DNA from: Psychrobacter piscatorii
Lineage (GTDB): Bacteria > Pseudomonadota > Gammaproteobacteria > Pseudomonadales > Moraxellaceae
Assembly (NCBI RefSeq): GCF_904846415.1
Contig: NZ_CAJHAR010000007.1
Span: 1 to 64,000 of the forward strand
Direction of reading: 5' to 3'
DNA length: 64,000 nucleotides
Shown here: positions 1 to 64,000 of the stretch, one piece after another
How positions within the stretch are numbered: the first letter of the stretch is position 1
Layout of the letters: the number at the start of each line of letters is the position of its first letter
Position numbers and translations under genes: made by a program
The notes under the pieces: model-generated
What the model was told of the DNA's origin: nothing
Database searches by the model: none
Seen by the model: the letters and a program-made list of their open reading frames with translations, nothing else

Positions 1-1
1 G

Positions 2-115
2 AACTTCTTTGCCAAGATTAAGCAGTATCGTGCGATTGCCACTCGCTATGATAAGTTAGCCAGTCATTTCCTTAGTGCCATTCACTTAGTTTCTTGTGTC
101 GTTTGGCTTAATTGA
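2..115 (+). mobile_element. IS5-type transposase, C-terminal end (partial)
   Basis: The reading frame is open from the window edge and ends at TGA 113-115. It encodes 37 residues with the pattern KIKQYRAIATRYDK...F, which is typical of the C-terminus of IS5-family DDE transposases (the K/R..R..YDK segment just after the catalytic Glu region). The rest of the element lies left of the window. The last bases of the gene overlap the sequence where the neighbouring outer-membrane-protein gene loses similarity to its paralogue, so the right end of the element probably lies around 120-146. The family call rests on motif recognition only; the terminal inverted repeat cannot be verified because the left end is absent. 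Confidence 0.75.
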
Positions 116-269
116 TGACACGCCCTAAATCATCAGCATCTACCATGAATTGACCAGCTTTAATACCAACGTATGATTGGCCAGCACCATAAGAAATGGC
201 TGCTTGTGCGCTCATGGTCATTACTGAGCCTGCGATTACTGCAAGTAACGCTTTTTGTAGATTTTTCAT
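108..269 (-). pseudogene. Outer membrane beta-barrel protein, 5' fragment broken by an IS
   Basis: From ATG 267-269 the minus strand encodes a signal peptide (MKNLQKALLAVIAG...SAQA) and then ISYGAGQSYVGIKAGQF. This matches residue by residue the start of the intact outer-membrane protein at 488-1027 (VNYGNGYTGQPYVGAKIGQF). After about residue 47 the similarity stops, and the frame closes at 108-110 inside the end of the transposase. The gene is therefore a 5' remnant whose body was displaced by the insertion sequence. If it is translated, a 53-residue secreted stub would result. The remaining 3' part may lie beyond the element, outside this window. Confidence 0.75.
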
Positions 270-419
270 AAACTATTCTCAACCTTGGATTCAATAAACA
301 AATAATTTGTTGAATATCAAATACTACTCAACTATTTTCTACTTGTTATTAGTAGTGGCGGTATCATACCAAATTATTTACCAAAGTAAACATGTGTTGC
401 AAAAATATTTTACAGGCAT

Positions 420-452
420 AAAAAAACGACCATATGAAATGGTCGTTTTTTC
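420..452 (-). terminator. Rho-independent terminator of the outer membrane protein gene
   Basis: A hairpin with arms ACGACCAT / ATGGTCGT is flanked by A-runs on the left and T-runs on the right. On the minus strand a U-tract follows the stem, 36 bp past the stop codon of the gene at 488-1027. It can act in both directions. Confidence 0.85.
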
Positions 453-487
453 GTTTTTGACTATAGGTATGAGTACGCTATATTATC

Positions 488-1027
488 TTAGAACTTTAAG
501 TTAGCGCCTACAGTAAGCAGCTTAGTGTCTGCATCACTATCCATCATGGCATATTCTGTTTCGACATTGAAGTTAGGATTCACCGCATAACCAAGACCGA
601 TACCACCAGCAATACCAGTATCACTCACTGAATCGCTGCTACCGTTATCAAAATCAGCTTCTAGCTCTGTTTTAGCGATACCAAGTTTACCTTTGGCATA
701 TAGTGCAGTATTTGGGAACATATAACGGTAAGTACCGTACGCGCCATAAGTTTTGGTATCATAGTCGCCAGCATTGTTATCTAGGTCAGCATCATCTGAA
801 CCAACATATTCAACTTCCATACCAAAGTTAGGATCGAAGTTATAACCAGCATACACACCATAAGCAGTTGGATCGTCGCCACTTACATCATTGTCAAATT
901 GACCAATTTTAGCACCAACATACGGTTGACCTGTGTAACCGTTACCATAGTTAACGGCAGCTTGTGCACCTACAGTAAGTAAAGAACCAGTTGCTAGTGC
1001 AAGTATAGTTTTTTGTAGAGTTTTCAT
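488..1027 (-). CDS. Outer membrane beta-barrel protein (porin/OmpA-like barrel family)
   Basis: This 179-residue protein has a signal peptide ending at the AQA site near residue 23. The mature part is about 155 residues of alternating strands rich in Y, G, N and D, as in small eight-stranded barrels of the outer-membrane-protein beta-barrel family. The C-terminus ends in the LTVGANLKF pattern with a terminal Phe, the recognition signal for BAM-mediated insertion. I chose ATG 1027 over an upstream frame extension because AAGGAGC lies 6-7 bases before it and the signal peptide starts there. A truncated paralogue lies just downstream (108-269), so this was a tandem pair. The exact function (adhesion, envelope stability or small-molecule passage) cannot be told from sequence. 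Confidence 0.85.
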   Translation of the reverse strand: MKTLQKTILALATGSLLTVGAQAAVNYGNGYTGQPYVGAKIGQFDNDVSGDDPTAYGVYAGYNFDPNFGMEVEYVGSDDADLDNNAGDYDTKTYGAYGTYRYMFPNTALYAKGKLGIAKTELEADFDNGSSDSVSDTGIAGGIGLGYAVNPNFNVETEYAMMDSDADTKLLTVGANLKF

Positions 1028-1310
1028 TATTAGCTCCTTCAAGTAAATTTGGACAAACAAGTTATTTAGTTGTATTGACCATTTGGCCCTATCGCCTTGT
1101 TTGCTAACGATGAGTACATAGTAACAAACTATTTCAGACACTCTGTCAGTGTTTAATGGTATGAGAGTTAAGATTTGAAAGCATTTGTCAGCGCTCGGGT
1201 TACAAAGGCTGATATATGAAACTTTTTGTTACACATCACGTTTTTGTGCAATAATCCCTACTCATTGTGTTCCGCGTATACTGACGAATAAAGAAAAAGG
1301 ACGGCTCTGT

Positions 1311-2543
1311 ATGTCAGCTTCACTCAATGCACAGCTGCAAAACGCCCTCTTACAGCTAAGAGACAAACAACAGTATCGTAAGCTACCAGATATCGAACAT
1401 CAAGGAAGATACGTAATCAATGAGGGCAATACTTTATTAAATATTGCCAGCAACGATTATCTAGGTTTGGGCAGTAATGCTGAGTTGCAGCGTGAGTTTT
1501 TCGAGTTTATTCAGCAATCAATGGACTGTTTGCCCAAAATGAGCGCAACATCATCGCGCCTGTTAACTGGTAACGATACACAGCTACAGGCATTAGAGTA
1601 TGAGCTACAAGCTTGGTATGAAACCGCAGCTGGAATAAATCAAACCGCGACGAAATCTGCACTAGTATTAAATAGTGGCTACCATGCCAATATCGGGATT
1701 TTACCTGCATTGACTGCACTATCAGTGAAAACGATTATTTTGGCAGACAAGTTGGTACACGCCAGTATGATTGATGGTATCAGGCTAAGCGAAAGCAAGC
1801 GCTGCCTGTATCGCCGCTATCGACACAATGATTATGCGCATTTGGCTGCTATGCTTATGCAGGTTGAAGAGGATGTGGAGCGCATCATCATCGTCACCGA
1901 AAGTATTTTTAGTATGGACGGGGATCGTGCTGATCTACCCGCTTTAGTTAAGCTAAAAGCCACTGACAGTCGTATCGAGCTATATATCGATGAAGCCCAT
2001 GCCGTCGGTGTCCTTGGAGAGCAAGGGTTAGGTCTGGCTGAAGAAACAAATACCCTAACTGAGATTGACTACCTAGTGGGTACGTTTGGTAAAGCATTTG
2101 CTTCCGTTGGCGCTTATATTCTATGTGATGAGGTGGTTAGATCATGGCTGATTAATCAGATGCGTCCGCTGATTTTTAGTACCGCATTGCCACCGATAAA
2201 CCATGCTTGGACACGATTTATTTTGGCAAAAATGCCACAGCTACAGACGCGGCGACAGCATTTGGCGCAGATTTCATTACGACTGAGCCAAGCCATTAGC
2301 CCTGAATATCGTGTGGCATCGGCAGGACAAGAGCTTGTTTACGAGTCACCCATTGTGCCTTATATTTTGGGTGACAATGCGCGTACCATGGCCAAGGCAA
2401 AACAGCTCCAAGCCGCTGGATTTTATGCCTTACCTATTAGGCCACCGACCGTCCCTGCCAATACATCACGTATTCGTCTGGTGCTTAATGCAGCTATCAC
2501 CCATGCCGATTGCGAGCGATTAATAACGCAGTTATCAACATGA
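1311..2543 (+). CDS. bioF: 8-amino-7-oxononanoate synthase
   Basis: BioF condenses pimeloyl-ACP (or -CoA) with L-alanine in a PLP-dependent, decarboxylating reaction that begins assembly of the biotin rings. The 410-residue protein carries the alpha-oxoamine synthase features: ASNDYLGL near residue 46, the cofactor-binding Asp in LYIDEAHAVGVLG, and the Schiff-base lysine in TFGKAFASVG (about K261; the usual form is TLGKA). The frame stays open upstream to 1185, but AAAGGAC just before ATG 1311 and homology to the family N-terminus favour 1311. A bioC-like gene follows 51 bp downstream, so the two probably form a biotin operon. bioA, bioB and bioD are not in the window. Confidence 0.93.
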   Translation: MSASLNAQLQNALLQLRDKQQYRKLPDIEHQGRYVINEGNTLLNIASNDYLGLGSNAELQREFFEFIQQSMDCLPKMSATSSRLLTGNDTQLQALEYELQAWYETAAGINQTATKSALVLNSGYHANIGILPALTALSVKTIILADKLVHASMIDGIRLSESKRCLYRRYRHNDYAHLAAMLMQVEEDVERIIIVTESIFSMDGDRADLPALVKLKATDSRIELYIDEAHAVGVLGEQGLGLAEETNTLTEIDYLVGTFGKAFASVGAYILCDEVVRSWLINQMRPLIFSTALPPINHAWTRFILAKMPQLQTRRQHLAQISLRLSQAISPEYRVASAGQELVYESPIVPYILGDNARTMAKAKQLQAAGFYALPIRPPTVPANTSRIRLVLNAAITHADCERLITQLST

Positions 2544-2594
2544 TGTCTGCTGCCTTTTGAGCATTACGATATCTATTTATACTGAAGAACCTTT

Positions 2595-3437
2595 ATGGAA
2601 TATCCTTTCACTGCATCCAAACTCAGTACCCGCAAGCAAGCCATCGCACGGCATTTTTCTCAAGCCAGTCAGTATGACAACCATGCTCATATTCAACAGC
2701 AAGTTTGTGCTGAGTTGATAAGCCGTATCACACGTAAACAGCACGATAGTGTGCTTGAGGTCGGTGCAGGTACAGGACAGTTGACGCAGCTGCTAGCAGC
2801 ATATGTAAAAAGCGCGCGATGGGTTATCAATGAATTGTCAGAACGGCAAGCCACTTATTTGCAGAAAATGTTGCCGCAAGCAAAGATATTAATTGGCGAT
2901 GCTGAAACGATGGATTTAGGCGGTGAGTACAGCTTAGTCATCAGTGCCAATGCGATACAATGGTTTGATAATCCACTCAGCTTTATCGCACAGTCAGCCT
3001 CACGGCTAAAACCTAATGGACAGTTACTACTCAGTACTTTTACCCCAGATAATTTTTTGCAAATAAAGACACTGACACGGCAAGGACTGCATTATCCAGA
3101 TATTAGTGAATGGCAATCAGCACTGGATCAAGCAGGATTTCAACACATAAGGCTATCAACGCAGCGTTTTAACGTGCCATTTGCCCGGCCTTATGATGTG
3201 CTTAAACATATGAAGATGACAGGTGTGTCTACCAATCAAATACATAGCAATCAAACCTGTGGCAAGCAAACGATTGGTGAGAAAACGTCTAACACACAGC
3301 CTTTTGTCTGGACCAAAACCCGCTTGCAAGCATTCGAGCGCGACTATTGGCAGCAGTTTTCGGGTATAGATGAGGACGGTCAACCTTGCGTGTATCTGAC
3401 TTACGACGTACTAATGATTGATGCGCGTTTGCCATAA
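2595..3437 (+). CDS. bioC: Malonyl-ACP O-methyltransferase (BioC-like)
   Basis: BioC methylates the free carboxyl of malonyl-ACP so that the fatty-acid machinery can build the pimeloyl chain for biotin. The 280-residue protein is a class I SAM-dependent methyltransferase with motif I EVGAGTGQLT at residues 55-64. ISANAIQWFDNP follows, the conserved post-IV segment typical of BioC (the usual form is S.A.QW). The N-terminus (K..I...F..A...YD..A..Q) also matches the family. A Lys/Thr/Asn-rich stretch near residues 210-235 looks like a low-complexity insert. Its position directly after bioF supports the call. A bidirectional terminator closes the unit. Confidence 0.88.
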   Translation: MEYPFTASKLSTRKQAIARHFSQASQYDNHAHIQQQVCAELISRITRKQHDSVLEVGAGTGQLTQLLAAYVKSARWVINELSERQATYLQKMLPQAKILIGDAETMDLGGEYSLVISANAIQWFDNPLSFIAQSASRLKPNGQLLLSTFTPDNFLQIKTLTRQGLHYPDISEWQSALDQAGFQHIRLSTQRFNVPFARPYDVLKHMKMTGVSTNQIHSNQTCGKQTIGEKTSNTQPFVWTKTRLQAFERDYWQQFSGIDEDGQPCVYLTYDVLMIDARLP

Positions 3438-3474
3438 TGGCACGCTTGAAAATATATACTTGAATATCAGGCAT

Positions 3475-3507
3475 AAAAAAACGCATCTCAAAAGATGCGT
3501 TTTTTTG
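3475..3507. terminator. Bidirectional Rho-independent terminator between bioC and dnaK
   Basis: Arms ACGCATCT / AGATGCGT enclose a CAAA loop, with a run of seven A on the left and seven T on the right. It can terminate both the bio operon (+) and dnaK (-), which converge here. Confidence 0.9.
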
Positions 3508-3564
3508 ATCTAGCTAATTTAGTCTAACTAGCGATTAAATCAGCCTTGAAAATTAAGTAATTGC

Positions 3565-5505
3565 TTACTTTTTGTCTTCGTCTACTTCAGTGAACTCAGC
3601 ATCAACGACATCGTCATCTGCTTGGTTGCTACCAGCAGCGTCAGCACCTTGTTGGAACTGACTTGGATCCATACCCTCGCTACCTGCGCCACTGTCAGCA
3701 TAAATCTTCTGGCTAACTGGCAAGAATGCATTGTCTAACGCTTCAAGCTTGGCTTTGATTTCGTCATGGTCATCTTCTTTTGCCGCCGCTTCAAGCTCAG
3801 TGATGGCAGATTCTACTGTTGATTTTTCTTCATCAGTGACTTTATCTTCTGCTTCTTTCAGCGCTTTTTGTACCGCATGGATACGACCATCTGCTTCGTT
3901 ACGAACTTGCGCTAGATTAGCGAATTTCTCATCTTCAGCAGCATTAGCTTCTGCATCGCGAACCATTTGTTCGACTTCTTCGTCCGACAAGCCAGAATCC
4001 GCTTTGATTTGGATGCTTTGCGCTTTACCAGTACCTTTATCGGTTGCTGAGATGTTCATGATACCATCAGCATTGATATCAAACGACACTTCGATTTGTG
4101 GTAAGCCACGTGGTGCTGGTGGGATATCCGTCAAGTCAAAACGACCAAGCAGTTTGTTTTGGTTAGCGATTTTACGCTCACCTTGATATACCTGAATCGT
4201 TACTGCTGGCTGGTTATCTTCAGCTGTTGAGAATACCTGTGATTTCTTGGTAGGAATCATAGTGTTTTTCTCGATAACTGGCGTCATCACACCGCCCATC
4301 GTTTCGATACCTAGCGTCAATGGCGTTACATCAAGTAGCAATACGTCAGTTTTATCACCAGACAATACTGCGCCTTGGATTGCCGCACCAGCTGCCACAG
4401 CTTCATCAGGGTTCACATCTTTGCGTGGCTCTTGACCGAAGAATTCTTGTACTTTTTGTTGTACTAGCGGCATACGCGTCTGACCACCAACGAGGATGAC
4501 GTCATCGATATCGCCAATTTTTAGGCCAGCATCTTCAAGGGCAATCTTACAAGGACCCATGGTGCGCTGTACTAACTCTTCCGTTAGGCTCTCTAGTTTT
4601 GAGCGACTGATGGTCACAACCAAATGCTTAGGACCGCTGCTATCAGCAGTAATATATGGCAAGTTCACTTCAGTGCTTTGTGCACTTGATAGTTCAATCT
4701 TCGCTTTTTCTGCCGCTTCTTTTAGACGCTGCATCGCAAGAGAGTCACCTTTTAGGTTAACGTCTTGTTCTTTTTTGAATTCAGCTACTAAGAAATCGAT
4801 CAATGCTGAGTCGAAATCTTCACCACCAAGGAACGTATCACCGTTGGTCGCTAGTACTTCAAACTGTTGCTCACCGTCAACGTCTGCAATTTCGATGATT
4901 GAGATATCGAAAGTACCACCACCCAAGTCATATACAGCAACGGTGCTATCGCCTTGCTTCTTATCCATACCATAAGCAAGTGCCGCAGCAGTTGGCTCAT
5001 TGATGATACGTTTTACATCAAGGCCCGCAATTTTACCCGCATCTTTGGTTGCTTGACGCTGTGAGTCATTGAAGTAAGCAGGTACGGTTACAACTGCCTC
5101 AGTCACGCTCTCACCAAGATAATCTTCTGCTGTTTTTTTCATTTTTTTCAAGATTTCAGCAGAAACCTGTGGTGGCGCAAGCTTTTTACCGTTGATTTCT
5201 ACCCACGCATCGCCGTTGTCTGCTTTAGCGATTTTGTAAGGAACCATACCTATATCTTTTTGCACGACTTTGTCATCAAAACGACGACCGATCAAACGCT
5301 TAATCGCAAACAATGTGTTGCTTGGATTGGTGACCGCTTGACGCTTCGCTGACTGACCAACCAATGTTTCGTCATCTTTATAAGCGACGATTGATGGTGT
5401 GGTACGCGTACCTTCAGCATTTTCGATGACTTTAACTTTGTCACCTTCCATTACTGCTACACACGAGTTAGTCGTACCTAAATCAATACCAATTACTTTA
5501 CCCAT
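3565..5505 (-). CDS. dnaK: Chaperone protein DnaK (Hsp70)
   Basis: DnaK is the ATP-driven Hsp70 chaperone that binds exposed hydrophobic segments of client proteins. It works with the GrpE encoded upstream and with a DnaJ that is not in this window. The 646-residue length is normal. Visible signatures are [13 protein letters not shown] at the N-terminus, the phosphate loop [12 protein letters not shown], the adenosine motif VGGQTRMP, the linker [13 protein letters not shown], and an acidic C-terminal [10 protein letters not shown] like the EEVD-type tail of bacterial DnaK. I chose ATG 5505 over a TTG six bases upstream because TAGGAGC precedes it at good spacing. The gene follows grpE by 184 bp on the same strand. 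Confidence 0.98.
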
Positions 5506-5689
5506 AATCAATTGCTCCTAATTTGTTTTTAACTATAAATACTTATTTATCCAGACCGTAGTCGGTCACTTGTTGCTATATATCGGTTTGCTTGTTGTAT
5601 TTTTCAAGGCGGCAATCAAGCAAAAACAGTCTTTCATGTGATTTTTTGTGAAAAACCTTTATATTAGTAGGGTTTAGCCCCCAAAAATA

Positions 5690-6289
5690 TTATTGACCAA
5701 CACGTACCATGGCTGGACGTAGTAGACGACCGTTTAAGCTATAGCCTTTTTGTAGGACTGTACCGACGGTGTCAGCTTCTGCTTCTGGATCGATACCCAC
5801 TGCTTCATGGAAGTTCGCGTTGAATTTCTCACCTTCTGGATCAACCACTTCTACGCCATGACGTGTGAGTACAGAGACCAATGCTTTGTGAGTTAGTTGA
5901 ACCCCTTCAGCGACTGGATCATTTGCGTCTGCGTTTTCGATAGCACGCTCTAAGTTATCAACGATATCGAGTAGCTCTTTTGCAAATTTTTGAAGAGCGA
6001 ATTTTTTGCTCTTGTCCGCTTCTTGCTCGGCGCGCTTTTGTGCATTGTAAGCTTCAGCGTTGGCGCGAGCAGTGCTTTCTTTGGCCTGCTTCACTTCACC
6101 TTCTAATTCAGCAATGCGCGCTTTGAATGTGTCAAGGTTGATCTCGTTTTCAATCGTGGCTTCTTCGCCTGAGTTGTTCTTTGGATCAAACTCATCCAAG
6201 GTTTCTTCTAAGATACTTTCTTTATGCTCAACATTGTCATGTACGACCGTTTGGTCAAAGTTTTCTTGGTTGGTATTTTGCTCGCTCAT
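5690..6289 (-). CDS. grpE: Nucleotide exchange factor GrpE
   Basis: GrpE opens the DnaK nucleotide cleft to release ADP. The 199-residue protein has an acidic disordered N-terminus and a long helical coiled-coil region (about 50-125, rich in A, E, K and R). The C-terminal beta domain has the family pattern HEAVG...GTVLQKGY.LNGRLLRPAMVRV. I preferred ATG 6289 to an upstream in-frame alternative because AAGGAGC lies seven bases before it. Transcription runs from here towards dnaK. A promoter-like sequence upstream at 6423-6451 may drive both genes. Confidence 0.96.
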   Translation of the reverse strand: MSEQNTNQENFDQTVVHDNVEHKESILEETLDEFDPKNNSGEEATIENEINLDTFKARIAELEGEVKQAKESTARANAEAYNAQKRAEQEADKSKKFALQKFAKELLDIVDNLERAIENADANDPVAEGVQLTHKALVSVLTRHGVEVVDPEGEKFNANFHEAVGIDPEAEADTVGTVLQKGYSLNGRLLRPAMVRVGQ

Positions 6290-6738
6290 GATAGCTCCTT
6301 GGAATGTCAATAATAATTGAGATAAGACACAATAAATCAGCCAATCGCTGGCTGTATTATGCCTTTATCAGATACTTAACGGTTATCACTCATTTTTTAT
6401 ATTAATACGCTCTAATAGCTGCTTGATAAAGGTAGTAAGTATAAATTTCAAGCCTAAAGCAAAGGAATTTTTCGCATTTACGACAAATATGGTTAGATCT
6501 TTCTTTAAACCAAGTACTCAGCATTTCTCCGCTGTGTCAACTGGTCTCAATATACGTTAACAAAACGTACAAAAAACCGTCAATTATTCTAAATAGGTTA
6601 CCGTTGCTACCCACGCCATTACTAAATAACACCCTGTTTTACGCACTACTGCCTTATTATTGCTACAAATATTATTCCTTACCTTAAAGTGTACGCTGAT
6701 GTAACAGTAAACACTCAAAAACAGTTATGAGAGATGTT
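6290..6738. other. Divergent gap grpE / alpha-beta hydrolase
   Basis: This is a 449-bp AT-rich spacer between divergent genes. Apart from the candidate grpE promoter I see no RNA gene, palindrome or conserved small frame. It should also hold the hydrolase promoter, but no convincing pair of hexamers stands out near 6700. Confidence 0.5.
6423..6451 (-). promoter_or_regulatory. Candidate grpE-dnaK promoter
   Basis: On the minus strand TTGAAA (6446-6451) and TATCAA (6423-6428) are separated by 17 bp, about 130 bp upstream of the grpE start. The -35 reads CTTGAAA, which is also the heat-shock sigma-32 -35 consensus. A CCCCAT-like -10 is only weakly present (CCTTTAT). It could be a sigma-70 or a mixed promoter; this is inferred from hexamers only. 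Confidence 0.4.
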
Positions 6739-8133
6739 ATGTCTAATTCAACAGTATCATCAATCAATACCTTACTGAACAAAACATTGATGGCGCTGCA
6801 TTTGGCGTCGAACGATGAGATGATTAGTGAAGCGAAAGACAATAGTGTGCAAAAAAAGCGTTTGAGTGTGAAAGAAAAAATGCTCAGTTATAACCCAATG
6901 ACACATTGCCAGCCACACACTTTGCACTACGCGATGAAAGGTCTTGGCTATCTACCAACGCCAGTATTAGAAGGTTTGATTGGTTACTTAAAAGGACCTC
7001 ACTCAAAGCAATATCTGCACGCCAATGCTCATTTGCGCCTGATCCTCGCGGTGAATAGTCATCTTAAGACGCCATTAGAGCTGACGCCCATGCACGAGCT
7101 CCGTGAAAGGTTTGCTGCGGATGCGGTAGCGATGCAAGCACCGAGCGTATGGCACCAAGCGGGTGGCAGTATGCTAAGTAACATTAAACCTTTTATCAAA
7201 AAAGGTGAAACACCTGTCAATTGGGAAGATAAAACCATAGCCAACGCGGATGATGGCGATATGACCATTCGCTGCTATCAGGCAGGTACCAAGAGCGTTG
7301 GCTCTAAAAAAAGACGTGCTCATAACCCTGACCAAACTGCCATGTTGTTTTTTCATGGTGGTGGATTTTGTATCGGTGATGTCGATACACATCATGAGTT
7401 CTGTCACGCGGTCTGTGAGCAGACTGGTTGGCCCGTGGTCAGTGTGGATTATCGCTTGGCTCCTGAGTGTCCTGCACCCGCAGCATTAAAAGACTGTATC
7501 ACCGCTTATGCTTGGTTGGCTGAGCATTGCCATACCTTAGGAGCCTTACCGTCACGTATCGTTCTTGCAGGCGATAGCGCAGGTGGTGGCCTTTCTACCT
7601 TGATTGCACAGCAACTCACCGCACCAAACGAAAACGCTTGGTTAGATTTAGGCGCAGATGGTCAGAAAATGTTTGATCTATTAAAGAAGCTACCTGCGCC
7701 GCTAGCACAGATGCCTTTGTATCCTGTGACTGATATTGAGACAGATTATCCGAGTTGGGAGCTGTATGGTGAAGGCCTGTTATTGGATCACGCTGATGTG
7801 GCAGTATTTGACGCCGCTTGTCTTGAAAATAGTCCATTGCCACGCATACATATACTAAATTCGCCAATGCTTGGTGATAACAGCAAAGTATGTCCAACCT
7901 ATATCGTCGCCGCTGAACTCGATGTATTGCGTGATGAGGCATTTGCTTATGCCAAGCAGCTAAAGAGTTATAAAGTCCCTGTTGAGACCCATACTGTGTT
8001 GGGCGCACCGCATGGATTTATTCATTTTATGAGCGTGCATCAAGGACTTGGGCAGGAAACAAAAAATATTATTCATGGTTTTGGCGGCTTCGTCCGTGAG
8101 GTTATTAGTACAAAATCGCAGCTCGTGGCGTAG
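6739..8133 (+). CDS. Alpha/beta hydrolase, hormone-sensitive-lipase-type esterase
   Basis: This 464-residue protein is a carboxylesterase/lipase of the HSL (bacterial type IV) family. It has the oxyanion motif HGGGF at 206-210, the nucleophile elbow GDSAGG with Ser 280, Asp in AELDVLRDEA (about 395) and His in GAPHGF (about 425), so the full catalytic triad is present. The roughly 150 residues before the catalytic core are long for the family and may form a cap. There is no obvious signal peptide, so it is probably cytoplasmic. I chose ATG 6739 rather than 6727 because GAGAG lies just upstream of it. It converges on the phosphoesterase gene with a gap of 17 bp. Its natural substrate is unknown. 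Confidence 0.88.
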   Translation: MSNSTVSSINTLLNKTLMALHLASNDEMISEAKDNSVQKKRLSVKEKMLSYNPMTHCQPHTLHYAMKGLGYLPTPVLEGLIGYLKGPHSKQYLHANAHLRLILAVNSHLKTPLELTPMHELRERFAADAVAMQAPSVWHQAGGSMLSNIKPFIKKGETPVNWEDKTIANADDGDMTIRCYQAGTKSVGSKKRRAHNPDQTAMLFFHGGGFCIGDVDTHHEFCHAVCEQTGWPVVSVDYRLAPECPAPAALKDCITAYAWLAEHCHTLGALPSRIVLAGDSAGGGLSTLIAQQLTAPNENAWLDLGADGQKMFDLLKKLPAPLAQMPLYPVTDIETDYPSWELYGEGLLLDHADVAVFDAACLENSPLPRIHILNSPMLGDNSKVCPTYIVAAELDVLRDEAFAYAKQLKSYKVPVETHTVLGAPHGFIHFMSVHQGLGQETKNIIHGFGGFVREVISTKSQLVA

Positions 8134-8150
8134 CGGCTAGTTAATACTAC

Positions 8151-9287
8151 TCATTTATTAGTATGACCAGAAACGGTAATTAACCAAATCTCTGAGCGTG
8201 AGCCTAACCGGAATGGAATACCCCAAAATCCATAACCAGAGGACACCACAAAGTGTCCTCTGCCGACTGCTTCATACCCGTAACCTACTCTATTGATAGC
8301 ACTTACGATAAAGTTAGCGGGGAAAACCTGCCCATTATGAGTATGCCCTGATACCTGTAGATCTATTGGTAACTGACTATGCTCATCAATATCGCTTGGT
8401 CTATGATCCAGCAGTATCACTGGCTGTGAAGTATCAACTTTCGCGAGCAGATCAGTTGTCGCGACACGCTGGCGTTTATGATTATCAAAACGTCCAACCA
8501 GCCATATAGGCTGCCCCTCATGTTCGATACCAAGCACGTCATCATTTAATAAATGTACGCCTGCATCGACTAACGCTTGGCTAATTGGCTGTTCGTGCCC
8601 ATACAAATCATGATTACCTAGCGTTGCATAGACGCCGTATGGCAGGCTGCTGCATAGCTCAGCTAAGTTTTTTGCCATATTATAGTTATTAAATGCGTCT
8701 GTATTGTCATCCATGATATCGCCTGGCATAAGCAGCATATCAGCCTGCGAATCAATCATTAGACGGTTCAACCTATCTATCGCTGCTACGCCAAATAATC
8801 GTCCTAAATGTAGGTCACTCGCGACCGCAATGCGCAATGGTTTAGCGAGCGGTTTGTTGATACTAATGGACAGCTTGCGTACGACTGGCACATAAGCACT
8901 ATGCAGCGCATAAGAGAATAGTCCTATAAATATAATCAAGGCTAGGGCGCGTAATCCAATAGCGATACTGCTCAGGTCATTGTTCGCATTACCTGACAGC
9001 AAGACTATTAGCCAATATCCACCATAGAGTAGGCTTATCAGCAATGCCGTGAGCAGCATAAAATGCATAACCAACATCCAACCGCTAACCCAGCGGTAGC
9101 TATTGGCAAACGCTCTTTTGACACTTAATATCAACAACCCATTAGTAATGATAAATATAGCAGACCATATAGCGATCCGGAGCGCTGGCGTGATCCAAGG
9201 CTGTAACCACCACTGTAAGCTTAGAGCAGCGCCCGCACTAAACAGCTGCAAGAGCAAAAAAATGGTGATGAAAAATGCGTAACGCAT
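8151..9287 (-). CDS. Membrane-anchored metallophosphoesterase (YaeI-like)
   Basis: The 378-residue protein starts with four hydrophobic segments within residues 1-130. A calcineurin-type phosphoesterase domain follows. The dimetal motifs appear in order: SDLHLGR, GDIMDD, GNHD, and GHTHNGQ near the C-terminus. This layout is that of the YkuE/YaeI group, which act on lipid-linked phosphates at the inner membrane. The substrate here is not predictable. The start at ATG 9287 fits the first membrane segment (RYAFFITIFLLLQLF). A parS-like palindrome lies 60 bp upstream. Confidence 0.88.
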   Translation of the reverse strand: MRYAFFITIFLLLQLFSAGAALSLQWWLQPWITPALRIAIWSAIFIITNGLLILSVKRAFANSYRWVSGWMLVMHFMLLTALLISLLYGGYWLIVLLSGNANNDLSSIAIGLRALALIIFIGLFSYALHSAYVPVVRKLSISINKPLAKPLRIAVASDLHLGRLFGVAAIDRLNRLMIDSQADMLLMPGDIMDDNTDAFNNYNMAKNLAELCSSLPYGVYATLGNHDLYGHEQPISQALVDAGVHLLNDDVLGIEHEGQPIWLVGRFDNHKRQRVATTDLLAKVDTSQPVILLDHRPSDIDEHSQLPIDLQVSGHTHNGQVFPANFIVSAINRVGYGYEAVGRGHFVVSSGYGFWGIPFRLGSRSEIWLITVSGHTNK

Positions 9288-9346
9288 GGATTGCCCTTAG
9301 ACAGAAATACAATCTAGTGAATATTTAATATAAGCTGACCTTCTTA

Positions 9347-9362
9347 TGTTTCACATGAAACA
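9347..9362. other. parS-like ParB-binding site A
   Basis: TGTTTCACATGAAACA differs from the 16-bp consensus TGTTTCACGTGAAACA at one central base. It lies in the gap between the phosphoesterase and epimerase genes and is the leftmost site of the set. Confidence 0.75.
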
Positions 9363-9374
9363 GTCACGACATAA

Positions 9375-10346
9375 CTATCTCTGATCCTCTAATGCTTGTT
9401 TGAGTGTTACGTGCTTGAATGTGTAACCTGCATCTAATAGCGCTTGTGGCAGCACCTTTTGTCCATCAATCAGTAGCGTCGACATCTCGCCAAACATCAG
9501 CTTGAGTAAAAACTCTGGCAAGGTAAAAAGTGTCGGCCGATGTAACCATGAGCCAAGCGTTTTTGTAAAAGTATGGTTACTCACGGGATTGGGCGCAGTG
9601 AGATTATAGACAAAGGCTGGCGTATCACTTCTTGTCTCTATGACATTATCACTATGTGAAACTCTTTGTTTATGGCCAAATTGACTGACAAGATGCTGCT
9701 CAATAATAAAAATCGCCGCCCCCACCCAATCGTCACGGCTAATCCAGCTCATAATTTGTTGACCATCACCCAACTGCCCGCCAACGCCAAACTTAAATGG
9801 CAGTAGTAATTTGGCCACCATACCACCTTCAGGATGTATCACAACACCTGTTCGTACAATAGCGACAGGGACATCGTAATTAGTCGCTTTGAGCGCCAAG
9901 CTCTCCCACTCCTCACATAAGCGATGGGCAAAGTCTGTCTCAAAACTGCTGTGTTCAGTCAATGGCTTATCACCTTGCGTGCCGTACCAACCGATTGCTG
10001 AGCCGCTTACTAGTAGTTTTGGCTTTGTTGCCGTACGTTCGATGAAGCTTAATATCGATTGAGTAGGCTTAATACGACTGGCTATTAATTGCTCTTTGCG
10101 CTCATCGCTCCAACGCGCGTCAGCAATACCTGCGCCAGCTAAGTTCATTATGACATCAAAGCTCATATCAGACTTTTCAAGCTCGTCATAAGTCATCATA
10201 CTGATGTCATCAGGGTGATCTTGACTGCTATCTCTGGTCAGCCAAGTAATCATCACCTCTTTACCTTGCGTGCGATACCGTTCGATTAACTCTCGGCTAA
10301 ACGCACTACCCAAAAACCCTGAGCCACCACTGATTAAAATATTCAT
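9375..10346 (-). CDS. TIGR01777-family NAD(P)-dependent epimerase (YfcH-like)
   Basis: This 323-residue protein belongs to the extended SDR fold. The N-terminus MNILISGGSGFLG contains the GxxGxxG dinucleotide-binding motif at residues 7-13. NLAGAGIADARW and SGSAIGWYG are highly characteristic of the YfcH/TIGR01777 family, and a C-terminal DUF1731-type segment (LPEFLLKLMFGEMS...VLPQALLDAGY) is present. I chose ATG 10346 because AAGGA lies seven bases upstream; GTG 10352 has no useful spacing. The reaction catalysed by this family is not settled. The small membrane protein gene starting at 10871 lies upstream on the same strand. Confidence 0.9.
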   Translation of the reverse strand: MNILISGGSGFLGSAFSRELIERYRTQGKEVMITWLTRDSSQDHPDDISMMTYDELEKSDMSFDVIMNLAGAGIADARWSDERKEQLIASRIKPTQSILSFIERTATKPKLLVSGSAIGWYGTQGDKPLTEHSSFETDFAHRLCEEWESLALKATNYDVPVAIVRTGVVIHPEGGMVAKLLLPFKFGVGGQLGDGQQIMSWISRDDWVGAAIFIIEQHLVSQFGHKQRVSHSDNVIETRSDTPAFVYNLTAPNPVSNHTFTKTLGSWLHRPTLFTLPEFLLKLMFGEMSTLLIDGQKVLPQALLDAGYTFKHVTLKQALEDQR

Positions 10347-10373
10347 AGTCACATCCTTACGTTGTGTTTTTCA

Positions 10374-10871
10374 TTATTTAAAAGAAGACAACTCTTGATA
10401 ATTATCGTGTTCTTTTTTACCCCTGTTGTCAAAACGGCTTTTACATGACTTTGGTAAGGCAATAAAGCTCGCGAGTGCTGCATTAATCGCGCCGAACAAT
10501 CCTATGGCAATCATAAACGCTAGTAGCACGCCAATCTCTATCAAAGCATTTATACCTAAATATAGGACGATAACACCCATATAACATGCTGATGTTATAA
10601 ACCCAATTAAAAATACCGTACTTATACTTTTGTGATCATCGCGCCATATATGTTTATAAGCGACAACAATACCCGTTAAGAGCGCAGGAATAAAACCAAG
10701 TAAACCCACATATAATAATGGCTGATAACCAATCTGAGCAAAATTAGCATTCCTAAAGATAAACAATAGACCCAGCTGGGCAAGTAGACCACTAATCACA
10801 CTACCAATCCCTGCAAACAAAATAATCACCTGTATATAAGGATAACCTGTCAAATCGTTGTCTATTTTCAT
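10374..10871 (-). CDS. Hypothetical four-helix membrane protein
   Basis: This 165-residue protein is not recognised. It has four clear hydrophobic segments (about 13-36, 48-72, 82-108 and 112-138). A charged, Lys/Asp-rich cytosolic tail follows (KSCKSRFDNRGKKEHDN). The start ATG 10871 is preceded by AGGA at eight bases. It lies 27 bp before the epimerase gene on the same strand, so the two may be co-transcribed. No catalytic motif is visible. Confidence 0.7.
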   Translation of the reverse strand: MKIDNDLTGYPYIQVIILFAGIGSVISGLLAQLGLLFIFRNANFAQIGYQPLLYVGLLGFIPALLTGIVVAYKHIWRDDHKSISTVFLIGFITSACYMGVIVLYLGINALIEIGVLLAFMIAIGLFGAINAALASFIALPKSCKSRFDNRGKKEHDNYQELSSFK

Positions 10872-11000
10872 AGTATTTATCCTATTAATATTAATCGTTA
10901 ATTAAGTATAAATAGTGTGCTGGTAGCGGCGATGGATTTGCGATGGATAATTGATGGTTAGTGACTTTTATAATTATATTAATCATGATTGTTTATTTTC

Positions 11001-12116
11001 TTAAATATTTTCTAACCGATTTTTGTATAAGCCTAGCGTATCCTCTACAAACTCATTCATCACCCACTTCCCCCAAAATCCTGCATAAAAATTCATATTG
11101 GTACTGATGCGATACGTCACATTAAAGGTGAGTTTGGTCGTATTGTCATTGACTGGTTCGAGGTCATACTGCCCATGTAATAGCTTAAAATGCTCACCAT
11201 TAATAGTGACATGATCATCAAGCGTCTTTGGCGGTACAGAATCAGGACCAAATACGAACTGCCAACGCAATTGACGGTTTGGAATTTGTGAAATTAAAGG
11301 TTCATCAAACTTGATATTGCCGTGCCATTCACACTTACGAACCCATTGACTATTTTCCCAAACAGTAATAGCCGACTTGGGCGTAGGCACTTGCATAAAG
11401 GGTAAGAGCTGGCTTTCTTGATAAAAGCCTTCAGGGTCAATATTGTCAATGTGATTGATAGTCTGCCAAACTTGTTCAGGGGCGGCTTTAATCAAGATGC
11501 TGTCAGTCACTTGATAAGTCTCAGGCATAGGCTCCAAAGGTGCAAACAATACCAATAATGGCAAGAACGCGACACTATACAACGCTTTAGTTTTCCATAC
11601 TGTCAGACAGACTAGTCGCATACCCAGTCCGCCGAGCAGTAAAGCCACATAGATGATAGGCGATGCTATAACAATACAAATGGTGCCTTCTTTTAGTATG
11701 GGTACCGAAATCACTAAAATACCCAATACTAACCAAAACGTGAGTAAGAAGACCCGACCAGTAGCAATAGGTTTATGGTAGCTGGCTAGGTATACCATGG
11801 TTGCGCTAATAAATAGAGGGACACCCAATAAAAACTGCATACTGAGTAAATTCTCTCCATCTTCAGCGACTTTATAACAAAAGATGAACTCTAATAACAT
11901 CAGTCCAAGCATGATCGTTATCGGCAACAATTTGCGTACGGTTGAACGTGGGACATAAATTTGCTCGACCGCTTCTTCTGCCTGCTCAGCGTCACTTTGA
12001 TCTGCGATTCGTGTTGTTATAGCCAGTTCATCTTCTGGCAAACGAGTCGCAGGTGCAATCTCATTGTCATTATCCAAAGAGCGCTCATTATCATTTTTAT
12101 CAGTATCTGAACCCAT
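11001..12116 (-). CDS. Membrane protein with C-terminal SRPBCC (START-like) domain
   Basis: This 371-residue protein has three parts. Residues 1-60 are acidic and disordered. Residues 64-193 hold about five membrane segments. Residues 200-370 form an SRPBCC-type ligand-binding domain (ILIKAAPEQVWQTINHID at its start, DLEPVNDNTTKLTFNVTY, and a C-terminal long helix). SRPBCC domains bind hydrophobic ligands; here one is tethered to the membrane. The gene stands downstream of a GbsR/MarR-like regulator, and an operator copy overlaps its predicted -35, so it is probably the regulator's target. The ligand is unknown. Confidence 0.75.
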   Translation of the reverse strand: MGSDTDKNDNERSLDNDNEIAPATRLPEDELAITTRIADQSDAEQAEEAVEQIYVPRSTVRKLLPITIMLGLMLLEFIFCYKVAEDGENLLSMQFLLGVPLFISATMVYLASYHKPIATGRVFLLTFWLVLGILVISVPILKEGTICIVIASPIIYVALLLGGLGMRLVCLTVWKTKALYSVAFLPLLVLFAPLEPMPETYQVTDSILIKAAPEQVWQTINHIDNIDPEGFYQESQLLPFMQVPTPKSAITVWENSQWVRKCEWHGNIKFDEPLISQIPNRQLRWQFVFGPDSVPPKTLDDHVTINGEHFKLLHGQYDLEPVNDNTTKLTFNVTYRISTNMNFYAGFWGKWVMNEFVEDTLGLYKNRLENI

Positions 12117-12148
12117 GACGATATCCTTAGCAGCAGCATTTCTGATTA

Positions 12149-12185
12149 CTTATATTATTTCTTTTATTTCTGTTAAAAAAGAAAT
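12149..12185 (-). promoter_or_regulatory. Promoter and operator of the SRPBCC membrane protein gene
   Basis: On the minus strand TTAACA (12171-12176) and TATAAG (12149-12154) are 16 bp apart, each 5/6 to consensus. The -35 sits inside an inverted repeat whose arms ATTTC (12166) and GAAAT (12181) extend to a perfect 10-bp dyad (12161-12190). A 20-base segment here (12166-12185) aligns closely with a segment upstream of the regulator gene at 12800-12819. This suggests a repressor site. Confidence 0.55.
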
Positions 12186-12215
12186 AAAAGGTCAAATTTT
12201 TTATTTTAAAATAGG

Positions 12216-12734
12216 TTAGCGCAGTACTTTCTTGATACTAGCGCCCAGTTTTAAGATCTTTTTGAGCGCGCTAGTCGGTAGTTTAAGCATCTCAGACGAC
12301 CACGTCGTCACGGTCTTAACGAATTGCTGCGTTTCTTGAATGCGGGTTTTTACCTCGCTATTCTCATGTTCAAACTCAGGACTGTCCATTAATGCTTGTA
12401 AAAACTGTACGGTTGGGTCAAGTTCCCGTTTTTGTCGCTCAATGACGATAATACGCGCCAGCTCCCATACATCAGTATTAGTCGTGAAGTGGTCACGGCG
12501 ATCACCCAATATAGAGACCTTTTCCACTAGCCCCCAGTTTTGTAATTCCTTAATACTATTCGAAACGTTAGAGCGTGCAACACCTAGCGTTTCGGTAATC
12601 TCTTCTGCATTGAGCGGCTTACCAATAATATAAAGCAAGGCATGGATCTGTGACATGGTGCGGTTAACGCCCCACTGCGTGCCCATCTCACCCCAATGTA
12701 AGACAAATTTTTCCGTCACAGGATTTAATTTCAT
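12216..12734 (-). CDS. GbsR/MarR-family transcriptional regulator
   Basis: This 172-residue protein begins with KFVLHWGEMGTQWGVNRTMSQIHALLYI, the typical GbsR-like start. A winged helix-turn-helix follows (EEITETLGVARSNVSNSIKELQNWGLVEKV, about 43-72, then GDRRDHF in the wing). The C-terminal half is helical and probably serves dimerisation. GbsR relatives repress osmolyte or membrane-stress genes in other bacteria. Here the only obvious targets are its own gene and the SRPBCC membrane protein gene 99 bp downstream, because both carry a shared operator-like sequence. The effector is unknown. Confidence 0.85.
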   Translation of the reverse strand: MKLNPVTEKFVLHWGEMGTQWGVNRTMSQIHALLYIIGKPLNAEEITETLGVARSNVSNSIKELQNWGLVEKVSILGDRRDHFTTNTDVWELARIIVIERQKRELDPTVQFLQALMDSPEFEHENSEVKTRIQETQQFVKTVTTWSSEMLKLPTSALKKILKLGASIKKVLR

Positions 12735-12782
12735 AATAGAAGTCGCTGGTTTTTGATAAAATATAGTAAATACTTTGGCTTA

Positions 12783-12819
12783 TCTTGCGCCATTCTTTTG
12801 TTTCTGTCAACAGTGAAAT
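12783..12819 (-). promoter_or_regulatory. Promoter and operator of the GbsR-like regulator gene
   Basis: On the minus strand a perfect TTGACA (12804-12809) lies 70 bp before the start codon. A weak -10, CAAGAT, lies 17 bp further on. The -35 is embedded in TTTCTGTCAACAGTGAAAT (12801-12819), which aligns with the palindrome at 12166-12185 with identical TTTCTGT and GAAAT ends. Binding there would block the promoter, so autorepression is likely. Confidence 0.5.
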
Positions 12820-12865
12820 TTTAATTGTATCTATTATTGAAACGATACCGCTATTGCTGGCTTTT

Positions 12866-13495
12866 TTATCGAACAATAGCTCCTGTCGTTGCATCACAGA
12901 TTTGGCTGGGTAAGATATAACCTAGAGTATCAGCCTGAAAATAGCCAATCTGCTCACCAAAGTAACCATGGGCGGTATCAAAGGTGCTGGCAGGCGATTG
13001 ACCTGACGGGTTGCAACTAGTCGAAACAATGAAGCCAAATGGGTTATTTGCGCTGACCATCTGTTGGCATATTTCTCGTATGATAGGATGGGCGATGACC
13101 CTGACCGCAATAGTCTGATGCTCACCCATTATCCATGAGGGCATCGTGGTCGAAAGTGTCTGAGGAATGGGTAATAACCAAGTATGCGCTTGGCGATTTT
13201 TTAACTCGCCGTCATTAACATCTGGCTGCCAGCTATCGATAATTTGCTGGCGCTGGGCATTATTTAAAGAGGTTAGTAGAGGTGACAAACGCTCTACGCT
13301 ATCGGTAATGACGATCATGCCTTTGGCTTGCGGACGTTGTTTAATATCCAAGATACGCTGCACAGCGGCTTTATTATAAGGGTCGCAACCGATACCCCAA
13401 ACGCTTTCTGTTGGGTATGCAAGCAGCTTTCCTTCTTTAAGCCAGTTTGCAGCTTGTGTGGCAGAGTCAGTGATAAGAGGTATAGATTGGCTCAT
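12866..13495 (-). CDS. tsaC: Threonylcarbamoyl-AMP synthase (YrdC/Sua5 family)
   Basis: TsaC makes L-threonylcarbamoyl-AMP from threonine, bicarbonate and ATP. This is the first step of the t6A37 modification of ANN-decoding tRNAs. The 209-residue length suits TsaC rather than the longer Sua5. The family motifs are visible: AYPTESVWGIGCDP near residue 26, KQRPQAKGMIVI (ATP/threonine-site lysine and arginine), and the terminal PFGFIVSTSCNPSGQ with the SxN motif. dprA lies upstream on the same strand; the dprA-tsaC order recurs in gammaproteobacteria. Confidence 0.92.
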   Translation of the reverse strand: MSQSIPLITDSATQAANWLKEGKLLAYPTESVWGIGCDPYNKAAVQRILDIKQRPQAKGMIVITDSVERLSPLLTSLNNAQRQQIIDSWQPDVNDGELKNRQAHTWLLPIPQTLSTTMPSWIMGEHQTIAVRVIAHPIIREICQQMVSANNPFGFIVSTSCNPSGQSPASTFDTAHGYFGEQIGYFQADTLGYILPSQICDATTGAIVR

Positions 13496-13618
13496 AGCTT
13501 ACATGTTTCATGCTGGAATAGAGACACTAATAATAGCACAAGAGACAGGCTGACTAAGGTAGCGATATTTAGAATCCATCCTACTTATTCTTATGTGGTA
13601 GTTAGGAGTGACGATTCG

Positions 13619-14878
13619 CTATACACGTAAATAGCGTCCGCCTTGCACACTGATGACGCCCATTAGCTCAAGTTCCATCAGCTGTCCAATCAGTTGTGGC
13701 GGCGCAAGATTAGTGGCAATAATAAGCGCATCTAAATCCTGTCCATGCCAATCGAGCTGCTCATAGATTTGTGTTAAATGCTCAGGGACAACGATCGCGC
13801 TACGAGGGGTTTTGATATGAGAAGGTTCTGGCTGACTGACCGTTGTGACAGAGCCCGTCTCTACATTTAAAGCGTCAGAGGACTGAGTTACCTGCGATTG
13901 TTGGCTATTAGCGCTTGTAGTAGTATCTGTTGGTCTATACGAGCGCTTGCCATAATCAAGCTGACCATTGACGTCTTCTAACACCTGCTGAGGATGGTAA
14001 ATCAACGTCGCCCCTTCACGTATTAAGTGATGGCAGCCCTCAGCATTGCTATTATCAATATGACTTGGAATGGCAAAGACTTGTTTGCCCTGCTCAGAAG
14101 TTAAACGGGCAGTAATGAGCGAACCACTTTTGATCTTTGCTTCGGTCACAATCGTGGCTAGACTCAGCCCAGCTACCAGACGGTTACGGCGCGGGAAGGT
14201 ATGCTTGTGCGGCTGAGTATGAGGTAGTAGCTCACTAATAATGCAGCCACCTTGATCGATGATTTGAGCAAATAACTGGTCACGATGATTGGGATAATTC
14301 ACATCAATCCCTGTCCCCATCACGCCGATAGTACGACCTTGATAGTCAAGATCAGTCTGCGCCAAAGCGCCTAGATGAGCCCGTTTGTCCATGCCTATCG
14401 CCAGACCACTGGTGATGATATACCCTGCCTGTGCCAGATATTGCGCCATATCAAACGTGATTTTTTGAGCATGAGCTGTTGGTTTTCGACTGCCTACGAT
14501 AGCAATTTGAGCTTGATGCAGGCGCGCGCTATTTCCTCGAAAGAATAATAATGGCGGCGGATCATAAATATGAAGAAGCTGAGCAGGATAGTCAGGCTGA
14601 CCGGCAAACAATAAACCATAGCGACCATCTAGAAGCGCTTGCTGTATCTTATCAATAGCAGCATGTGTTTGCTCTGGCTGTTCATGACGTTTGAGATGCG
14701 TGTGATGAATGCCTAACTGCTTCCATGCCTCTACCTTGGCTTGCCACGCGAGCTGCGCGTCACCATAAGTGGTAACAAGCTTGTGATAAGCAGATAAGGA
14801 CGCATTCACCTCATACCACAGCGCCAATATGGCACGCTGATCGTCGGATAAAGAAGAGGTGACTGCGGTCATTGTCAT
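13619..14878 (-). CDS. dprA: DNA-processing protein DprA
   Basis: DprA protects incoming single-stranded DNA during natural transformation and loads RecA on it. The 419-residue protein has the Rossmann-like DprA core: IVGSRKPTAH, SGLAIGMDKRAHLGAL, GTGIDVNYPNHRD, SELLPHTQPHKHTFPRRNRLVAGLS and SGSLITARLTSEQGKQVFAIP. A low-complexity Ser/Thr linker (about 315-365) leads to a C-terminal winged-helix domain (LDWHGQDLDALI...LMELELMGVISVQGGRYLRV). ATG 14878 and ATG 14872 are both possible starts; GAGA is upstream of both. A LysM gene precedes it by 51 bp on the same strand. Presence of dprA agrees with the natural competence known in Moraxellaceae. Confidence 0.96.
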   Translation of the reverse strand: MTMTAVTSSLSDDQRAILALWYEVNASLSAYHKLVTTYGDAQLAWQAKVEAWKQLGIHHTHLKRHEQPEQTHAAIDKIQQALLDGRYGLLFAGQPDYPAQLLHIYDPPPLLFFRGNSARLHQAQIAIVGSRKPTAHAQKITFDMAQYLAQAGYIITSGLAIGMDKRAHLGALAQTDLDYQGRTIGVMGTGIDVNYPNHRDQLFAQIIDQGGCIISELLPHTQPHKHTFPRRNRLVAGLSLATIVTEAKIKSGSLITARLTSEQGKQVFAIPSHIDNSNAEGCHHLIREGATLIYHPQQVLEDVNGQLDYGKRSYRPTDTTTSANSQQSQVTQSSDALNVETGSVTTVSQPEPSHIKTPRSAIVVPEHLTQIYEQLDWHGQDLDALIIATNLAPPQLIGQLMELELMGVISVQGGRYLRV

Positions 14879-14929
14879 CTGTCTCGTTTGGGCAAACTTA
14901 GTAAAATCGCTTCACAAAGCCTTATGTGC

Positions 14930-16039
14930 TTATAGATAAGGGGGTGGCAATAGTTGGTCGCCGACATTGAGTGGTAGCTCAGAGTCAAGTACGTAAGCAT
15001 AGCTGATATTATCAAAGGTATTAAATACCATCACCATACCGCTTGGCTCATTTGGCAAGCGTACCGGCATATCATTATCCTTAACGTCTCGCACCAACGG
15101 GCCTTTTTGATACACGGTCAGTACGTCACCTGGTTTGGCACCATGCAAGCTGCCTAAATTGATCGCTACCACGCTGCCTTTAGCGGCAGAGCTGATTGAA
15201 TCCATTACTCGCACAATCATACCACCACGACTGACGCTGGCAGGCGTTGGATAAAAGACAGGCGGAATAGCGTTGTCCAACTCGACAAACACGCGATCAC
15301 CTTCACGCACTTCTTTGTCATAACTGTCAGTAAGCTGCAAACTGGTGACGCCATTACTTTCTGTCGAAGTAACAAGGCCAGTCGCTACTTGCGTGACTTC
15401 CAGACCGATAACTTCTTGAGTTTTAGGATCAACGTACAGGTCACCTTCGCGGTATACGCCATAGCGCTGACCAACGATCAGCGGCACCCCTTTGGCATAG
15501 ACTTTATCACCGCTGGCCGTGATTAGGTTACGGTTTTTGGACGCCAAAATATACGGTGTGGTATTGAAATCTTCTGGATTCACAATGAGCGTTTTATCAA
15601 GCCAATGCTGAATAGCAGACCATGGAATAGGCGGAATACTATTGGCCGTTGAGGTCACGGCGATAGTACTGGCAACGACATTACCCGTTAGCTGCTTTTC
15701 GATACCAGCACAGCCTTCTCCTGTATCGACTCCTATCAGCGTCTTACCTTGAATCACACAAAGGATAAGAATGTCATCTGGATAAATAAGGTTTGGGTTT
15801 TTGATTTGCTTGTTGGTTGCCCAAATCTCTTTCCAGCGCCATGGACTGTCGAGGTAGCGGCCTGAGATATCCCATAGGGTATCGCCTTTTTTGACGATAT
15901 AGCGATTGGGGGCATCTGCTTTTATGGTAGGTGGTGGATTATTGGCGTGGGCTGTGGTCATCAACATGGCACTGCTAAATGTCGTAACTAATAATCCTTT
16001 TACCAGTGCTTTTGCTGTCTTTTTTAAGCTCATCTTCAT
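14930..16039 (-). CDS. Exported LysM peptidoglycan-binding protein
   Basis: This 369-residue protein has a signal peptide (about 1-32, ending AHA). A single LysM domain follows at about residues 46-93 (RYIVKKGDTLWDISGRYL...NLIYPDDIL). The rest, about 270 residues, resembles the long C-terminal part of the LysM proteins encoded beside dprA in other gammaproteobacteria. LysM binds N-acetylglucosamine in cell wall glycan, so it is likely periplasmic and wall-associated. I chose ATG 16039 because the signal peptide starts there (MKMSLKKTAKAL); an upstream GTG at 16075 would add 12 unlikely residues. It is probably co-transcribed with dprA. Confidence 0.85.
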   Translation of the reverse strand: MKMSLKKTAKALVKGLLVTTFSSAMLMTTAHANNPPPTIKADAPNRYIVKKGDTLWDISGRYLDSPWRWKEIWATNKQIKNPNLIYPDDILILCVIQGKTLIGVDTGEGCAGIEKQLTGNVVASTIAVTSTANSIPPIPWSAIQHWLDKTLIVNPEDFNTTPYILASKNRNLITASGDKVYAKGVPLIVGQRYGVYREGDLYVDPKTQEVIGLEVTQVATGLVTSTESNGVTSLQLTDSYDKEVREGDRVFVELDNAIPPVFYPTPASVSRGGMIVRVMDSISSAAKGSVVAINLGSLHGAKPGDVLTVYQKGPLVRDVKDNDMPVRLPNEPSGMVMVFNTFDNISYAYVLDSELPLNVGDQLLPPPYL

Positions 16040-16363
16040 GGTTATATCCACAATATGTACCACTGTTTTGGTCACAATAAATCAAACTTAATTCATCACT
16101 TTAAAGAAATTTTACTTTATTAAAAAATCAATATTATCAGCGATTTATAAGTATCACTCTTGTGGCAACTATAGGGCAGCTGTTCAGTATAATTGGCTAG
16201 ATTCATTCCTAAAAAAACGTCTAGCAAAATAATGACTCGCTGACGCTGTTTCTAATACTACAATTATATCTACCATAACACAATCATAAACACTTTATTA
16301 CAATGGTGTAACTTTTATACAAACGCTTCTATCTATAGAAGACGAGCTTAAAACGTTTATCGC
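16040..16363. other. Gap between thrC and the LysM gene
   Basis: This is a 324-bp AT-rich spacer downstream of thrC and upstream of the LysM gene, both of which are on the minus strand in this order: thrC (17785-16364), then the LysM gene. It should hold the LysM-dprA promoter. TTGCCA and TATAAA-like hexamers occur near 16150 but at poor spacing, and I see no clear terminator for thrC. Confidence 0.4.
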
Positions 16364-17785
16364 TTATGCGGGATTTGGTGCAACATGTTGACGAATTTGC
16401 TCAGCGACCAGTTCAGCACTATTTTCTAATACCACAACATGTTGCGGTAGGCTCTCTAAACCTTCTGTATGAGCCGGACGCTCGATGTCGATTTGCCCCA
16501 CTGCTTCGACAATAGTGTCAGCAAATTTAACAGGCAACGCGGTCTCTGCACAGATAATGATTTCACCCTCACGCTGTAGCTCTTTGGCAACCTTGATACC
16601 GTCAGCCGTATGCGGATCGACAAGTTCGCCATGCGTTTCATACAACGCTTTGATCGTATTTAAACGATCGCTATGGGTTGATTTGCCAGCAGCAAAGCCA
16701 TAACGCGTATTGACCGCTTCCATCAAATCAGACAAATCAAACCCTTGTCCTGATTTTACGCCGTCAAACAACTCATGGACGCGTGCGCTGTCTTTATCCA
16801 GCAACAAGTAAACAAAGCGTTCAAAGTTCGAAGCTTTAGAGATATCCATCGATGGACTTGAGGTTACATAGGTTTTGTCGGTGGGGCGCGGCTGATAAGC
16901 ACCTTGGTTAAAGAAGTCATTGAGTACGTCGTTTTCATTGGTGGCAACAATCAAACGCTCAACGGGCAGACCCATTTCACGAGCGATGTGACCGGCGCAA
17001 ATGTTACCGAAGTTGCCTGATGGGACGCTAAAACTAACTTTTTCATCGTTGCTTGCCGTCACCGCAAAATAGGCCTTAAAGTAATAAACGATCTGCGCTA
17101 GGATGCGTCCCCAGTTGATAGAGTTAACCGTACCCAAGTCATACTGGGCTTTGAAATCAGCGTCTTGCTGTAAGGCTTTTACAATATCCTGACAGTCATC
17201 AAACATGCCATCGATGGCGATATTATGAATATTATCGTCGGTCAAGCTATACATCTGCGCACGCTGAAACTCACTCATTTTGCCATGCGGTGACAGCATA
17301 AAGACTTCGACATTTTCTTTGCCACGCAACGCGTATTCCGCTGCACTTCCCGTATCGCCGCTAGTTGCGCCAATAATAGTGATACGTGCCTCTTTTCTTT
17401 TGAGGACATATTCGAAGGCATTGCCTAGGAACTGCATAGCAACGTCTTTAAATGCCAATGTGGGGCCGTTTGATAACCCTAAAATGTATAAATTGTCTTC
17501 GAGCTTGCGAACAGGGACAATATCATCAGAGCCAAATATATCAGCCGTATAAGTACGCTCGATAATATCCTGCAAATCAACTGCAGGAATATCAGTGGCA
17601 AAGCGCTGCATAATCGCCATCGCGAGCTGTGGATAGCTAAGCGTACGCCACTCATCGAGTACAGCGCTATCAATCGTTGGATAATGCTCAGGCAACATCA
17701 AGCCGCCATCTGGTGCAAGGCCCATCAATAGCACATCACTAAAGTCCATCGGTGCTGTCTGACCACGAGTACTGATATATTTCAT
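16364..17785 (-). CDS. thrC: Threonine synthase
   Basis: ThrC converts O-phospho-L-homoserine to threonine with PLP, the last step of threonine synthesis. The 473-residue length fits the longer class II threonine synthases. The N-terminal signature MKYISTRGQTAPMDFSDVLLMGLAPDGGLMLPE is clear in its first segments. The PLP lysine is in NGPTLAFKDVAMQFLG (K113), and the phosphate-binding loop is ATSGDTGSAA. hom (homoserine dehydrogenase), often next to thrC, is not in the window. rsmB lies 46 bp upstream on the same strand. Confidence 0.96.
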   Translation of the reverse strand: MKYISTRGQTAPMDFSDVLLMGLAPDGGLMLPEHYPTIDSAVLDEWRTLSYPQLAMAIMQRFATDIPAVDLQDIIERTYTADIFGSDDIVPVRKLEDNLYILGLSNGPTLAFKDVAMQFLGNAFEYVLKRKEARITIIGATSGDTGSAAEYALRGKENVEVFMLSPHGKMSEFQRAQMYSLTDDNIHNIAIDGMFDDCQDIVKALQQDADFKAQYDLGTVNSINWGRILAQIVYYFKAYFAVTASNDEKVSFSVPSGNFGNICAGHIAREMGLPVERLIVATNENDVLNDFFNQGAYQPRPTDKTYVTSSPSMDISKASNFERFVYLLLDKDSARVHELFDGVKSGQGFDLSDLMEAVNTRYGFAAGKSTHSDRLNTIKALYETHGELVDPHTADGIKVAKELQREGEIIICAETALPVKFADTIVEAVGQIDIERPAHTEGLESLPQHVVVLENSAELVAEQIRQHVAPNPA

Positions 17786-17831
17786 TAGATTGTCCTGTCT
17801 ACAATAATGTTATTCAATAGTTAAAAATGGT

Positions 17832-19415
17832 TTATTCAGCAGTCTTTTGCAACAGCGCATAATAAAAACCATCACCGCTCTCGCTATCAATCGGTAAGCA
17901 CTGACGACCGATGGTTTGCGCGATGCCCCAATTACAATCCTCGGTAAACTCAATCACTACTGCGTCATTATGATGAGTGATAAAGTCCTGCATTTGCTCG
18001 ACGTTTTCTTGCTTTAAGATAGAGCATGTGACATAAAGCAAATAACCACCGGCTTTGAGTTGTGGCCACAAGTTATGCAAGATATCTGCTTGCAACAGTG
18101 CCGTTTGCTCGATGTCTTCTTCGGTACGCAGGATACTGATATCTGGATGACGGCGAATCACGCCAGTCGCGGTACAAGGAGAATCCAATAATATCGCATC
18201 AAATACTGGCTCATTGGTCGCGGCTTTTTTATTTTTTCCATGCTGCCATCTGGTTGCATCAGCGCAGATAACGTTAAGAGCGATATTTTTCTCAGCTTGC
18301 TCTAAATCTTGCTGCTTTAAGTTTAGACGCTGCAAGTTGTCATAAATACGCTCGATACGTGGTGCTTCGTTATCAATAGCCGTTAGCTTGATTTTGGAAG
18401 CTAGAGATTTCGCTTCTGCATCATCTTGTTTCACGTGAAACAACGATGATTCGTCATTAGCGCTTATGAGCTCTAACCAGTGAGCAAGCTTGCCACCAGG
18501 CGCAGCACAAGCATCTAGAATATGTATCTCGTTATTTGTATTTTCCGTATCAGACTTTTCAGCGCTGAGCTTCGCCATTAACGCTTTATTGATAATGGGG
18601 GCTGCAAGCTGAGCATGCATATCTTGTACGCTAGCAGTGCCTTCAGCAAAATGAGGCAAAGCATTGACAGCGGTAGTCTGATGCAGTCTTAAGCCTTTGG
18701 TCGATAGTGTTGTAGCAGTATTTGACAAGTTCGCTACGCTAAAACCAGTCGTTAGCTCAACGACATCTGCATCAATTTCTGCGCCGTACAATGACTGTTG
18801 ATAATCTTCTACTGGAGTAACTGCCGAGTTGACTCGCAAAAACATCGGTGCCGCTTGGCGCAAGCCTTGGGTCAGCTCATCATACTGCTCACTCCAATCT
18901 TGCTTAAGCTGATAGGCAAGCCAATTTGGCAAGCTATGCTTTTTATCGCACTTCTTACGGAATTTACTCGGGTTTTTGGCGACTTTACGCAAGATAGCAT
19001 TGATTAAGCCTGTTGCATGCGCAAACTCAATTTCTTTTGCGGCTTCAACGGTTTCATGAATCGCGGCATGGTCTGCCACTTCTAAATACAGCAATTGCAC
19101 CAAACCCACTTGAATCGTGGTACGAACTTCGACCTCGTCAATAGGGTTGTCCGCGAGCGTGTCGAGCAATCGCGCAAGGGCATGCCATTGGCGTAACGTG
19201 GTCAGTAATAATGCATGTGCAAAACCTTTATCACCATCGTGCAAGCTGTTTAATAACGGGTCAAGCACGCTTGAGAGCGACTGACCATTTTGAATAGCAA
19301 GCAAGGTGCGAATCACACGCACGCGCACGCTGCCATTCATAATCAGGTTGCTTGATGGCTTGAGTTTGTTGTTTATAGGTGCATTGTTTTTAGACGCGCT
19401 GTTGGTTTGTCTCAT
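17832..19415 (-). CDS. rsmB: 16S rRNA (cytosine967-C5)-methyltransferase RsmB
   Basis: RsmB methylates C967 of 16S rRNA using SAM. The protein has an N-terminal NusB-like RNA-binding domain (about 30-170). The methyltransferase core follows with motif I DACAAPGGKLAHWLEL (301-316), the PC motif DSPCTATGVIRRHPD with Cys 414, and the catalytic YVTCSILKQENVEQ with Cys 464. At 527 residues it is roughly 100 longer than E. coli RsmB. The excess lies in Asn/Ser/Lys-rich inserts (1-28, 282-297 and 318-342). The third insert holds a perfect parS palindrome that encodes LFHVKQ. fmt lies 80 bp upstream; fmt-rsmB is a common pair. Confidence 0.95.
   Translation of the reverse strand: MRQTNSASKNNAPINNKLKPSSNLIMNGSVRVRVIRTLLAIQNGQSLSSVLDPLLNSLHDGDKGFAHALLLTTLRQWHALARLLDTLADNPIDEVEVRTTIQVGLVQLLYLEVADHAAIHETVEAAKEIEFAHATGLINAILRKVAKNPSKFRKKCDKKHSLPNWLAYQLKQDWSEQYDELTQGLRQAAPMFLRVNSAVTPVEDYQQSLYGAEIDADVVELTTGFSVANLSNTATTLSTKGLRLHQTTAVNALPHFAEGTASVQDMHAQLAAPIINKALMAKLSAEKSDTENTNNEIHILDACAAPGGKLAHWLELISANDESSLFHVKQDDAEAKSLASKIKLTAIDNEAPRIERIYDNLQRLNLKQQDLEQAEKNIALNVICADATRWQHGKNKKAATNEPVFDAILLDSPCTATGVIRRHPDISILRTEEDIEQTALLQADILHNLWPQLKAGGYLLYVTCSILKQENVEQMQDFITHHNDAVVIEFTEDCNWGIAQTIGRQCLPIDSESGDGFYYALLQKTAE
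18426..18441. other. parS site B (perfect palindrome, inside rsmB)
   Basis: A perfect TGTTTCACGTGAAACA lies within the rsmB coding sequence, in a segment that looks like an insertion relative to typical RsmB. Read in frame it encodes LFHVKQ. Confidence 0.9.
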
Positions 19416-19495
19416 GAAGTTGTATTTCCTTGACGTATGATCGATCGCGTCTTGTGCTAGTAGGGTTAGATGTCGTTAAAGCTATTTAGATAAAG

Positions 19496-20584
19496 CTATT
19501 TTGATTCTGCTGTGAATTGATCACCGTCGTTTAGCTGATTGCCATGACAAAGCTGTTCCGCCGTCATTGGCTTACCGCCAGCAAACTGTAATTTGGTTAT
19601 CGCCAATGTATTGCTGAGTTGTACGTCATGAGCGTCTTTATCATTTGGTTGTTCAACCTCTTGACCGCAAGCCACCAAAATTGCCTTGCGCCCGACACTC
19701 ACAACCGTACCAGCAGGCTTATCTGTTTTTTGCGTGGTATTGATGGGTAGTGCAGCGAGTATTTTGACACGCTGCCCTTCTAGAAAAGTATAAGCGCCTG
19801 GCCATGGCGTCAATCCACGAATTTGACGCTCGATGGTAGCAGCAGGTTGTGTCCAGTCAATCTCACCTTCAGTTTTTACGAGCTTTTCGGCATAATTTGC
19901 CTGACTGTCATCTTGAGTGACTGCCTGTGCTTGATAATGTGATAACTCTTTTAATACTGTAGCGATAGCCGTCGCACCAAGCGCTGCCATCTTATCATGC
20001 AGGCTAGCAGCAGTCTCATCAGGCTCTATACTAGCGCTCACCTTATAGAGCATATCACCGGTATCAAGCCCTTTATCCATTTGCATGATGGTAATACCTG
20101 TCTCATCATCGCCCGCTAATAAGGCGCGATGAATAGGCGCCGCACCGCGCCAACGTGGCAACAATGAGGCATGAATATTTAGACAACCATGCGTGGGTGT
20201 GGTCAATACCCCAATAGGCAAAATCAAACCGTAAGCGGCGACAATCATGAGATCTGGCTGATACGTACGCAACGTCTGTCGTGCTGCCATGCCTTCTGTG
20301 CTGGATTTTTTGAAGGTGACTGGCTGCTCTACCGCGATATCGTTCGCTAATGCCACTTCTTTGACAGCAGAGGCTGATAGTTTTTGGCCGCGTCCTGCTT
20401 TGCGATCGGGCTGGGTATATACCGCGACAATATCGATATTAAGTGCGTCTTGCTGGCGAATGAGCGCTTCTAGACTAATGGCAGCAAACTCAGGGGTGCC
20501 TGCAAATACGACTCTCAGTCGCTCGGTAGATAGTTTATTATTGTTTATAGATGTATTAGACAGATCAAAAGTGGCAGTAGTCAT
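19496..20584 (-). CDS. fmt: Methionyl-tRNA formyltransferase
   Basis: Fmt formylates Met-tRNAfMet with 10-formyl-THF to start translation. Signature blocks are RVVFAGTPEFAA near residue 24, the catalytic segment CLNIHASLLPRWRGAAPIHRAL (Asn 136, His 138), and Asp 174 in MDKGLDTGDML. The C-terminal anticodon-stem binding domain follows (RQIRGLTPWPGAYTF). The 362-residue length is longer than the usual 315, largely through a 20-residue N-terminal extension and insertions in the C-terminal domain. The fmt partner def (peptide deformylase) is not in this window. rsmB is downstream. Confidence 0.96.
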   Translation of the reverse strand: MTTATFDLSNTSINNNKLSTERLRVVFAGTPEFAAISLEALIRQQDALNIDIVAVYTQPDRKAGRGQKLSASAVKEVALANDIAVEQPVTFKKSSTEGMAARQTLRTYQPDLMIVAAYGLILPIGVLTTPTHGCLNIHASLLPRWRGAAPIHRALLAGDDETGITIMQMDKGLDTGDMLYKVSASIEPDETAASLHDKMAALGATAIATVLKELSHYQAQAVTQDDSQANYAEKLVKTEGEIDWTQPAATIERQIRGLTPWPGAYTFLEGQRVKILAALPINTTQKTDKPAGTVVSVGRKAILVACGQEVEQPNDKDAHDVQLSNTLAITKLQFAGGKPMTAEQLCHGNQLNDGDQFTAESK

Positions 20585-20898
20585 AGTCTTGCATTATATA
20601 AGGTTAATTTGTCCATTATAGGTGAGTTTACGACGTTGTGCCATAAGTGTGGTAGTCTCAATCCAGTATGACTAATGACGCTTTTTGCCTTTATAATATA
20701 AAAAGTGTCATTGCTCTAGTTATCGACCTTCTTATAGAATAAAAATACTTCGTCAGCAATACTCTATAAATAGCACACTATTATTCTGCTATAGATAATA
20801 AGAAGGTATCCGTACCAAGGTTTTGAATAAATCGATTACTATAAGAAACGATGATGATTTCACTATATATTCTTGTGTCGATATAGGGCCATGCTCTC
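20585..20898. other. Divergent gap fmt / hybrid kinase
   Basis: This is a 314-bp spacer between divergent genes. A 10-bp inverted repeat (GACGCTTTTT at 20677, AAAAAGTGTC at 20700, one mismatch) brackets a perfect TATAAT at 20692-20697 on the plus strand. This could be the -10 of a promoter for the sensor kinase about 200 bp upstream of its start, but no good -35 is seen. Confidence 0.4.
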
Positions 20899-23769
20899 AT
20901 GCAACAGTTTCAGTCCTTACAGCGATTATTGATCTTCTATGCATCGACCTTACTGGTCATGCTACTGCTGTACTATGTCACGTTGTTTGATGGGTTGAGA
21001 CATCATAGCGAACAACACAGTATAGATACTTTTCACGCGTTACAGCACAGTATTACTGAGCATGCCGCGCCTATCGATGTAGAAATAGAAAAAATCCTAA
21101 AACAGCCTGCTTTTGATCATATCAGTTATCAGCTTATTTTGATGATGCCATCTGGGCAAACTTATATCCATCGCAAGACTCAGCCTAACGAATCAGCTTT
21201 TACGACAGTAACGTTTCCCACAGTCAATTCAGCCACTTTTTCTAAGGATAACCAAAGTGCGTATACGGTCAGTAGTAGTGCTTTAACAGGAACGATAAAG
21301 CTCGAAAGTGGTCATCAGGTTTATGTTGTGTTGCGCTATGAGCCTTTGACTATCGACTGGACCTCGTACCGTTATTGGCTACCATTGATGGTGGCTCTGA
21401 TACTGTTTTTTATCGCTTTGTTTTATACGCTCCACCGTCGAACCAACTGGGAGCAGCTAATAGCTTACACTGATAATTTGAGTGTTCATGCAAAAGAATC
21501 TTATACGCCGCCACCCTTTTTACAAGAAAAATCCACCACTGAGTTTTTGCTGCTAGGTCATGCACTGAGCCGTGTCAGCTATCAGCTACACAACGACTAT
21601 CGACGTATCAAAACATTAAATCATCGTTTGGAGCGCTTGGTTGATCAATCACCGCTACCAATGCTGATGAGCTTACGTCACGGTCAGATTAGCTTCTATA
21701 ATCAACGCTTTGAAAAAATATTTACACCCTCTGCCAAAAACGGACACAGTTATACACTCACTGACTTTGTCATGGGCAAAGATGAGGCGACTCAGCAAAT
21801 ACTTCAAACGCTAGCTGGTTTACAAGTCTCGCGTACATTAACCGTCTATGGAATAGACAACAAACAAGCCTACCAGTTGCATGCCACTCCATGGTTTGGT
21901 GAGCATGGACAAGTTCATGGTTTTACGGTATTGCTTAATGATGTCAGTGAGCTGGTTAATCAGAACGAGCAGTTGCAACAGCAAAATAAACAGCTACAGC
22001 GAAAGGTTGATGAGTTCAATAAACTCAGGTTTGTCATCGGTCATAAGTTGCGCATACCGCTAGAAGCTATGATCGATATCCTTGAGCCAATTGATCCGAA
22101 CACATTGAATGCAAGACAAAACAAAACGCTAGATACTTTGATTACCACCAGTCAGAACATGCTGACCGCACTCAATGAGACGCTACATATAGGAAATATC
22201 GAGGTTAGAAAAGCCCGCCTTAATATTGAGCCCGTCGATATTTATAAGCTTGGTCAGGAAGTTAATGAGCTAATCATAAATGATATAAGGCAAAGAGGGC
22301 TTGAGCTGATTTACTTTTTTGCCCCAGACTGTCCACGCTCTATTGATACCGATGATGTGCGTCTTCGGCAAATTTTGCTGAATCTACTGCATAATGCCGT
22401 AAAATTTACCCCCTCCGGTCATGTTGCACTTATCATTGAACAAACCGACCATGAGCAAATGTCAGAGGCTAGCAAAGAGACCTTACAGTCTATCAATACA
22501 AACCTTACCACAGATGCAGTGAGTTGCTGGGTGCGCTTTAGTGTTCAGGACACTGGTATCGGTATCACATCTGCCAAACAGCATCAGCTTTTGTCGTACT
22601 TAAATAAACCCCATAGCCCAGATATCAACCCAGTAGCGCAGAATACTATCGATACAGGGTTGGGACTAAAAAACGTCAATAGCTTTGCGCGATTACTAGG
22701 TGGATTTATAGAACTAACCAGTACCGTTAATGAAGGTAGTGTGTTCAACCTTTATTTGCCTTGTCGACGTCCAAACTATCAGCCGGTATATCATCCTAGT
22801 CAGCACCTAAATCATACTTGCCTAATCGCGGTCGTCCATCAGCCGCTTGTCGCGCAACATTTACAGCGGCTTTGTGAGCACTTAGCAATATCTAGCACTA
22901 TTTATACTTCTGTAGACCTAGCGACTATAGAGCGATTAACAGAACGCCTAAGTCGAGCTCAGCAAAGCTCAGCACCCATACTCCTACTAGATTATGAATA
23001 CTATGATACCAGCGCGATCTTAGTTGGCAGCAAGACCAACGCTGACAGCTCAGCGAAATATCAAAACTCATTACCACAAGGGCAGTCTGACCTCACAAAA
23101 CCCCATTTAACGCACAGCAATCATATAGTCACGAGCATCGATAGAAGACAGGCATTAAACAGCCTGCTCGCTAATACATCCTTACCTAAAATACTGTTTA
23201 GTATGAAATCTGAGCGTCGCATACCCTCTATGTTACTCGATCAGTGTGATGGCTTTTTGGCAAAGCCTTTAGATAGTGCGCTATTACTGTCTGAAATCCT
23301 GCGCTTGACAATGCCAGCTAGAAAAAAGCTAACACAAACACAAGATATTAAAGAGAACATTAGCGAGACAACTGTTCAAGAAGAAAGTTCACAGCCATTA
23401 TCACCCCTTATCTTAGTAGTGGAAGATAGCCCAACCAATCAAAAAATAGCCTGCAAAATGTTGAGCAAACTTGGCTATCGCAGTATCGTTGCAGAAGATG
23501 GTCAGCAAGCGCTTGATATATTAGCCAGCAAGCGTGAGGAGATTTCCCTGATTTTGATGGATTGCCGGATGCCAGTCATGGACGGTCTACAAGCTACTCA
23601 GGCAATCCGCGCACAAGGCGACGACATACCTATTGTCGCGCTAACGGCGAATAATACAGAAGAGGATCGCAAGGCATGCATGCAAGTAGGTATGAACGAG
23701 TTTTTATCCAAACCTATCAGTAAAAAGGATCTAGAAACCGTTTTACAAAGCTTTATACAGCGTCAATAA
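20899..23769 (+). CDS. Hybrid sensor histidine kinase / response regulator (atypical, GacS/BarA-like layout)
   Basis: This 956-residue inner-membrane protein has two membrane helices (about 9-28 and 159-177) flanking a periplasmic sensor of about 130 residues. A HAMP-like/linker region, a PAS-like domain (about 250-350) and a coiled coil follow. HisKA has the phosphoacceptor His 382 in GHKLRIPLEA. The ATPase domain has its N box (NLLHNAVKFTPSG), DTGIGI and TGLGLKN. A degenerate receiver (about 640-805) is followed by a complete receiver (835-956) with Asp 888 in LMDCRMPVMDG, Thr 916 and Lys 938. The residue after the phosphoacceptor is Lys rather than the usual Glu/Asp. Partner regulators are not encoded nearby and the signal is unknown. 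Confidence 0.88.
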   Translation: MQQFQSLQRLLIFYASTLLVMLLLYYVTLFDGLRHHSEQHSIDTFHALQHSITEHAAPIDVEIEKILKQPAFDHISYQLILMMPSGQTYIHRKTQPNESAFTTVTFPTVNSATFSKDNQSAYTVSSSALTGTIKLESGHQVYVVLRYEPLTIDWTSYRYWLPLMVALILFFIALFYTLHRRTNWEQLIAYTDNLSVHAKESYTPPPFLQEKSTTEFLLLGHALSRVSYQLHNDYRRIKTLNHRLERLVDQSPLPMLMSLRHGQISFYNQRFEKIFTPSAKNGHSYTLTDFVMGKDEATQQILQTLAGLQVSRTLTVYGIDNKQAYQLHATPWFGEHGQVHGFTVLLNDVSELVNQNEQLQQQNKQLQRKVDEFNKLRFVIGHKLRIPLEAMIDILEPIDPNTLNARQNKTLDTLITTSQNMLTALNETLHIGNIEVRKARLNIEPVDIYKLGQEVNELIINDIRQRGLELIYFFAPDCPRSIDTDDVRLRQILLNLLHNAVKFTPSGHVALIIEQTDHEQMSEASKETLQSINTNLTTDAVSCWVRFSVQDTGIGITSAKQHQLLSYLNKPHSPDINPVAQNTIDTGLGLKNVNSFARLLGGFIELTSTVNEGSVFNLYLPCRRPNYQPVYHPSQHLNHTCLIAVVHQPLVAQHLQRLCEHLAISSTIYTSVDLATIERLTERLSRAQQSSAPILLLDYEYYDTSAILVGSKTNADSSAKYQNSLPQGQSDLTKPHLTHSNHIVTSIDRRQALNSLLANTSLPKILFSMKSERRIPSMLLDQCDGFLAKPLDSALLLSEILRLTMPARKKLTQTQDIKENISETTVQEESSQPLSPLILVVEDSPTNQKIACKMLSKLGYRSIVAEDGQQALDILASKREEISLILMDCRMPVMDGLQATQAIRAQGDDIPIVALTANNTEEDRKACMQVGMNEFLSKPISKKDLETVLQSFIQRQ

Positions 23770-23781
23770 AAGAATAAAAAA

Positions 23782-23825
23782 TCACCCTGTCGATATTACT
23801 TTGATTTCGTAATACTGACAGGGTG
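23782..23825 (-). terminator. Terminator of ribE (convergent gap)
   Basis: A hairpin with outer arms TCACCCTGTC / GACAGGGTGA and an inner ATTAC / GTAAT pairing is followed on the minus strand by a T-rich tract (TTTTTATTCTTTTATT). It closes ribE and may also slow transcription leaving the kinase gene. Confidence 0.8.
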
Positions 23826-23858
23826 AAAGGTCTAGACAGGTAAGTAAAACCTCGAACG

Positions 23859-24533
23859 TTATTTCATAAAGCCATTATCTGCTAAAAAAGCTTCTGTAAT
23901 TTGGCTTTGAGGATTTGCAGCATTCATACCACCAGATTGTGATTTATTTAGCAAACGCTCCAAGTAGCGTGCAACGATATCCACTTCGATATTGACCTTA
24001 TTACCCACCAACCAATGCTTAGCGATATTAGTCACTTGAGCAGTATGCGGGATAATATTTAAAGAAACGATATTGTCACGTACCAGATTGGTAGTCAGAC
24101 TAATCCCGTCCACCGTGATAGAACCTTTGGTCGCCGTATAGTGTGCCAACTCTTCCGGTATCTCAATCTCAATATAAATAGAACGTGCGTCTTGCTGCAG
24201 CTTACTGACGACGCCTACCCCATCCACATGGCCAGCAACAATATGGCCACCAAAACGCGTCGTCGGTAGCATCGCTTTTTCTAGATTGACCTTATCGCCT
24301 GTTTTTAAAGACTCTAGTGCGGTTCTAGCAATTGTTTCACGTGAAACATCGACAGAGTAATGGTTATTACCGAGCTCTACAACCGTCAAACAGATACCGT
24401 TCGATGCAATAGAGTCACCCAGCTTTACATCGCTAAAATCCAAATCATTAGACTCTATGGTCAAGCGTATATCACCGCCCGTTGGTTGCATAGATTTAAC
24501 TTTTCCAACGCTTTCTATAATTCCAGTAAACAT
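23859..24533 (-). CDS. ribE: Riboflavin synthase, alpha subunit
   Basis: RibE dismutates two molecules of 6,7-dimethyl-8-ribityllumazine to riboflavin. The 224-residue protein starts with the invariant MFTGIIES and contains two lumazine-binding repeats, GDSIASNGICLTV in the first and KGSITVDGISLT in the second. HIVAGHVDGVG marks the end of the first repeat region. The C-terminus is slightly extended and ends in an Ala/Gln-rich tail. A perfect parS site lies within the gene and encodes VSRET, residues that are common in the family. ribD lies upstream across a 435-bp gap. Confidence 0.97.
   Translation of the reverse strand: MFTGIIESVGKVKSMQPTGGDIRLTIESNDLDFSDVKLGDSIASNGICLTVVELGNNHYSVDVSRETIARTALESLKTGDKVNLEKAMLPTTRFGGHIVAGHVDGVGVVSKLQQDARSIYIEIEIPEELAHYTATKGSITVDGISLTTNLVRDNIVSLNIIPHTAQVTNIAKHWLVGNKVNIEVDIVARYLERLLNKSQSGGMNAANPQSQITEAFLADNGFMK
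24333..24348. other. parS site C (perfect palindrome, inside ribE)
   Basis: A perfect TGTTTCACGTGAAACA lies inside ribE and in frame encodes the conserved DVSRET segment. Confidence 0.9.
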
Positions 24534-24846
24534 ATCATCCTCATCTCATTATTATAATGCGGCTATAAACACATCACTTTATTTATCAAATACTTAACCA
24601 AATTTCTTAATGCTGCCTTTCTGAGTACATTTTGCAGTGAAACACGCGGTAAATGCAGGCTGTCATTGGATAGATTGTGGATAAGTAAGCGTAAGTCAAT
24701 AGGATACTCTTAAAATCTTTAATAACTATATAGTTATCCACAACGGTGCTAAATTTATTTTGGCGCTTACAACGTAAGAGTTAAAGACGTAAGTAACTGA
24801 TTATTATATAATTTATTACAAAATCCCAAAAAGAGTCAGCTTTTCA

Positions 24847-24862
24847 TGTTTCATGTGAAACA
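24847..24862. other. parS-like site D
   Basis: TGTTTCATGTGAAACA has one central change from consensus and lies in the ribE-ribD gap. Confidence 0.75.
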
Positions 24863-24873
24863 AAGTTATACAC

Positions 24874-24889
24874 AGTTTCATGTGGAACA
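24874..24889. other. Degenerate parS-like site E
   Basis: AGTTTCATGTGGAACA matches consensus at 13 of 16 bases and lies 12 bp from site D. The GGAACA half is also the half-site of the classic TGTTCCACGTGAAACA form. Confidence 0.45.
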
Positions 24890-24968
24890 TTTAAAATGGC
24901 AACGTACTTATCCACATATAGTGCACATTATAAGCATTTTGTGGATAACAAAGTCACAAATAAGAAAC

Positions 24969-26024
24969 CTACAAAGGCAATAGCGTTAATTTAAGGTCAG
25001 AACCAAGTTGCTCATAATTATAAATATCGAAGCGCAACTGTTGAGCCAGTGAGATGGGATTGAAATTGACCATTGGTCGCGCTTGATCACCAAGTAGACA
25101 AGGCGCCTGATAAACAATCAATTCATCGACCAGCTGTTGACTCAAAAAGCTTCCAGCAACGCCAGCACCTGCCTCCACCAAGACGTCATAACACTGATGA
25201 TCTCTCACCAATGTTGCTAGTAAATCAGTGAGATCGTCTGTGCGCCAATAAATCGTATCTGTGCGCCGGCACAATTGATAATCAGACTGAGCACTGTGCT
25301 CCAAACGCTGACGTCTATCGAGCACCACAATCCGAGGTGCTGGTATTTTTTCAGGTGGTATACCTAGTTGATTTGAACGCACGTTAAGTTGCGGATTATC
25401 AGTTATCACTGTCTCGCTACCAGTTATGATTGCCCCACTTTGTGCTCGTATTTTTTGCACATCTTCGCGAGCCGCATTTGATGTAATCCATTTTGACTCA
25501 CCAGATGCCATCGCGGTGCGACCATCTAGACTAGTCGCTATTTTTAGTCTGACATAGGGCATCTGAGTCCGCATTGCTTTTAAAAATCCGCGATTTAATG
25601 CTTCTGCCTGCTCTGTCAGTATGCCAACCGTCACTTCAATACCAGCTTGCTTAAGTAGCTTTACCCCGCGACCTGCGACCTGCGGATTGGGGTCTAGATC
25701 TGCAATCACAACACGCTTCACATTAGCTTCAACGAGTGCCAACGCACATGGCGGTGTGCGCCCTGTATGGCTGCAGGGCTCTAGAGTCACATAAGCCGTT
25801 GCGCCCACTGCTCGATCGCCTGCTTGTTTTAGTGCAAATACCTCTGCATGTGGCTCACCAGCTTTCGGATGAAACCCTTGACCGACCACTTTTTCAGCTT
25901 GGACGATGACACAACCTACTACTGGATTTGGCCTAGTGGTATACAAACCGAGCTTAGCTTGTTCGATAGCAAGCATCATAAAGTAGCGATCTTGCGCATC
26001 TTGAGAGTGATTTATAGTTGGCAT
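24969..26024 (-). CDS. ribD: Bifunctional riboflavin biosynthesis deaminase/reductase
   Basis: RibD deaminates the pyrimidine ring of the GTP-derived riboflavin precursor and then reduces its ribosyl side chain with NADPH. The 351-residue protein begins with RPNPVVGCVIV. It has the zinc-binding deaminase motif PHAE (His 59, Glu 61) and PCSHTGRTPPC (Cys 84, Cys 93), so the N-terminal deaminase is intact. The reductase domain starts near residue 155 (YVRLKIATSLDGRTAM.SGESKWI). The downstream partner on the same strand is ribE across a DnaA-box-rich gap; nrdR lies upstream. Confidence 0.96.
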   Translation of the reverse strand: MPTINHSQDAQDRYFMMLAIEQAKLGLYTTRPNPVVGCVIVQAEKVVGQGFHPKAGEPHAEVFALKQAGDRAVGATAYVTLEPCSHTGRTPPCALALVEANVKRVVIADLDPNPQVAGRGVKLLKQAGIEVTVGILTEQAEALNRGFLKAMRTQMPYVRLKIATSLDGRTAMASGESKWITSNAAREDVQKIRAQSGAIITGSETVITDNPQLNVRSNQLGIPPEKIPAPRIVVLDRRQRLEHSAQSDYQLCRRTDTIYWRTDDLTDLLATLVRDHQCYDVLVEAGAGVAGSFLSQQLVDELIVYQAPCLLGDQARPMVNFNPISLAQQLRFDIYNYEQLGSDLKLTLLPL

Positions 26025-26137
26025 AACAGTAGGCTTAATAAATGATTGGTCATAATTACGGAGAGTTTTATTTAATAATCTAAGCGCTTTGAACTCAAAT
26101 CAGTTCAATGGTTAGACATATTTATTGATGTATCAGC

Positions 26138-26596
26138 TTATTTGTCATTTGGACGAATATTAGCAATCTCTTGATGAAAGGCATCGATGTCTTGAAAATC
26201 ACGATAAACACTAGCAAAACGCACATAAGCGACATCATCTAACGCCTTTAGTTCACTCATGATGATTTCACCCAAGACTTTGCTACTGATTTCACGCTCA
26301 CCCATTTGTCTGACGCGTTTTTCAACTCGACTAATCATTGCCTCTTGCTCATCGATAGTGATGGGGCGCTTTTGCAAAGGCAACAAGATAGAACGGCGCA
26401 GTTTTTCATTGTCGTAAGGCTCAATCTTGTTGCTGGATTTGATAATCCTTGGCATCACCACTTCTACCATCTCAAACGTTGTAAAACGCTCTTGGCAACT
26501 ATTGCACGAACGGCGGCGACGCACTTGCGCACCTTCTGCAGCAAGACGTGAGTCGATCACTTTTGTCTCTGATGCATTACAATACGGGCAGTGCAT
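26138..26596 (-). CDS. nrdR: Transcriptional regulator NrdR
   Basis: NrdR represses ribonucleotide reductase operons in response to ATP/dATP levels. The 152-residue protein has the normal length. The N-terminal zinc ribbon is [17 protein letters not shown] followed by [12 protein letters not shown] (two CxxC pairs). The ATP-cone domain spans about 49-139 ([22 protein letters not shown]). ribD follows on the same strand, an arrangement found in many gammaproteobacteria. Confidence 0.97.
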
Positions 26597-26683
26597 AGCA
26601 ATTCCTTATTTTACGACTAAGAATAAAAGCAAAACTTATAAGATAAACAAATTTATTGAGTAATAGATAAGGTTATTCAACCG

Positions 26684-28135
26684 TTATTTACCAATACAAA
26701 AACTACCAAATATCTTGCCGAGCAAATCATCAGCACTAAACTCGCCCGTGATTTCACCCAAGCTCTGCTGCGCTTGACGCAAGCTTTCAGCGACTAATTC
26801 ACCTGCTTGAAACACCGTTAACTGCTCATGCGCCTCTGTTAAATAGTTGGCAGTCCGTCTGAGGGCATCTATATGACGCGTACGAGCGATGAGGCTATTT
26901 TCTGGCGGATGAAAACCTACCTTTGCACATAACGCTTCGACTAAATTATCGATACCAGCACCTGTTTCACATGAAACATTGACTTGTTCGTAGCCTCTAT
27001 CTTTGATTTCAGCTTGTGTCATAAAGGCCGATTTTTCACTACTATCATCGCTTAATAGATCACTTTTATTGGCAATTATTAGTAATCGTTTGGCATCTGG
27101 CAGCTCGCCAAATAACTGCTCAGCCAATTGCAACGGTGTGCTTTCTTCTTCAACATCGCGAGTCACATCGTAAACCATCAGCAGCATATCAGCTTGGGTA
27201 ATGGCGGTGCGAGCACGTTCAATGCCGATACGCTCTACCGTGTCTTCTGTATCACGCAGGCCTGCCGTATCGGTAAGATGTAGCGTCAAACCATTGAGCA
27301 CGACCGTCTCTTGCAGCGTATCACGCGTGGTGCCTGCTACATCAGTCACGATAGCACGTTCTTGCCCCGCTAGACGATTTAGCAGGCTTGATTTACCGGC
27401 ATTTGGCCTACCTGCTAGCACAACATGGATACCATCTCGTAAGAGCTGACCTTGTTTTGCAGTGGCTAATACTTGCTGTATTTTATCTTGCGTTTGCTCA
27501 AGTTTGCTCTGTATCACGCCGTCAGATAAAAAATCGACATCTTCTTCATCAGGGAAATCAATGGCAGCTTCAACATGCAAGCGCAAATGAATCAACTGTT
27601 CTAATAGCTGATTAATCTTTTGGGAAAACTCACCACTTAGAGAGCGGATGGCACTACTCGCCGCCGCCGCACTGGTCGCATCAATCGCATCAGCGATTGC
27701 CTCTGCCTGCACCAAATCCAATTTATCGTTATCAAAAGCACGATAAGAAAACTCTCCGGCACTCGCTTGTTTGGCGCCTAACTCAAACACGCGCGCGAGC
27801 AACTGGTTCTGTAGAATAACGCCGCCGTGCCCTTGCAGCTCAATCACATCTTCACCCGTGAATGAATGCGGGCCTTTAAAGAACAATACTAGCCCTTCGT
27901 CGATAACAGTACCATCCGCCTGATAAAAACGGCAAAAACTGGCCATACGTGGCGTAAAAGCTGATTTGCCCGTGATCGCGCAAGCCATGGCATAAGCACG
28001 GCTACCTGATAGACGTATAACGCCCACACCGCCGCGTCCAAGTGGTGTTGCAATCGCAGCAATAGTGGCGAGTCCAGAGGTATTAGATTTTTCAGAATGA
28101 TTAGGTGTGGCCAAGGCCATCTCTAAGGAATCCAC
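26684..28135 (-). CDS. mnmE: tRNA modification GTPase MnmE (TrmE)
   Basis: With MnmG, MnmE installs 5-carboxymethylaminomethyl groups on U34 of tRNAs. The 483-residue protein has an N-terminal formyl-THF-binding domain (TIAAIATPLGRGGVGVIRLSG). The helical domain contains an inserted G domain: P-loop GRPNAGKSSLLNRLAG, switch/G3 DTAGLRDTED, and G4 NKSD. The C-terminal CIGK carries the invariant cysteine. The start is either GTG 28135, with TGAGAG upstream, or ATG 28120. A parS-like site lies inside the gene and encodes VSCET of the G-domain end. Confidence 0.97.
   Translation of the reverse strand: MDSLEMALATPNHSEKSNTSGLATIAAIATPLGRGGVGVIRLSGSRAYAMACAITGKSAFTPRMASFCRFYQADGTVIDEGLVLFFKGPHSFTGEDVIELQGHGGVILQNQLLARVFELGAKQASAGEFSYRAFDNDKLDLVQAEAIADAIDATSAAAASSAIRSLSGEFSQKINQLLEQLIHLRLHVEAAIDFPDEEDVDFLSDGVIQSKLEQTQDKIQQVLATAKQGQLLRDGIHVVLAGRPNAGKSSLLNRLAGQERAIVTDVAGTTRDTLQETVVLNGLTLHLTDTAGLRDTEDTVERIGIERARTAITQADMLLMVYDVTRDVEEESTPLQLAEQLFGELPDAKRLLIIANKSDLLSDDSSEKSAFMTQAEIKDRGYEQVNVSCETGAGIDNLVEALCAKVGFHPPENSLIARTRHIDALRRTANYLTEAHEQLTVFQAGELVAESLRQAQQSLGEITGEFSADDLLGKIFGSFCIGK
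26963..26978. other. parS-like site F (inside mnmE)
   Basis: TGTTTCACATGAAACA has one central change from consensus. In frame it encodes NVSCET in the mnmE G domain. Confidence 0.75.
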
Positions 28136-28246
28136 AATGACTCTCAGTAGCTAAAAACCCCATTATAGACGTCTGCGCCCACACTGACAAAACAAACTTT
28201 GAAAGCTCCCTTAATCATTGATGTTTTATTTTTAATGTTGATAAGC

Positions 28247-28255
28247 TGTGGATAA
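28247..28255 (-). other. Perfect DnaA box upstream of mnmE
   Basis: TGTGGATAA, the reverse of TTATCCACA, stands alone in the yidC-mnmE gap, about 110 bp before mnmE. Single boxes can be regulatory or part of the DnaA-titrating region. Confidence 0.6.
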
Positions 28256-28273
28256 CAAAAGCCATTGTCCATA

Positions 28274-28302
28274 AAAAAACCACCGCTTGCGCGATGGTTT
28301 TT
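28274..28302 (-). terminator. Terminator after yidC
   Basis: A hairpin AAACCACCGC / GCGATGGTTT (one G.U pair) with a TTGC loop is followed on the minus strand by a U-rich run. It lies 28 bp past the yidC stop. Confidence 0.85.
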
Positions 28303-28329
28303 ATTATTGTCCTGCTGATAGAGCGTCAG

Positions 28330-30012
28330 TTAGTCAACTATTTTTACCGTGCGGCGCTTCTGCTCTTCTTCGACTTTCTTATTCACAATATATTGCTGAG
28401 TCATACTGAACAAGTTGTTTACTGTCCAATACAATACCAAACCTGCTGGGAAGAATAGCATGAATGCGGTAAAGATAATCGGCAAGAACTTCATCACTTT
28501 TGCTTGCATTGGATCTGCTGGCTGCGGATTCAACTGCTGCTGTATGAACATTGACGCACCCATTAGCAACGGCAAGATAAACCATGGGTCCATGGCTGAA
28601 AGATCGCGAATCCACAGAATCCATGGCGCATGACGCAGCTCGACACTCTCTACGAGCACCCAATATAAGGCTAAGAAAATTGGCATCTGCATCAAGATTG
28701 GCAAACAACCCGCCATCGGATTGACTTTCTCTTCTTTGTAGATGGCCATCATTTCTTGCGACATTTTCATACGGTCGTCGCCATGCTCTTCTTTTAGCGT
28801 TTTTAGTCTCGGTGCAATAGCGCGCATCTTAGCCATTGAGTAGTAGCTCTTATTAGAGAACCACATCAAAGCAATTTTGACTAAAATCGTTAGTAGGATG
28901 ATTGACCAACCCCAGTTACCCACAACTTTATGCACACCTTCCAAGATAGCAAATAAGACCTTCGATATTGGCCACAGTAAACCGTAATCAACCGTCTTAT
29001 TCAGACCAACTGCCACATCTTTTAGCTCAGACTGTACTTTTGGACCTGCATACAGTGTGGCATCCAATGTGACTTGCTTGTTTGGTGCGACATTGACTGG
29101 CTGACTGTTAAAGCCAATAAAGTAGTCGTTGCCAGTCTCGCGGGTGAAGAACTTACCTGTAAAGTTTTCAGGCGTCCATGCAGAGACAAAATAATGCTGC
29201 ACAATGCCAACCCAGCCTTTATCACTGGTCGTCGTCAGCTCGCCATCGCTGAAGTCTTTAAATTTTAGTTTATTGTAAGGATCATCTGGCGTACCCCAGG
29301 CACCACCAAGATAAGTCGCCATGCTCAGCGCGCCTTTATCAGACATACCAGGATCTTTACTATCGTCACGTTTTAGCTGCGCAAACATCTGGCCTTGCCA
29401 CGCGTTGGTAGAGGCATTTTGAATTTTGTAACTAATATCGATCGGATATTTGTTTTCAGTAAAGGTAAATGTCTTGGTAATTGTCACGCCATCTTTTTTG
29501 TAAGTAAGCGGTACTGACAATGTTTGTTGCCCTGCTTCCATCACATAATTGTTGGCGGTGTGACTGTAAGTCGCTCGACCTTCTGCCGTATCAATACCAT
29601 TTTGGCCGATAAGTCCAGACTGAGCCACGTATACACGATTGCTATTATTTTCTAGCAATACGAAAGGCTTATCGCTATCGAGCGTCGCGTCATACTGCTT
29701 GAGCGCAGCATAGACAATATCACCGCCTTCTGGATTGATTTTGATGTCATAGCGATCGGTTGTTACCGTGATTAATCCTGTGTCCTTTGCAGGCGTAGCT
29801 GTCACAGCTGTGTTATCCACAGGTAGTGTCTGAACCGGAATATCACCTGCGGCACCAGTGGTAGAAGGAATGTCAGCACCTACTGAACTTGTAGTTTCTG
29901 GCACCGCTTCTACAGCTGGTGCATCGGCATAATCATCTCGCCATGCCAAAATCAGCAGATAAGCGGTAATTAGCATCGCAATGATGATCATCACCCGAAA
30001 TATCTTTTGCAT
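28330..30012 (-). CDS. yidC: Membrane protein insertase YidC
   Basis: YidC inserts and folds inner-membrane proteins, alone or with SecYEG. The 560-residue length is normal for gram-negative YidC. An N-terminal membrane helix (about 5-24) is followed by the large periplasmic P1 domain (about 60-345). The conserved membrane core follows: GWSIILLTILVKIALMWF, YKEEKVNPMAGCLPILMQMPIF, and a last block containing VLYWTVNNLFSMTQQYIVNKKV. It sits in the conserved rpmH-rnpA-yidD-yidC-mnmE line. A terminator follows. Confidence 0.98.
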   Translation of the reverse strand: MQKIFRVMIIIAMLITAYLLILAWRDDYADAPAVEAVPETTSSVGADIPSTTGAAGDIPVQTLPVDNTAVTATPAKDTGLITVTTDRYDIKINPEGGDIVYAALKQYDATLDSDKPFVLLENNSNRVYVAQSGLIGQNGIDTAEGRATYSHTANNYVMEAGQQTLSVPLTYKKDGVTITKTFTFTENKYPIDISYKIQNASTNAWQGQMFAQLKRDDSKDPGMSDKGALSMATYLGGAWGTPDDPYNKLKFKDFSDGELTTTSDKGWVGIVQHYFVSAWTPENFTGKFFTRETGNDYFIGFNSQPVNVAPNKQVTLDATLYAGPKVQSELKDVAVGLNKTVDYGLLWPISKVLFAILEGVHKVVGNWGWSIILLTILVKIALMWFSNKSYYSMAKMRAIAPRLKTLKEEHGDDRMKMSQEMMAIYKEEKVNPMAGCLPILMQMPIFLALYWVLVESVELRHAPWILWIRDLSAMDPWFILPLLMGASMFIQQQLNPQPADPMQAKVMKFLPIIFTAFMLFFPAGLVLYWTVNNLFSMTQQYIVNKKVEEEQKRRTVKIVD

Positions 30013-30168
30013 AAACCTTTCCTAGATTAAAAATTAGGGAATGAAAAATTAGGGCATGTGTCATGACTGTACTGCATAGTTATCATCATGATCGATAACC
30101 GCGTTGAGAGTCATTTACATAAAATGTGCATCATTTTACTAAAAATCTGCTTCAAATGATACCAAGAG

Positions 30169-30188
30169 TGTGGATAACTTGTGGGTAA
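30169..30188 (-). other. DnaA boxes upstream of yidC
   Basis: TGTGGATAA (30169-30177, perfect reverse box) is followed two bases later by the one-mismatch TGTGGGTAA (30180-30188). They lie in the yidD-yidC gap, about 160 bp before yidC. Confidence 0.5.
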
Positions 30189-30227
30189 GTCATTGAAGAT
30201 GATGTCTAAAGCCCGAAGTTGTGATTT

Positions 30228-30596
30228 TCATGTTGTCTTCATTAAGTAGTTAAGACGTGGCACATACCCCTGACTATCTCGGTAAATGCCCCATCCTCCA
30301 CTATCGCTACTCGCTGTAGAAGGTAGATATTGATAATGATAAGAGGACAAAGGGAGCGGAACAAAGTCAATGCCGTGTCCACCAAGCGGATGACATCTAC
30401 TAAGACGTTTTAAAAGCAACCAACTACCTGCACGAGTACCATGCCACGCCAAAGCTTGTTTACCATAGTTTGAACAGGTGGGATAGTAACGGCAGCGAGC
30501 AGGTATTATAGGGCTAATTATTTTTTGATAAAACTTTATTACATTTAATAAAAATTCATAAATTATTTTATTTATTAATTTTAATAAATTTTTCAT
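30228..30596 (-). CDS. yidD: Membrane protein insertion efficiency factor YidD
   Basis: YidD is a small membrane-associated protein that aids YidC-dependent insertion. Family motifs are present: KFYQKIISPIIPARCRYYPTCSNYG, ALAWHGTRAGSWLLLKRLSRCHPLGGHGIDFVP. Cys residues in RCRYYPTC and CHP are the conserved ones. At 122 residues it is longer than most, with a C-terminal Ser/Tyr-rich tail. Its start lies 1 bp after the rnpA stop, so translation is probably coupled. The first 25 codons are extremely AT-rich. Confidence 0.93.
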   Translation of the reverse strand: MKNLLKLINKIIYEFLLNVIKFYQKIISPIIPARCRYYPTCSNYGKQALAWHGTRAGSWLLLKRLSRCHPLGGHGIDFVPLPLSSYHYQYLPSTASSDSGGWGIYRDSQGYVPRLNYLMKTT

Positions 30597-30597
30597 T

Positions 30598-30969
30598 TTA
30601 TTTTTTTTCTATTTTTTTAAATATATTATTTATTTCATTTTTTAATTCTTTATTATCGATACCCTTTATTGATTTTTTTACTATAAAAACAATATCTTTA
30701 TTTTCTAATTTAAAAGCTTTTGTACGGAACTGCTCACGGATATGTCGTTTAATCAAATTTCGAGCGACAGCAGTAGGTACTTTACGCTTAGTAATTGCCA
30801 TACCGATACGTGGCTTGTCATAGGCACTGGCTCTCACAAACGCCATCAAGTGACCCTGATGTATCTTACGCTCGGGTGCGTCAAACACTTCACGGAAAGC
30901 TGCTGGTGTCAGTAGGCGCTGCTCTTTAGTAAAATTGGCTGTAGGTGTAGCTGAAAGAGATTTGGGCAT
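30598..30969 (-). CDS. rnpA: Ribonuclease P protein component
   Basis: RnpA is the protein subunit of RNase P, which trims tRNA 5' leaders. The 123-residue protein has RLLTPAAFREVFDAP near the start and the RNR-type motif in VARNLIKRHIREQFR. The C-terminal end is Lys/Asn-rich (KKSIKGIDNKELKNEINNI) and encoded by very AT-rich DNA (5 G/C in the 60 bases 30601-30660). I preferred ATG 30969 to an upstream extension because the RnpA-like basic start (MPKSLSAT) begins there. A terminator/attenuator separates it from rpmH. Confidence 0.95.
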   Translation of the reverse strand: MPKSLSATPTANFTKEQRLLTPAAFREVFDAPERKIHQGHLMAFVRASAYDKPRIGMAITKRKVPTAVARNLIKRHIREQFRTKAFKLENKDIVFIVKKSIKGIDNKELKNEINNIFKKIEKK

Positions 30970-31027
30970 GGTATGACCTAATATGATAGGGAATGGCGAT
31001 ATTAGAGATAATAGCAAAATATAGAAA

Positions 31028-31056
31028 CAAAAAAAGCGCCTATGCGGGCGCTTTTG
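31028..31056 (-). terminator. Terminator/attenuator between rpmH and rnpA
   Basis: Arms AAGCGCC / GGGCGCTT around TATGC are followed on the minus strand by TTTTTTT. It should let only part of rpmH transcription pass into rnpA, as the abundance difference between L34 and RnpA would require. Confidence 0.85.
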
Positions 31057-31155
31057 ATATATGGCTAAGTGTCAGTTGTGATGATTGACTATTGCAATCT
31101 ATAAACAATAAGAGCACAACAAGCACTATTAGCCATGCTTATCGCTATCTACTGA

Positions 31156-31290
31156 TTATACAGTTAGACGATGACGTCCTTTAGCGCGGCGACGAGCTAA
31201 GACCTGACGGCCTTTTTTAGTTGCCATACGAGCACGGAAACCGTGAGTACGTTTACGCTTGATCACGCTTGGTTGGAATGTACGTTTCAT
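31156..31290 (-). CDS. rpmH: 50S ribosomal protein L34
   Basis: This 44-residue protein starts [20 protein letters not shown] and ends with a typical [11 protein letters not shown], an almost invariant L34 sequence. It is too short for most frame lists. It lies at the start of the minus-strand rpmH-rnpA-yidD-yidC line, next to the origin. Its promoter should be in the 31291-31400 region. Confidence 0.98.
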
Positions 31291-31379
31291 AACTCACCTA
31301 TCAAAATAATGGACTAAATTCGTAATAACGGAGGATTATACCATCCAGTATAGATTCGGTCAATAAACTAATTTAGCCT

Positions 31380-31880
31380 ATCTTTGAAGATTTAGTTTCT
31401 ACTATCAGATTACTAGATATTATTTGTTCAAGACTCCAGTTTTGTTTAACCAGTTCTTTTAGTTGACAGTGAATAATTTTTGAAGTTATCCACAGTTTTG
31501 TGTGACGTCTATAATAATAATTAATTAATATATATAAGTATTGTTGTTATTGGGACCTTGTTTATCTGTGGTTAACTCCTTTTTCTCCTTATTTATCAAA
31601 ATACTAGACTATGGGTAAGGCTGTGGATAACCTGTGGGTTAAATATGGATAACTCATCTTATCGAGTTATCCACAAAACTATCCACAGTCTTATCCCCAA
31701 AAAACAAGGTTTTATCCACAGGGTATCTATGTTAGATTAGCCCCTACTTCGTGTGTGGCTTCTCATAGCTTTTCAGTGTGACTTTTAAGACAGTTAATTG
31801 CGGTTGATACTAAGCATTTATGTAGAAGGTCAGGCTATTAAAATTAACTATTATTTCAAATTATAGGGTTAGTATTTTTC
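31380..31880. other. Chromosomal replication origin oriC
   Basis: This is the non-coding region between divergent rpmH and dnaA. It holds an AT-rich unwinding-type tract at 31510-31548. It also holds DnaA boxes: perfect TTATCCACA at 31486, 31667 and 31712 (plus strand) and at 31622 (minus). One-mismatch boxes lie at 31567, 31644, 31679 and 31691. Its gene neighbourhood is the standard gammaproteobacterial origin. Confidence 0.9.
31486..31720. other. DnaA-box cluster of oriC
   Basis: Four perfect nine-base DnaA boxes and at least four boxes with one mismatch lie within 235 bp, on both strands. The densest part is 31622-31720, close to dnaA. Confidence 0.85.
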
Positions 31881-33326
31881 ATGATAGACACAGCAAATAT
31901 TTGGGATAAATGTCTGAACGATTTGCGCTATAACGTTAAAGACAACGTTTTCACCATGTGGCTGCGACCTTTGTCAGCTCACCAAGAAGCACAAACTCTA
32001 ATTATTCTTGCGCCTAATGATTATTTTGTCACGTATATCAAAAAGAACCATCTTCAAGATATTCAGCAATTGGTTGCTAAGCACAGTCAAGGTAGCATTG
32101 AGGAGGTTGTTGTCCGTGTTGATAATGCTGGACGTGAGGTAGACGATAGTCAGCAGTCACAATCAGGCTCATTATTTTTGGAGGATAAGCCCTCCCCTAC
32201 CCCATCTGAGCATAAATTTGAATCTATCCATCATAATAATTCGAAAGCAGATATCGACGCTAATATGCGTCAGGAAGAACTAAACGATTCAGCTGATGCT
32301 AAATCACTAAGCTATCTCAATCCTGACTTTACTTTCGAGACATTTGTCACCGGTAAGTCGAACAATCTGGCCTACAAAGCTTGTTACGAGCTTGGTAAAA
32401 AACAATCAAAAAATCGGCACAATCCTTTATTTATATACGGACCTTCTGGATTGGGAAAAACACATTTAATGCATTCTGTAGCACATCGCTATTTAAAAAA
32501 TAATCAAAGTTTTTATTATTTCACTTCTGAAAAATTTATAAATCAATTAGTTTATTCATTAAGAAATAATAAAATAGAAGATTTTAAAAAGAAAATAAAA
32601 AAAGTAGATTTGTTAATTGTAGATGATATTCATGTCTTAGCAGGAAAGACCAAAAGTAGTAATGAGTTTTTAACGTTGTTTGCAGATTTTACCAGTGGTG
32701 ACAAACAGCTGATTTTGGCTTCTGATCGTCATCCATCGCAAATGACGGAATTTGATGAGCGCTTTAGGTCGCGATTTTCTTGGGGATTGACGGTCGCAGT
32801 TGATCCTCCTGAGATTGATACCCGTGTGCAAATTTTGCAGAAAAAAGCCGCCTCTTATGGCATGGTGCTGCCTAAAGAGTGTGCATTGTTTATCGCTCAA
32901 AACGTGGTATCCAATGTCAGACGCTTAGAAGGTGCTCTCAATCAAGTTTTTGCAAATGCTAATCTGACAGGCGCACAGATTACTCTTGAGATGGTGCAAT
33001 ACGCGCTAAAAGACATCGTCGCCATGCGTGTACAAGCCGTAAATATGGATAATATCCGCAAAATAGTCGCCGAATACTATGATGTAACGGTCAAGGATAT
33101 TATGGGACGTAAACGTACGCGAAGCATCGCCAGACCTCGCCAAATAGCGATGGCTCTATCGCGCGAGTTAACAGGTGACAGTTTCCCTGAGATTGGTCAA
33201 TCATTCGGCGGACGAGACCACACTACAGTGATGCACGCTTGCGATAAAGTAAATGAATTACGAGCAGCAGATCCAGCGTTTGACAAGGATTATAAGACGC
33301 TGGCGTTGATGTTACAGGCAGGTTAG
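31881..33326 (+). CDS. dnaA: Chromosomal replication initiator DnaA
   Basis: DnaA binds the boxes in oriC and melts the origin. The 481-residue protein has domain I (about 1-80), a low-complexity domain II linker (about 85-145) and the AAA+ domain with Walker A GPSGLGKT (187-194) and Walker B LLIVDDIHVL. Domain IV ends with the DNA-binding signature GRDHTTVMHACDKV. Codons from about residue 190 to 255 are unusually AT-rich (10 and 11 G/C in successive 60-base blocks at 32521 and 32581, against 26 at 32701). Transcription runs into dnaN, recF and gyrB. Confidence 0.99.
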   Translation: MIDTANIWDKCLNDLRYNVKDNVFTMWLRPLSAHQEAQTLIILAPNDYFVTYIKKNHLQDIQQLVAKHSQGSIEEVVVRVDNAGREVDDSQQSQSGSLFLEDKPSPTPSEHKFESIHHNNSKADIDANMRQEELNDSADAKSLSYLNPDFTFETFVTGKSNNLAYKACYELGKKQSKNRHNPLFIYGPSGLGKTHLMHSVAHRYLKNNQSFYYFTSEKFINQLVYSLRNNKIEDFKKKIKKVDLLIVDDIHVLAGKTKSSNEFLTLFADFTSGDKQLILASDRHPSQMTEFDERFRSRFSWGLTVAVDPPEIDTRVQILQKKAASYGMVLPKECALFIAQNVVSNVRRLEGALNQVFANANLTGAQITLEMVQYALKDIVAMRVQAVNMDNIRKIVAEYYDVTVKDIMGRKRTRSIARPRQIAMALSRELTGDSFPEIGQSFGGRDHTTVMHACDKVNELRAADPAFDKDYKTLALMLQAG

Positions 33327-33486
33327 TAGAGTAAGTCTTCACTGTATTTTAGCGAGAAAATATCGTTTATAATATTGAAAATATAAGCAGATAGATGCTC
33401 TGTAGATTATAGTCAGTAGACAGGGTATTATTAGACGATTACGTCAAGTTTTTATAAAAAAATCATTCAAATAAGAGTAACTAAGC

Positions 33487-34662
33487 ATGCAATTATCGAT
33501 CAATCGAGAATCGTTACTAAAAGCTATCAACTTGATCGCCAAAGCCGCTGATAAACGCCATAATATGGTGATATTGGGCAATATTAAGCTGCAGTTATCA
33601 GAGTCCGAGCTTATCTTGACAGCCTCAGATTTAGAAGTGGAGCTGACATCGACCTTGAAATTGCCTGCTGGTGCTTGTGTTGAAGCAGGAACAACGACGC
33701 TACCTGCAACAAAACTAAAAGATATTTGTAAGTCTTTACCTGCACAAGCTCAAGTCAATCTGGCGACTCAAGCGAATGAGCGTTGTCTGCTTACCAGTGG
33801 CAAGAGCCGTTTCACGCTAGGTACCTTACCAAGTGAAGATTATCCGAGCTTGGGCAATCCTGAAAATATTACGCCGTTGAACATCAGCCGTAGTCGCTTG
33901 ACAGATTTGATTCACAAGACTCAGTTTGCGATGGCGATTCAGGATGTACGTTATTATTTGACGGGTATGCTGTTTGATGTTTCACAGCAGCAGCTGACGA
34001 CCGTTGCGACTGACGGACATAGACTGGCCTTGGCACGTAGTGTTATAGATGTGAGTGCTGATCTGAGCATGCAGGCTATCTTGCCACGTAAGGCAGTAAT
34101 TGAGCTTGAACGTTTGGCGACTGAGCTTGGCAAGGTGCTAGGCGACCAAGACAATGCAGTTACTCTGAGCTTTGGTCGTGAGTTTTTGCAAGTGAGCTTA
34201 CCATTTGGCGATGTTGATAGTGCAGGGCAAGTCAGTCAAAACCTAATGGTAACGTTTACTGCCCGTTTGATTGATGGCAAATTCCCTGATTATCGCCGCG
34301 TCATGCCAAGCAATACAGATAAGCTTGCGTTATTTAGTCAAGAAAAAATGACTGACGTATTACGCCGGGTTGCGATTTTGAGTAATGAGAAGTCTCGCGG
34401 TGTGGTCTTTAATTTTGCCAGTGATGGTATGGTAGAGGTGCGTGCCAACAATGCTGAGCAAGATGAAGCCGTGGAGATGATACAAGCCAGATATCAGGGT
34501 GAGCCAATGGAGTTATCGTTCAATGCTGCGTATCTACAAGACGTGCTAGGGGTGATACAAGGTGATTTGCAGATGCATATGAGCCAATCGAATGCATCTG
34601 TACTTGTCAATCAACTCAATGATGAGTTTCATCAATATGTCATCATGCCGATGCGTATATAG
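33487..34662 (+). CDS. dnaN: DNA polymerase III sliding clamp (beta subunit)
   Basis: The beta clamp holds DNA polymerase III on DNA and recruits repair and replication partners. The 391-residue protein has three clamp domains. Characteristic segments are LILTASDLEVELTSTL, RSRLTDLIHKTQFAMAIQDVRYYLTGML, FPDYRRVMP and the C-terminal YVIMPMRI. The length is slightly above the usual 366, mostly through short Gly/Asp loops. It lies 160 bp after dnaA and 129 bp before recF, so it is probably part of the dnaA-dnaN-recF operon. Confidence 0.99.
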   Translation: MQLSINRESLLKAINLIAKAADKRHNMVILGNIKLQLSESELILTASDLEVELTSTLKLPAGACVEAGTTTLPATKLKDICKSLPAQAQVNLATQANERCLLTSGKSRFTLGTLPSEDYPSLGNPENITPLNISRSRLTDLIHKTQFAMAIQDVRYYLTGMLFDVSQQQLTTVATDGHRLALARSVIDVSADLSMQAILPRKAVIELERLATELGKVLGDQDNAVTLSFGREFLQVSLPFGDVDSAGQVSQNLMVTFTARLIDGKFPDYRRVMPSNTDKLALFSQEKMTDVLRRVAILSNEKSRGVVFNFASDGMVEVRANNAEQDEAVEMIQARYQGEPMELSFNAAYLQDVLGVIQGDLQMHMSQSNASVLVNQLNDEFHQYVIMPMRI

Positions 34663-34791
34663 TCTGATTTTTTGCACATCATACAGCATTGAACCGCGCT
34701 AGCATCTTTTAAGGATATACTCGGACAGCTTGAATTTTAATAAACTTTTGCTTGCTTTGAAAGCTGAAAATAATGGGCGGCTATCGATATC

Positions 34792-36021
34792 ATGATTGAA
34801 CGTCTACAAATATCAAATCTGCGCAACCTCACACAAGTTAATCTGCAGTCTACCGTTTGCAACGTTATCATCGGTGCAAATGGTAGCGGCAAAACCTCTT
34901 TGCTTGAAGCGATATTTTTATTATCGAGAGGCAAGAGCTTTCGCCATCACCAGCCAAAACGTTATATTCAACATCATCAAAACAACACTACCGTATATGC
35001 TAGACTCAACGACAGTCGTACGCTAGCCATTCAAAAACAAGCAGATGCGACAACCATTCTGCGTCTTAATCAAGCTACTGTCTACAACCAAAGTATATTG
35101 ACCGAGCAGCTACCCACGCTACTGATAGATCCCTCAACCATGGATATGTTAGAGCAGGGTAGTGCCAGTCGTCGCCAGCTATTGGATTGGTTAGTGTTTC
35201 ACATGAAACAAGGTTTTCACCCACAATGGGTCGCCTATCAACGCCTACTAAAACAGCGCAATAGTTTACTAAAAAAGACTCGTCATCTGACTCAAGTCCA
35301 GTTAGCTGAGCTAAAGTCTTGGGATAAAGGACTGAGTAATCATGCGGCATTGATACATCATTATCGTGAGCAAGTATTTACTGAGTGGCAGCCTTATTTT
35401 GCCAAAAGTGTTCTGCAGTTGTTGCCATCTTATGCTGAGCAATTGAGCCTAAGTTATAACGCTGGCTATGACACTAATGTCGCGCTTGATGTACAGCTTA
35501 ATGAGCGATTAGAGCAGGATTTACAGTTAGGATATACCCGCATAGGCAATCATCGCGCTGATATCCACGTACATTGGCGCTCTGATAATGCTGTACGGTC
35601 TGATGATGTTGTAGATAGTCAGGCGACAAATACAAATACAGCGTCCTCAGACCATGAGGTAAATGCTAAATTACCAACTTTAAAAGAACAGGCAGCAAAT
35701 GTATTGTCTCGCGGTGAAAAAAAGCTGCTCATAACTGCGCTACGCTTATCGCAACTACCATTACTGCTCAATGATAATAAAGATAGCGTTTCATTTGATA
35801 GTGGTCCAACATCGAGAGCGACCCCTGTCGTGCTACTAGATGACATTACCGCAGAGCTAGACGACAGGGCAATAAGCATTCTTTTATCAACGTTATCGCT
35901 GCTACCTTGTCAGGTGTTCATGACCAGTTTGACGGATGATATCGTACCTTTGGTTGATGAGCTGTGGTCAAAACCTAAGTTGTTTCACGTGAAACAAGGC
36001 CAGATATTGTCTGTTGATTAA
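34792..36021 (+). CDS. recF: DNA replication and repair protein RecF
   Basis: RecF is an SMC-like ATPase that helps RecO/RecR load RecA at gaps. It starts IERLQISNLRNL and has Walker A GANGSGKTSLLEAI. The signature SRGEKKLLITALRLSQ and Walker B VVLLDDITAELDD follow. The 409-residue length exceeds the usual 360. The extra residues are mainly low-complexity Thr/Ser/Asn-rich inserts at about 270-300 and 320-345, in the C-terminal half. Two parS-type sites lie in the gene and encode VFHMKQ and LFHVKQ. A 14-bp tandem duplication spans the stop codon. Confidence 0.97.
   Translation: MIERLQISNLRNLTQVNLQSTVCNVIIGANGSGKTSLLEAIFLLSRGKSFRHHQPKRYIQHHQNNTTVYARLNDSRTLAIQKQADATTILRLNQATVYNQSILTEQLPTLLIDPSTMDMLEQGSASRRQLLDWLVFHMKQGFHPQWVAYQRLLKQRNSLLKKTRHLTQVQLAELKSWDKGLSNHAALIHHYREQVFTEWQPYFAKSVLQLLPSYAEQLSLSYNAGYDTNVALDVQLNERLEQDLQLGYTRIGNHRADIHVHWRSDNAVRSDDVVDSQATNTNTASSDHEVNAKLPTLKEQAANVLSRGEKKLLITALRLSQLPLLLNDNKDSVSFDSGPTSRATPVVLLDDITAELDDRAISILLSTLSLLPCQVFMTSLTDDIVPLVDELWSKPKLFHVKQGQILSVD
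35195..35210. other. parS-like site G (inside recF)
   Basis: TGTTTCACATGAAACA has one central change from consensus and encodes VFHMKQ in recF. Confidence 0.75.
35981..35996. other. parS site H (perfect palindrome, end of recF)
   Basis: A perfect TGTTTCACGTGAAACA lies near the 3' end of recF and encodes LFHVKQ. Confidence 0.9.
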
Positions 36022-39185
<3,164 letters not shown>

Positions 39186-39212
39186 ATTTGAGTGTTCTAT
39201 TCATAGCATATG

Positions 39213-39245
39213 AAATACCGTTTCGATCATCGAGGCGGTATTTTT
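39213..39245 (+). terminator. Rho-independent terminator of gyrB
   Basis: Arms AAATACCG / CGGTATTT with inner TCGAT / ATCGA pairing are followed by a T5 run. It ends exactly where parS site I begins. Confidence 0.85.
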
Positions 39246-39260
39246 GTTTCACGTGAAACT
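39245..39260. other. parS site I (downstream of gyrB)
   Basis: TGTTTCACGTGAAACT matches 15 of 16 bases of the consensus and lies directly after the gyrB terminator. Confidence 0.8.
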
Positions 39261-39309
39261 TATTTAGATAAATTGCTATTGACTAGCAATCATAATTTGT
39301 GGAAATAAA

Positions 39310-39954
39310 ATGATCGAAGTGATATTACTCGCTATCGCCCTAGCGATGGATGCGTTTGCGGTATCGATAGGACTGGGTGCTAAGGCTCAAAAATACAGCA
39401 ATCAGTATGTACGGCACTTGGCTATCTATGCTGCGCTGTACTTTGGTATTGCTCAGGGCGTAATGCCGCTCATTGGTTATTTATTGGGTGCCGCGCTGCT
39501 GGGTTGGTTGACGGCGGCCGCGCCTTGGATTGGTGGTATTATATTAATTGCTCTAGGTGGAAAAATGCTTTACGAAGTGTTTGCTGCTGACGAATCAGAT
39601 GCAGATAGTGATGAGTTAGATGTCAACGATGATGCAATTAGCACTGATGGTAAAACAGGAGTAGTCGCTAGTAACAATCATGCACATACTAATCATGGAC
39701 ACATCAATCATCGCACGATGTTTACGCTAGCGATTGCCACCAGTATCGATGCGATGGCAGCCGGATTTACGCTAAATTTATTGGCCTTGAATGCATGGCT
39801 AGCCTGCTTGATTATCGCGGTAGTAACGGCTGTGTTTGGCTGGATTGGGGTCTATTTGGGACGTCGATCAGGCACATGGCTAGAAGAAAAAGCAGAAGTA
39901 TTGGGCGGTGTGGTACTGATTGCGATTGGTATAAAAGTCATGTTTTTTAGCTAA
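39310..39954 (+). CDS. mntP: Manganese efflux pump MntP
   Basis: MntP exports excess Mn2+ across the inner membrane. The 214-residue protein has six hydrophobic segments in two repeats. [17 protein letters not shown] holds the first conserved Asp, and [15 protein letters not shown] holds the second, the family's hallmark. A His/Asp/Asn-rich cytosolic loop (about 95-135) is longer than usual and might bind metal. I see no yybP-ykoY riboswitch or Mn-responsive element in the 50-bp upstream gap. Confidence 0.93.
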
Positions 39955-39984
39955 TCTATTTAGAGTTTCACTTAATCTTTATGC

Positions 39985-40022
39985 AAAAAGCACCGCCTTG
40001 ACTATCAAAGCGGTGCTTTTTT
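39985..40022. terminator. Bidirectional terminator between mntP and rlmF
   Basis: Arms AAAAGCACCGC / GCGGTGCTTTT are flanked by A- and T-runs. mntP and rlmF converge here. parS site J starts at its right edge. Confidence 0.9.
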
Positions 40023-40037
40023 GTTTCACGTGAAACT
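40022..40037. other. parS site J
   Basis: TGTTTCACGTGAAACT matches 15 of 16 bases of the consensus and abuts the mntP-rlmF terminator. It is the rightmost site of the set. Confidence 0.8.
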
Positions 40038-40060
40038 TAACCGTGTTACGTATTCAACGA

Positions 40061-41083
40061 CTATTCTTCGTCGGTATCAAAGCGCCAAGCGAGTACACGA
40101 GTGCTTTTTTGACCTTGGCTCATCTCGATAATGCGCATTTGCGCGACATCTAACTGCTTTAATAGTAGTTGTAAAGGTTTCACGTTTTCAGATTTTGACA
40201 CCAACGTCGTGAACCAGCCAACGTGCTCGGCAAAGCTTTGGCTCTCTTTTGCCATCTTGGTCAAGAACGCAATCTCGCCACCTTCACTCCATAATTCTTT
40301 ATGCTGACCACCAAAATTTAGGTTTTGCGCGGCATTACCTGACTTGGTTGAATGACGGCTGATTTGCTCGCTTTCATTTTTACCGCGATGACGTTGCAGG
40401 TTGTGCTGCTTGCGGCTGTTGGCTTCCATCGCTTCTTCTAATGACGCATGAAACGGCGGGTTACACACCACCACGTCGAAGTAGTCTTGACGACCAATGA
40501 TATTTTTAAAGATAAATTTAGGCTCAGGTTGCAGTTTAACTTTGACCGCGCTTTTCAGTTTTGGATTGGCGTCACAAATCAGTGCAGCAGTATTGACCGA
40601 AATCGGATCAATGTCGCTCGCGGTAAATCGCCAGCCGTAGCTTTGGCTACCGACGATCGGATAGATCGCACTGGCACCCGTACCGATATCTAGGGCGTGA
40701 ATCTCTTTACCCGTCGGCGGTGTGTTGTCGGTATTCACATGCGTGGTTTGCGCGAGTAAGTCCGCAATATAGTGAATATAATCGGCACGCCCAGGGATAG
40801 GCGGACACAGATAGCCTTCAGGAATATCCCAAAATTTAACGCCGTAATAGTTTGCCAGTAGTGCTTTATTTAGCACACGAACTGCTTGATGATCCGAGAA
40901 ATTGATCGTCGGCTCGCCTTTGGGATTGGTGATGGTGTGCTCAGCAAGCTCAGGCAAGGCGCGAGTCAATACGGCAAAGTCGTAACGACCTTGGTGCGGA
41001 TTGCGCGGATGCAGCTGACCGAGTTTTTTGGCGGTCGCAGGAGATCGGTTTCTGTGTTTGCTGTTTGCAGGGATACGGGTCAT
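40061..41083 (-). CDS. rlmF: 23S rRNA (adenine1618-N6)-methyltransferase RlmF
   Basis: RlmF methylates A1618 of 23S rRNA. The 340-residue protein has [13 protein letters not shown] and [15 protein letters not shown], both characteristic of this family. The SAM-binding segment is [16 protein letters not shown], and the amino-methyltransferase motif is [10 protein letters not shown]. The Arg/His/Lys-rich N-terminus is typical for rRNA binding. It converges with mntP across a shared terminator. Confidence 0.96.
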
Positions 41084-41170
41084 AAGGTAGGGCTACGATA
41101 GGTGAATATAAGCAAACAGTGTAGCAGATTTCGCAGGTTTCTAATGGTTTATCCGTGCTTTATCGGTCGC

Positions 41171-41863
41171 TTATCGGTGACGAAAGATTAGGTTGAGTCC
41201 CAATACGATCATCGCCGACCCCAATACACGGTCAATCCAATGCTCAAAACGCTGAAAGCGGCGGTGAATTGCAGGGATAGAGAGTAGCATCACCACGGTG
41301 CTAAACCATGCCATCTGTAGCACCATCATCCAGACACCGTATATCGCCAATTGCCAAAGTGGGATGTTTGGCGACAGGACGAGGGTAAAAATCGCCACAA
41401 AATAGACAGGCGCTTTTGGGTTAAAGACGTTACAGAAAAATCCACGGCGCAATGTGGCAACGGTAGATTCGGTATTCATAGATTTAGTATGAGTAGAGGC
41501 GTCTTGCTTTGCTTGTAAATGATCAGTAGAAGTGTTCTCTTGCGTTACGGATGCTGCTATTTCTACTGGCTTTTTTGGTTTTGCCTGAATGCCCTGCCAC
41601 CCTAGATAGATCAGATAGCCACCACCTAGCCATTTAATCGCGGTCAATAGCGGCTGTGAGTGGGCAATGACCGTCGCTAGTCCCAGTACCGAATAGATAA
41701 TATGCACTGACAACCCTAAAGTAATCCCCAAACTACAAATCAAACCAGTACGTCGACCCTTAGCTAACGTCTGCTGTGAAACCAAGACAAAATCAGGGCC
41801 TGGTGAGGCGGCGGCCAGCAAGTGAACGCTCGTGATGAGCAAAAATCCGTGCCAAAACTCCAT
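41171..41863 (-). CDS. LysE/RhtB-family amino acid exporter
   Basis: This 230-residue inner-membrane protein of the LysE superfamily starts HGFLLITSVHLLAAASPGPDFVLVSQQTLAKGRRTGL, the family's first helix and PGPD motif. About six hydrophobic segments are visible, split by a Thr/Gln/Lys-rich loop (about 98-135) that is longer than usual. The substrate is likely an amino acid such as threonine or homoserine, but the exact one cannot be read from sequence. No LysG-type regulator is adjacent. Confidence 0.88.
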   Translation of the reverse strand: MEFWHGFLLITSVHLLAAASPGPDFVLVSQQTLAKGRRTGLICSLGITLGLSVHIIYSVLGLATVIAHSQPLLTAIKWLGGGYLIYLGWQGIQAKPKKPVEIAASVTQENTSTDHLQAKQDASTHTKSMNTESTVATLRRGFFCNVFNPKAPVYFVAIFTLVLSPNIPLWQLAIYGVWMMVLQMAWFSTVVMLLSIPAIHRRFQRFEHWIDRVLGSAMIVLGLNLIFRHR

Positions 41864-42109
41864 AAAGTCCTCTATACCATGATACCTGACCCAATCTGAA
41901 TCATAGTTGCACTTATCGTAAATGAGGTCAACTTTTATCTATTATCGCGCCATTCGAGTCATTGCTATCGCTTGTGTTATCGCTATATGGTGTCTATATT
42001 GAAGGTGGATTAAAAGCAGGTTTATCGACAAACTGCTATAAATAAACCATCAAGATTCGACGATATAATCACTCAATAGATAAAAAATGACTCCAACAAG
42101 GATGGCATC

Positions 42110-42910
42110 ATGACTACGGACAGTACTACGCAAGACAATCACATTACTTATGACACAGACGGCACTATTTGCCTGATTGGGCTAAACCGCGCCAATAAAC
42201 GCAATGCCTTTGACAGCCATATGATCACCCAGCTATCTGACGCATTGACCCGGTATGAAGACGATGAGCATCTACGCTGTGCGCTTATCTTTGCGTATGG
42301 TGATCACTTCACCGCTGGGCTCGATCTGGTCGAGCTACAAGACAAGCTAAACGACGGTGTGTTTGAGTTTGATGACAACCAAATTGATCCGTGGGGTATT
42401 AGTGGACGCTTACGTACCAAACCTGTGGTGGTGGCGGTAAAAGGGACTTGCTTTACCGTGGCTATCGAGCTGATGCTCAATTGTGACGTGGTTATTGCCA
42501 GTGATAACTGCAACTTTGCACAAATGGAAGTCCAGCGCGGCATCATGCCATTTGGCGGAGCGACGGTACGGTTTGTCGCGGCGGCAGGCTGGCAAAAAGC
42601 CATGCCGTATCTGCTGACGGGCAAAGCATTCGATGCGCAAACGGCTGATCGGCTGAACTTGGTCAGTGAAGTGGTGGCAAATGGCACTGAATACGAGCGT
42701 GCATTAACACTGGCACAAGAGATCTGTAAAGCTGCACCGCTGGGCGTTAGAGGCGCGCTGTCCTCAGCACAAGATGCGAGCCGCAATGGGGCAGCGACGG
42801 CACTGGCCAATATCCATAGCTATCTGCCGCCACTCTTTCATTCAGAAGATGCCAAAGAGGGCGTGATGGCGATGGTTGAGAGACGGGAGGCTGAGTTTAC
42901 TGGTAAATAG
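42110..42910 (+). CDS. Enoyl-CoA hydratase/isomerase family protein (crotonase fold)
   Basis: This 266-residue crotonase-fold protein has LNRANKRNAFDSHMI near the start. The first oxyanion-hole segment is GDHFTAGLDL, and the second is VAVKGTCFTVAIELMLNCDVVIA, where the canonical GGG/GAG is replaced by TVA. MEVQRGIMPFGGATVRF follows, where other family members carry catalytic acids. The altered motif makes its activity hard to assign; it may be an isomerase, hydratase or hydrolase. It stands alone between the divergent exporter and the cupin gene. Confidence 0.85.
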   Translation: MTTDSTTQDNHITYDTDGTICLIGLNRANKRNAFDSHMITQLSDALTRYEDDEHLRCALIFAYGDHFTAGLDLVELQDKLNDGVFEFDDNQIDPWGISGRLRTKPVVVAVKGTCFTVAIELMLNCDVVIASDNCNFAQMEVQRGIMPFGGATVRFVAAAGWQKAMPYLLTGKAFDAQTADRLNLVSEVVANGTEYERALTLAQEICKAAPLGVRGALSSAQDASRNGAATALANIHSYLPPLFHSEDAKEGVMAMVERREAEFTGK

Positions 42911-42933
42911 TTTTTGATCATATATTGAAAAGT

Positions 42934-43025
42934 AGTTCGCCTCTTAATGATTATTAAAACCTACCTTAACAGTGTTGTTTGTAGCAATTACTGATATCTC
43001 AGGCTCTATTAAGAGGTTGCGAACT
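42934..43025. repeat. Imperfect inverted repeat between crotonase and cupin genes
   Basis: AGTTCGCCTCTTAAT (42934-42948) pairs with ATTAAGAGGTTGCGAACT (43008-43025) apart from a three-base bulge, around a loop of about 59 bp. The right arm overlaps the cupin stop codon. It may serve as a terminator-like fold for the convergent genes, though no U-tract follows. Confidence 0.5.
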
Positions 43026-43521
43026 ATATCTCACCCAAATCTTCCATATCCACATACTCTTTTTTACCATGGATCGTATACATCTTACGCTTGATCTCTG
43101 GATACAGGGTAATGTCAATCGGTGGTCGGCTGCCGCCCATTAGGTAAGTGGCATCGGCATCGCTATCATTGCGCATCGAGTGCGCCGCGCCATGAGCAGG
43201 GAAGCCGACGAAATCTCCAGCACTCAGCTGATAATGCTCATCACCGTAGCGCAGCGATAGCTCGCCTGACAGCACATAAATGAACTCATCGGACTCTTCA
43301 TGATAGTGATGGGTCGTCGTCTCATCGCCTGCCGCGACCCGCACCAGATGCAAGCCAAATTTGGTCAGACCGACAATATCACTGAGCGACACCGTATGGC
43401 GAATGGCGTGCTCATTGAACTGGTGGACATGCTTAGTCTCAGGCGTGTTATCGATATCGGATTTGGTCAAGACGTATGCTTGCGTATCCTTACGGGGCTG
43501 TTGGTCTGGTGTCGTCATCAT
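43024..43521 (-). CDS. Cupin-domain protein
   Basis: This 165-residue single-cupin protein has the metal-binding pattern TTHHYHEESDEFIYVLSGELSL (cupin motif 1). Motif 2 is DFVGFPAHGAAHSMRND, with a His that completes the site. Cupins of this size are often mannose-6-phosphate-isomerase-like or dioxygenase-like, but the function here is not predictable. SD AAGGAG precedes tandem ATG codons at 43521 and 43518. It converges on the crotonase gene. Confidence 0.85.
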   Translation of the reverse strand: MMTTPDQQPRKDTQAYVLTKSDIDNTPETKHVHQFNEHAIRHTVSLSDIVGLTKFGLHLVRVAAGDETTTHHYHEESDEFIYVLSGELSLRYGDEHYQLSAGDFVGFPAHGAAHSMRNDSDADATYLMGGSRPPIDITLYPEIKRKMYTIHGKKEYVDMEDLGEI

Positions 43522-43701
43522 CGGTCTCCTTGATTGATGCTTTGAGTGTATACCACTATTAGCCCATAGTATCAGGTTTGAAAAGGGACGAAATAGGCGT
43601 GATGTTGATAATCAGATAGCGGCTTTATATATCCTACATAAAGCGATTGTTGATGACGCCATTCCTGTTGTACCCTGAACCATTATTTTAAATGAAGGGG
43701 A

Positions 43702-44862
43702 ATGCGGGTGTTGTATAACTTTGATGAGGTCATCGATAGACAGAATACGGGGTCACTCAAATGGCACTATAGCGATGATACGATTCCGCTGTGGGTGGCG
43801 GATATGGATTTTAAGGCTGCACCGCCGATCTTAAACGCGATTGAGCAAGCCGTGCAGCATGGCATATTGGGCTATACCAAGCCTACCGAGGTACTGTATG
43901 ACGCGATTATTGACTGGCATGGCAGTCGCTATGAGTTGGCGCTTAAGCAATCAAATATCTTATTCTCCCCAGGTGTCGTCCCAAGCCTAGCGCTGATGAT
44001 GAACGTCTTTACCGAGGTCGGGGATGCGGTACTGGTCAATGATCCTATCTATGCGCCATTTATGAGTAAAGTGACGCAAAATGGGCGCACGCTCATCACC
44101 TCCTTATTACAAGAGAGCAAGGGTAAATATCATTTAGATTTGGCTGATATCGAAGCCAAAATAATAAAGCATGATATTAAGCTGTATTTACTCTGCAATC
44201 CGCACAATCCGGGCGGGCGCGTGTGGACGAGAGAAGAGCTCGAGGCGCTACTGACGATTTGCAAAAAGCATAATGTGGCAATTGTCAGTGATGAGATTCA
44301 TCAAGATTTAACCTTGAGCGATCACACGTTCACGCCGTTTTTGACGCTAGCAACAGGTTACGAGCACAACGTAGTCAGCCTGACCTCGATGACCAAAACC
44401 TTTAACATCGCCGGTATCAAAGGCTCGATGATCTTTGCTAAAGATGAAGGTTTACTCCAAAAAATCAGTCAACAGCAGCAGTTAAATGACGAGTATGAGC
44501 TGAATTTATTTGCGTATACAGCGATGCGTAATGCCTATGAGCAAGGCGATGAATGGTTGGCACAGGCGCTGACATATATTGAGGCTAATATTGATTTAAC
44601 CATGCAGTTTTTCGCTGAGCATCTGCCAAACATTAAGGTCATGCGTCCAGAAGCGTCCTATCTGATTTGGCTGGATTGCTCAGCGTACAGTCAAGACGAC
44701 CAAGTGCTCTATGAGGCGCTGCGTGCGGCGAGGGTAGAGCTAAACGCTGGGATCAAATATGGTGAGGAAGGGCATCTTAAAATGCGTTTGAATGTAGCTT
44801 GTCCTAGATCAGTGTTGACTGAAGGGTTACATCGTATTCAAAGCGCCTTTAGCACACTATAA
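43702..44862 (+). CDS. PatB/MalY-type pyridoxal-phosphate C-S lyase
   Basis: PatB/MalY proteins cleave cystathionine and related C-S bonds with PLP. The 386-residue protein has WVADMDFKAAPPI near the start and the PLP lysine in SLTSMTKTFNIAGIKGS (K232). CNPHNPGGRVWT and SDEIHQDL match the fold type I aminotransferase active site of this subfamily. The start may be GTG 43708 or TTG 43711 rather than ATG 43702, because AAGGGG lies too close to the ATG. The in vivo substrate is not known. Confidence 0.9.
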   Translation: MRVLYNFDEVIDRQNTGSLKWHYSDDTIPLWVADMDFKAAPPILNAIEQAVQHGILGYTKPTEVLYDAIIDWHGSRYELALKQSNILFSPGVVPSLALMMNVFTEVGDAVLVNDPIYAPFMSKVTQNGRTLITSLLQESKGKYHLDLADIEAKIIKHDIKLYLLCNPHNPGGRVWTREELEALLTICKKHNVAIVSDEIHQDLTLSDHTFTPFLTLATGYEHNVVSLTSMTKTFNIAGIKGSMIFAKDEGLLQKISQQQQLNDEYELNLFAYTAMRNAYEQGDEWLAQALTYIEANIDLTMQFFAEHLPNIKVMRPEASYLIWLDCSAYSQDDQVLYEALRAARVELNAGIKYGEEGHLKMRLNVACPRSVLTEGLHRIQSAFSTL

Positions 44863-44963
44863 AAGCGGTTATAAAGCAGATATGAAGTTTTGGTTAATGG
44901 CTGATGTGCGCGTTTAGAGATTTACTCCATGCTTCACTTGTAAGTTTTATTATAGATAGATAG

Positions 44964-44991
44964 CAAAAACCCCGCGATGGCGGAGTTTTTA
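44964..44991. terminator. Terminator between the PatB-like gene and the YadA-head gene
   Basis: Arms AAAACCCCGC / GCGGAGTTTT (one mismatch) surround a GATG loop, with a T-run on the right and A-run on the left. It lies between two convergent genes. Confidence 0.75.
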
Positions 44992-45024
44992 TTGTTTATG
45001 GAATGAGCGGTAGTTTTTCTCGTA

Positions 45025-46038
45025 TTATTGAGCAGACTTATAATAGTCAACGAGCATGGTACCTAGCGTACCATTTTCATCAATCGTCACAATACTGACT
45101 TGACCTGTCTGTGAGGCGGTACTGGATTTCACTTGGCCTGCGTTACCTAAGACGACCTGATGCTTATTAGTCGCTTTTACGCCGTTACCGATAGCGATAC
45201 TATTTAAGCCACTAGCCATTGAAATATTACCAATCGCAATAGAAGCTTCGCCCTGTGCAGCTGCCGCTTCACCAACAGCCGTTGCACGCATACCACTGGC
45301 ATTGGCTAGGTGACCAAACGCTTGCGCGCGTTCCCCCGTGGCTTTTGACTGCCAACCGATAGAGGTTGAACCCAGACCTGCCGAATTGGCTTGACCACCG
45401 ACAGCAGTCGCAGAGTTCATACCTGCGTTTGCTTGATTACCGACAGCAACAGTATCATTGGTGCCACCCGCCATTGCCGCTTCACCGACAGCGGTTGCAC
45501 GTACGCCGCTAGCATTGGCTAGATGACCGAATGCTTGAGCACGCTCAGCAGTGGCTTTTGATTGCCAACCAATCGAGGTGGAGCCCAGACCTGCGGCATT
45601 GGCTTGACCACCGACAGCGGTAGCAGAGTTCATACCTGCGTTTGCTTGGTTACCGACAGCGACGGTATCATTCGTTCCGCCTGCCATTGCCGCTTCACCA
45701 ACGGCGGTTGCACGCACACCGCTAGCATTGGCTAAATGACCGAATGCTTGAGCACGTTCAGCGGTGGCTTTTGATTGCCAACCAATCGAGGTGGAGCCTA
45801 GACCTGCTGCATTGGCTTGACCACCGACCGCAGTTGCAGAGTTCATACCGGCATTCGCTTGACTACCAAGTGCAACCGTATCATTGGTTCCACCTGCCAT
45901 AGCTTGATTGCCATAGGCCAGAGCCATTGTGCTGCCATCAGCTGCCATCACGGCGGTAGTGCTAAAAGACGCTGCGGCGACTGCTAGAGCGAGAGTACTG
46001 ATCTTTAGCGCTGAACGTGATGAGAATTCCATTTTCAT
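45025..46038 (-). CDS. Secreted YadA-head repeat protein without membrane anchor
   Basis: This 337-residue protein has a signal peptide (about 1-32). The mature part consists of YadA-like head repeats of the trimeric autotransporter family (short Ala/Gly-rich units such as ATAVGGQANAAG, SIAIGN and TAVGEAA). Three copies of a 71-residue block (residues 46-258) are nearly identical. After the head it ends with KHQVVLGNAGQV, a Ser/Thr segment and DYYKSAQ. There is no coiled-coil stalk and no C-terminal beta-barrel anchor, so it cannot insert in the outer membrane like YadA. SD AAGGA precedes ATG 46038. It may be a released or passively bound adhesin. Confidence 0.85.
   Translation of the reverse strand: MKMEFSSRSALKISTLALAVAAASFSTTAVMAADGSTMALAYGNQAMAGGTNDTVALGSQANAGMNSATAVGGQANAAGLGSTSIGWQSKATAERAQAFGHLANASGVRATAVGEAAMAGGTNDTVAVGNQANAGMNSATAVGGQANAAGLGSTSIGWQSKATAERAQAFGHLANASGVRATAVGEAAMAGGTNDTVAVGNQANAGMNSATAVGGQANSAGLGSTSIGWQSKATGERAQAFGHLANASGMRATAVGEAAAAQGEASIAIGNISMASGLNSIAIGNGVKATNKHQVVLGNAGQVKSSTASQTGQVSIVTIDENGTLGTMLVDYYKSAQ
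45265..45903 (-). repeat. Three tandem 213-bp repeats within the YadA-head gene
   Basis: Three copies of a 213-bp unit (71 codons) lie head to tail, with only scattered synonymous and a few amino-acid changes (for example S for A, M for V in the third copy). The period was confirmed by recurrence of GCAGAGTTCAT at the same phase in each copy. Such arrays can change copy number by slippage or recombination. Confidence 0.85.
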
Positions 46039-46694
46039 AATTTTTTATCCTTTTTTAAAAAACGCCCTAGGGGCTTTACAGTGGATTCGATTGGCTATTT
46101 ATAAAGACAGTAGTTCTATTGAAATCGAGTCGTTTTTAACCGAAAAACCTAACAATTGACCGCCTATGTCTGAATTTATGCTGAATGAACAACGGTAATA
46201 CGTGACTCAGTAATCAAATAAACATGACTGGATTGGCGCTCTTGCTGTCCTGATGTTATTACGCCAATCCAAGATGAACGATAAACCTATAAGCACCCAA
46301 AATAATTGCGATTTTTCGTGTAAAAACGAGAAACCCGTCCATCTGTTTTACTAGTGTTTTCGGCATCCACATTTATAATCTACATGATTACGTAACAAAG
46401 TTCGACTGATAATTAACGTCTGCTTTCAAAAAGTTACAGTCGAATTATTCAACAAAAAAAACGTAGTTTTCGTAAGGGATTTCAGACCTTATGGATACTG
46501 AGCTGTGTAAAAATACTTAACAGTAAGGGGTATAAAATAAATGATATTTAATAGCACTAAAATGCGTGCAGGAAAGCAATCAAAAGAGAGCAGCGTGGTA
46601 AATTGAAGTCAAGATTACTGAAAAAAGGGTGGTTAGCAGATGATAGCCTGTCTGAAGCTAAAGTAGATGGATGCAAATCGAAGAGTAGAAAGAA
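46039..46694. other. Gap between YadA-head and MgtC-like genes
   Basis: This is a 656-bp AT-rich gap upstream of the YadA-head gene and downstream of the MgtC-like gene. A 10-bp perfect inverted repeat, TGGATTGGCG (46229) and CGCCAATCCA (46262), with a 23-bp loop, is the only clear structure. A 21-codon frame at 46541-46606 with AGGGG upstream is open but unsupported by similarity. No RNA gene is recognised. Confidence 0.45.
46229..46271. repeat. Inverted repeat in the YadA-head upstream gap
   Basis: Perfect 10-bp arms TGGATTGGCG / CGCCAATCCA enclose 23 bp. No U-tract follows, so it is more likely an operator-like or structural element than a terminator. Confidence 0.6.
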
Positions 46695-47141
46695 TTAAGA
46701 TTTGTCCTTATGCTTGGCTTTGGTTTTAAATGGTGTGGAAAATTGCAATATTAAAAATCCCACCACGGATAAAATGATGGCAATTTCGTAGCGAGCGTAA
46801 GCTACTGAGATACCAATAGCGCCAGTATTCCAAAGTCCTGCGGCCGTCGCGGTGCCTTCTGCGCCATCTTTGTTTTTGACAATCGCGCCGCCGCCAATAA
46901 AGCCCATGCCAGTGATGATGCCATACATAATGCGCGCTTGGGCGTCGGGGCTGTCATAGATATCCATCCCTACCAGCATAAAGGCGCATGAGGCAATGGT
47001 AACCAAAGGAAAAGTACGCAGGCCTGCGCCATTGTCTTGAAACTCACGATTGAGCGCAATGGGCAGCGACAGTATAAAGGCGATACTCAGCTGCATGGCG
47101 TGATAGGCCAGCAGTTTGAGGTTTAGATCAAACGCGAACAT
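46695..47141 (-). CDS. MgtC/SapB-family membrane protein
   Basis: This 148-residue protein carries the N-terminal membrane domain of the MgtC/SapB family: ALNREFQDNGAGLRTFPLVTIASCAFML, IITGMGFIGGGAIVKN and EGTATAAGLWNTGAIGISV. About four membrane helices are visible. It lacks the C-terminal ACT-like domain of Salmonella MgtC. MgtC proteins help cells under Mg2+ limitation or acid. I chose ATG 47141 with AGGGA upstream rather than the longer frame starting at 47201. It faces away from guaA. Confidence 0.87.
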   Translation of the reverse strand: MFAFDLNLKLLAYHAMQLSIAFILSLPIALNREFQDNGAGLRTFPLVTIASCAFMLVGMDIYDSPDAQARIMYGIITGMGFIGGGAIVKNKDGAEGTATAAGLWNTGAIGISVAYARYEIAIILSVVGFLILQFSTPFKTKAKHKDKS

Positions 47142-47393
47142 AATGTAAAGTCCCTTCCATATTGCACGCATATCGTACACTTGCACGATATCAACGTCCA
47201 TGTCACCGTACTATACTTTTTATACCATATAACGATCATGAGATGCCATATTTGGTATGCAGCAGTACGATTACCCATTCTAAATGTAAGTCACCAATAA
47301 AATAGTTGCGAATAAACCGCACGTCAATCGCCATCATTGCCCCGAAACTTGTTAAAATAGGGCACCAATTTTTTATTGATGGATACTCACCTT

Positions 47394-49004
47394 ATGACGA
47401 CCGCATCATCGACGCCAACTATCAAGCAAGACCGCATTTTAATCCTCGATTTTGGCTCGCAATACAGTCAGTTAATCGCCCGCCGTGTGCGCGATTCTGG
47501 GGTGTTTTGTGAGATGTTCCCTTATGACATCGACACTCAGCGCATCATCGATTTTGGCGCAAAAGGCGTCATCTTATCGGGTGGCCCTGAGAGCGTTCAC
47601 GCAGACAACAGCCCACGTATTAACGACGCAGTGTTTGACCTAGGCGTGCCAGTATTGGGTATTTGCTACGGTATGCAAGCGATGGCAGATCGTTTTGGTG
47701 GGCAGGTTCATGCCAGTGATATTCATGAGTTTGGTGCAGCGACCATCGAAGTAAATGGTCACTCGCAGCTGACTGACGGTATCGAAGACAGCAAGACTGA
47801 CGGCGCGGCTGCCAAGCTAAACGTTTGGATGAGTCATGGTGACAAAGTCATCGAAGCACCTGAAGGTTTTGACATCGTTGCTAGTACGCCAAGCTGCCCG
47901 ATTGCGATTATGGCCAATGATGATAAGCAATACTACGGTCTACAGTTCCACCCAGAAGTGACGCACACCCTACAAGGTCAAGCGCTGCTAGGTCGTTTCG
48001 TTCATCAGATTTGCGATTGTGCTGGTGAGTGGACGCCAGATAATATCGCTGATATGCGTATCGCGCAGCTCAAAGAGCAAATCGGTGACAAGCAAGTATT
48101 GCTCGGTCTGTCAGGCGGCGTGGACAGCTCAGTCGTTGCAGCGTTATTGCACAAAGCCATTGGCGATCAGCTGACCTGTGTGTTCGTGGATAATGGTCTT
48201 TTGCGTCTGCATGAAGGCGATCAGGTCATGCAAGTTTTTGCCGAAAACATGGGTGTGAAAGTTATCCGTGTTGATGCTGAAGATTTATTCTTGGATGCGC
48301 TAGCAGGCGAGTCTGATCCAGAGAAAAAACGCAAAATCATTGGCAAAACTTTCATTGACGTATTCGCTGATAGTGCGCGTCAAGTGAGCGAGCAAAGCGA
48401 TGGTAAAGTCGTTGAGTTCTTAGCACAGGGTACGATTTACCCAGACGTGATCGAGTCTGCCAAATCACATCAAGGTAAAGCACACGTCATTAAGAGCCAT
48501 CATAACGTCGGCGGCTTGCCAGATGACTTGGCATTCAAACTGATCGAGCCGTTACGTGATTTGTTCAAAGATGAAGTACGCAAGCTTGGTATTACTTTAG
48601 GCTTACCAGCCAAAATGATCTATCGTCATCCGTTCCCAGGTCCAGGTCTTGGCGTGCGTATCTTGGGCGAAGTGAAAAAAGAATACGCCGATGTCTTGCG
48701 TTTGGCAGATGCTATCTTTATGCAAGAGCTTGAGCGTTCAGGCTGGTATGACAAAACGGCGCAAGCCTTTGCGGTATTCCAGCCAATCAAATCAGTCGGC
48801 GTGGTCGGCGATGGCCGCCGCTATGCGTGGGTAATCGCGCTACGTGCGGTTGAGACCGTGGACTTTATGACGGCTCGCTTTGCGCATCTGCCGTATGATT
48901 TGATTGAAACGGTATCAAACCGCATCATGAATGAAATCGCTGACGTCTCACGTGTGACCTATGATGTGTCTAGCAAGCCACCTGCGACGATTGAGTGGGA
49001 ATAA
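47394..49004 (+). CDS. guaA: GMP synthase (glutamine-hydrolysing)
   Basis: GuaA converts XMP to GMP using glutamine and ATP. The 536-residue protein has a class I amidotransferase domain: [22 protein letters not shown] with the nucleophilic Cys, and the HxE pair in FHPEVTHT. The synthetase domain has the PP-loop [17 protein letters not shown]. The C-terminal dimerisation domain ends in [10 protein letters not shown] chose ATG 47394; ATG 47379 would add five residues but its ribosome binding site is too far. guaB is not adjacent. Confidence 0.97.
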
Positions 49005-49051
49005 CTTTTAATCAGAGCAAACTAAAAATCTGATTAGATTTGTATAGTAAT

Positions 49052-49086
49052 AAAAAAGCACTCAACTTAGTTGGGTGCTTTTTTTG
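49052..49086 (+). terminator. Terminator of guaA
   Basis: Arms AAAAAGCACTCAAC / TTGGGTGCTTTTT with a TTAG loop and one mismatch are followed by T-run. It lies 50 bp past the guaA stop. Confidence 0.88.
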
Positions 49087-49166
49087 CTAATGGATATAAT
49101 TAACTCGATTTTTTCAAATCATATATAGGGTAGAATTAAAAAATAATCGATACTATTGGTGTAAAC

Positions 49167-50213
49167 ATGAAAGAGTCCTTTATTCTATGTTCAAGTTGTT
49201 TTTCTAATCAAGGTTTAAAAATCTCGGCACAAAAACTTGGTATTAAAAAAGATATGAGATGTACAAATTGTGAAGATACTAAAGGTTACAAACTGACAAA
49301 AAGCATTTTAGAGGATTTAGCTCATCAATTTTTTGTAATGGGAAGTGGTGTTAAAGGTGATTATGGAAGTGCACCCCGCATCAAGTTCAATGAGTATCAA
49401 GAAACAAGCATCGTTTGTACAGACGACATTAATCAAGATATAAGGTTATTTGAAAAATATCTAAAGGTGGGTTTTTTTCATTATGGACCTAGGTTATGGA
49501 CTCTTGGCTATATCACGCCCTTGGAAGACTTTCAAAATAAAGATAAGAGAATGGAGGTAATAAAGAGAATAATCAACGAATACCCTATTCTTGAACTTGA
49601 TACTTCAAAAATATTCTACAGATTGAGAGTTGCACCAAGTGAACCTAGTAATATAGGTGAGTATGATAGCTCACCCTTTCCAGGAAAAGGTAGACTGGAT
49701 TCAGAAGGCTTCAAGATATTCTATGCTTCACAAGATTTGGAGGTTTGTATTCATGAGTGTAGAGTAAGCGTAACTGATGAATTGTACGTCGCTACAATTA
49801 GACCTTTGAAAAATTTAAAGATGTTAGATTTAAGCACAGAAATTTTAGAAAACGTTACTGAGTTTGAGAGCTTAAATATTTCTCTTATAATGTTGTTCTA
49901 TGCTGGCAAGCATTCTTACGAAATTTTGAGACTTCTAAGCCTGGAAGCTTACAAGAAAGGGTTTGACGGTATTATCTTTCCATCTTTCTTTACACAGGCC
50001 AGACTAGGAGCGCTCCCATCACCTTCTACATATCAGAGTTTAAATAATAATATAGATGATTTTAAAGAAATTGAAGAATCTGGTAAGATCCCGAACATTG
50101 CTATTTTTGGCCAACCTATAGAAGATAAACTGGTTGAAGTACTAAGCATAAATAAGTTGTTTCTAAATAGAGTAGTGTATGATTACTTTTTTGGTCCAGC
50201 AGATGTGAACTAA
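49167..50213 (+). CDS. RES-domain protein with N-terminal zinc ribbon (NAD+-consuming toxin-like)
   Basis: This 348-residue protein has two CxxC pairs at the start (Cys 8/11 and Cys 32/35), a probable zinc ribbon. A middle region of about 100 residues follows, then a RES domain (about 148-335). RES motifs are FYRLRVAP (Arg 152, Arg 154), GKGRLDSEGFKIFYAS (Tyr 186) and VCIHEC (Glu 197). RES proteins hydrolyse or phosphorolyse NAD+ and are usually toxins paired with an upstream Xre-type antitoxin. No antitoxin gene is visible on either side. The gene is AT-rich (16 G/C in 60 bases at 49201, against 33 at 48721 in guaA), which points to horizontal transfer. Whether it is toxic is untested. Confidence 0.78.
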   Translation: MKESFILCSSCFSNQGLKISAQKLGIKKDMRCTNCEDTKGYKLTKSILEDLAHQFFVMGSGVKGDYGSAPRIKFNEYQETSIVCTDDINQDIRLFEKYLKVGFFHYGPRLWTLGYITPLEDFQNKDKRMEVIKRIINEYPILELDTSKIFYRLRVAPSEPSNIGEYDSSPFPGKGRLDSEGFKIFYASQDLEVCIHECRVSVTDELYVATIRPLKNLKMLDLSTEILENVTEFESLNISLIMLFYAGKHSYEILRLLSLEAYKKGFDGIIFPSFFTQARLGALPSPSTYQSLNNNIDDFKEIEESGKIPNIAIFGQPIEDKLVEVLSINKLFLNRVVYDYFFGPADVN

Positions 50214-50310
50214 ACTTATTTCCACCTTATTGATTCTTACTACATGAGCATCTTTGAAAGCTTGTAATAGCAGGCGAATATAATTTTTAACTACCTACTT
50301 TTTCCCGAAG

Positions 50311-50344
50311 AAAAGCAGCACCTCAAAAGAGATGCTGCTTTTTT
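50311..50344. terminator. Terminator between the RES gene and the reductase gene
   Basis: Arms AAGCAGCACCTC / GAGATGCTGCTT (one mismatch) with an AAAA loop have A-runs on the left and T-runs on the right. It can serve both convergent genes. Confidence 0.85.
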
Positions 50345-50371
50345 ATAATATTTGACTGCTAAGCTAAAGAG

Positions 50372-51376
50372 TTAGCCCTTCACATTCACCACATAGCGCC
50401 CAACCACTTTGCTCGACATGAAGCGATCTAGGTATTCTGGCGTTTGCTCAAGCGTAATCTCTTCGCCATAGCTCTCAAGATTAGGCAGTTTCATATCAGT
50501 GGCAACACGTTTCCAAATGGCTTCTTTATCTGCCAGCGGAATATAGACCGAGTCGATACCCAGTAGTGATACCGCTCTGGTGATAAACGGCATGACCGTC
50601 ATCGAAAACTCAGCACCGCCCGCTAGGCCGCAACTGGTCACTGCGCCGCCTGCTTTGGTTTGTTTGAGTAAGTTAGATAAATACTCGCCGCCGATGGTAT
50701 CAATGGCATTGGCCCATAGCTCACGGCCGATAGGTTTGCTACCGATTTCATTGATCGTATCGCGATGACGTACTTCACTCGCGCCCAGCTCTTTTAAATG
50801 CTCACTCTGTTCTGGTTTACCTGAGAAGGCAATCACTTCATAGCCGAGCTGTGCGAGGATAGCGATACTGATGCTACCCACGCCGCCCGTTGCACCAGTC
50901 ACAGCGACTGGACCATCACTTGGTTTTGCGCCCATTTTCTCTAATTTTTGCACACTGAGCGCTGCGGTCAAGCCGCCAGTACCATAGGTCATCGCTTCTT
51001 TTAGCGTTAGTGTTTCTGGACAGGCCAGCGCCCAATCTGCTGGTATAGAGATCATTTGACCCAGACCGCCATCCGTATTCATACCGAGATCATAGCCGAA
51101 TACCAACACTTCTTGTCCTACGCTAAATGTTCCTGATTTGTCACTGACGACGACGCCTGCTGCATCGATACCGGGAGTGTGTGGGTATTGTTTGGTGATT
51201 CTTTTATTACCTGTGGCTGACATGGCATCTTTGAAGTTCAATGATGAATAATGCACTTCGATGAGCAAGTCGTTCTCTGGTAAGTCACTGACATTGCGTT
51301 CTTGAATGCTTTTTTTGAATTCGCCGTCGCTGGTTTCTTCGACGACTAAGGCTCTGAACGTTTTCTCGTTTGACAT
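50372..51376 (-). CDS. AcuI/YhdH-type MDR oxidoreductase (acrylyl-CoA reductase family)
   Basis: This 334-residue medium-chain reductase is of the YhdH/AcuI family, which reduces acrylyl-CoA with NADPH in some bacteria. LPENDLLIEVHYSSLNFKDAMSATGN and HTPGIDAAGVV are typical. The nucleotide-binding loop is TGATGGVGSISIAIL. No zinc-binding Cys cluster is visible, as expected for this zinc-free group. It lies upstream of its terminator and is probably monocistronic. The role in propionate or dimethylsulfoniopropionate metabolism is inferred from the family only. Confidence 0.9.
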   Translation of the reverse strand: MSNEKTFRALVVEETSDGEFKKSIQERNVSDLPENDLLIEVHYSSLNFKDAMSATGNKRITKQYPHTPGIDAAGVVVSDKSGTFSVGQEVLVFGYDLGMNTDGGLGQMISIPADWALACPETLTLKEAMTYGTGGLTAALSVQKLEKMGAKPSDGPVAVTGATGGVGSISIAILAQLGYEVIAFSGKPEQSEHLKELGASEVRHRDTINEIGSKPIGRELWANAIDTIGGEYLSNLLKQTKAGGAVTSCGLAGGAEFSMTVMPFITRAVSLLGIDSVYIPLADKEAIWKRVATDMKLPNLESYGEEITLEQTPEYLDRFMSSKVVGRYVVNVKG

Positions 51377-51596
51377 GGTGATATCCCTATTACGTTTTAT
51401 TGTTTATGTTCATAAGTCATGGCTTAACTATCGCATGCTTAATTATCTGATGACTGCAAAGCCACTAAAGCAAAAAAAGCCCACTGTACTTTAGGATAAA
51501 TACAAATGGGCTTCTTCTTATTTTGTCATACCTCTAATGATAATAATCATTAAAAGATAAGTGTGTGAACTAAATTTTAACGGTACTTTAAAGGTA

Positions 51597-52574
51597 CTAA
51601 GGTTTTAATAGTACCTTACCTTTTTTGCCAGATTGCACATCACCTGAGACGGCTTTGGTAATCTCATCAAGCCCATAAACAGCTTCAATCGGTAATTTCA
51701 GATTGCCGTTGGTCGCGCGCTCTAGCAGCTCATCAATCAGACGTTGTTTGTTGTCTAGATCCATTTCTTGGCTAGTCTTGCTGCCCCAGAATCCTTTGAC
51801 AATCGCTTGCTTAAAGATCAGGCTGCCAGCGTCTAGCTGCATTGGTTTGCCTGACATAATACCAAACGAGACCAACGTGCCATTACTACCCAATAGCGAT
51901 AGCAGCTCGTTGCTTGATTCACCACCGACGGAGTCCACAGCAGCGGTGATCTTGTCCTCACCAATGATAGCGCGGACTTGGTCCTGCCAGTCATCATCAG
52001 CAGTCACGACATTGTTTTTGATATCTAGCGCGGTCAGCTCTTCTAGCGAGTCTTTGCTACGCACGAGATTAATCGTATTCACACCACGTGCCGCTGCTAG
52101 CATGGCTAGCGTTTTACCGACTGCGCCATTAGCCGCGTTATGGATGATCCATTGTCCGCTATCCACTTCTAAGAACTCTAGCAGCATTAACGCAGACAAC
52201 GGCATAGCGATCAGCTGCGCGGCCAGTTCGTCTTCGATGCTGTCAGGGATGACAAATACCATGTTGGCAGGGGCGACGAAATACTCTGCCCATGTTTCGT
52301 GCACACTGGCACAGGCCACGCGCTGACCGACGCTTAAGTCTGTGACCTCATCACCGACCGCATCAACAATTCCTAACGCTTCGCTACCGCCAACTGCTGG
52401 CATTTCTGGCTTGTAGCCGTATTGCCCACTGACAGTCAGCATGTCGTGGTTATGAATGGGGGAGAGGATGGTTTTGATACGTACTTCGTTGGCAGCAGGC
52501 TGCGGTATAGGACGCTCGCCCACGCTCAGTACGGTGGAGGGTTTGCCAAAGTGATCATAAGTAGCAACGCGCAT
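51597..52574 (-). CDS. MDR-family NADPH quinone/enoyl reductase
   Basis: This 325-residue zinc-free medium-chain reductase resembles quinone oxidoreductase and 2-enoyl thioester reductases. The N-terminal GroES-like domain ends near residue 125. The Rossmann motif is IIHNAANGAVGKTLAMLAAARG, with the Ala-Ala-Asn-Gly-Ala-Val-Gly form typical of mitochondrial-type enoyl reductases (ETR). VGGSEALGIVDAVG is the conserved segment near the active site. It lies 220 bp upstream of the AcuI-like gene on the same strand. The substrate is not known. Confidence 0.85.
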   Translation of the reverse strand: MRVATYDHFGKPSTVLSVGERPIPQPAANEVRIKTILSPIHNHDMLTVSGQYGYKPEMPAVGGSEALGIVDAVGDEVTDLSVGQRVACASVHETWAEYFVAPANMVFVIPDSIEDELAAQLIAMPLSALMLLEFLEVDSGQWIIHNAANGAVGKTLAMLAAARGVNTINLVRSKDSLEELTALDIKNNVVTADDDWQDQVRAIIGEDKITAAVDSVGGESSNELLSLLGSNGTLVSFGIMSGKPMQLDAGSLIFKQAIVKGFWGSKTSQEMDLDNKQRLIDELLERATNGNLKLPIEAVYGLDEITKAVSGDVQSGKKGKVLLKP

Positions 52575-53617
52575 AAATTATCCTTAATTATTTGTTGTTA
52601 TGTGTGTGGGACCCAGACCATCATATTATGGTGTAGCTATCGTACTGTGTGATCTGGTTTAAATATAATCAGTATGGATCATACTATAGATAACAATAGA
52701 CTGGTCGTCTAGTAAATAGATGATGACGTTATGTATGGTTTTGTTTCAGGTAGATTGAATGCTCAGTCATTACCTTGACAGATATTGGCATATACATATT
52801 CTGCCATTTAGCATTTCCAGCATGATTTTGTCTAAGTCTTACAAAAATAAATAGAGAGAAAATAAAATAATCAGAAGACTGCAATATAGAAAATAAGTTC
52901 GGATATCCAGACTGTCTTAGCATTGCCGCTATACCGTTATTTTTACATCAATTTTATAGACAATGATTAGTTATTGAAAACAATATTATAAGTAAAATTT
53001 ACAACATTTTTCTAGAATTTTTATCTAGCAGCCTTTGAACACCAGCACTGACAATAATAAATACTGAGAAAAAATATCAAATAAATTGTCTAAGTGATAA
53101 GTTTATAAGCGGTATTATATTGCTGATGAACGGTAAAATTATGACCAAAAAATGCATAATACAATCGAGATTCTATTTGATTTTTGTCTAGAAAAAATGA
53201 TTTTTTCATGCTCCTGTCACGTCAATATGCTACTAGAGCGCACCAAAAATTGTTGACATTTATATTGTTTTTCATTACTAATGGTTATCCAATATATTAC
53301 CGAATATTATCCATATTTATGCATATTAGCAGTGTTAAGTGTCAATTTTGATTCAATGGTTATATCTTAGTGGTTGAATCAAGCGATGAACGGTATAAAA
53401 GTAGACTGTGAAAACAGAACGGAAGGGATAACTTTTAAACCTATGAAAAACAATGGTTTCAGGAGAGATAAGGTAGTTCTTACCTTTGATAATCATTGCC
53501 TACCGTGACTATTGTGATAGCGATTGATGAAGTGGATAGTATCAGTATACGGATAAATTAAATGGACTTACTAAAACTGAGTAAATCTGCCCAGCCACCT
53601 ATTCGCTAGGATGTTAT
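52575..53617. other. Long AT-rich gap upstream of the opp operon
   Basis: This is 1,043 bp without a supported gene. A 64-codon minus frame (52729-52923) lacks a ribosome binding site and protein-like composition, and I reject it. A TTGACA (53253-53258) lies 17 bp before TACTAA (53276-53281), a possible oppA promoter with a long leader. GATGAACGGTA occurs at 53125 and 53385. No RNA gene is recognised. Confidence 0.4.
53253..53281 (+). promoter_or_regulatory. Candidate promoter upstream of the opp operon
   Basis: A perfect TTGACA (53253-53258) and a weak TACTAA (53276-53281) are spaced 17 bp apart, about 340 bp upstream of oppA. If used it would give a long 5' leader. The -10 is only 3/6, so this is tentative. 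Confidence 0.3.
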
Positions 53618-55291
53618 ATGATACCTGCCTCTAACCACCTTTTTAAATATGCACTTTTGCCTACTTGTATAGCGCTGACTATGTTCGTAACTGGCTGTAG
53701 TGATAAGTCTGCAAACGATGGCACAACCACTCAATCTTCAAATATTGACCCGAATGTATTGGCTGATAAGCAAGAATTGGTTGTCAATAATGCCGCCGAG
53801 CCAGAGTCGCTGGATCCACACAAAGTATCAGGGGTTCCTGAAGCTGGTATTGATCGACAGATGTTTGAAGGTCTAACCAATACTGATGCAGATGGTAAGA
53901 CCATTCCGGGTATGGCGACCAGTTGGGAGAGTCCTGACAATAAAGTATGGACGTTTAAACTGCGTGATGCCAATTGGTCAAATGGTGATCCTGTAACAGC
54001 AGAGGACTTCGTTTATAGCCTGCGTCGTCTGGTCGATCCAAACACTGCCTCCCCTTATTCGAGCTATTTAGTCGATGCCAAAATCGTGGGCGCTGAGCAA
54101 ATCGTTGAGGGCAAAGCGGGCATAGACACGCTTGGTGTCAAAGCCATAGATGACAAGACCTTACAGGTGACTTTATCAGAGCCTGTCCCTTATTTTCCAG
54201 ATATGATGATCCATAACTCAGTCAAGCCCGTCAACCAAAAGAATGTCGAAGCGTTTGGGGATAAATGGACTGACCCTGCCAACATCGTGGTCAACGGTCC
54301 ATACAAAGTCAGCAAATGGCAAGTCAACGATCAAATCGTCCTAACGCGTAACCTTGCTTATTACGATGACGCCAATACCAAAATTGATACTGTCACGATG
54401 CTCGCGATTCCTTCTAGTACCACTGATGTGGCGCGCTATCAGGCAGGTGAGATTGACATGACCTACAATGAAATTCCGACTGAGCAGTTTGCGTCTCTCA
54501 AAGAGCAGCTCGGTGATGAGCTCACTGTCTCTCCTTATCTATGTACCTACTATTACGAGTTTAATAACGTCAAACCACCATTTGATGATGTCAAAGTGCG
54601 CCGTGCGCTCGCCTTGGCATTAGATCGTGACACGGTGGTCGATAAAGTCATCGGTCAAGGACAGACAGCAGCCTATCAGCTGACACCAACTGCGACCAAT
54701 GGTGATGTAAAAAATACGCCAGAGTGGTCAACGTGGGATAAAGAGAAGCGTCTTGCAGAAGCCAAAAAACTGCTGAATGAAGCAGGCTATAGCGAGAGCA
54801 ATCCACTAAAATTTGAGCTGCTATACAACACCAATGACCTGCATAAGAAAACGGCGCTCGCCGTCGCCTCGCTATGGAAACAATCGCTTGGCTTTGTCGA
54901 TGTCAGTTTGATCAATAAAGAATGGAAAACTTACCTCGATACGCGCCGTAATGGTAACTATCAAATCGCTCGTGCGGGCTGGTGTGGTGATTACAACGAA
55001 GCCTCAACCTTCTTAAATATCGTAAAAACAGGTAATAGTAATAACCACGGCAAATACTCCAATGCCAACTTTGACAGTCTCATGGCACAAACGCTAAAAC
55101 CAGGTGTGACGCCCGAGCAGCGTGTTGATTTATACAACAAAGCTGAGGCTGAGCTAGATAAAGACATGCCTTTATTAAATGTCTATCACTATGTCAGCCC
55201 TCGTCTCATTAAGCCTTATGTCATTGGCTTTTCTACAAAAGATGCCTTAGACAACTGGCAGGCAAAAGACTTGTCCATCGCCAAACACTGA
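53618..55291 (+). CDS. oppA: Oligopeptide ABC transporter substrate-binding lipoprotein
   Basis: OppA captures peptides in the periplasm for the OppBCDF transporter. The 557-residue protein has a lipobox at the end of its signal (MFVTGC), so it is probably a lipoprotein tethered to the membrane. The family 5 solute-binding signatures are SLDPHKVSGVPEAGIDRQMFEGL, VWTFKLRDANWSNGDPVTAEDFVYSLRRLVDP and VRRALALALDRDTVV. ATG 53618 has TAGGA six bases upstream. A strong hairpin lies between this gene and oppB. Confidence 0.92.
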   Translation: MIPASNHLFKYALLPTCIALTMFVTGCSDKSANDGTTTQSSNIDPNVLADKQELVVNNAAEPESLDPHKVSGVPEAGIDRQMFEGLTNTDADGKTIPGMATSWESPDNKVWTFKLRDANWSNGDPVTAEDFVYSLRRLVDPNTASPYSSYLVDAKIVGAEQIVEGKAGIDTLGVKAIDDKTLQVTLSEPVPYFPDMMIHNSVKPVNQKNVEAFGDKWTDPANIVVNGPYKVSKWQVNDQIVLTRNLAYYDDANTKIDTVTMLAIPSSTTDVARYQAGEIDMTYNEIPTEQFASLKEQLGDELTVSPYLCTYYYEFNNVKPPFDDVKVRRALALALDRDTVVDKVIGQGQTAAYQLTPTATNGDVKNTPEWSTWDKEKRLAEAKKLLNEAGYSESNPLKFELLYNTNDLHKKTALAVASLWKQSLGFVDVSLINKEWKTYLDTRRNGNYQIARAGWCGDYNEASTFLNIVKTGNSNNHGKYSNANFDSLMAQTLKPGVTPEQRVDLYNKAEAELDKDMPLLNVYHYVSPRLIKPYVIGFSTKDALDNWQAKDLSIAKH

Positions 55292-55314
55292 TAAATCAGG
55301 ATTTTAATAGGTGA

Positions 55315-55349
55315 GTGCGATGTAGACCGCTTCGGCGGGCTTATCGCAC
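55315..55349 (+). promoter_or_regulatory. Intergenic stem-loop with UUCG tetraloop between oppA and oppB
   Basis: Arms GTGCGAT / ATCGCAC enclose an inner CCGC-TTCG-GCGG stem with a cUUCGg tetraloop, one of the most stable RNA loops. No U-tract follows. In other opp/mal systems such hairpins protect the binding-protein mRNA and lower expression of the permease genes; that role is inferred here. Confidence 0.65.
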
Positions 55350-55448
55350 GCGCTGCTACTGTTAGTAAGCAATTACTGCATGTTATATCTGTTGTATCCT
55401 TCCGGCTTTAATCAAGCTTATGAAGGGGCACTTCCATAAAGAGGTCTT

Positions 55449-56369
55449 ATGTTAAAACTGATTTTTCGGCGTATTTTAGAGGCCATCCCGACCTTATTTG
55501 TTTTGATCACTGTCTCCTTTTTTATGATGCGCTTAGCGCCAGGCAATCCTTTCTCAGGCGAGCGTACCTTATCACCAGCCGTACTGGCCAATATCGAAGC
55601 CAAATACAATCTCAATGATCCTTTATGGTTACAGTATGTCCATTATTTGGGGCAGCTTGCTGTCGGCGATTTCGGTCCTTCTTTTAAATATAAAGACTAT
55701 ACGGTCAATGAGCTATTGTCGCAGTCATTTCCAGTGTCTATGGAGCTTGGGATTTATGCGTTTATCCTCGCATTGGTTTTGGGGCTGATATTTGGGGTAT
55801 TGGCAGCGCTGAAGCAAAACTCATGGCTCGATTATGTGCTGATGGCGTTTGCGATGACTGGGGTTGTGATTCCAAGCTTTGTTAAAGCGCCATTACTGGT
55901 ACTTATCTTTGCGATTATTTTGCATTGGCTACCAGCAGGTGGGTGGAACGATGGCGCACTGCAAAACCTTATATTACCCGTTACTGCCTTGGCGCTGGCC
56001 TATACCGCCAGTATCGCGCGGATTATGCGCGGGTCGATGATTGAGGTGATGAACAGTCAATATATTCGTACGGCGAGAGCCAAAGGCTTACCGATGCGCC
56101 AAATTGTCATGAAGCACGCGCTTAGACCGGCGATGCTGCCTGTGATTTCGTATTTGGGTCCTGCCTTTGTCGGCATTATTACCGGTTCTATTGTGATTGA
56201 GACCATTTTTGGTTTGCCGGGTATTGGTCAGTTATTTGTGAATGGCGCACTCAACCGTGATTATGGTGTGGTGCTGAGTTTGACGATTTTGGTGGGTGTG
56301 CTGACCATCACGTTCAATGCCATTGTTGATATTTTATACGCCATGATTGACCCAAAGATTCAGTATTAA
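55449..56369 (+). CDS. oppB: Oligopeptide ABC transporter permease OppB
   Basis: This 306-residue inner-membrane permease has six hydrophobic segments and starts with the typical LKLIFRRILEAIPTLFVLITVSFFMMRLAPGNPF. The EAA loop contacting the ATPases is in YIRTARAKGLPMRQIVMKHALRPAMLPV. It is the first permease of the operon; OppC follows 43 bp downstream. Confidence 0.94.
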   Translation: MLKLIFRRILEAIPTLFVLITVSFFMMRLAPGNPFSGERTLSPAVLANIEAKYNLNDPLWLQYVHYLGQLAVGDFGPSFKYKDYTVNELLSQSFPVSMELGIYAFILALVLGLIFGVLAALKQNSWLDYVLMAFAMTGVVIPSFVKAPLLVLIFAIILHWLPAGGWNDGALQNLILPVTALALAYTASIARIMRGSMIEVMNSQYIRTARAKGLPMRQIVMKHALRPAMLPVISYLGPAFVGIITGSIVIETIFGLPGIGQLFVNGALNRDYGVVLSLTILVGVLTITFNAIVDILYAMIDPKIQY

Positions 56370-56412
56370 ATGTGGTGAATTATTATTTAAGTAGATTATT
56401 ACAAGGACAACT

Positions 56413-57318
56413 ATGAGCCTTATTGTAGACCAGCCCACCGACATTATCCTGTCGCCAGCGAAAGAGATTAAAGGTCGCAGTCTTTGGCAAGATGCGTGGC
56501 GACGTTTTTATCAAAACAAGGCAGCCGTTGCCAGCTTTTTTATTCTATTACTGATTGGCGCTTTTGTCCTATTTGTCCCTTTGTTTGCCCCTTTTGGTTA
56601 TGCCGAAACCGACTGGAACTTCATGCAAGCCGCGCCGTCTATCGAAAATAAGCATTACTTTGGTACGGACTCTCTCGGCCGAGACTTACTGGTGCGTACT
56701 GCCGTCGGTGGTCGTATCTCCTTGATGGTTGGCATTGCTGGCGCGACGGTTGCCGTGCTTTTCGGTACCGTTTATGGCGCGACGTCAGGCTATCTTGGTG
56801 GCAAAGTCGATATGATTATGATGCGGTTTTTAGAGATTCTAAGCGCCTTTCCGTTTATGTTTTTTGTGATTTTATTGGTCACGATCTTTGGGCGTAACCT
56901 AATCTTAATCTTTGTCGCTATTGGACTGGTGTCTTGGTTGGATGTGGCTCGGATTGTTCGTGGTCAGACGCTCAGCCTCAAGAGCAAAGAGTTCATTGAA
57001 GCGGCGCACGTTGGCGGTGTCTCAGGCTTTAATATTATCCTGCGTCATATCGTGCCCAATGTGCTTGGCGTGGTCGTTATCTATGCCTCACTACTGGTAC
57101 CGACTATGATTTTGTTTGAATCATTTTTGAGCTTTTTGGGATTGGGTGTGCAAGAGCCGATGACCAGCTGGGGCGCACTACTGCAAGAAGGCTCTCGCAC
57201 TATGCAAGTAGCGCCTTGGCAGATTTTGATTCCGTCGGCTTTTTTGGTCATTACGCTATTTTGCTTTAACTTTATTGGCGATGGTCTACGCGATGCGTTT
57301 GACCCTAAAGACCGCTAG
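56413..57318 (+). CDS. oppC: Oligopeptide ABC transporter permease OppC
   Basis: This 301-residue permease has an N-terminal cytosolic stretch and then six hydrophobic segments. The signature HYFGTDSLGRDLLVRTAVGGRISLMVGIAGA of DppC/OppC proteins is present. The EAA loop is in SKEFIEAAHVGGVSGFNIILRHIVPN. It pairs with OppB to form the membrane channel. oppD starts 12 bp after its stop. Confidence 0.94.
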   Translation: MSLIVDQPTDIILSPAKEIKGRSLWQDAWRRFYQNKAAVASFFILLLIGAFVLFVPLFAPFGYAETDWNFMQAAPSIENKHYFGTDSLGRDLLVRTAVGGRISLMVGIAGATVAVLFGTVYGATSGYLGGKVDMIMMRFLEILSAFPFMFFVILLVTIFGRNLILIFVAIGLVSWLDVARIVRGQTLSLKSKEFIEAAHVGGVSGFNIILRHIVPNVLGVVVIYASLLVPTMILFESFLSFLGLGVQEPMTSWGALLQEGSRTMQVAPWQILIPSAFLVITLFCFNFIGDGLRDAFDPKDR

Positions 57319-57330
57319 GAGAGTAACATC

Positions 57331-58425
57331 GTGGTAACTAAAGATTTCAGTAACACCATTAATAACAATCTTAATGATGGTTCTAATAACAGTCTCATTA
57401 CGCCTCCCAATACCTTATTGGAAGTGAAGGATTTGTCCGTTCAGTTTAAGACTGAAGATGGTTTGGTGACAGCGGTCAATGGGTTAAATTTTGATCTGCA
57501 TGAGGGTGAAACTTTAGGTATTGTTGGCGAATCAGGCTCTGGCAAGTCGCAGACTGCCTTTGCCATTATGGGACTATTGGCAAAAAATGGTCATGCCAAA
57601 GGCTCAGTACGCTTTCAAGGTAATGAGTTATTAAGCTTGTCGCAAAAGGCACTGAATAAAATCCGTGCCGAGCAGGTGGCGATGATTTTTCAAGATCCCA
57701 TGACGTCACTCAATCCTTATATGAAAATCGGCGATCAACTTGCCGAAGTATTGATCTTGCATAAAGGCATGAATAAAAAGGACGCGTGGGCAGAGTCGAT
57801 ACGAATGTTAGATGCGGTCAAAATCCCTGAGGCCAAAAAACGCATTGGTATGTATCCGCATGAGTTTTCAGGCGGTATGCGTCAGCGAGTCATGATTGCG
57901 ATGGCATTACTCTGTCGCCCTAAATTGTTGATTGCTGATGAGCCGACTACTGCACTCGATGTGACGGTGCAGGCGCAAATTATGGTGCTATTGAATGAGC
58001 TAAAACGCGATTTCGGTACGACTATTATCATGATTACCCATGATTTGGGCGTTGTGGCGGGTATTTGTGATCGCGTCCTTGTGATGTATGCGGGTCGCAC
58101 GATGGCCTATGGCGAGACGGAGGAGATTTTTTATACGCCAACGCATCCGTATACCATCGGACTATTAAAAGCCATTCCGCGTCTGGATAATGAAATCGGC
58201 AAGCTTGAGACGATTCCCGGTAGTCCGCCAAACTTATTGGACTTGCCTGCAGGCTGTCCTTTTTATGAGCGCTGTCCTCATGCGATGGATATCTGCCGTG
58301 ATACACCGCCGCCGCTTGAGTTTTTGCCGCACGATCGTCAGCGCGCTTGTCATTGGCATCCTGAAACAGAAACGGATACCTCGGCAGATATTCATGCCAA
58401 TCATCAATCAGAGATAGAGGGGTAG
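57331..58425 (+). CDS. oppD: Oligopeptide ABC transporter ATP-binding protein OppD
   Basis: This 364-residue ATPase has Walker A GESGSGKSQTAFAI. The ABC signature is FSGGMRQRVMIAMAL, followed by Walker B LLIADEPTTALD. The C-terminal peptide-transporter domain ends with CPFYERCPHAMDICRDTPPPLE (the Cys pattern of OppD/DppD C-termini that can bind an iron-sulfur cluster). The start is GTG 57331. oppF follows 3 bp after the stop, so translation is coupled. Confidence 0.95.
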   Translation: MVTKDFSNTINNNLNDGSNNSLITPPNTLLEVKDLSVQFKTEDGLVTAVNGLNFDLHEGETLGIVGESGSGKSQTAFAIMGLLAKNGHAKGSVRFQGNELLSLSQKALNKIRAEQVAMIFQDPMTSLNPYMKIGDQLAEVLILHKGMNKKDAWAESIRMLDAVKIPEAKKRIGMYPHEFSGGMRQRVMIAMALLCRPKLLIADEPTTALDVTVQAQIMVLLNELKRDFGTTIIMITHDLGVVAGICDRVLVMYAGRTMAYGETEEIFYTPTHPYTIGLLKAIPRLDNEIGKLETIPGSPPNLLDLPAGCPFYERCPHAMDICRDTPPPLEFLPHDRQRACHWHPETETDTSADIHANHQSEIEG

Positions 58426-58428
58426 ACG

Positions 58429-59460
58429 ATGATGACACAGACTTCTAATAGCAGCGCGACCCAGCCTAAAACACCGTTACTCAAAGTGCGTGATGTTCAT
58501 ACTACGTTTAATATCAAACAAAAAGGCACTTACTTTTGGCAAAAGCCTGCGACGTTAAAAGCCGTCAATGGCGTCTCATTTGAGATATTTGCTGGCGAGA
58601 CATTGGGCGTGGTGGGTGAGTCGGGCTGCGGTAAATCGACCCTTGCTCGTACTATCGTGGGCTTGATCGAAGCCAATTCTGGTAGCATCCTGTTCAATGA
58701 GGAAGAACTCGTAGGCGCGTCCAAAAAAACCATGCGAATGAAGCGAAAAGACATTCAAATGATTTTTCAAGATCCGCTCGCCTCCCTAAACCCGCGCATG
58801 ACCGTGGGCGATATCATTGCCGAGCCGCTACGTACGTATTATCCAAAAATGAAAAAGTCTGAGGTACAAAGCGAAGTACGCGAGATTATGAAAAAGGTTG
58901 GGCTACTGCCCAATCAAATCAATCGGTATCCGCATGAGTTCTCAGGTGGACAGTGTCAGCGCATTGGTATTGCCCGCGCTTTAATCTTGAAGCCCAAAAT
59001 TATCATCTGTGATGAGCCCGTCTCTGCCCTTGATGTGTCTATTCAAGCGCAGGTTATTAATTTATTGCAAGACATCCAAGAAGAGATGGGGCTCGCGCTC
59101 ATCTTTATTGCCCATGATTTATCGGTGATCAAGCATATTGCTGATCGGGTGCTGGTCATGTATTTGGGTAACGCCGTCGAGCTTGGAGTGAATAAAGCGG
59201 TGTACGGCAATCCGACTCACCCTTACACTCAAGCATTGATGTCGGCTGTACCGTTACCCGATCCCATTGCTGAGCGCAATAAAACCATTCAGCTATTAGA
59301 AGGCGATTTGCCAAGTCCTATTAATCCGCCCTCAGGCTGCGCGTTTCGGACGCGCTGTCCACTAGCGGATGATGAGTGTGCCCAGATCAAACCAGTATTA
59401 GAAGGGAATATAAACCACCGAGTGGCGTGCCTAAAAAACAAAGTCGACGTAGTATCGTAA
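58429..59460 (+). CDS. oppF: Oligopeptide ABC transporter ATP-binding protein OppF
   Basis: This 343-residue ATPase has Walker A GESGCGKSTLARTIVG. The ABC signature is FSGGQCQRIGIARAL, and Walker B is IIICDEPVSALD. The C-terminal Cys pattern FRTRCPLADDEC matches OppF. GAGGGG precedes ATG 58429 at six bases. It ends the operon and is followed by a strong terminator, so oppABCDF is complete. Confidence 0.95.
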   Translation: MMTQTSNSSATQPKTPLLKVRDVHTTFNIKQKGTYFWQKPATLKAVNGVSFEIFAGETLGVVGESGCGKSTLARTIVGLIEANSGSILFNEEELVGASKKTMRMKRKDIQMIFQDPLASLNPRMTVGDIIAEPLRTYYPKMKKSEVQSEVREIMKKVGLLPNQINRYPHEFSGGQCQRIGIARALILKPKIIICDEPVSALDVSIQAQVINLLQDIQEEMGLALIFIAHDLSVIKHIADRVLVMYLGNAVELGVNKAVYGNPTHPYTQALMSAVPLPDPIAERNKTIQLLEGDLPSPINPPSGCAFRTRCPLADDECAQIKPVLEGNINHRVACLKNKVDVVS

Positions 59461-59509
59461 GTTAGCAGTCCTTTAATAATAGACGACTGTGTTAAGTTAC
59501 TTTATTAAA

Positions 59510-59548
59510 AAATACCAAAGGTGGATAACATCATCTTTGGTATTTTTT
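59510..59548 (+). terminator. Terminator of the opp operon
   Basis: Arms AATACCAAAG / CTTTGGTATT around a 13-base loop are followed by seven T. It lies 50 bp past the oppF stop. Confidence 0.9.
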
Positions 59549-59612
59549 TGATTAGGAAAGCTTTATAGCACGCTGGTTCGAAGTCAGTAAAGCCAGTATT
59601 TTTGACCCTTTT

Positions 59613-59867
59613 TTAATAAAACTCAATACGGCTAAGGATGTGTTCTTGCACCATGTAGGCACACACATAAGCGCTTGGCCACGCAAAAATAAATGCCAGT
59701 CCCCACGAATGCATCAGCTCCGTAAAAAAGCCATCGACATAACCCACTTTGACAAGTAGCAACGCCGACGAGATAATCAGCGACATCATCAGTGCCATAA
59801 GGCCCGTGAAGATAAGGCGGTAGTATTTGTGGCGAGTGCGGATTCTAATAGTGGGTATTTTGCTCAT
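59613..59867 (-). CDS. DUF2798-like small membrane protein
   Basis: This 84-residue protein has two hydrophobic helices (about 19-40 and 50-70) joined by a short polar loop. The pattern RLIFTGLMALMMSLIISSALL...WGLAFIFAWPSAYVCAYMV resembles the DUF2798 family of short bacterial membrane proteins. The N-terminus is basic (Arg/His/Lys). The family's function is unknown. It lies downstream of the beta-helix lipoprotein gene on the same strand. Confidence 0.75.
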   Translation of the reverse strand: MSKIPTIRIRTRHKYYRLIFTGLMALMMSLIISSALLLVKVGYVDGFFTELMHSWGLAFIFAWPSAYVCAYMVQEHILSRIEFY

Positions 59868-59919
59868 AGTTTTACTTATTTCGGCAATAAAAGGTTAGGG
59901 CATATTAAACATTGATACG

Positions 59920-61431
59920 CTATTTGCATTGTAGCAATACCGCACAGTTCTCAAAAGCAGTACTACTACTAAACTCTCTGTTACCGAGTACCCATATTAA
60001 CGATAAATTGCTGTTTTGAGGGACGTAACGGTTATTGTCAAAGCTGACTTCACCGCGATCAATCTGATTGGCAACGATCATATAGCGTGAGGGCGAGCTA
60101 GTAAATGTATTATTCTTAACACTTAATTTTTGAATATTAAATTGCAGTAGCAGCTGACCACCTTGTTGTTTACCTAGGTCATTGTTGGTGACCGTATTAT
60201 CAATAAGAGTGATTTGTCTGACACCGCCACGTTGCTCATCATAGCCACCGACTGCGAGACCAGCATAGCTGCTATTGGTGACCGTATTGCCCTCTACCCA
60301 GACCTCCTCTGTCAACTTTTGAAAGTTTTCACTGGCGACTTCGATACCAATATCATTGCCAGTCACGGTATTGTTCTGAATAAATACTTGTTTACCACCA
60401 TCGACATAAATACCACCCGCTGAAGGATCATCACCCTTATAGCCGGGATTGCCAACGATGCTATTGCGTGTGACCGTATTGCCGATGATATCGCCTTGTC
60501 TGGCATAGTCGTTATCGGTCTCTGCTGTGCCTTCAAAACCAATGATGTCGATACCAATATTATTGTTATTATTGACTTGGTTACGGTTCACTTCAAAGTT
60601 TGTCACATCCCCATTAAGTACGATCGCTTCACTACGACCTAAGCTGAGATTTTCGACTCGATTATTATTGACCTGAATATCCCTAATAGGCTGAGTACCG
60701 TACACCGCAATGCCATGCGCATTACCATCCTCAGTGTCAGCACGCGTGCCTAAATCATGAATATAGTTGTTTTCGATGAGGATATTATGACTACTGCCAG
60801 TGACATAGATCGCAATGGGTGTGATCTGATCGTTGCTCGTCCAAAATTTAGTAAATTCTAAACCGCGGATAATCACATAAGCTTGGTTTTCGATATGAAT
60901 CAGATGCTCATCGTCAGTACTTGGCGTGCCTGTAACGACAACTTTTGCGGATGGCATTGGCTCAAAAACAATAGGCTGCGCTAGTGTGCCAGAATTTTCA
61001 ATATAGACAGGCCCTTTATAAGTACCGGCGGCAATGTGTACTGTTGTGCCAGCAGTGGCGAGATCCGCGGCTCTTTGTAGCGTCAGTACTGGCGAGTTCG
61101 CACTACCTGAGGCATTATCACTGCCTGTTGTCGCCACATAGATATGTTTGCGCGTACTGTCATCGAGCGTTAAATTATCAAGGGCTGAGCTGCGATCATA
61201 AAATGCTTGGCCACTAGATATTGGCGTCGCCGTTTCAGGCGGTGTTGGGATATTTGGTGCTGCGGGTGTGGCTGGTTCAGCAGTGGTAGGAGGCGTTGAA
61301 GCGCTTGAATCTGTATCTGAGTCGCCACCACCGCAGGCAGGCAATAGAACCACTATGGATGCAAGTAGACCAATCGGTAATAGCGTCGATGAGCGAATCT
61401 TTGAATGTAGCGCTAATTGAGTCGTTTTCAT
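59920..61431 (-). CDS. Right-handed beta-helix repeat lipoprotein
   Basis: This 503-residue protein has a lipobox at the end of its signal (LLPACGGG) and then an Ala/Pro/Thr-rich linker (about 35-75). Two-thirds of the protein is a right-handed parallel beta-helix with repeated asparagine ladders (INNNRVENLS, VNNNNNIGIDIIG, NTVTGNDIGIEVA, NNTFTSSPSRYM). HIYVATTGSDNASGSANSPVLTLQRAADLA at the start of the helix marks the family of pectate-lyase-like and polysaccharide-modifying proteins. No catalytic motif is obvious. It is probably anchored to the outer membrane and faces a polysaccharide; the substrate is unknown. Confidence 0.82.
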   Translation of the reverse strand: MKTTQLALHSKIRSSTLLPIGLLASIVVLLPACGGGDSDTDSSASTPPTTAEPATPAAPNIPTPPETATPISSGQAFYDRSSALDNLTLDDSTRKHIYVATTGSDNASGSANSPVLTLQRAADLATAGTTVHIAAGTYKGPVYIENSGTLAQPIVFEPMPSAKVVVTGTPSTDDEHLIHIENQAYVIIRGLEFTKFWTSNDQITPIAIYVTGSSHNILIENNYIHDLGTRADTEDGNAHGIAVYGTQPIRDIQVNNNRVENLSLGRSEAIVLNGDVTNFEVNRNQVNNNNNIGIDIIGFEGTAETDNDYARQGDIIGNTVTRNSIVGNPGYKGDDPSAGGIYVDGGKQVFIQNNTVTGNDIGIEVASENFQKLTEEVWVEGNTVTNSSYAGLAVGGYDEQRGGVRQITLIDNTVTNNDLGKQQGGQLLLQFNIQKLSVKNNTFTSSPSRYMIVANQIDRGEVSFDNNRYVPQNSNLSLIWVLGNREFSSSTAFENCAVLLQCK

Positions 61432-61621
61432 AATACTTCCTTGTAGGGTGACGGGTGTAGCCTATTGGTGAACAAAAGAGTGAATAATATAGGAGTGGTT
61501 TTGATAGGGCAGTTTTAAAAGCTACTTTAAAAATAATAATGAAAAATAGTTCATTGTTTATAGTCTATTTTGCGACGATAATCTATGATAACCAAGACTA
61601 AACGATAAATAGGACAATAAA

Positions 61622-62338
61622 ATGGCAGACCAAGCACAGCGAACGCTCGGCATTATTGGCGGTATGAGTTGGGAGAGTACCGAGAGCTACTATCGCATTA
61701 TTAACGAAGGTATCAAAGCTAAATTGGGTGGATTACATTCAGCAGATTTATTGATTCATAGCGTCGATTTTGGTCCTATCAATACGCTACAAGAAACGGG
61801 CGAATGGAACGAGCTGGGCGCGATGATGGCGAGTAGTGGTAAACGCTTGCAAGCGGCGGGTGTACAAGGGCTCATGATTGCTTCTAACACCATGCACAAA
61901 TTATTCGACGATGTACAATCAGCTACAGACCTGCCGTTGATTCATATTGCAGACGCCACTATCGATGCTATCAAAGCACAAAATCTCAGCAAAATAGCGT
62001 TACTGGGTACGCAGTTTACGATGACCCAAGATTTTTATAAGCAGCGCCTGATTGATGCAGGGCTAGAAGTATTGATACCTGCCGAGGGCGAGCGTGCTGA
62101 AGTACACCGTATTATAAAAAAAGAGCTGTGCGTCGGTGAGTTCAAAGACAGCTCACGCCAATATTATATCGATGTCATAAGCAAGCTTGCTGAGCAAGGA
62201 GCAGAGGGGGTGATATTAGGCTGTACTGAGATTGGCCTGTTGATCACGCAAGACGACAGCCCGATACCTGTATTTGATACCACAGCGATTCATGCCGCCG
62301 CCGCGGTAGATTTTTTATTGGCTGATGTAGCGTTGTAA
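61622..62338 (+). CDS. Aspartate/glutamate racemase-family protein
   Basis: This 238-residue protein belongs to the Asp/Glu racemase family (YgeA-like): IIGGMSWESTESYYRIINEG at the start and SKIALLGTQFTM in the middle. The second catalytic position has the conserved Cys 201 in ILGCTEIGLL. The first is SNTMHK (Ser 88) instead of Cys; E. coli YgeA has a Thr at this position, so one-cysteine chemistry is possible. It likely racemises an acidic amino acid such as L-Asp or L-Glu, but activity is unproven. Confidence 0.85.
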   Translation: MADQAQRTLGIIGGMSWESTESYYRIINEGIKAKLGGLHSADLLIHSVDFGPINTLQETGEWNELGAMMASSGKRLQAAGVQGLMIASNTMHKLFDDVQSATDLPLIHIADATIDAIKAQNLSKIALLGTQFTMTQDFYKQRLIDAGLEVLIPAEGERAEVHRIIKKELCVGEFKDSSRQYYIDVISKLAEQGAEGVILGCTEIGLLITQDDSPIPVFDTTAIHAAAAVDFLLADVAL

Positions 62339-62479
62339 TGTGTTAATAATCAACGCTTAGCCCAGCAAAGATTTTTACATACGGTGCTTTTTATTAGGTC
62401 AACGTTATGCCAAATATCAATGAACAAGAGCCGTAATGATTAAAAGCCGTCAAGCTAGGCGTATATATGAATCACGCTA

Positions 62480-64000
62480 TTATCCTTTACTATGCTTAAT
62501 CATACGGTGCCTATAGAGTCGTCTGCGAAGTCGTCGATGTAGCCTTGTGATACGGCGCAAAGGGAGCAGTTTCCATACAGTCGTTGGGGTGATGTCACGA
62601 CACGACGCAGAGGTACCGCCATGTGCACGATATCCTTCACTCCCTTGTGCAGCTTCTTCTGCGACCAAGTTTTTACCCTTGCGCCATCTGCCATGTGCAT
62701 ATAGTCCTGCCCCCATTAGAGCGGTGGCTACCATGCCTGCTGGAAATGACAGCCAAAGCGCGTCCTCACCGAGTAGGGGGTAAAGCCCGAACGCAAACCC
62801 AAGACGCACGGGGTACATCGAAATCGCCATAACAACGAGTGGCCAAATCACATAGCCGTTCGCCCGCATGGTGCCAAACAGCACTTGCGCTATCCCAAAA
62901 AAGATAAACCCCCATGTCGCCATGAGCTGGATGTGTTCCCCGATTGGCAACGCTTCGCTGTCACTGCCAAGGAAAAAACCCAAAATAGTGCCATCAAAAA
63001 TGGTCAGCACCGCGATAATTGCGCCTGTCAATATCACGTTAAAGATGAGTCCCCACCGAGTGATATCTGAGACTCTGGCCCATTGGTTGGCACCGATATT
63101 CTGTGCGACCATCGCGCTGGCTGCGGCACTTAGCGCCATTGCAGGCATCTGCACGTATGTCCACAGCTGCTGGGTAGCACTATAGGCAGCGGTAGTCTGT
63201 ACCCCTTCACGGTTGATCAGCGATAACATCGTCAATGCCGCTGAAGAGATGACGATCATCTGCAGGCCCATCGGCAGACCTTTTGAAAACATCGATTTTA
63301 AAATGTCTCGGTCTGCGCGTAAAAAGTGAAGCTCTGGCATCTTAAGTGTCAGCACGGAGCCGCGCAGGTACATCGTGATAACCATACCAATAAGCGCGAG
63401 TGTGTTTGCGGCGGCGGTGGCGAAGGCCGAGCCAAATATACCCCATTCGGGAAAAGGCCCTAGACCCAAAATCAGTGTCGGCGTCAAAATCAGATCGATC
63501 ACTACCGATATAATGATAAACCAAAGCGGCGTCGTAGAATCGCCCGTCCCTCGCAGTGCCATCATGATCAGCGTAAACGTGAGCGTGACGGGCATCGCAA
63601 CGAAAATCATCCGTAGATAGGTAAGTGCCAAATCCACCGCACTGGCTGGCGTGCCAAGCAAATCCAGCAGCATTGGTGCAAATATCCATCCTCCTGCCGA
63701 CACCACTATACTGATCGGAATAATGCTGCCGAGCGCCGTGCCCATGGTTCTTTTGACCATCGCCTCATCACGGCGGCCCATGGCCTGACCAATCAAAATA
63801 GTGGACGCCATACCAAAACCGAAAACGAAAGAGATGAGTATAAACATCAAAATGTTGCCGTTCGCTGTCGCGGCGAGCGCCTCTTCCCCTAAAAAGCGCC
63901 CCACCCAGACGGCATTGATGGAGCCGTTCAACGACTGTAGCGCTGACGATCCAAGGGTTGGCAAGGCAAATAGGAGCATCGTTTTGGCAATCGACCCTTC
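62480..64000 (-). CDS. MATE-family multidrug efflux transporter (5' end outside window)
   Basis: This protein is open to the window edge, since the frame continues upstream of the first Met at 63979 (EGSIAKT) to base 64000. About 12 hydrophobic segments are visible, with the MATE features ALPTLGSSALQSLNGSINAVWVGRFLGEEALAATANGN and MALRGTGDSTTPLW. These Na+- or H+-driven pumps export drugs and metabolites. The C-terminus is unusual: after the last helix about 60 extra residues end in an Arg/His-rich stretch (LHRRLRRRLYRHRMIKH). This tail is longer than in typical MATE proteins and may reflect a frameshift or late stop loss. Confidence 0.88.
   Translation of the reverse strand, partial: EGSIAKTMLLFALPTLGSSALQSLNGSINAVWVGRFLGEEALAATANGNILMFILISFVFGFGMASTILIGQAMGRRDEAMVKRTMGTALGSIIPISIVVSAGGWIFAPMLLDLLGTPASAVDLALTYLRMIFVAMPVTLTFTLIMMALRGTGDSTTPLWFIIISVVIDLILTPTLILGLGPFPEWGIFGSAFATAAANTLALIGMVITMYLRGSVLTLKMPELHFLRADRDILKSMFSKGLPMGLQMIVISSAALTMLSLINREGVQTTAAYSATQQLWTYVQMPAMALSAAASAMVAQNIGANQWARVSDITRWGLIFNVILTGAIIAVLTIFDGTILGFFLGSDSEALPIGEHIQLMATWGFIFFGIAQVLFGTMRANGYVIWPLVVMAISMYPVRLGFAFGLYPLLGEDALWLSFPAGMVATALMGAGLYAHGRWRKGKNLVAEEAAQGSEGYRAHGGTSASCRDITPTTVWKLLPLRRITRLHRRLRRRLYRHRMIKHSKG

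Follow-up and report, generated by a model that had tools for sequence, protein, structure and literature searches.

Trimeric autotransporters (TAAs; type Vc, such as YadA, BpaC, and AtaA) carry heads that are usually regarded as the cargo of their own barrel, and a TAA without a barrel cannot autotransport. Two described systems come closest to the locus analyzed here. In the badA island of Bartonella henselae, the TAA gene is flanked by related partial copies, and both the pseudogene and the downstream region of the island retain an anchor (PMC8859334). SadB is an exported trimeric lipoprotein of the sadBA operon that is genetically linked to a TAA; it has a MATH-like fold, is an inner membrane protein (Asp at +2), and is encoded upstream of sadA (PMC3953254).

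Here, we analyzed a stretch of 64,000 nucleotides from Psychrobacter piscatorii (contig NZ_CAJHAR010000007.1, positions 1 to 64,000; hereafter, the window), which holds a gene for a TAA-type head that lacks an anchor. Between positions 26684 and 39185, the window also shows a gene order resembling mnmE, yidC, yidD, rnpA, dnaA, dnaN, recF, and gyrB (names from translations), which is the usual neighborhood of a chromosome origin. As in the badA island, the Psychrobacter locus can comprise a TAA gene with related partial copies around it; unlike in Psychrobacter, no conserved anchorless head lineage is described for that island, as far as its account extends (PMC8859334). The genetic link to a TAA is common to SadB and the head-only family, but the analogy is a functional one only: where SadB has a MATH-like fold, the head-only protein is a TAA-type head, and usually no TAA is seen adjoining it. 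We propose, at roughly even confidence, that a TAA head has here turned into a separate protein that acts on the periplasmic side, where a lipid would tether it in most species, whereas in the window strain it would be soluble.

Architecture and integrity of the head-only gene

The head-only gene lies at positions 45025 to 46038 on the minus strand, as do all of its features given below, and forms a complete open reading frame of 337 amino acids, as judged from the sequence, its PF05658 matches, and the same-tail relatives in 48 further Psychrobacter genomes. Its product begins with a type-I-like signal peptide (residues 1 to 32; 45943 to 46038) ending in AAASFSTTAVMA/AD, with the predicted cleavage read by eye between TTAVMA and AD. 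TRF and a comparison of the units delimit three head units at residues 52 to 122 (45673 to 45885), 123 to 193 (45460 to 45672), and 194 to 264 (45247 to 45459). The final β-roll turns (residues 265 to 298; 45145 to 45246) are placed by the best PF05658 stretch (residues 261 to 286) and by the strands of an AF2 model. After the last turn of the head, at about residue 298, there follow 39 residues and the stop (residues 299 to 337; 45025 to 45144), a conserved C-terminal tail defined by alignments and a tail profile. It ends in VTIDENGTLGTMLVDYYKSAQ, and its last 10 residues or so (MLVDYYKSAQ) occupy the place where TAAs run on into neck and anchor. The protein has no cysteine over its full length. 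Leader comparison marked the motif GGTCAATTGTTAG at −123 in the leader (46039 to 46161), and a folding calculation gave a terminator-like hairpin followed by a T-run (44966 to 44989), about 36 bases 3′ of the stop (−13.6 kcal/mol; z, −2.9), which is not in the output of a simple terminator scanner.

Pfam matches the protein to YadA_head (PF05658), the head repeat family of the type Vc TAAs, at an E value of 5e-22 over 11 stretches, and YadA_anchor (PF03895) is absent among its matches up to an E value of 1. The protein has YadA-type head repeats and, unlike the type Vc TAAs, neither a stalk nor a C-terminal YadA-like barrel anchor; most of its relatives differ from TAAs also by a lipobox-like cysteine. 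A preliminary description of this DNA had proposed just such a YadA-head protein, lacking both stalk and anchor and having about 40 residues after the head, and this was borne out by an intact frame at exactly these coordinates and on this strand. Its sequence matches in the PDB are the BpaC head (7o23; 5e-18), 3s6l (Hep_Hag), YadA (1p9h), CbpF (9u93), which we take to be a TAA, and AtaA (3wp8). Short strands recur along the AF2 monomer model, which has weak confidence (pLDDT of 62.9, falling below 50 in the tail), and Foldseek returned nothing at an E value of ≤0.001 with this single chain of weak confidence as the query.

The three blocks, which TRF reports with a period of 213 bp, 3.0 copies, and a score of 949, had been described as nearly identical and therefore likely to vary in number. 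They are indeed 89 to 97% alike as protein, but only 80 to 88% alike as DNA. This divergence, together with the observation that each block is nearest to the block of the same number in the relative L055 (for block 2 only narrowly, 0.897 versus 0.883), argues that the blocks are old rather than newly amplified. Copy number does vary between species, with three units in 5, two in 41, and one in 3 of the 49 head-only genes found (see below), but not as recent slippage in the window gene.

Since the window genome is a draft of 120 contigs, an assembly collapse or a sequencing frameshift might conceal an anchor, as the preliminary description itself had pointed out. We regard this as practically negligible. 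The blocks differ at 12 to 20% of their bases and show no sign of collapse, and head-only genes with three and two units sit in assemblies of two contigs (G002) and one contig (G065), so that repeat collapse is not supported; near-complete genomes show the same tail and stop, and a hairpin follows the stop in the window. When the C terminus of a sibling TAA (from L002) was used as the query, its match near the gene was confined to the shared head-tail stretch (45162 to 44992); it stopped at the stop region of the gene and covered no anchor. With this one C terminus as the query, a frameshifted or downstream anchor likewise had no match.

Distribution, selection, and signal types of the head-only family

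Head-only relatives, for which the preliminary description had advised a search in related genomes, are present in 49 of 105 Psychrobacter genomes, one per genome and with the window genome included. They share the tail IVTIDxNGTLGTM[LM]VDYY, whose profile matches 49 of the 105 genomes at an E value of 3e-29 or better; in G001, G076, and G101, the profile matches solely via anchored TAAs. Among the matches listed in a family search of 348 genomes, no head-only relative was found outside Psychrobacter; the two short frames examined, in G299 and G216, are cut at contig ends. Of further candidates, L116 (G292) is likewise cut, and the protein of G524 reads through to an anchored-type C terminus. 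A tail search of 293 genomes from the order gave four matches, three of them in Psychrobacter and one to a protein with an anchored-type C terminus. Plasmid matches comprised 51 records, each at less than 60% identity, of which the two inspected (Sulfitobacter and Croceicoccus) end like anchored TAAs by eye, and there was no phage match at an E value of 1e-5. Among the matches listed from open-access titles and abstract openings, none concerned anchorless TAA heads or head lipoproteins, which leaves the absence of such reports unproven.

The family is under purifying selection. Nei-Gojobori counts pooled over all pairs of 47 genes (L075 and L095 left out), pairs that are not independent of one another, gave low dN/dS values in the head (0.07), the tail (0.08), and the last residues (0.11), and a value of 0.29 in signal plus linker. 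Between the heads of the window gene and L055, there are 62.5 synonymous changes over 193.5 sites and 3.5 nonsynonymous changes over 544.5 sites. The relaxed selection of a pseudogene is therefore not seen in head or tail, and the gene looks like a retained working protein rather than a broken one. That the head is of the same type as in the sibling TAA, and that L075 and L095 have no readable N terminus, would fit a decaying fragment of an anchored TAA, yet we consider such decay very improbable given the low dN/dS values, the family's own conserved tail, and its spread over 49 genomes. One same-tail relative in each of these genomes argues against artefact and decay alike.

Most of the family differs from the window gene in its signal peptide. 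Using a pattern that we took to be of the PROSITE lipoprotein type, we found that 40 of the 49 head-only genes encode a signal peptide with a lipobox-like cysteine; seven genes, the window clade (window and L055 to L060), have type-I-like signals, and two (L075 and L095) have no readable signal. The pattern matched none of the 52 open reading frames of the window, nor, at the likely start, any of 15 sibling TAAs. Its sensitivity is imperfect, as two lipoprotein-like proteins of the window (53618 to 55291 and 59920 to 61431) fail to match; the second of these is a β-helix protein (PF13229) with a lipoprotein-like N terminus (LLPAC) outside the pattern used. In a DNA tree from which the signal peptide was excluded, the 40 lipobox genes and the two genes without a readable signal form one group (98/94). 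Within this group, all 40 readable members have the cysteine (codon TGC in 37 and TGT in 3), whereas positions −1, −2, and −3 before it vary; the signal region has nine further columns without variation. The window clade has serine (six genes) or glycine (one gene) at this position, and its serine codon AGC is one base away from TGC.

The window protein itself has no lipobox cysteine. In the relatives, the lipobox is weakened by a threonine at −3 in 35 of the 40 genes, which is unusual against the consensus, and a possible type I site lies just after the cysteine. These two features kept our confidence in the lipidation of the lipobox-bearing relatives at fairly good rather than high; still, a lipobox-like cysteine in 40 of 49 genes suggests that most of the family is probably lipid-tethered. 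The "free" head protein of the preliminary description would thus probably be wrong for most of the family, while the window clade lacks a cysteine at this place. Seen across the genus, it is quite possible, though a shade short of even, that a TAA passenger has become a stand-alone lipoprotein in Psychrobacter by swapping its C-terminal β-barrel for an N-terminal lipid anchor, with the window clade having neither.

How the two signal types arose depends on the tree considered. In the protein tree, the type I genes are nested among the lipobox genes, although a single lipobox clade is not rejected (AU p, 0.37); in the DNA tree, lipobox and type I genes each form one group (98/94 and 99/98). 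A quick N-terminal tree (without L075, L095, L056_TAA, and L103_TAA) groups the type I heads with TAAs, and a quick tree of neighbor genes, covering 46 of 53 loci after seven with sparse neighbor genes were left out, places the type I strains at three positions. The cysteine may have been gained once and later lost or transferred, or signals may have been exchanged with the sibling TAA.

Anchored sibling TAAs

In 12 of the 49 head-only loci, the fetched stretch also contains an anchored TAA with this type of head, a lower bound, since several stretches reach contig ends. One of the 12, in L056, holds an in-frame TGA; L065 has a broken sibling, and in G098 the sibling is on another contig. The siblings in L055 (10055 to 11812) and L058 (9507 to 11312) share with the window protein an ERAQAFGH-type head unit and the junction NQxVLGNAGQ...IVTxDxNGTLGT, and sibling TAA signals resemble those of the head-only genes of the window clade. 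Unlike the window protein, these two siblings are 585 and 601 amino acids long and have a C-terminal YadA_anchor match, at 25.0 bits in L055 and at 21.5 bits, just under the cutoff of 22.7, in L058. Head-only genes and TAAs are distinct lineages over the stretch of 92 residues that they share, splitting at 100/100 in the protein tree and 100/96 in the DNA tree; L055_TAA and L079_TAA were left out of the C-terminal trees.

Between ECH and guaA (43024 to 46038 in the window, and L055 to L106), lineages differ in how the head-only, TAA, cupin, and patB-like genes are ordered: relative to patB, the head gene lies toward ECH in most lipobox loci and toward guaA in the window clade. A RES-domain protein (PF08808; 49167 to 50213) has a match in the L058 stretch and none in the L055 stretch. 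Many leaders, though not all, contain a short inverted repeat of the AAGCC..GGCTT type just 5′ of the AAAAGGAT ribosome site, before head-only and TAA genes alike (e.g., L058 TAA, L060, and L069). On contigs 29, 51, 59, and 69 of the window genome (G000), there are other TAAs with YadA_anchor matches, two of which are complete long frames of 2,887 and 1,977 amino acids.

In the window strain, no sibling TAA lies beside the head-only gene, although its near relative L055 has one. An anchored counterpart of the kind that the preliminary description considered is present at 12 of the 49 head-only loci but does not adjoin the window gene. Together with this absence, the leader motif points to a loss: of five sibling TAA genes tested, three (in L058, L059, and L060) have it 117 to 119 bases ahead of the gene (−117 to −119), and none of six head genes tested has it. 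The window leader aligns to the L060 TAA leader with a score of 84 (shuffle maximum, 26), but to those of the L055, L058, and L059 TAAs at 29 to 33, no better than to head leaders (29 to 43). With the leader evidence mixed, we conclude with moderate confidence that the window strain probably deleted its anchored sibling.

The proximity of head-only genes and TAAs raises the question of whether the head-only protein might serve as a periplasmic accessory factor for anchored TAAs, by analogy with SadB for SadA. An anchored TAA match (E value, ≤0.001) is present in 47 of 49 head-only genomes, compared to 35 of the 56 others (Fisher p, 3e-5), and the sibling nearby in 12 loci would also fit. However, this association is confounded by shared descent, the gene is strongly conserved in the 37 of 49 loci without a sibling seen beside it (contig ends truncate some of these stretches), and the draft genomes G036 and G058 have no anchor match at all. 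An accessory role therefore seems rather improbable to us.

Export route and cellular location

Having no barrel, the head-only protein cannot autotransport. The head-only lineage shares its head type with the neighboring anchored TAA gene, and its product stops where TAAs enter the neck. On the proposed path to the periplasmic side, this protein would be exported by Sec, fold as a β-roll, probably as a trimer, and, lacking the barrel that autotransport requires, would function on the periplasmic side, on a lipid tether in most species and in soluble form in the window strain, which probably deleted its sibling. It is tempting to speculate that its role in the envelope is structural or one of binding.

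Alternatively, the head might fold in the periplasm and then leave it through the type II system or by some other path, to act at the surface or outside the cell as an adhesin, a matrix protein, or a decoy, the last two being roles suggested in the preliminary description. Known TAA heads are adhesive, and all five PDB matches of the window protein are to TAA or Hep_Hag head proteins. A type II secretin scored over the cutoff in 46 of the 49 head-only genomes, including that of the window, so that export may occur, but this says little, since almost all Psychrobacter genomes (91 of 105) have such a secretin. Slam (PF04575), the route of Slam-dependent surface lipoproteins, has no match in the window genome at an E value of ≤1e-5 and is found in 7 of the 49 head-only genomes; with no match in the other 42, it was rejected as the surface route. 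Three head-only genomes (G015, G068, and G070), whose assemblies are all about 99 to 100% complete, keep intact lipobox head genes (L091, L099, and L096, respectively) with neither Slam nor a secretin over the cutoff. This favors a function on the periplasmic side, and we consider a secreted or surface-exposed head unlikely, albeit worth keeping in mind.

If the head indeed acts on the periplasmic side, a conserved TAA-type head would get to its place without autotransport, and the window clade would work without either anchor. Purifying selection on the head-only lineage across the genus suggests that TAA-type heads are useful without the barrel. The family would thus offer natural sets of anchored, lipid-type, and soluble-type proteins, occurring in mostly environmental bacteria, with which one could tell apart what anchor, tether, and head each contribute.
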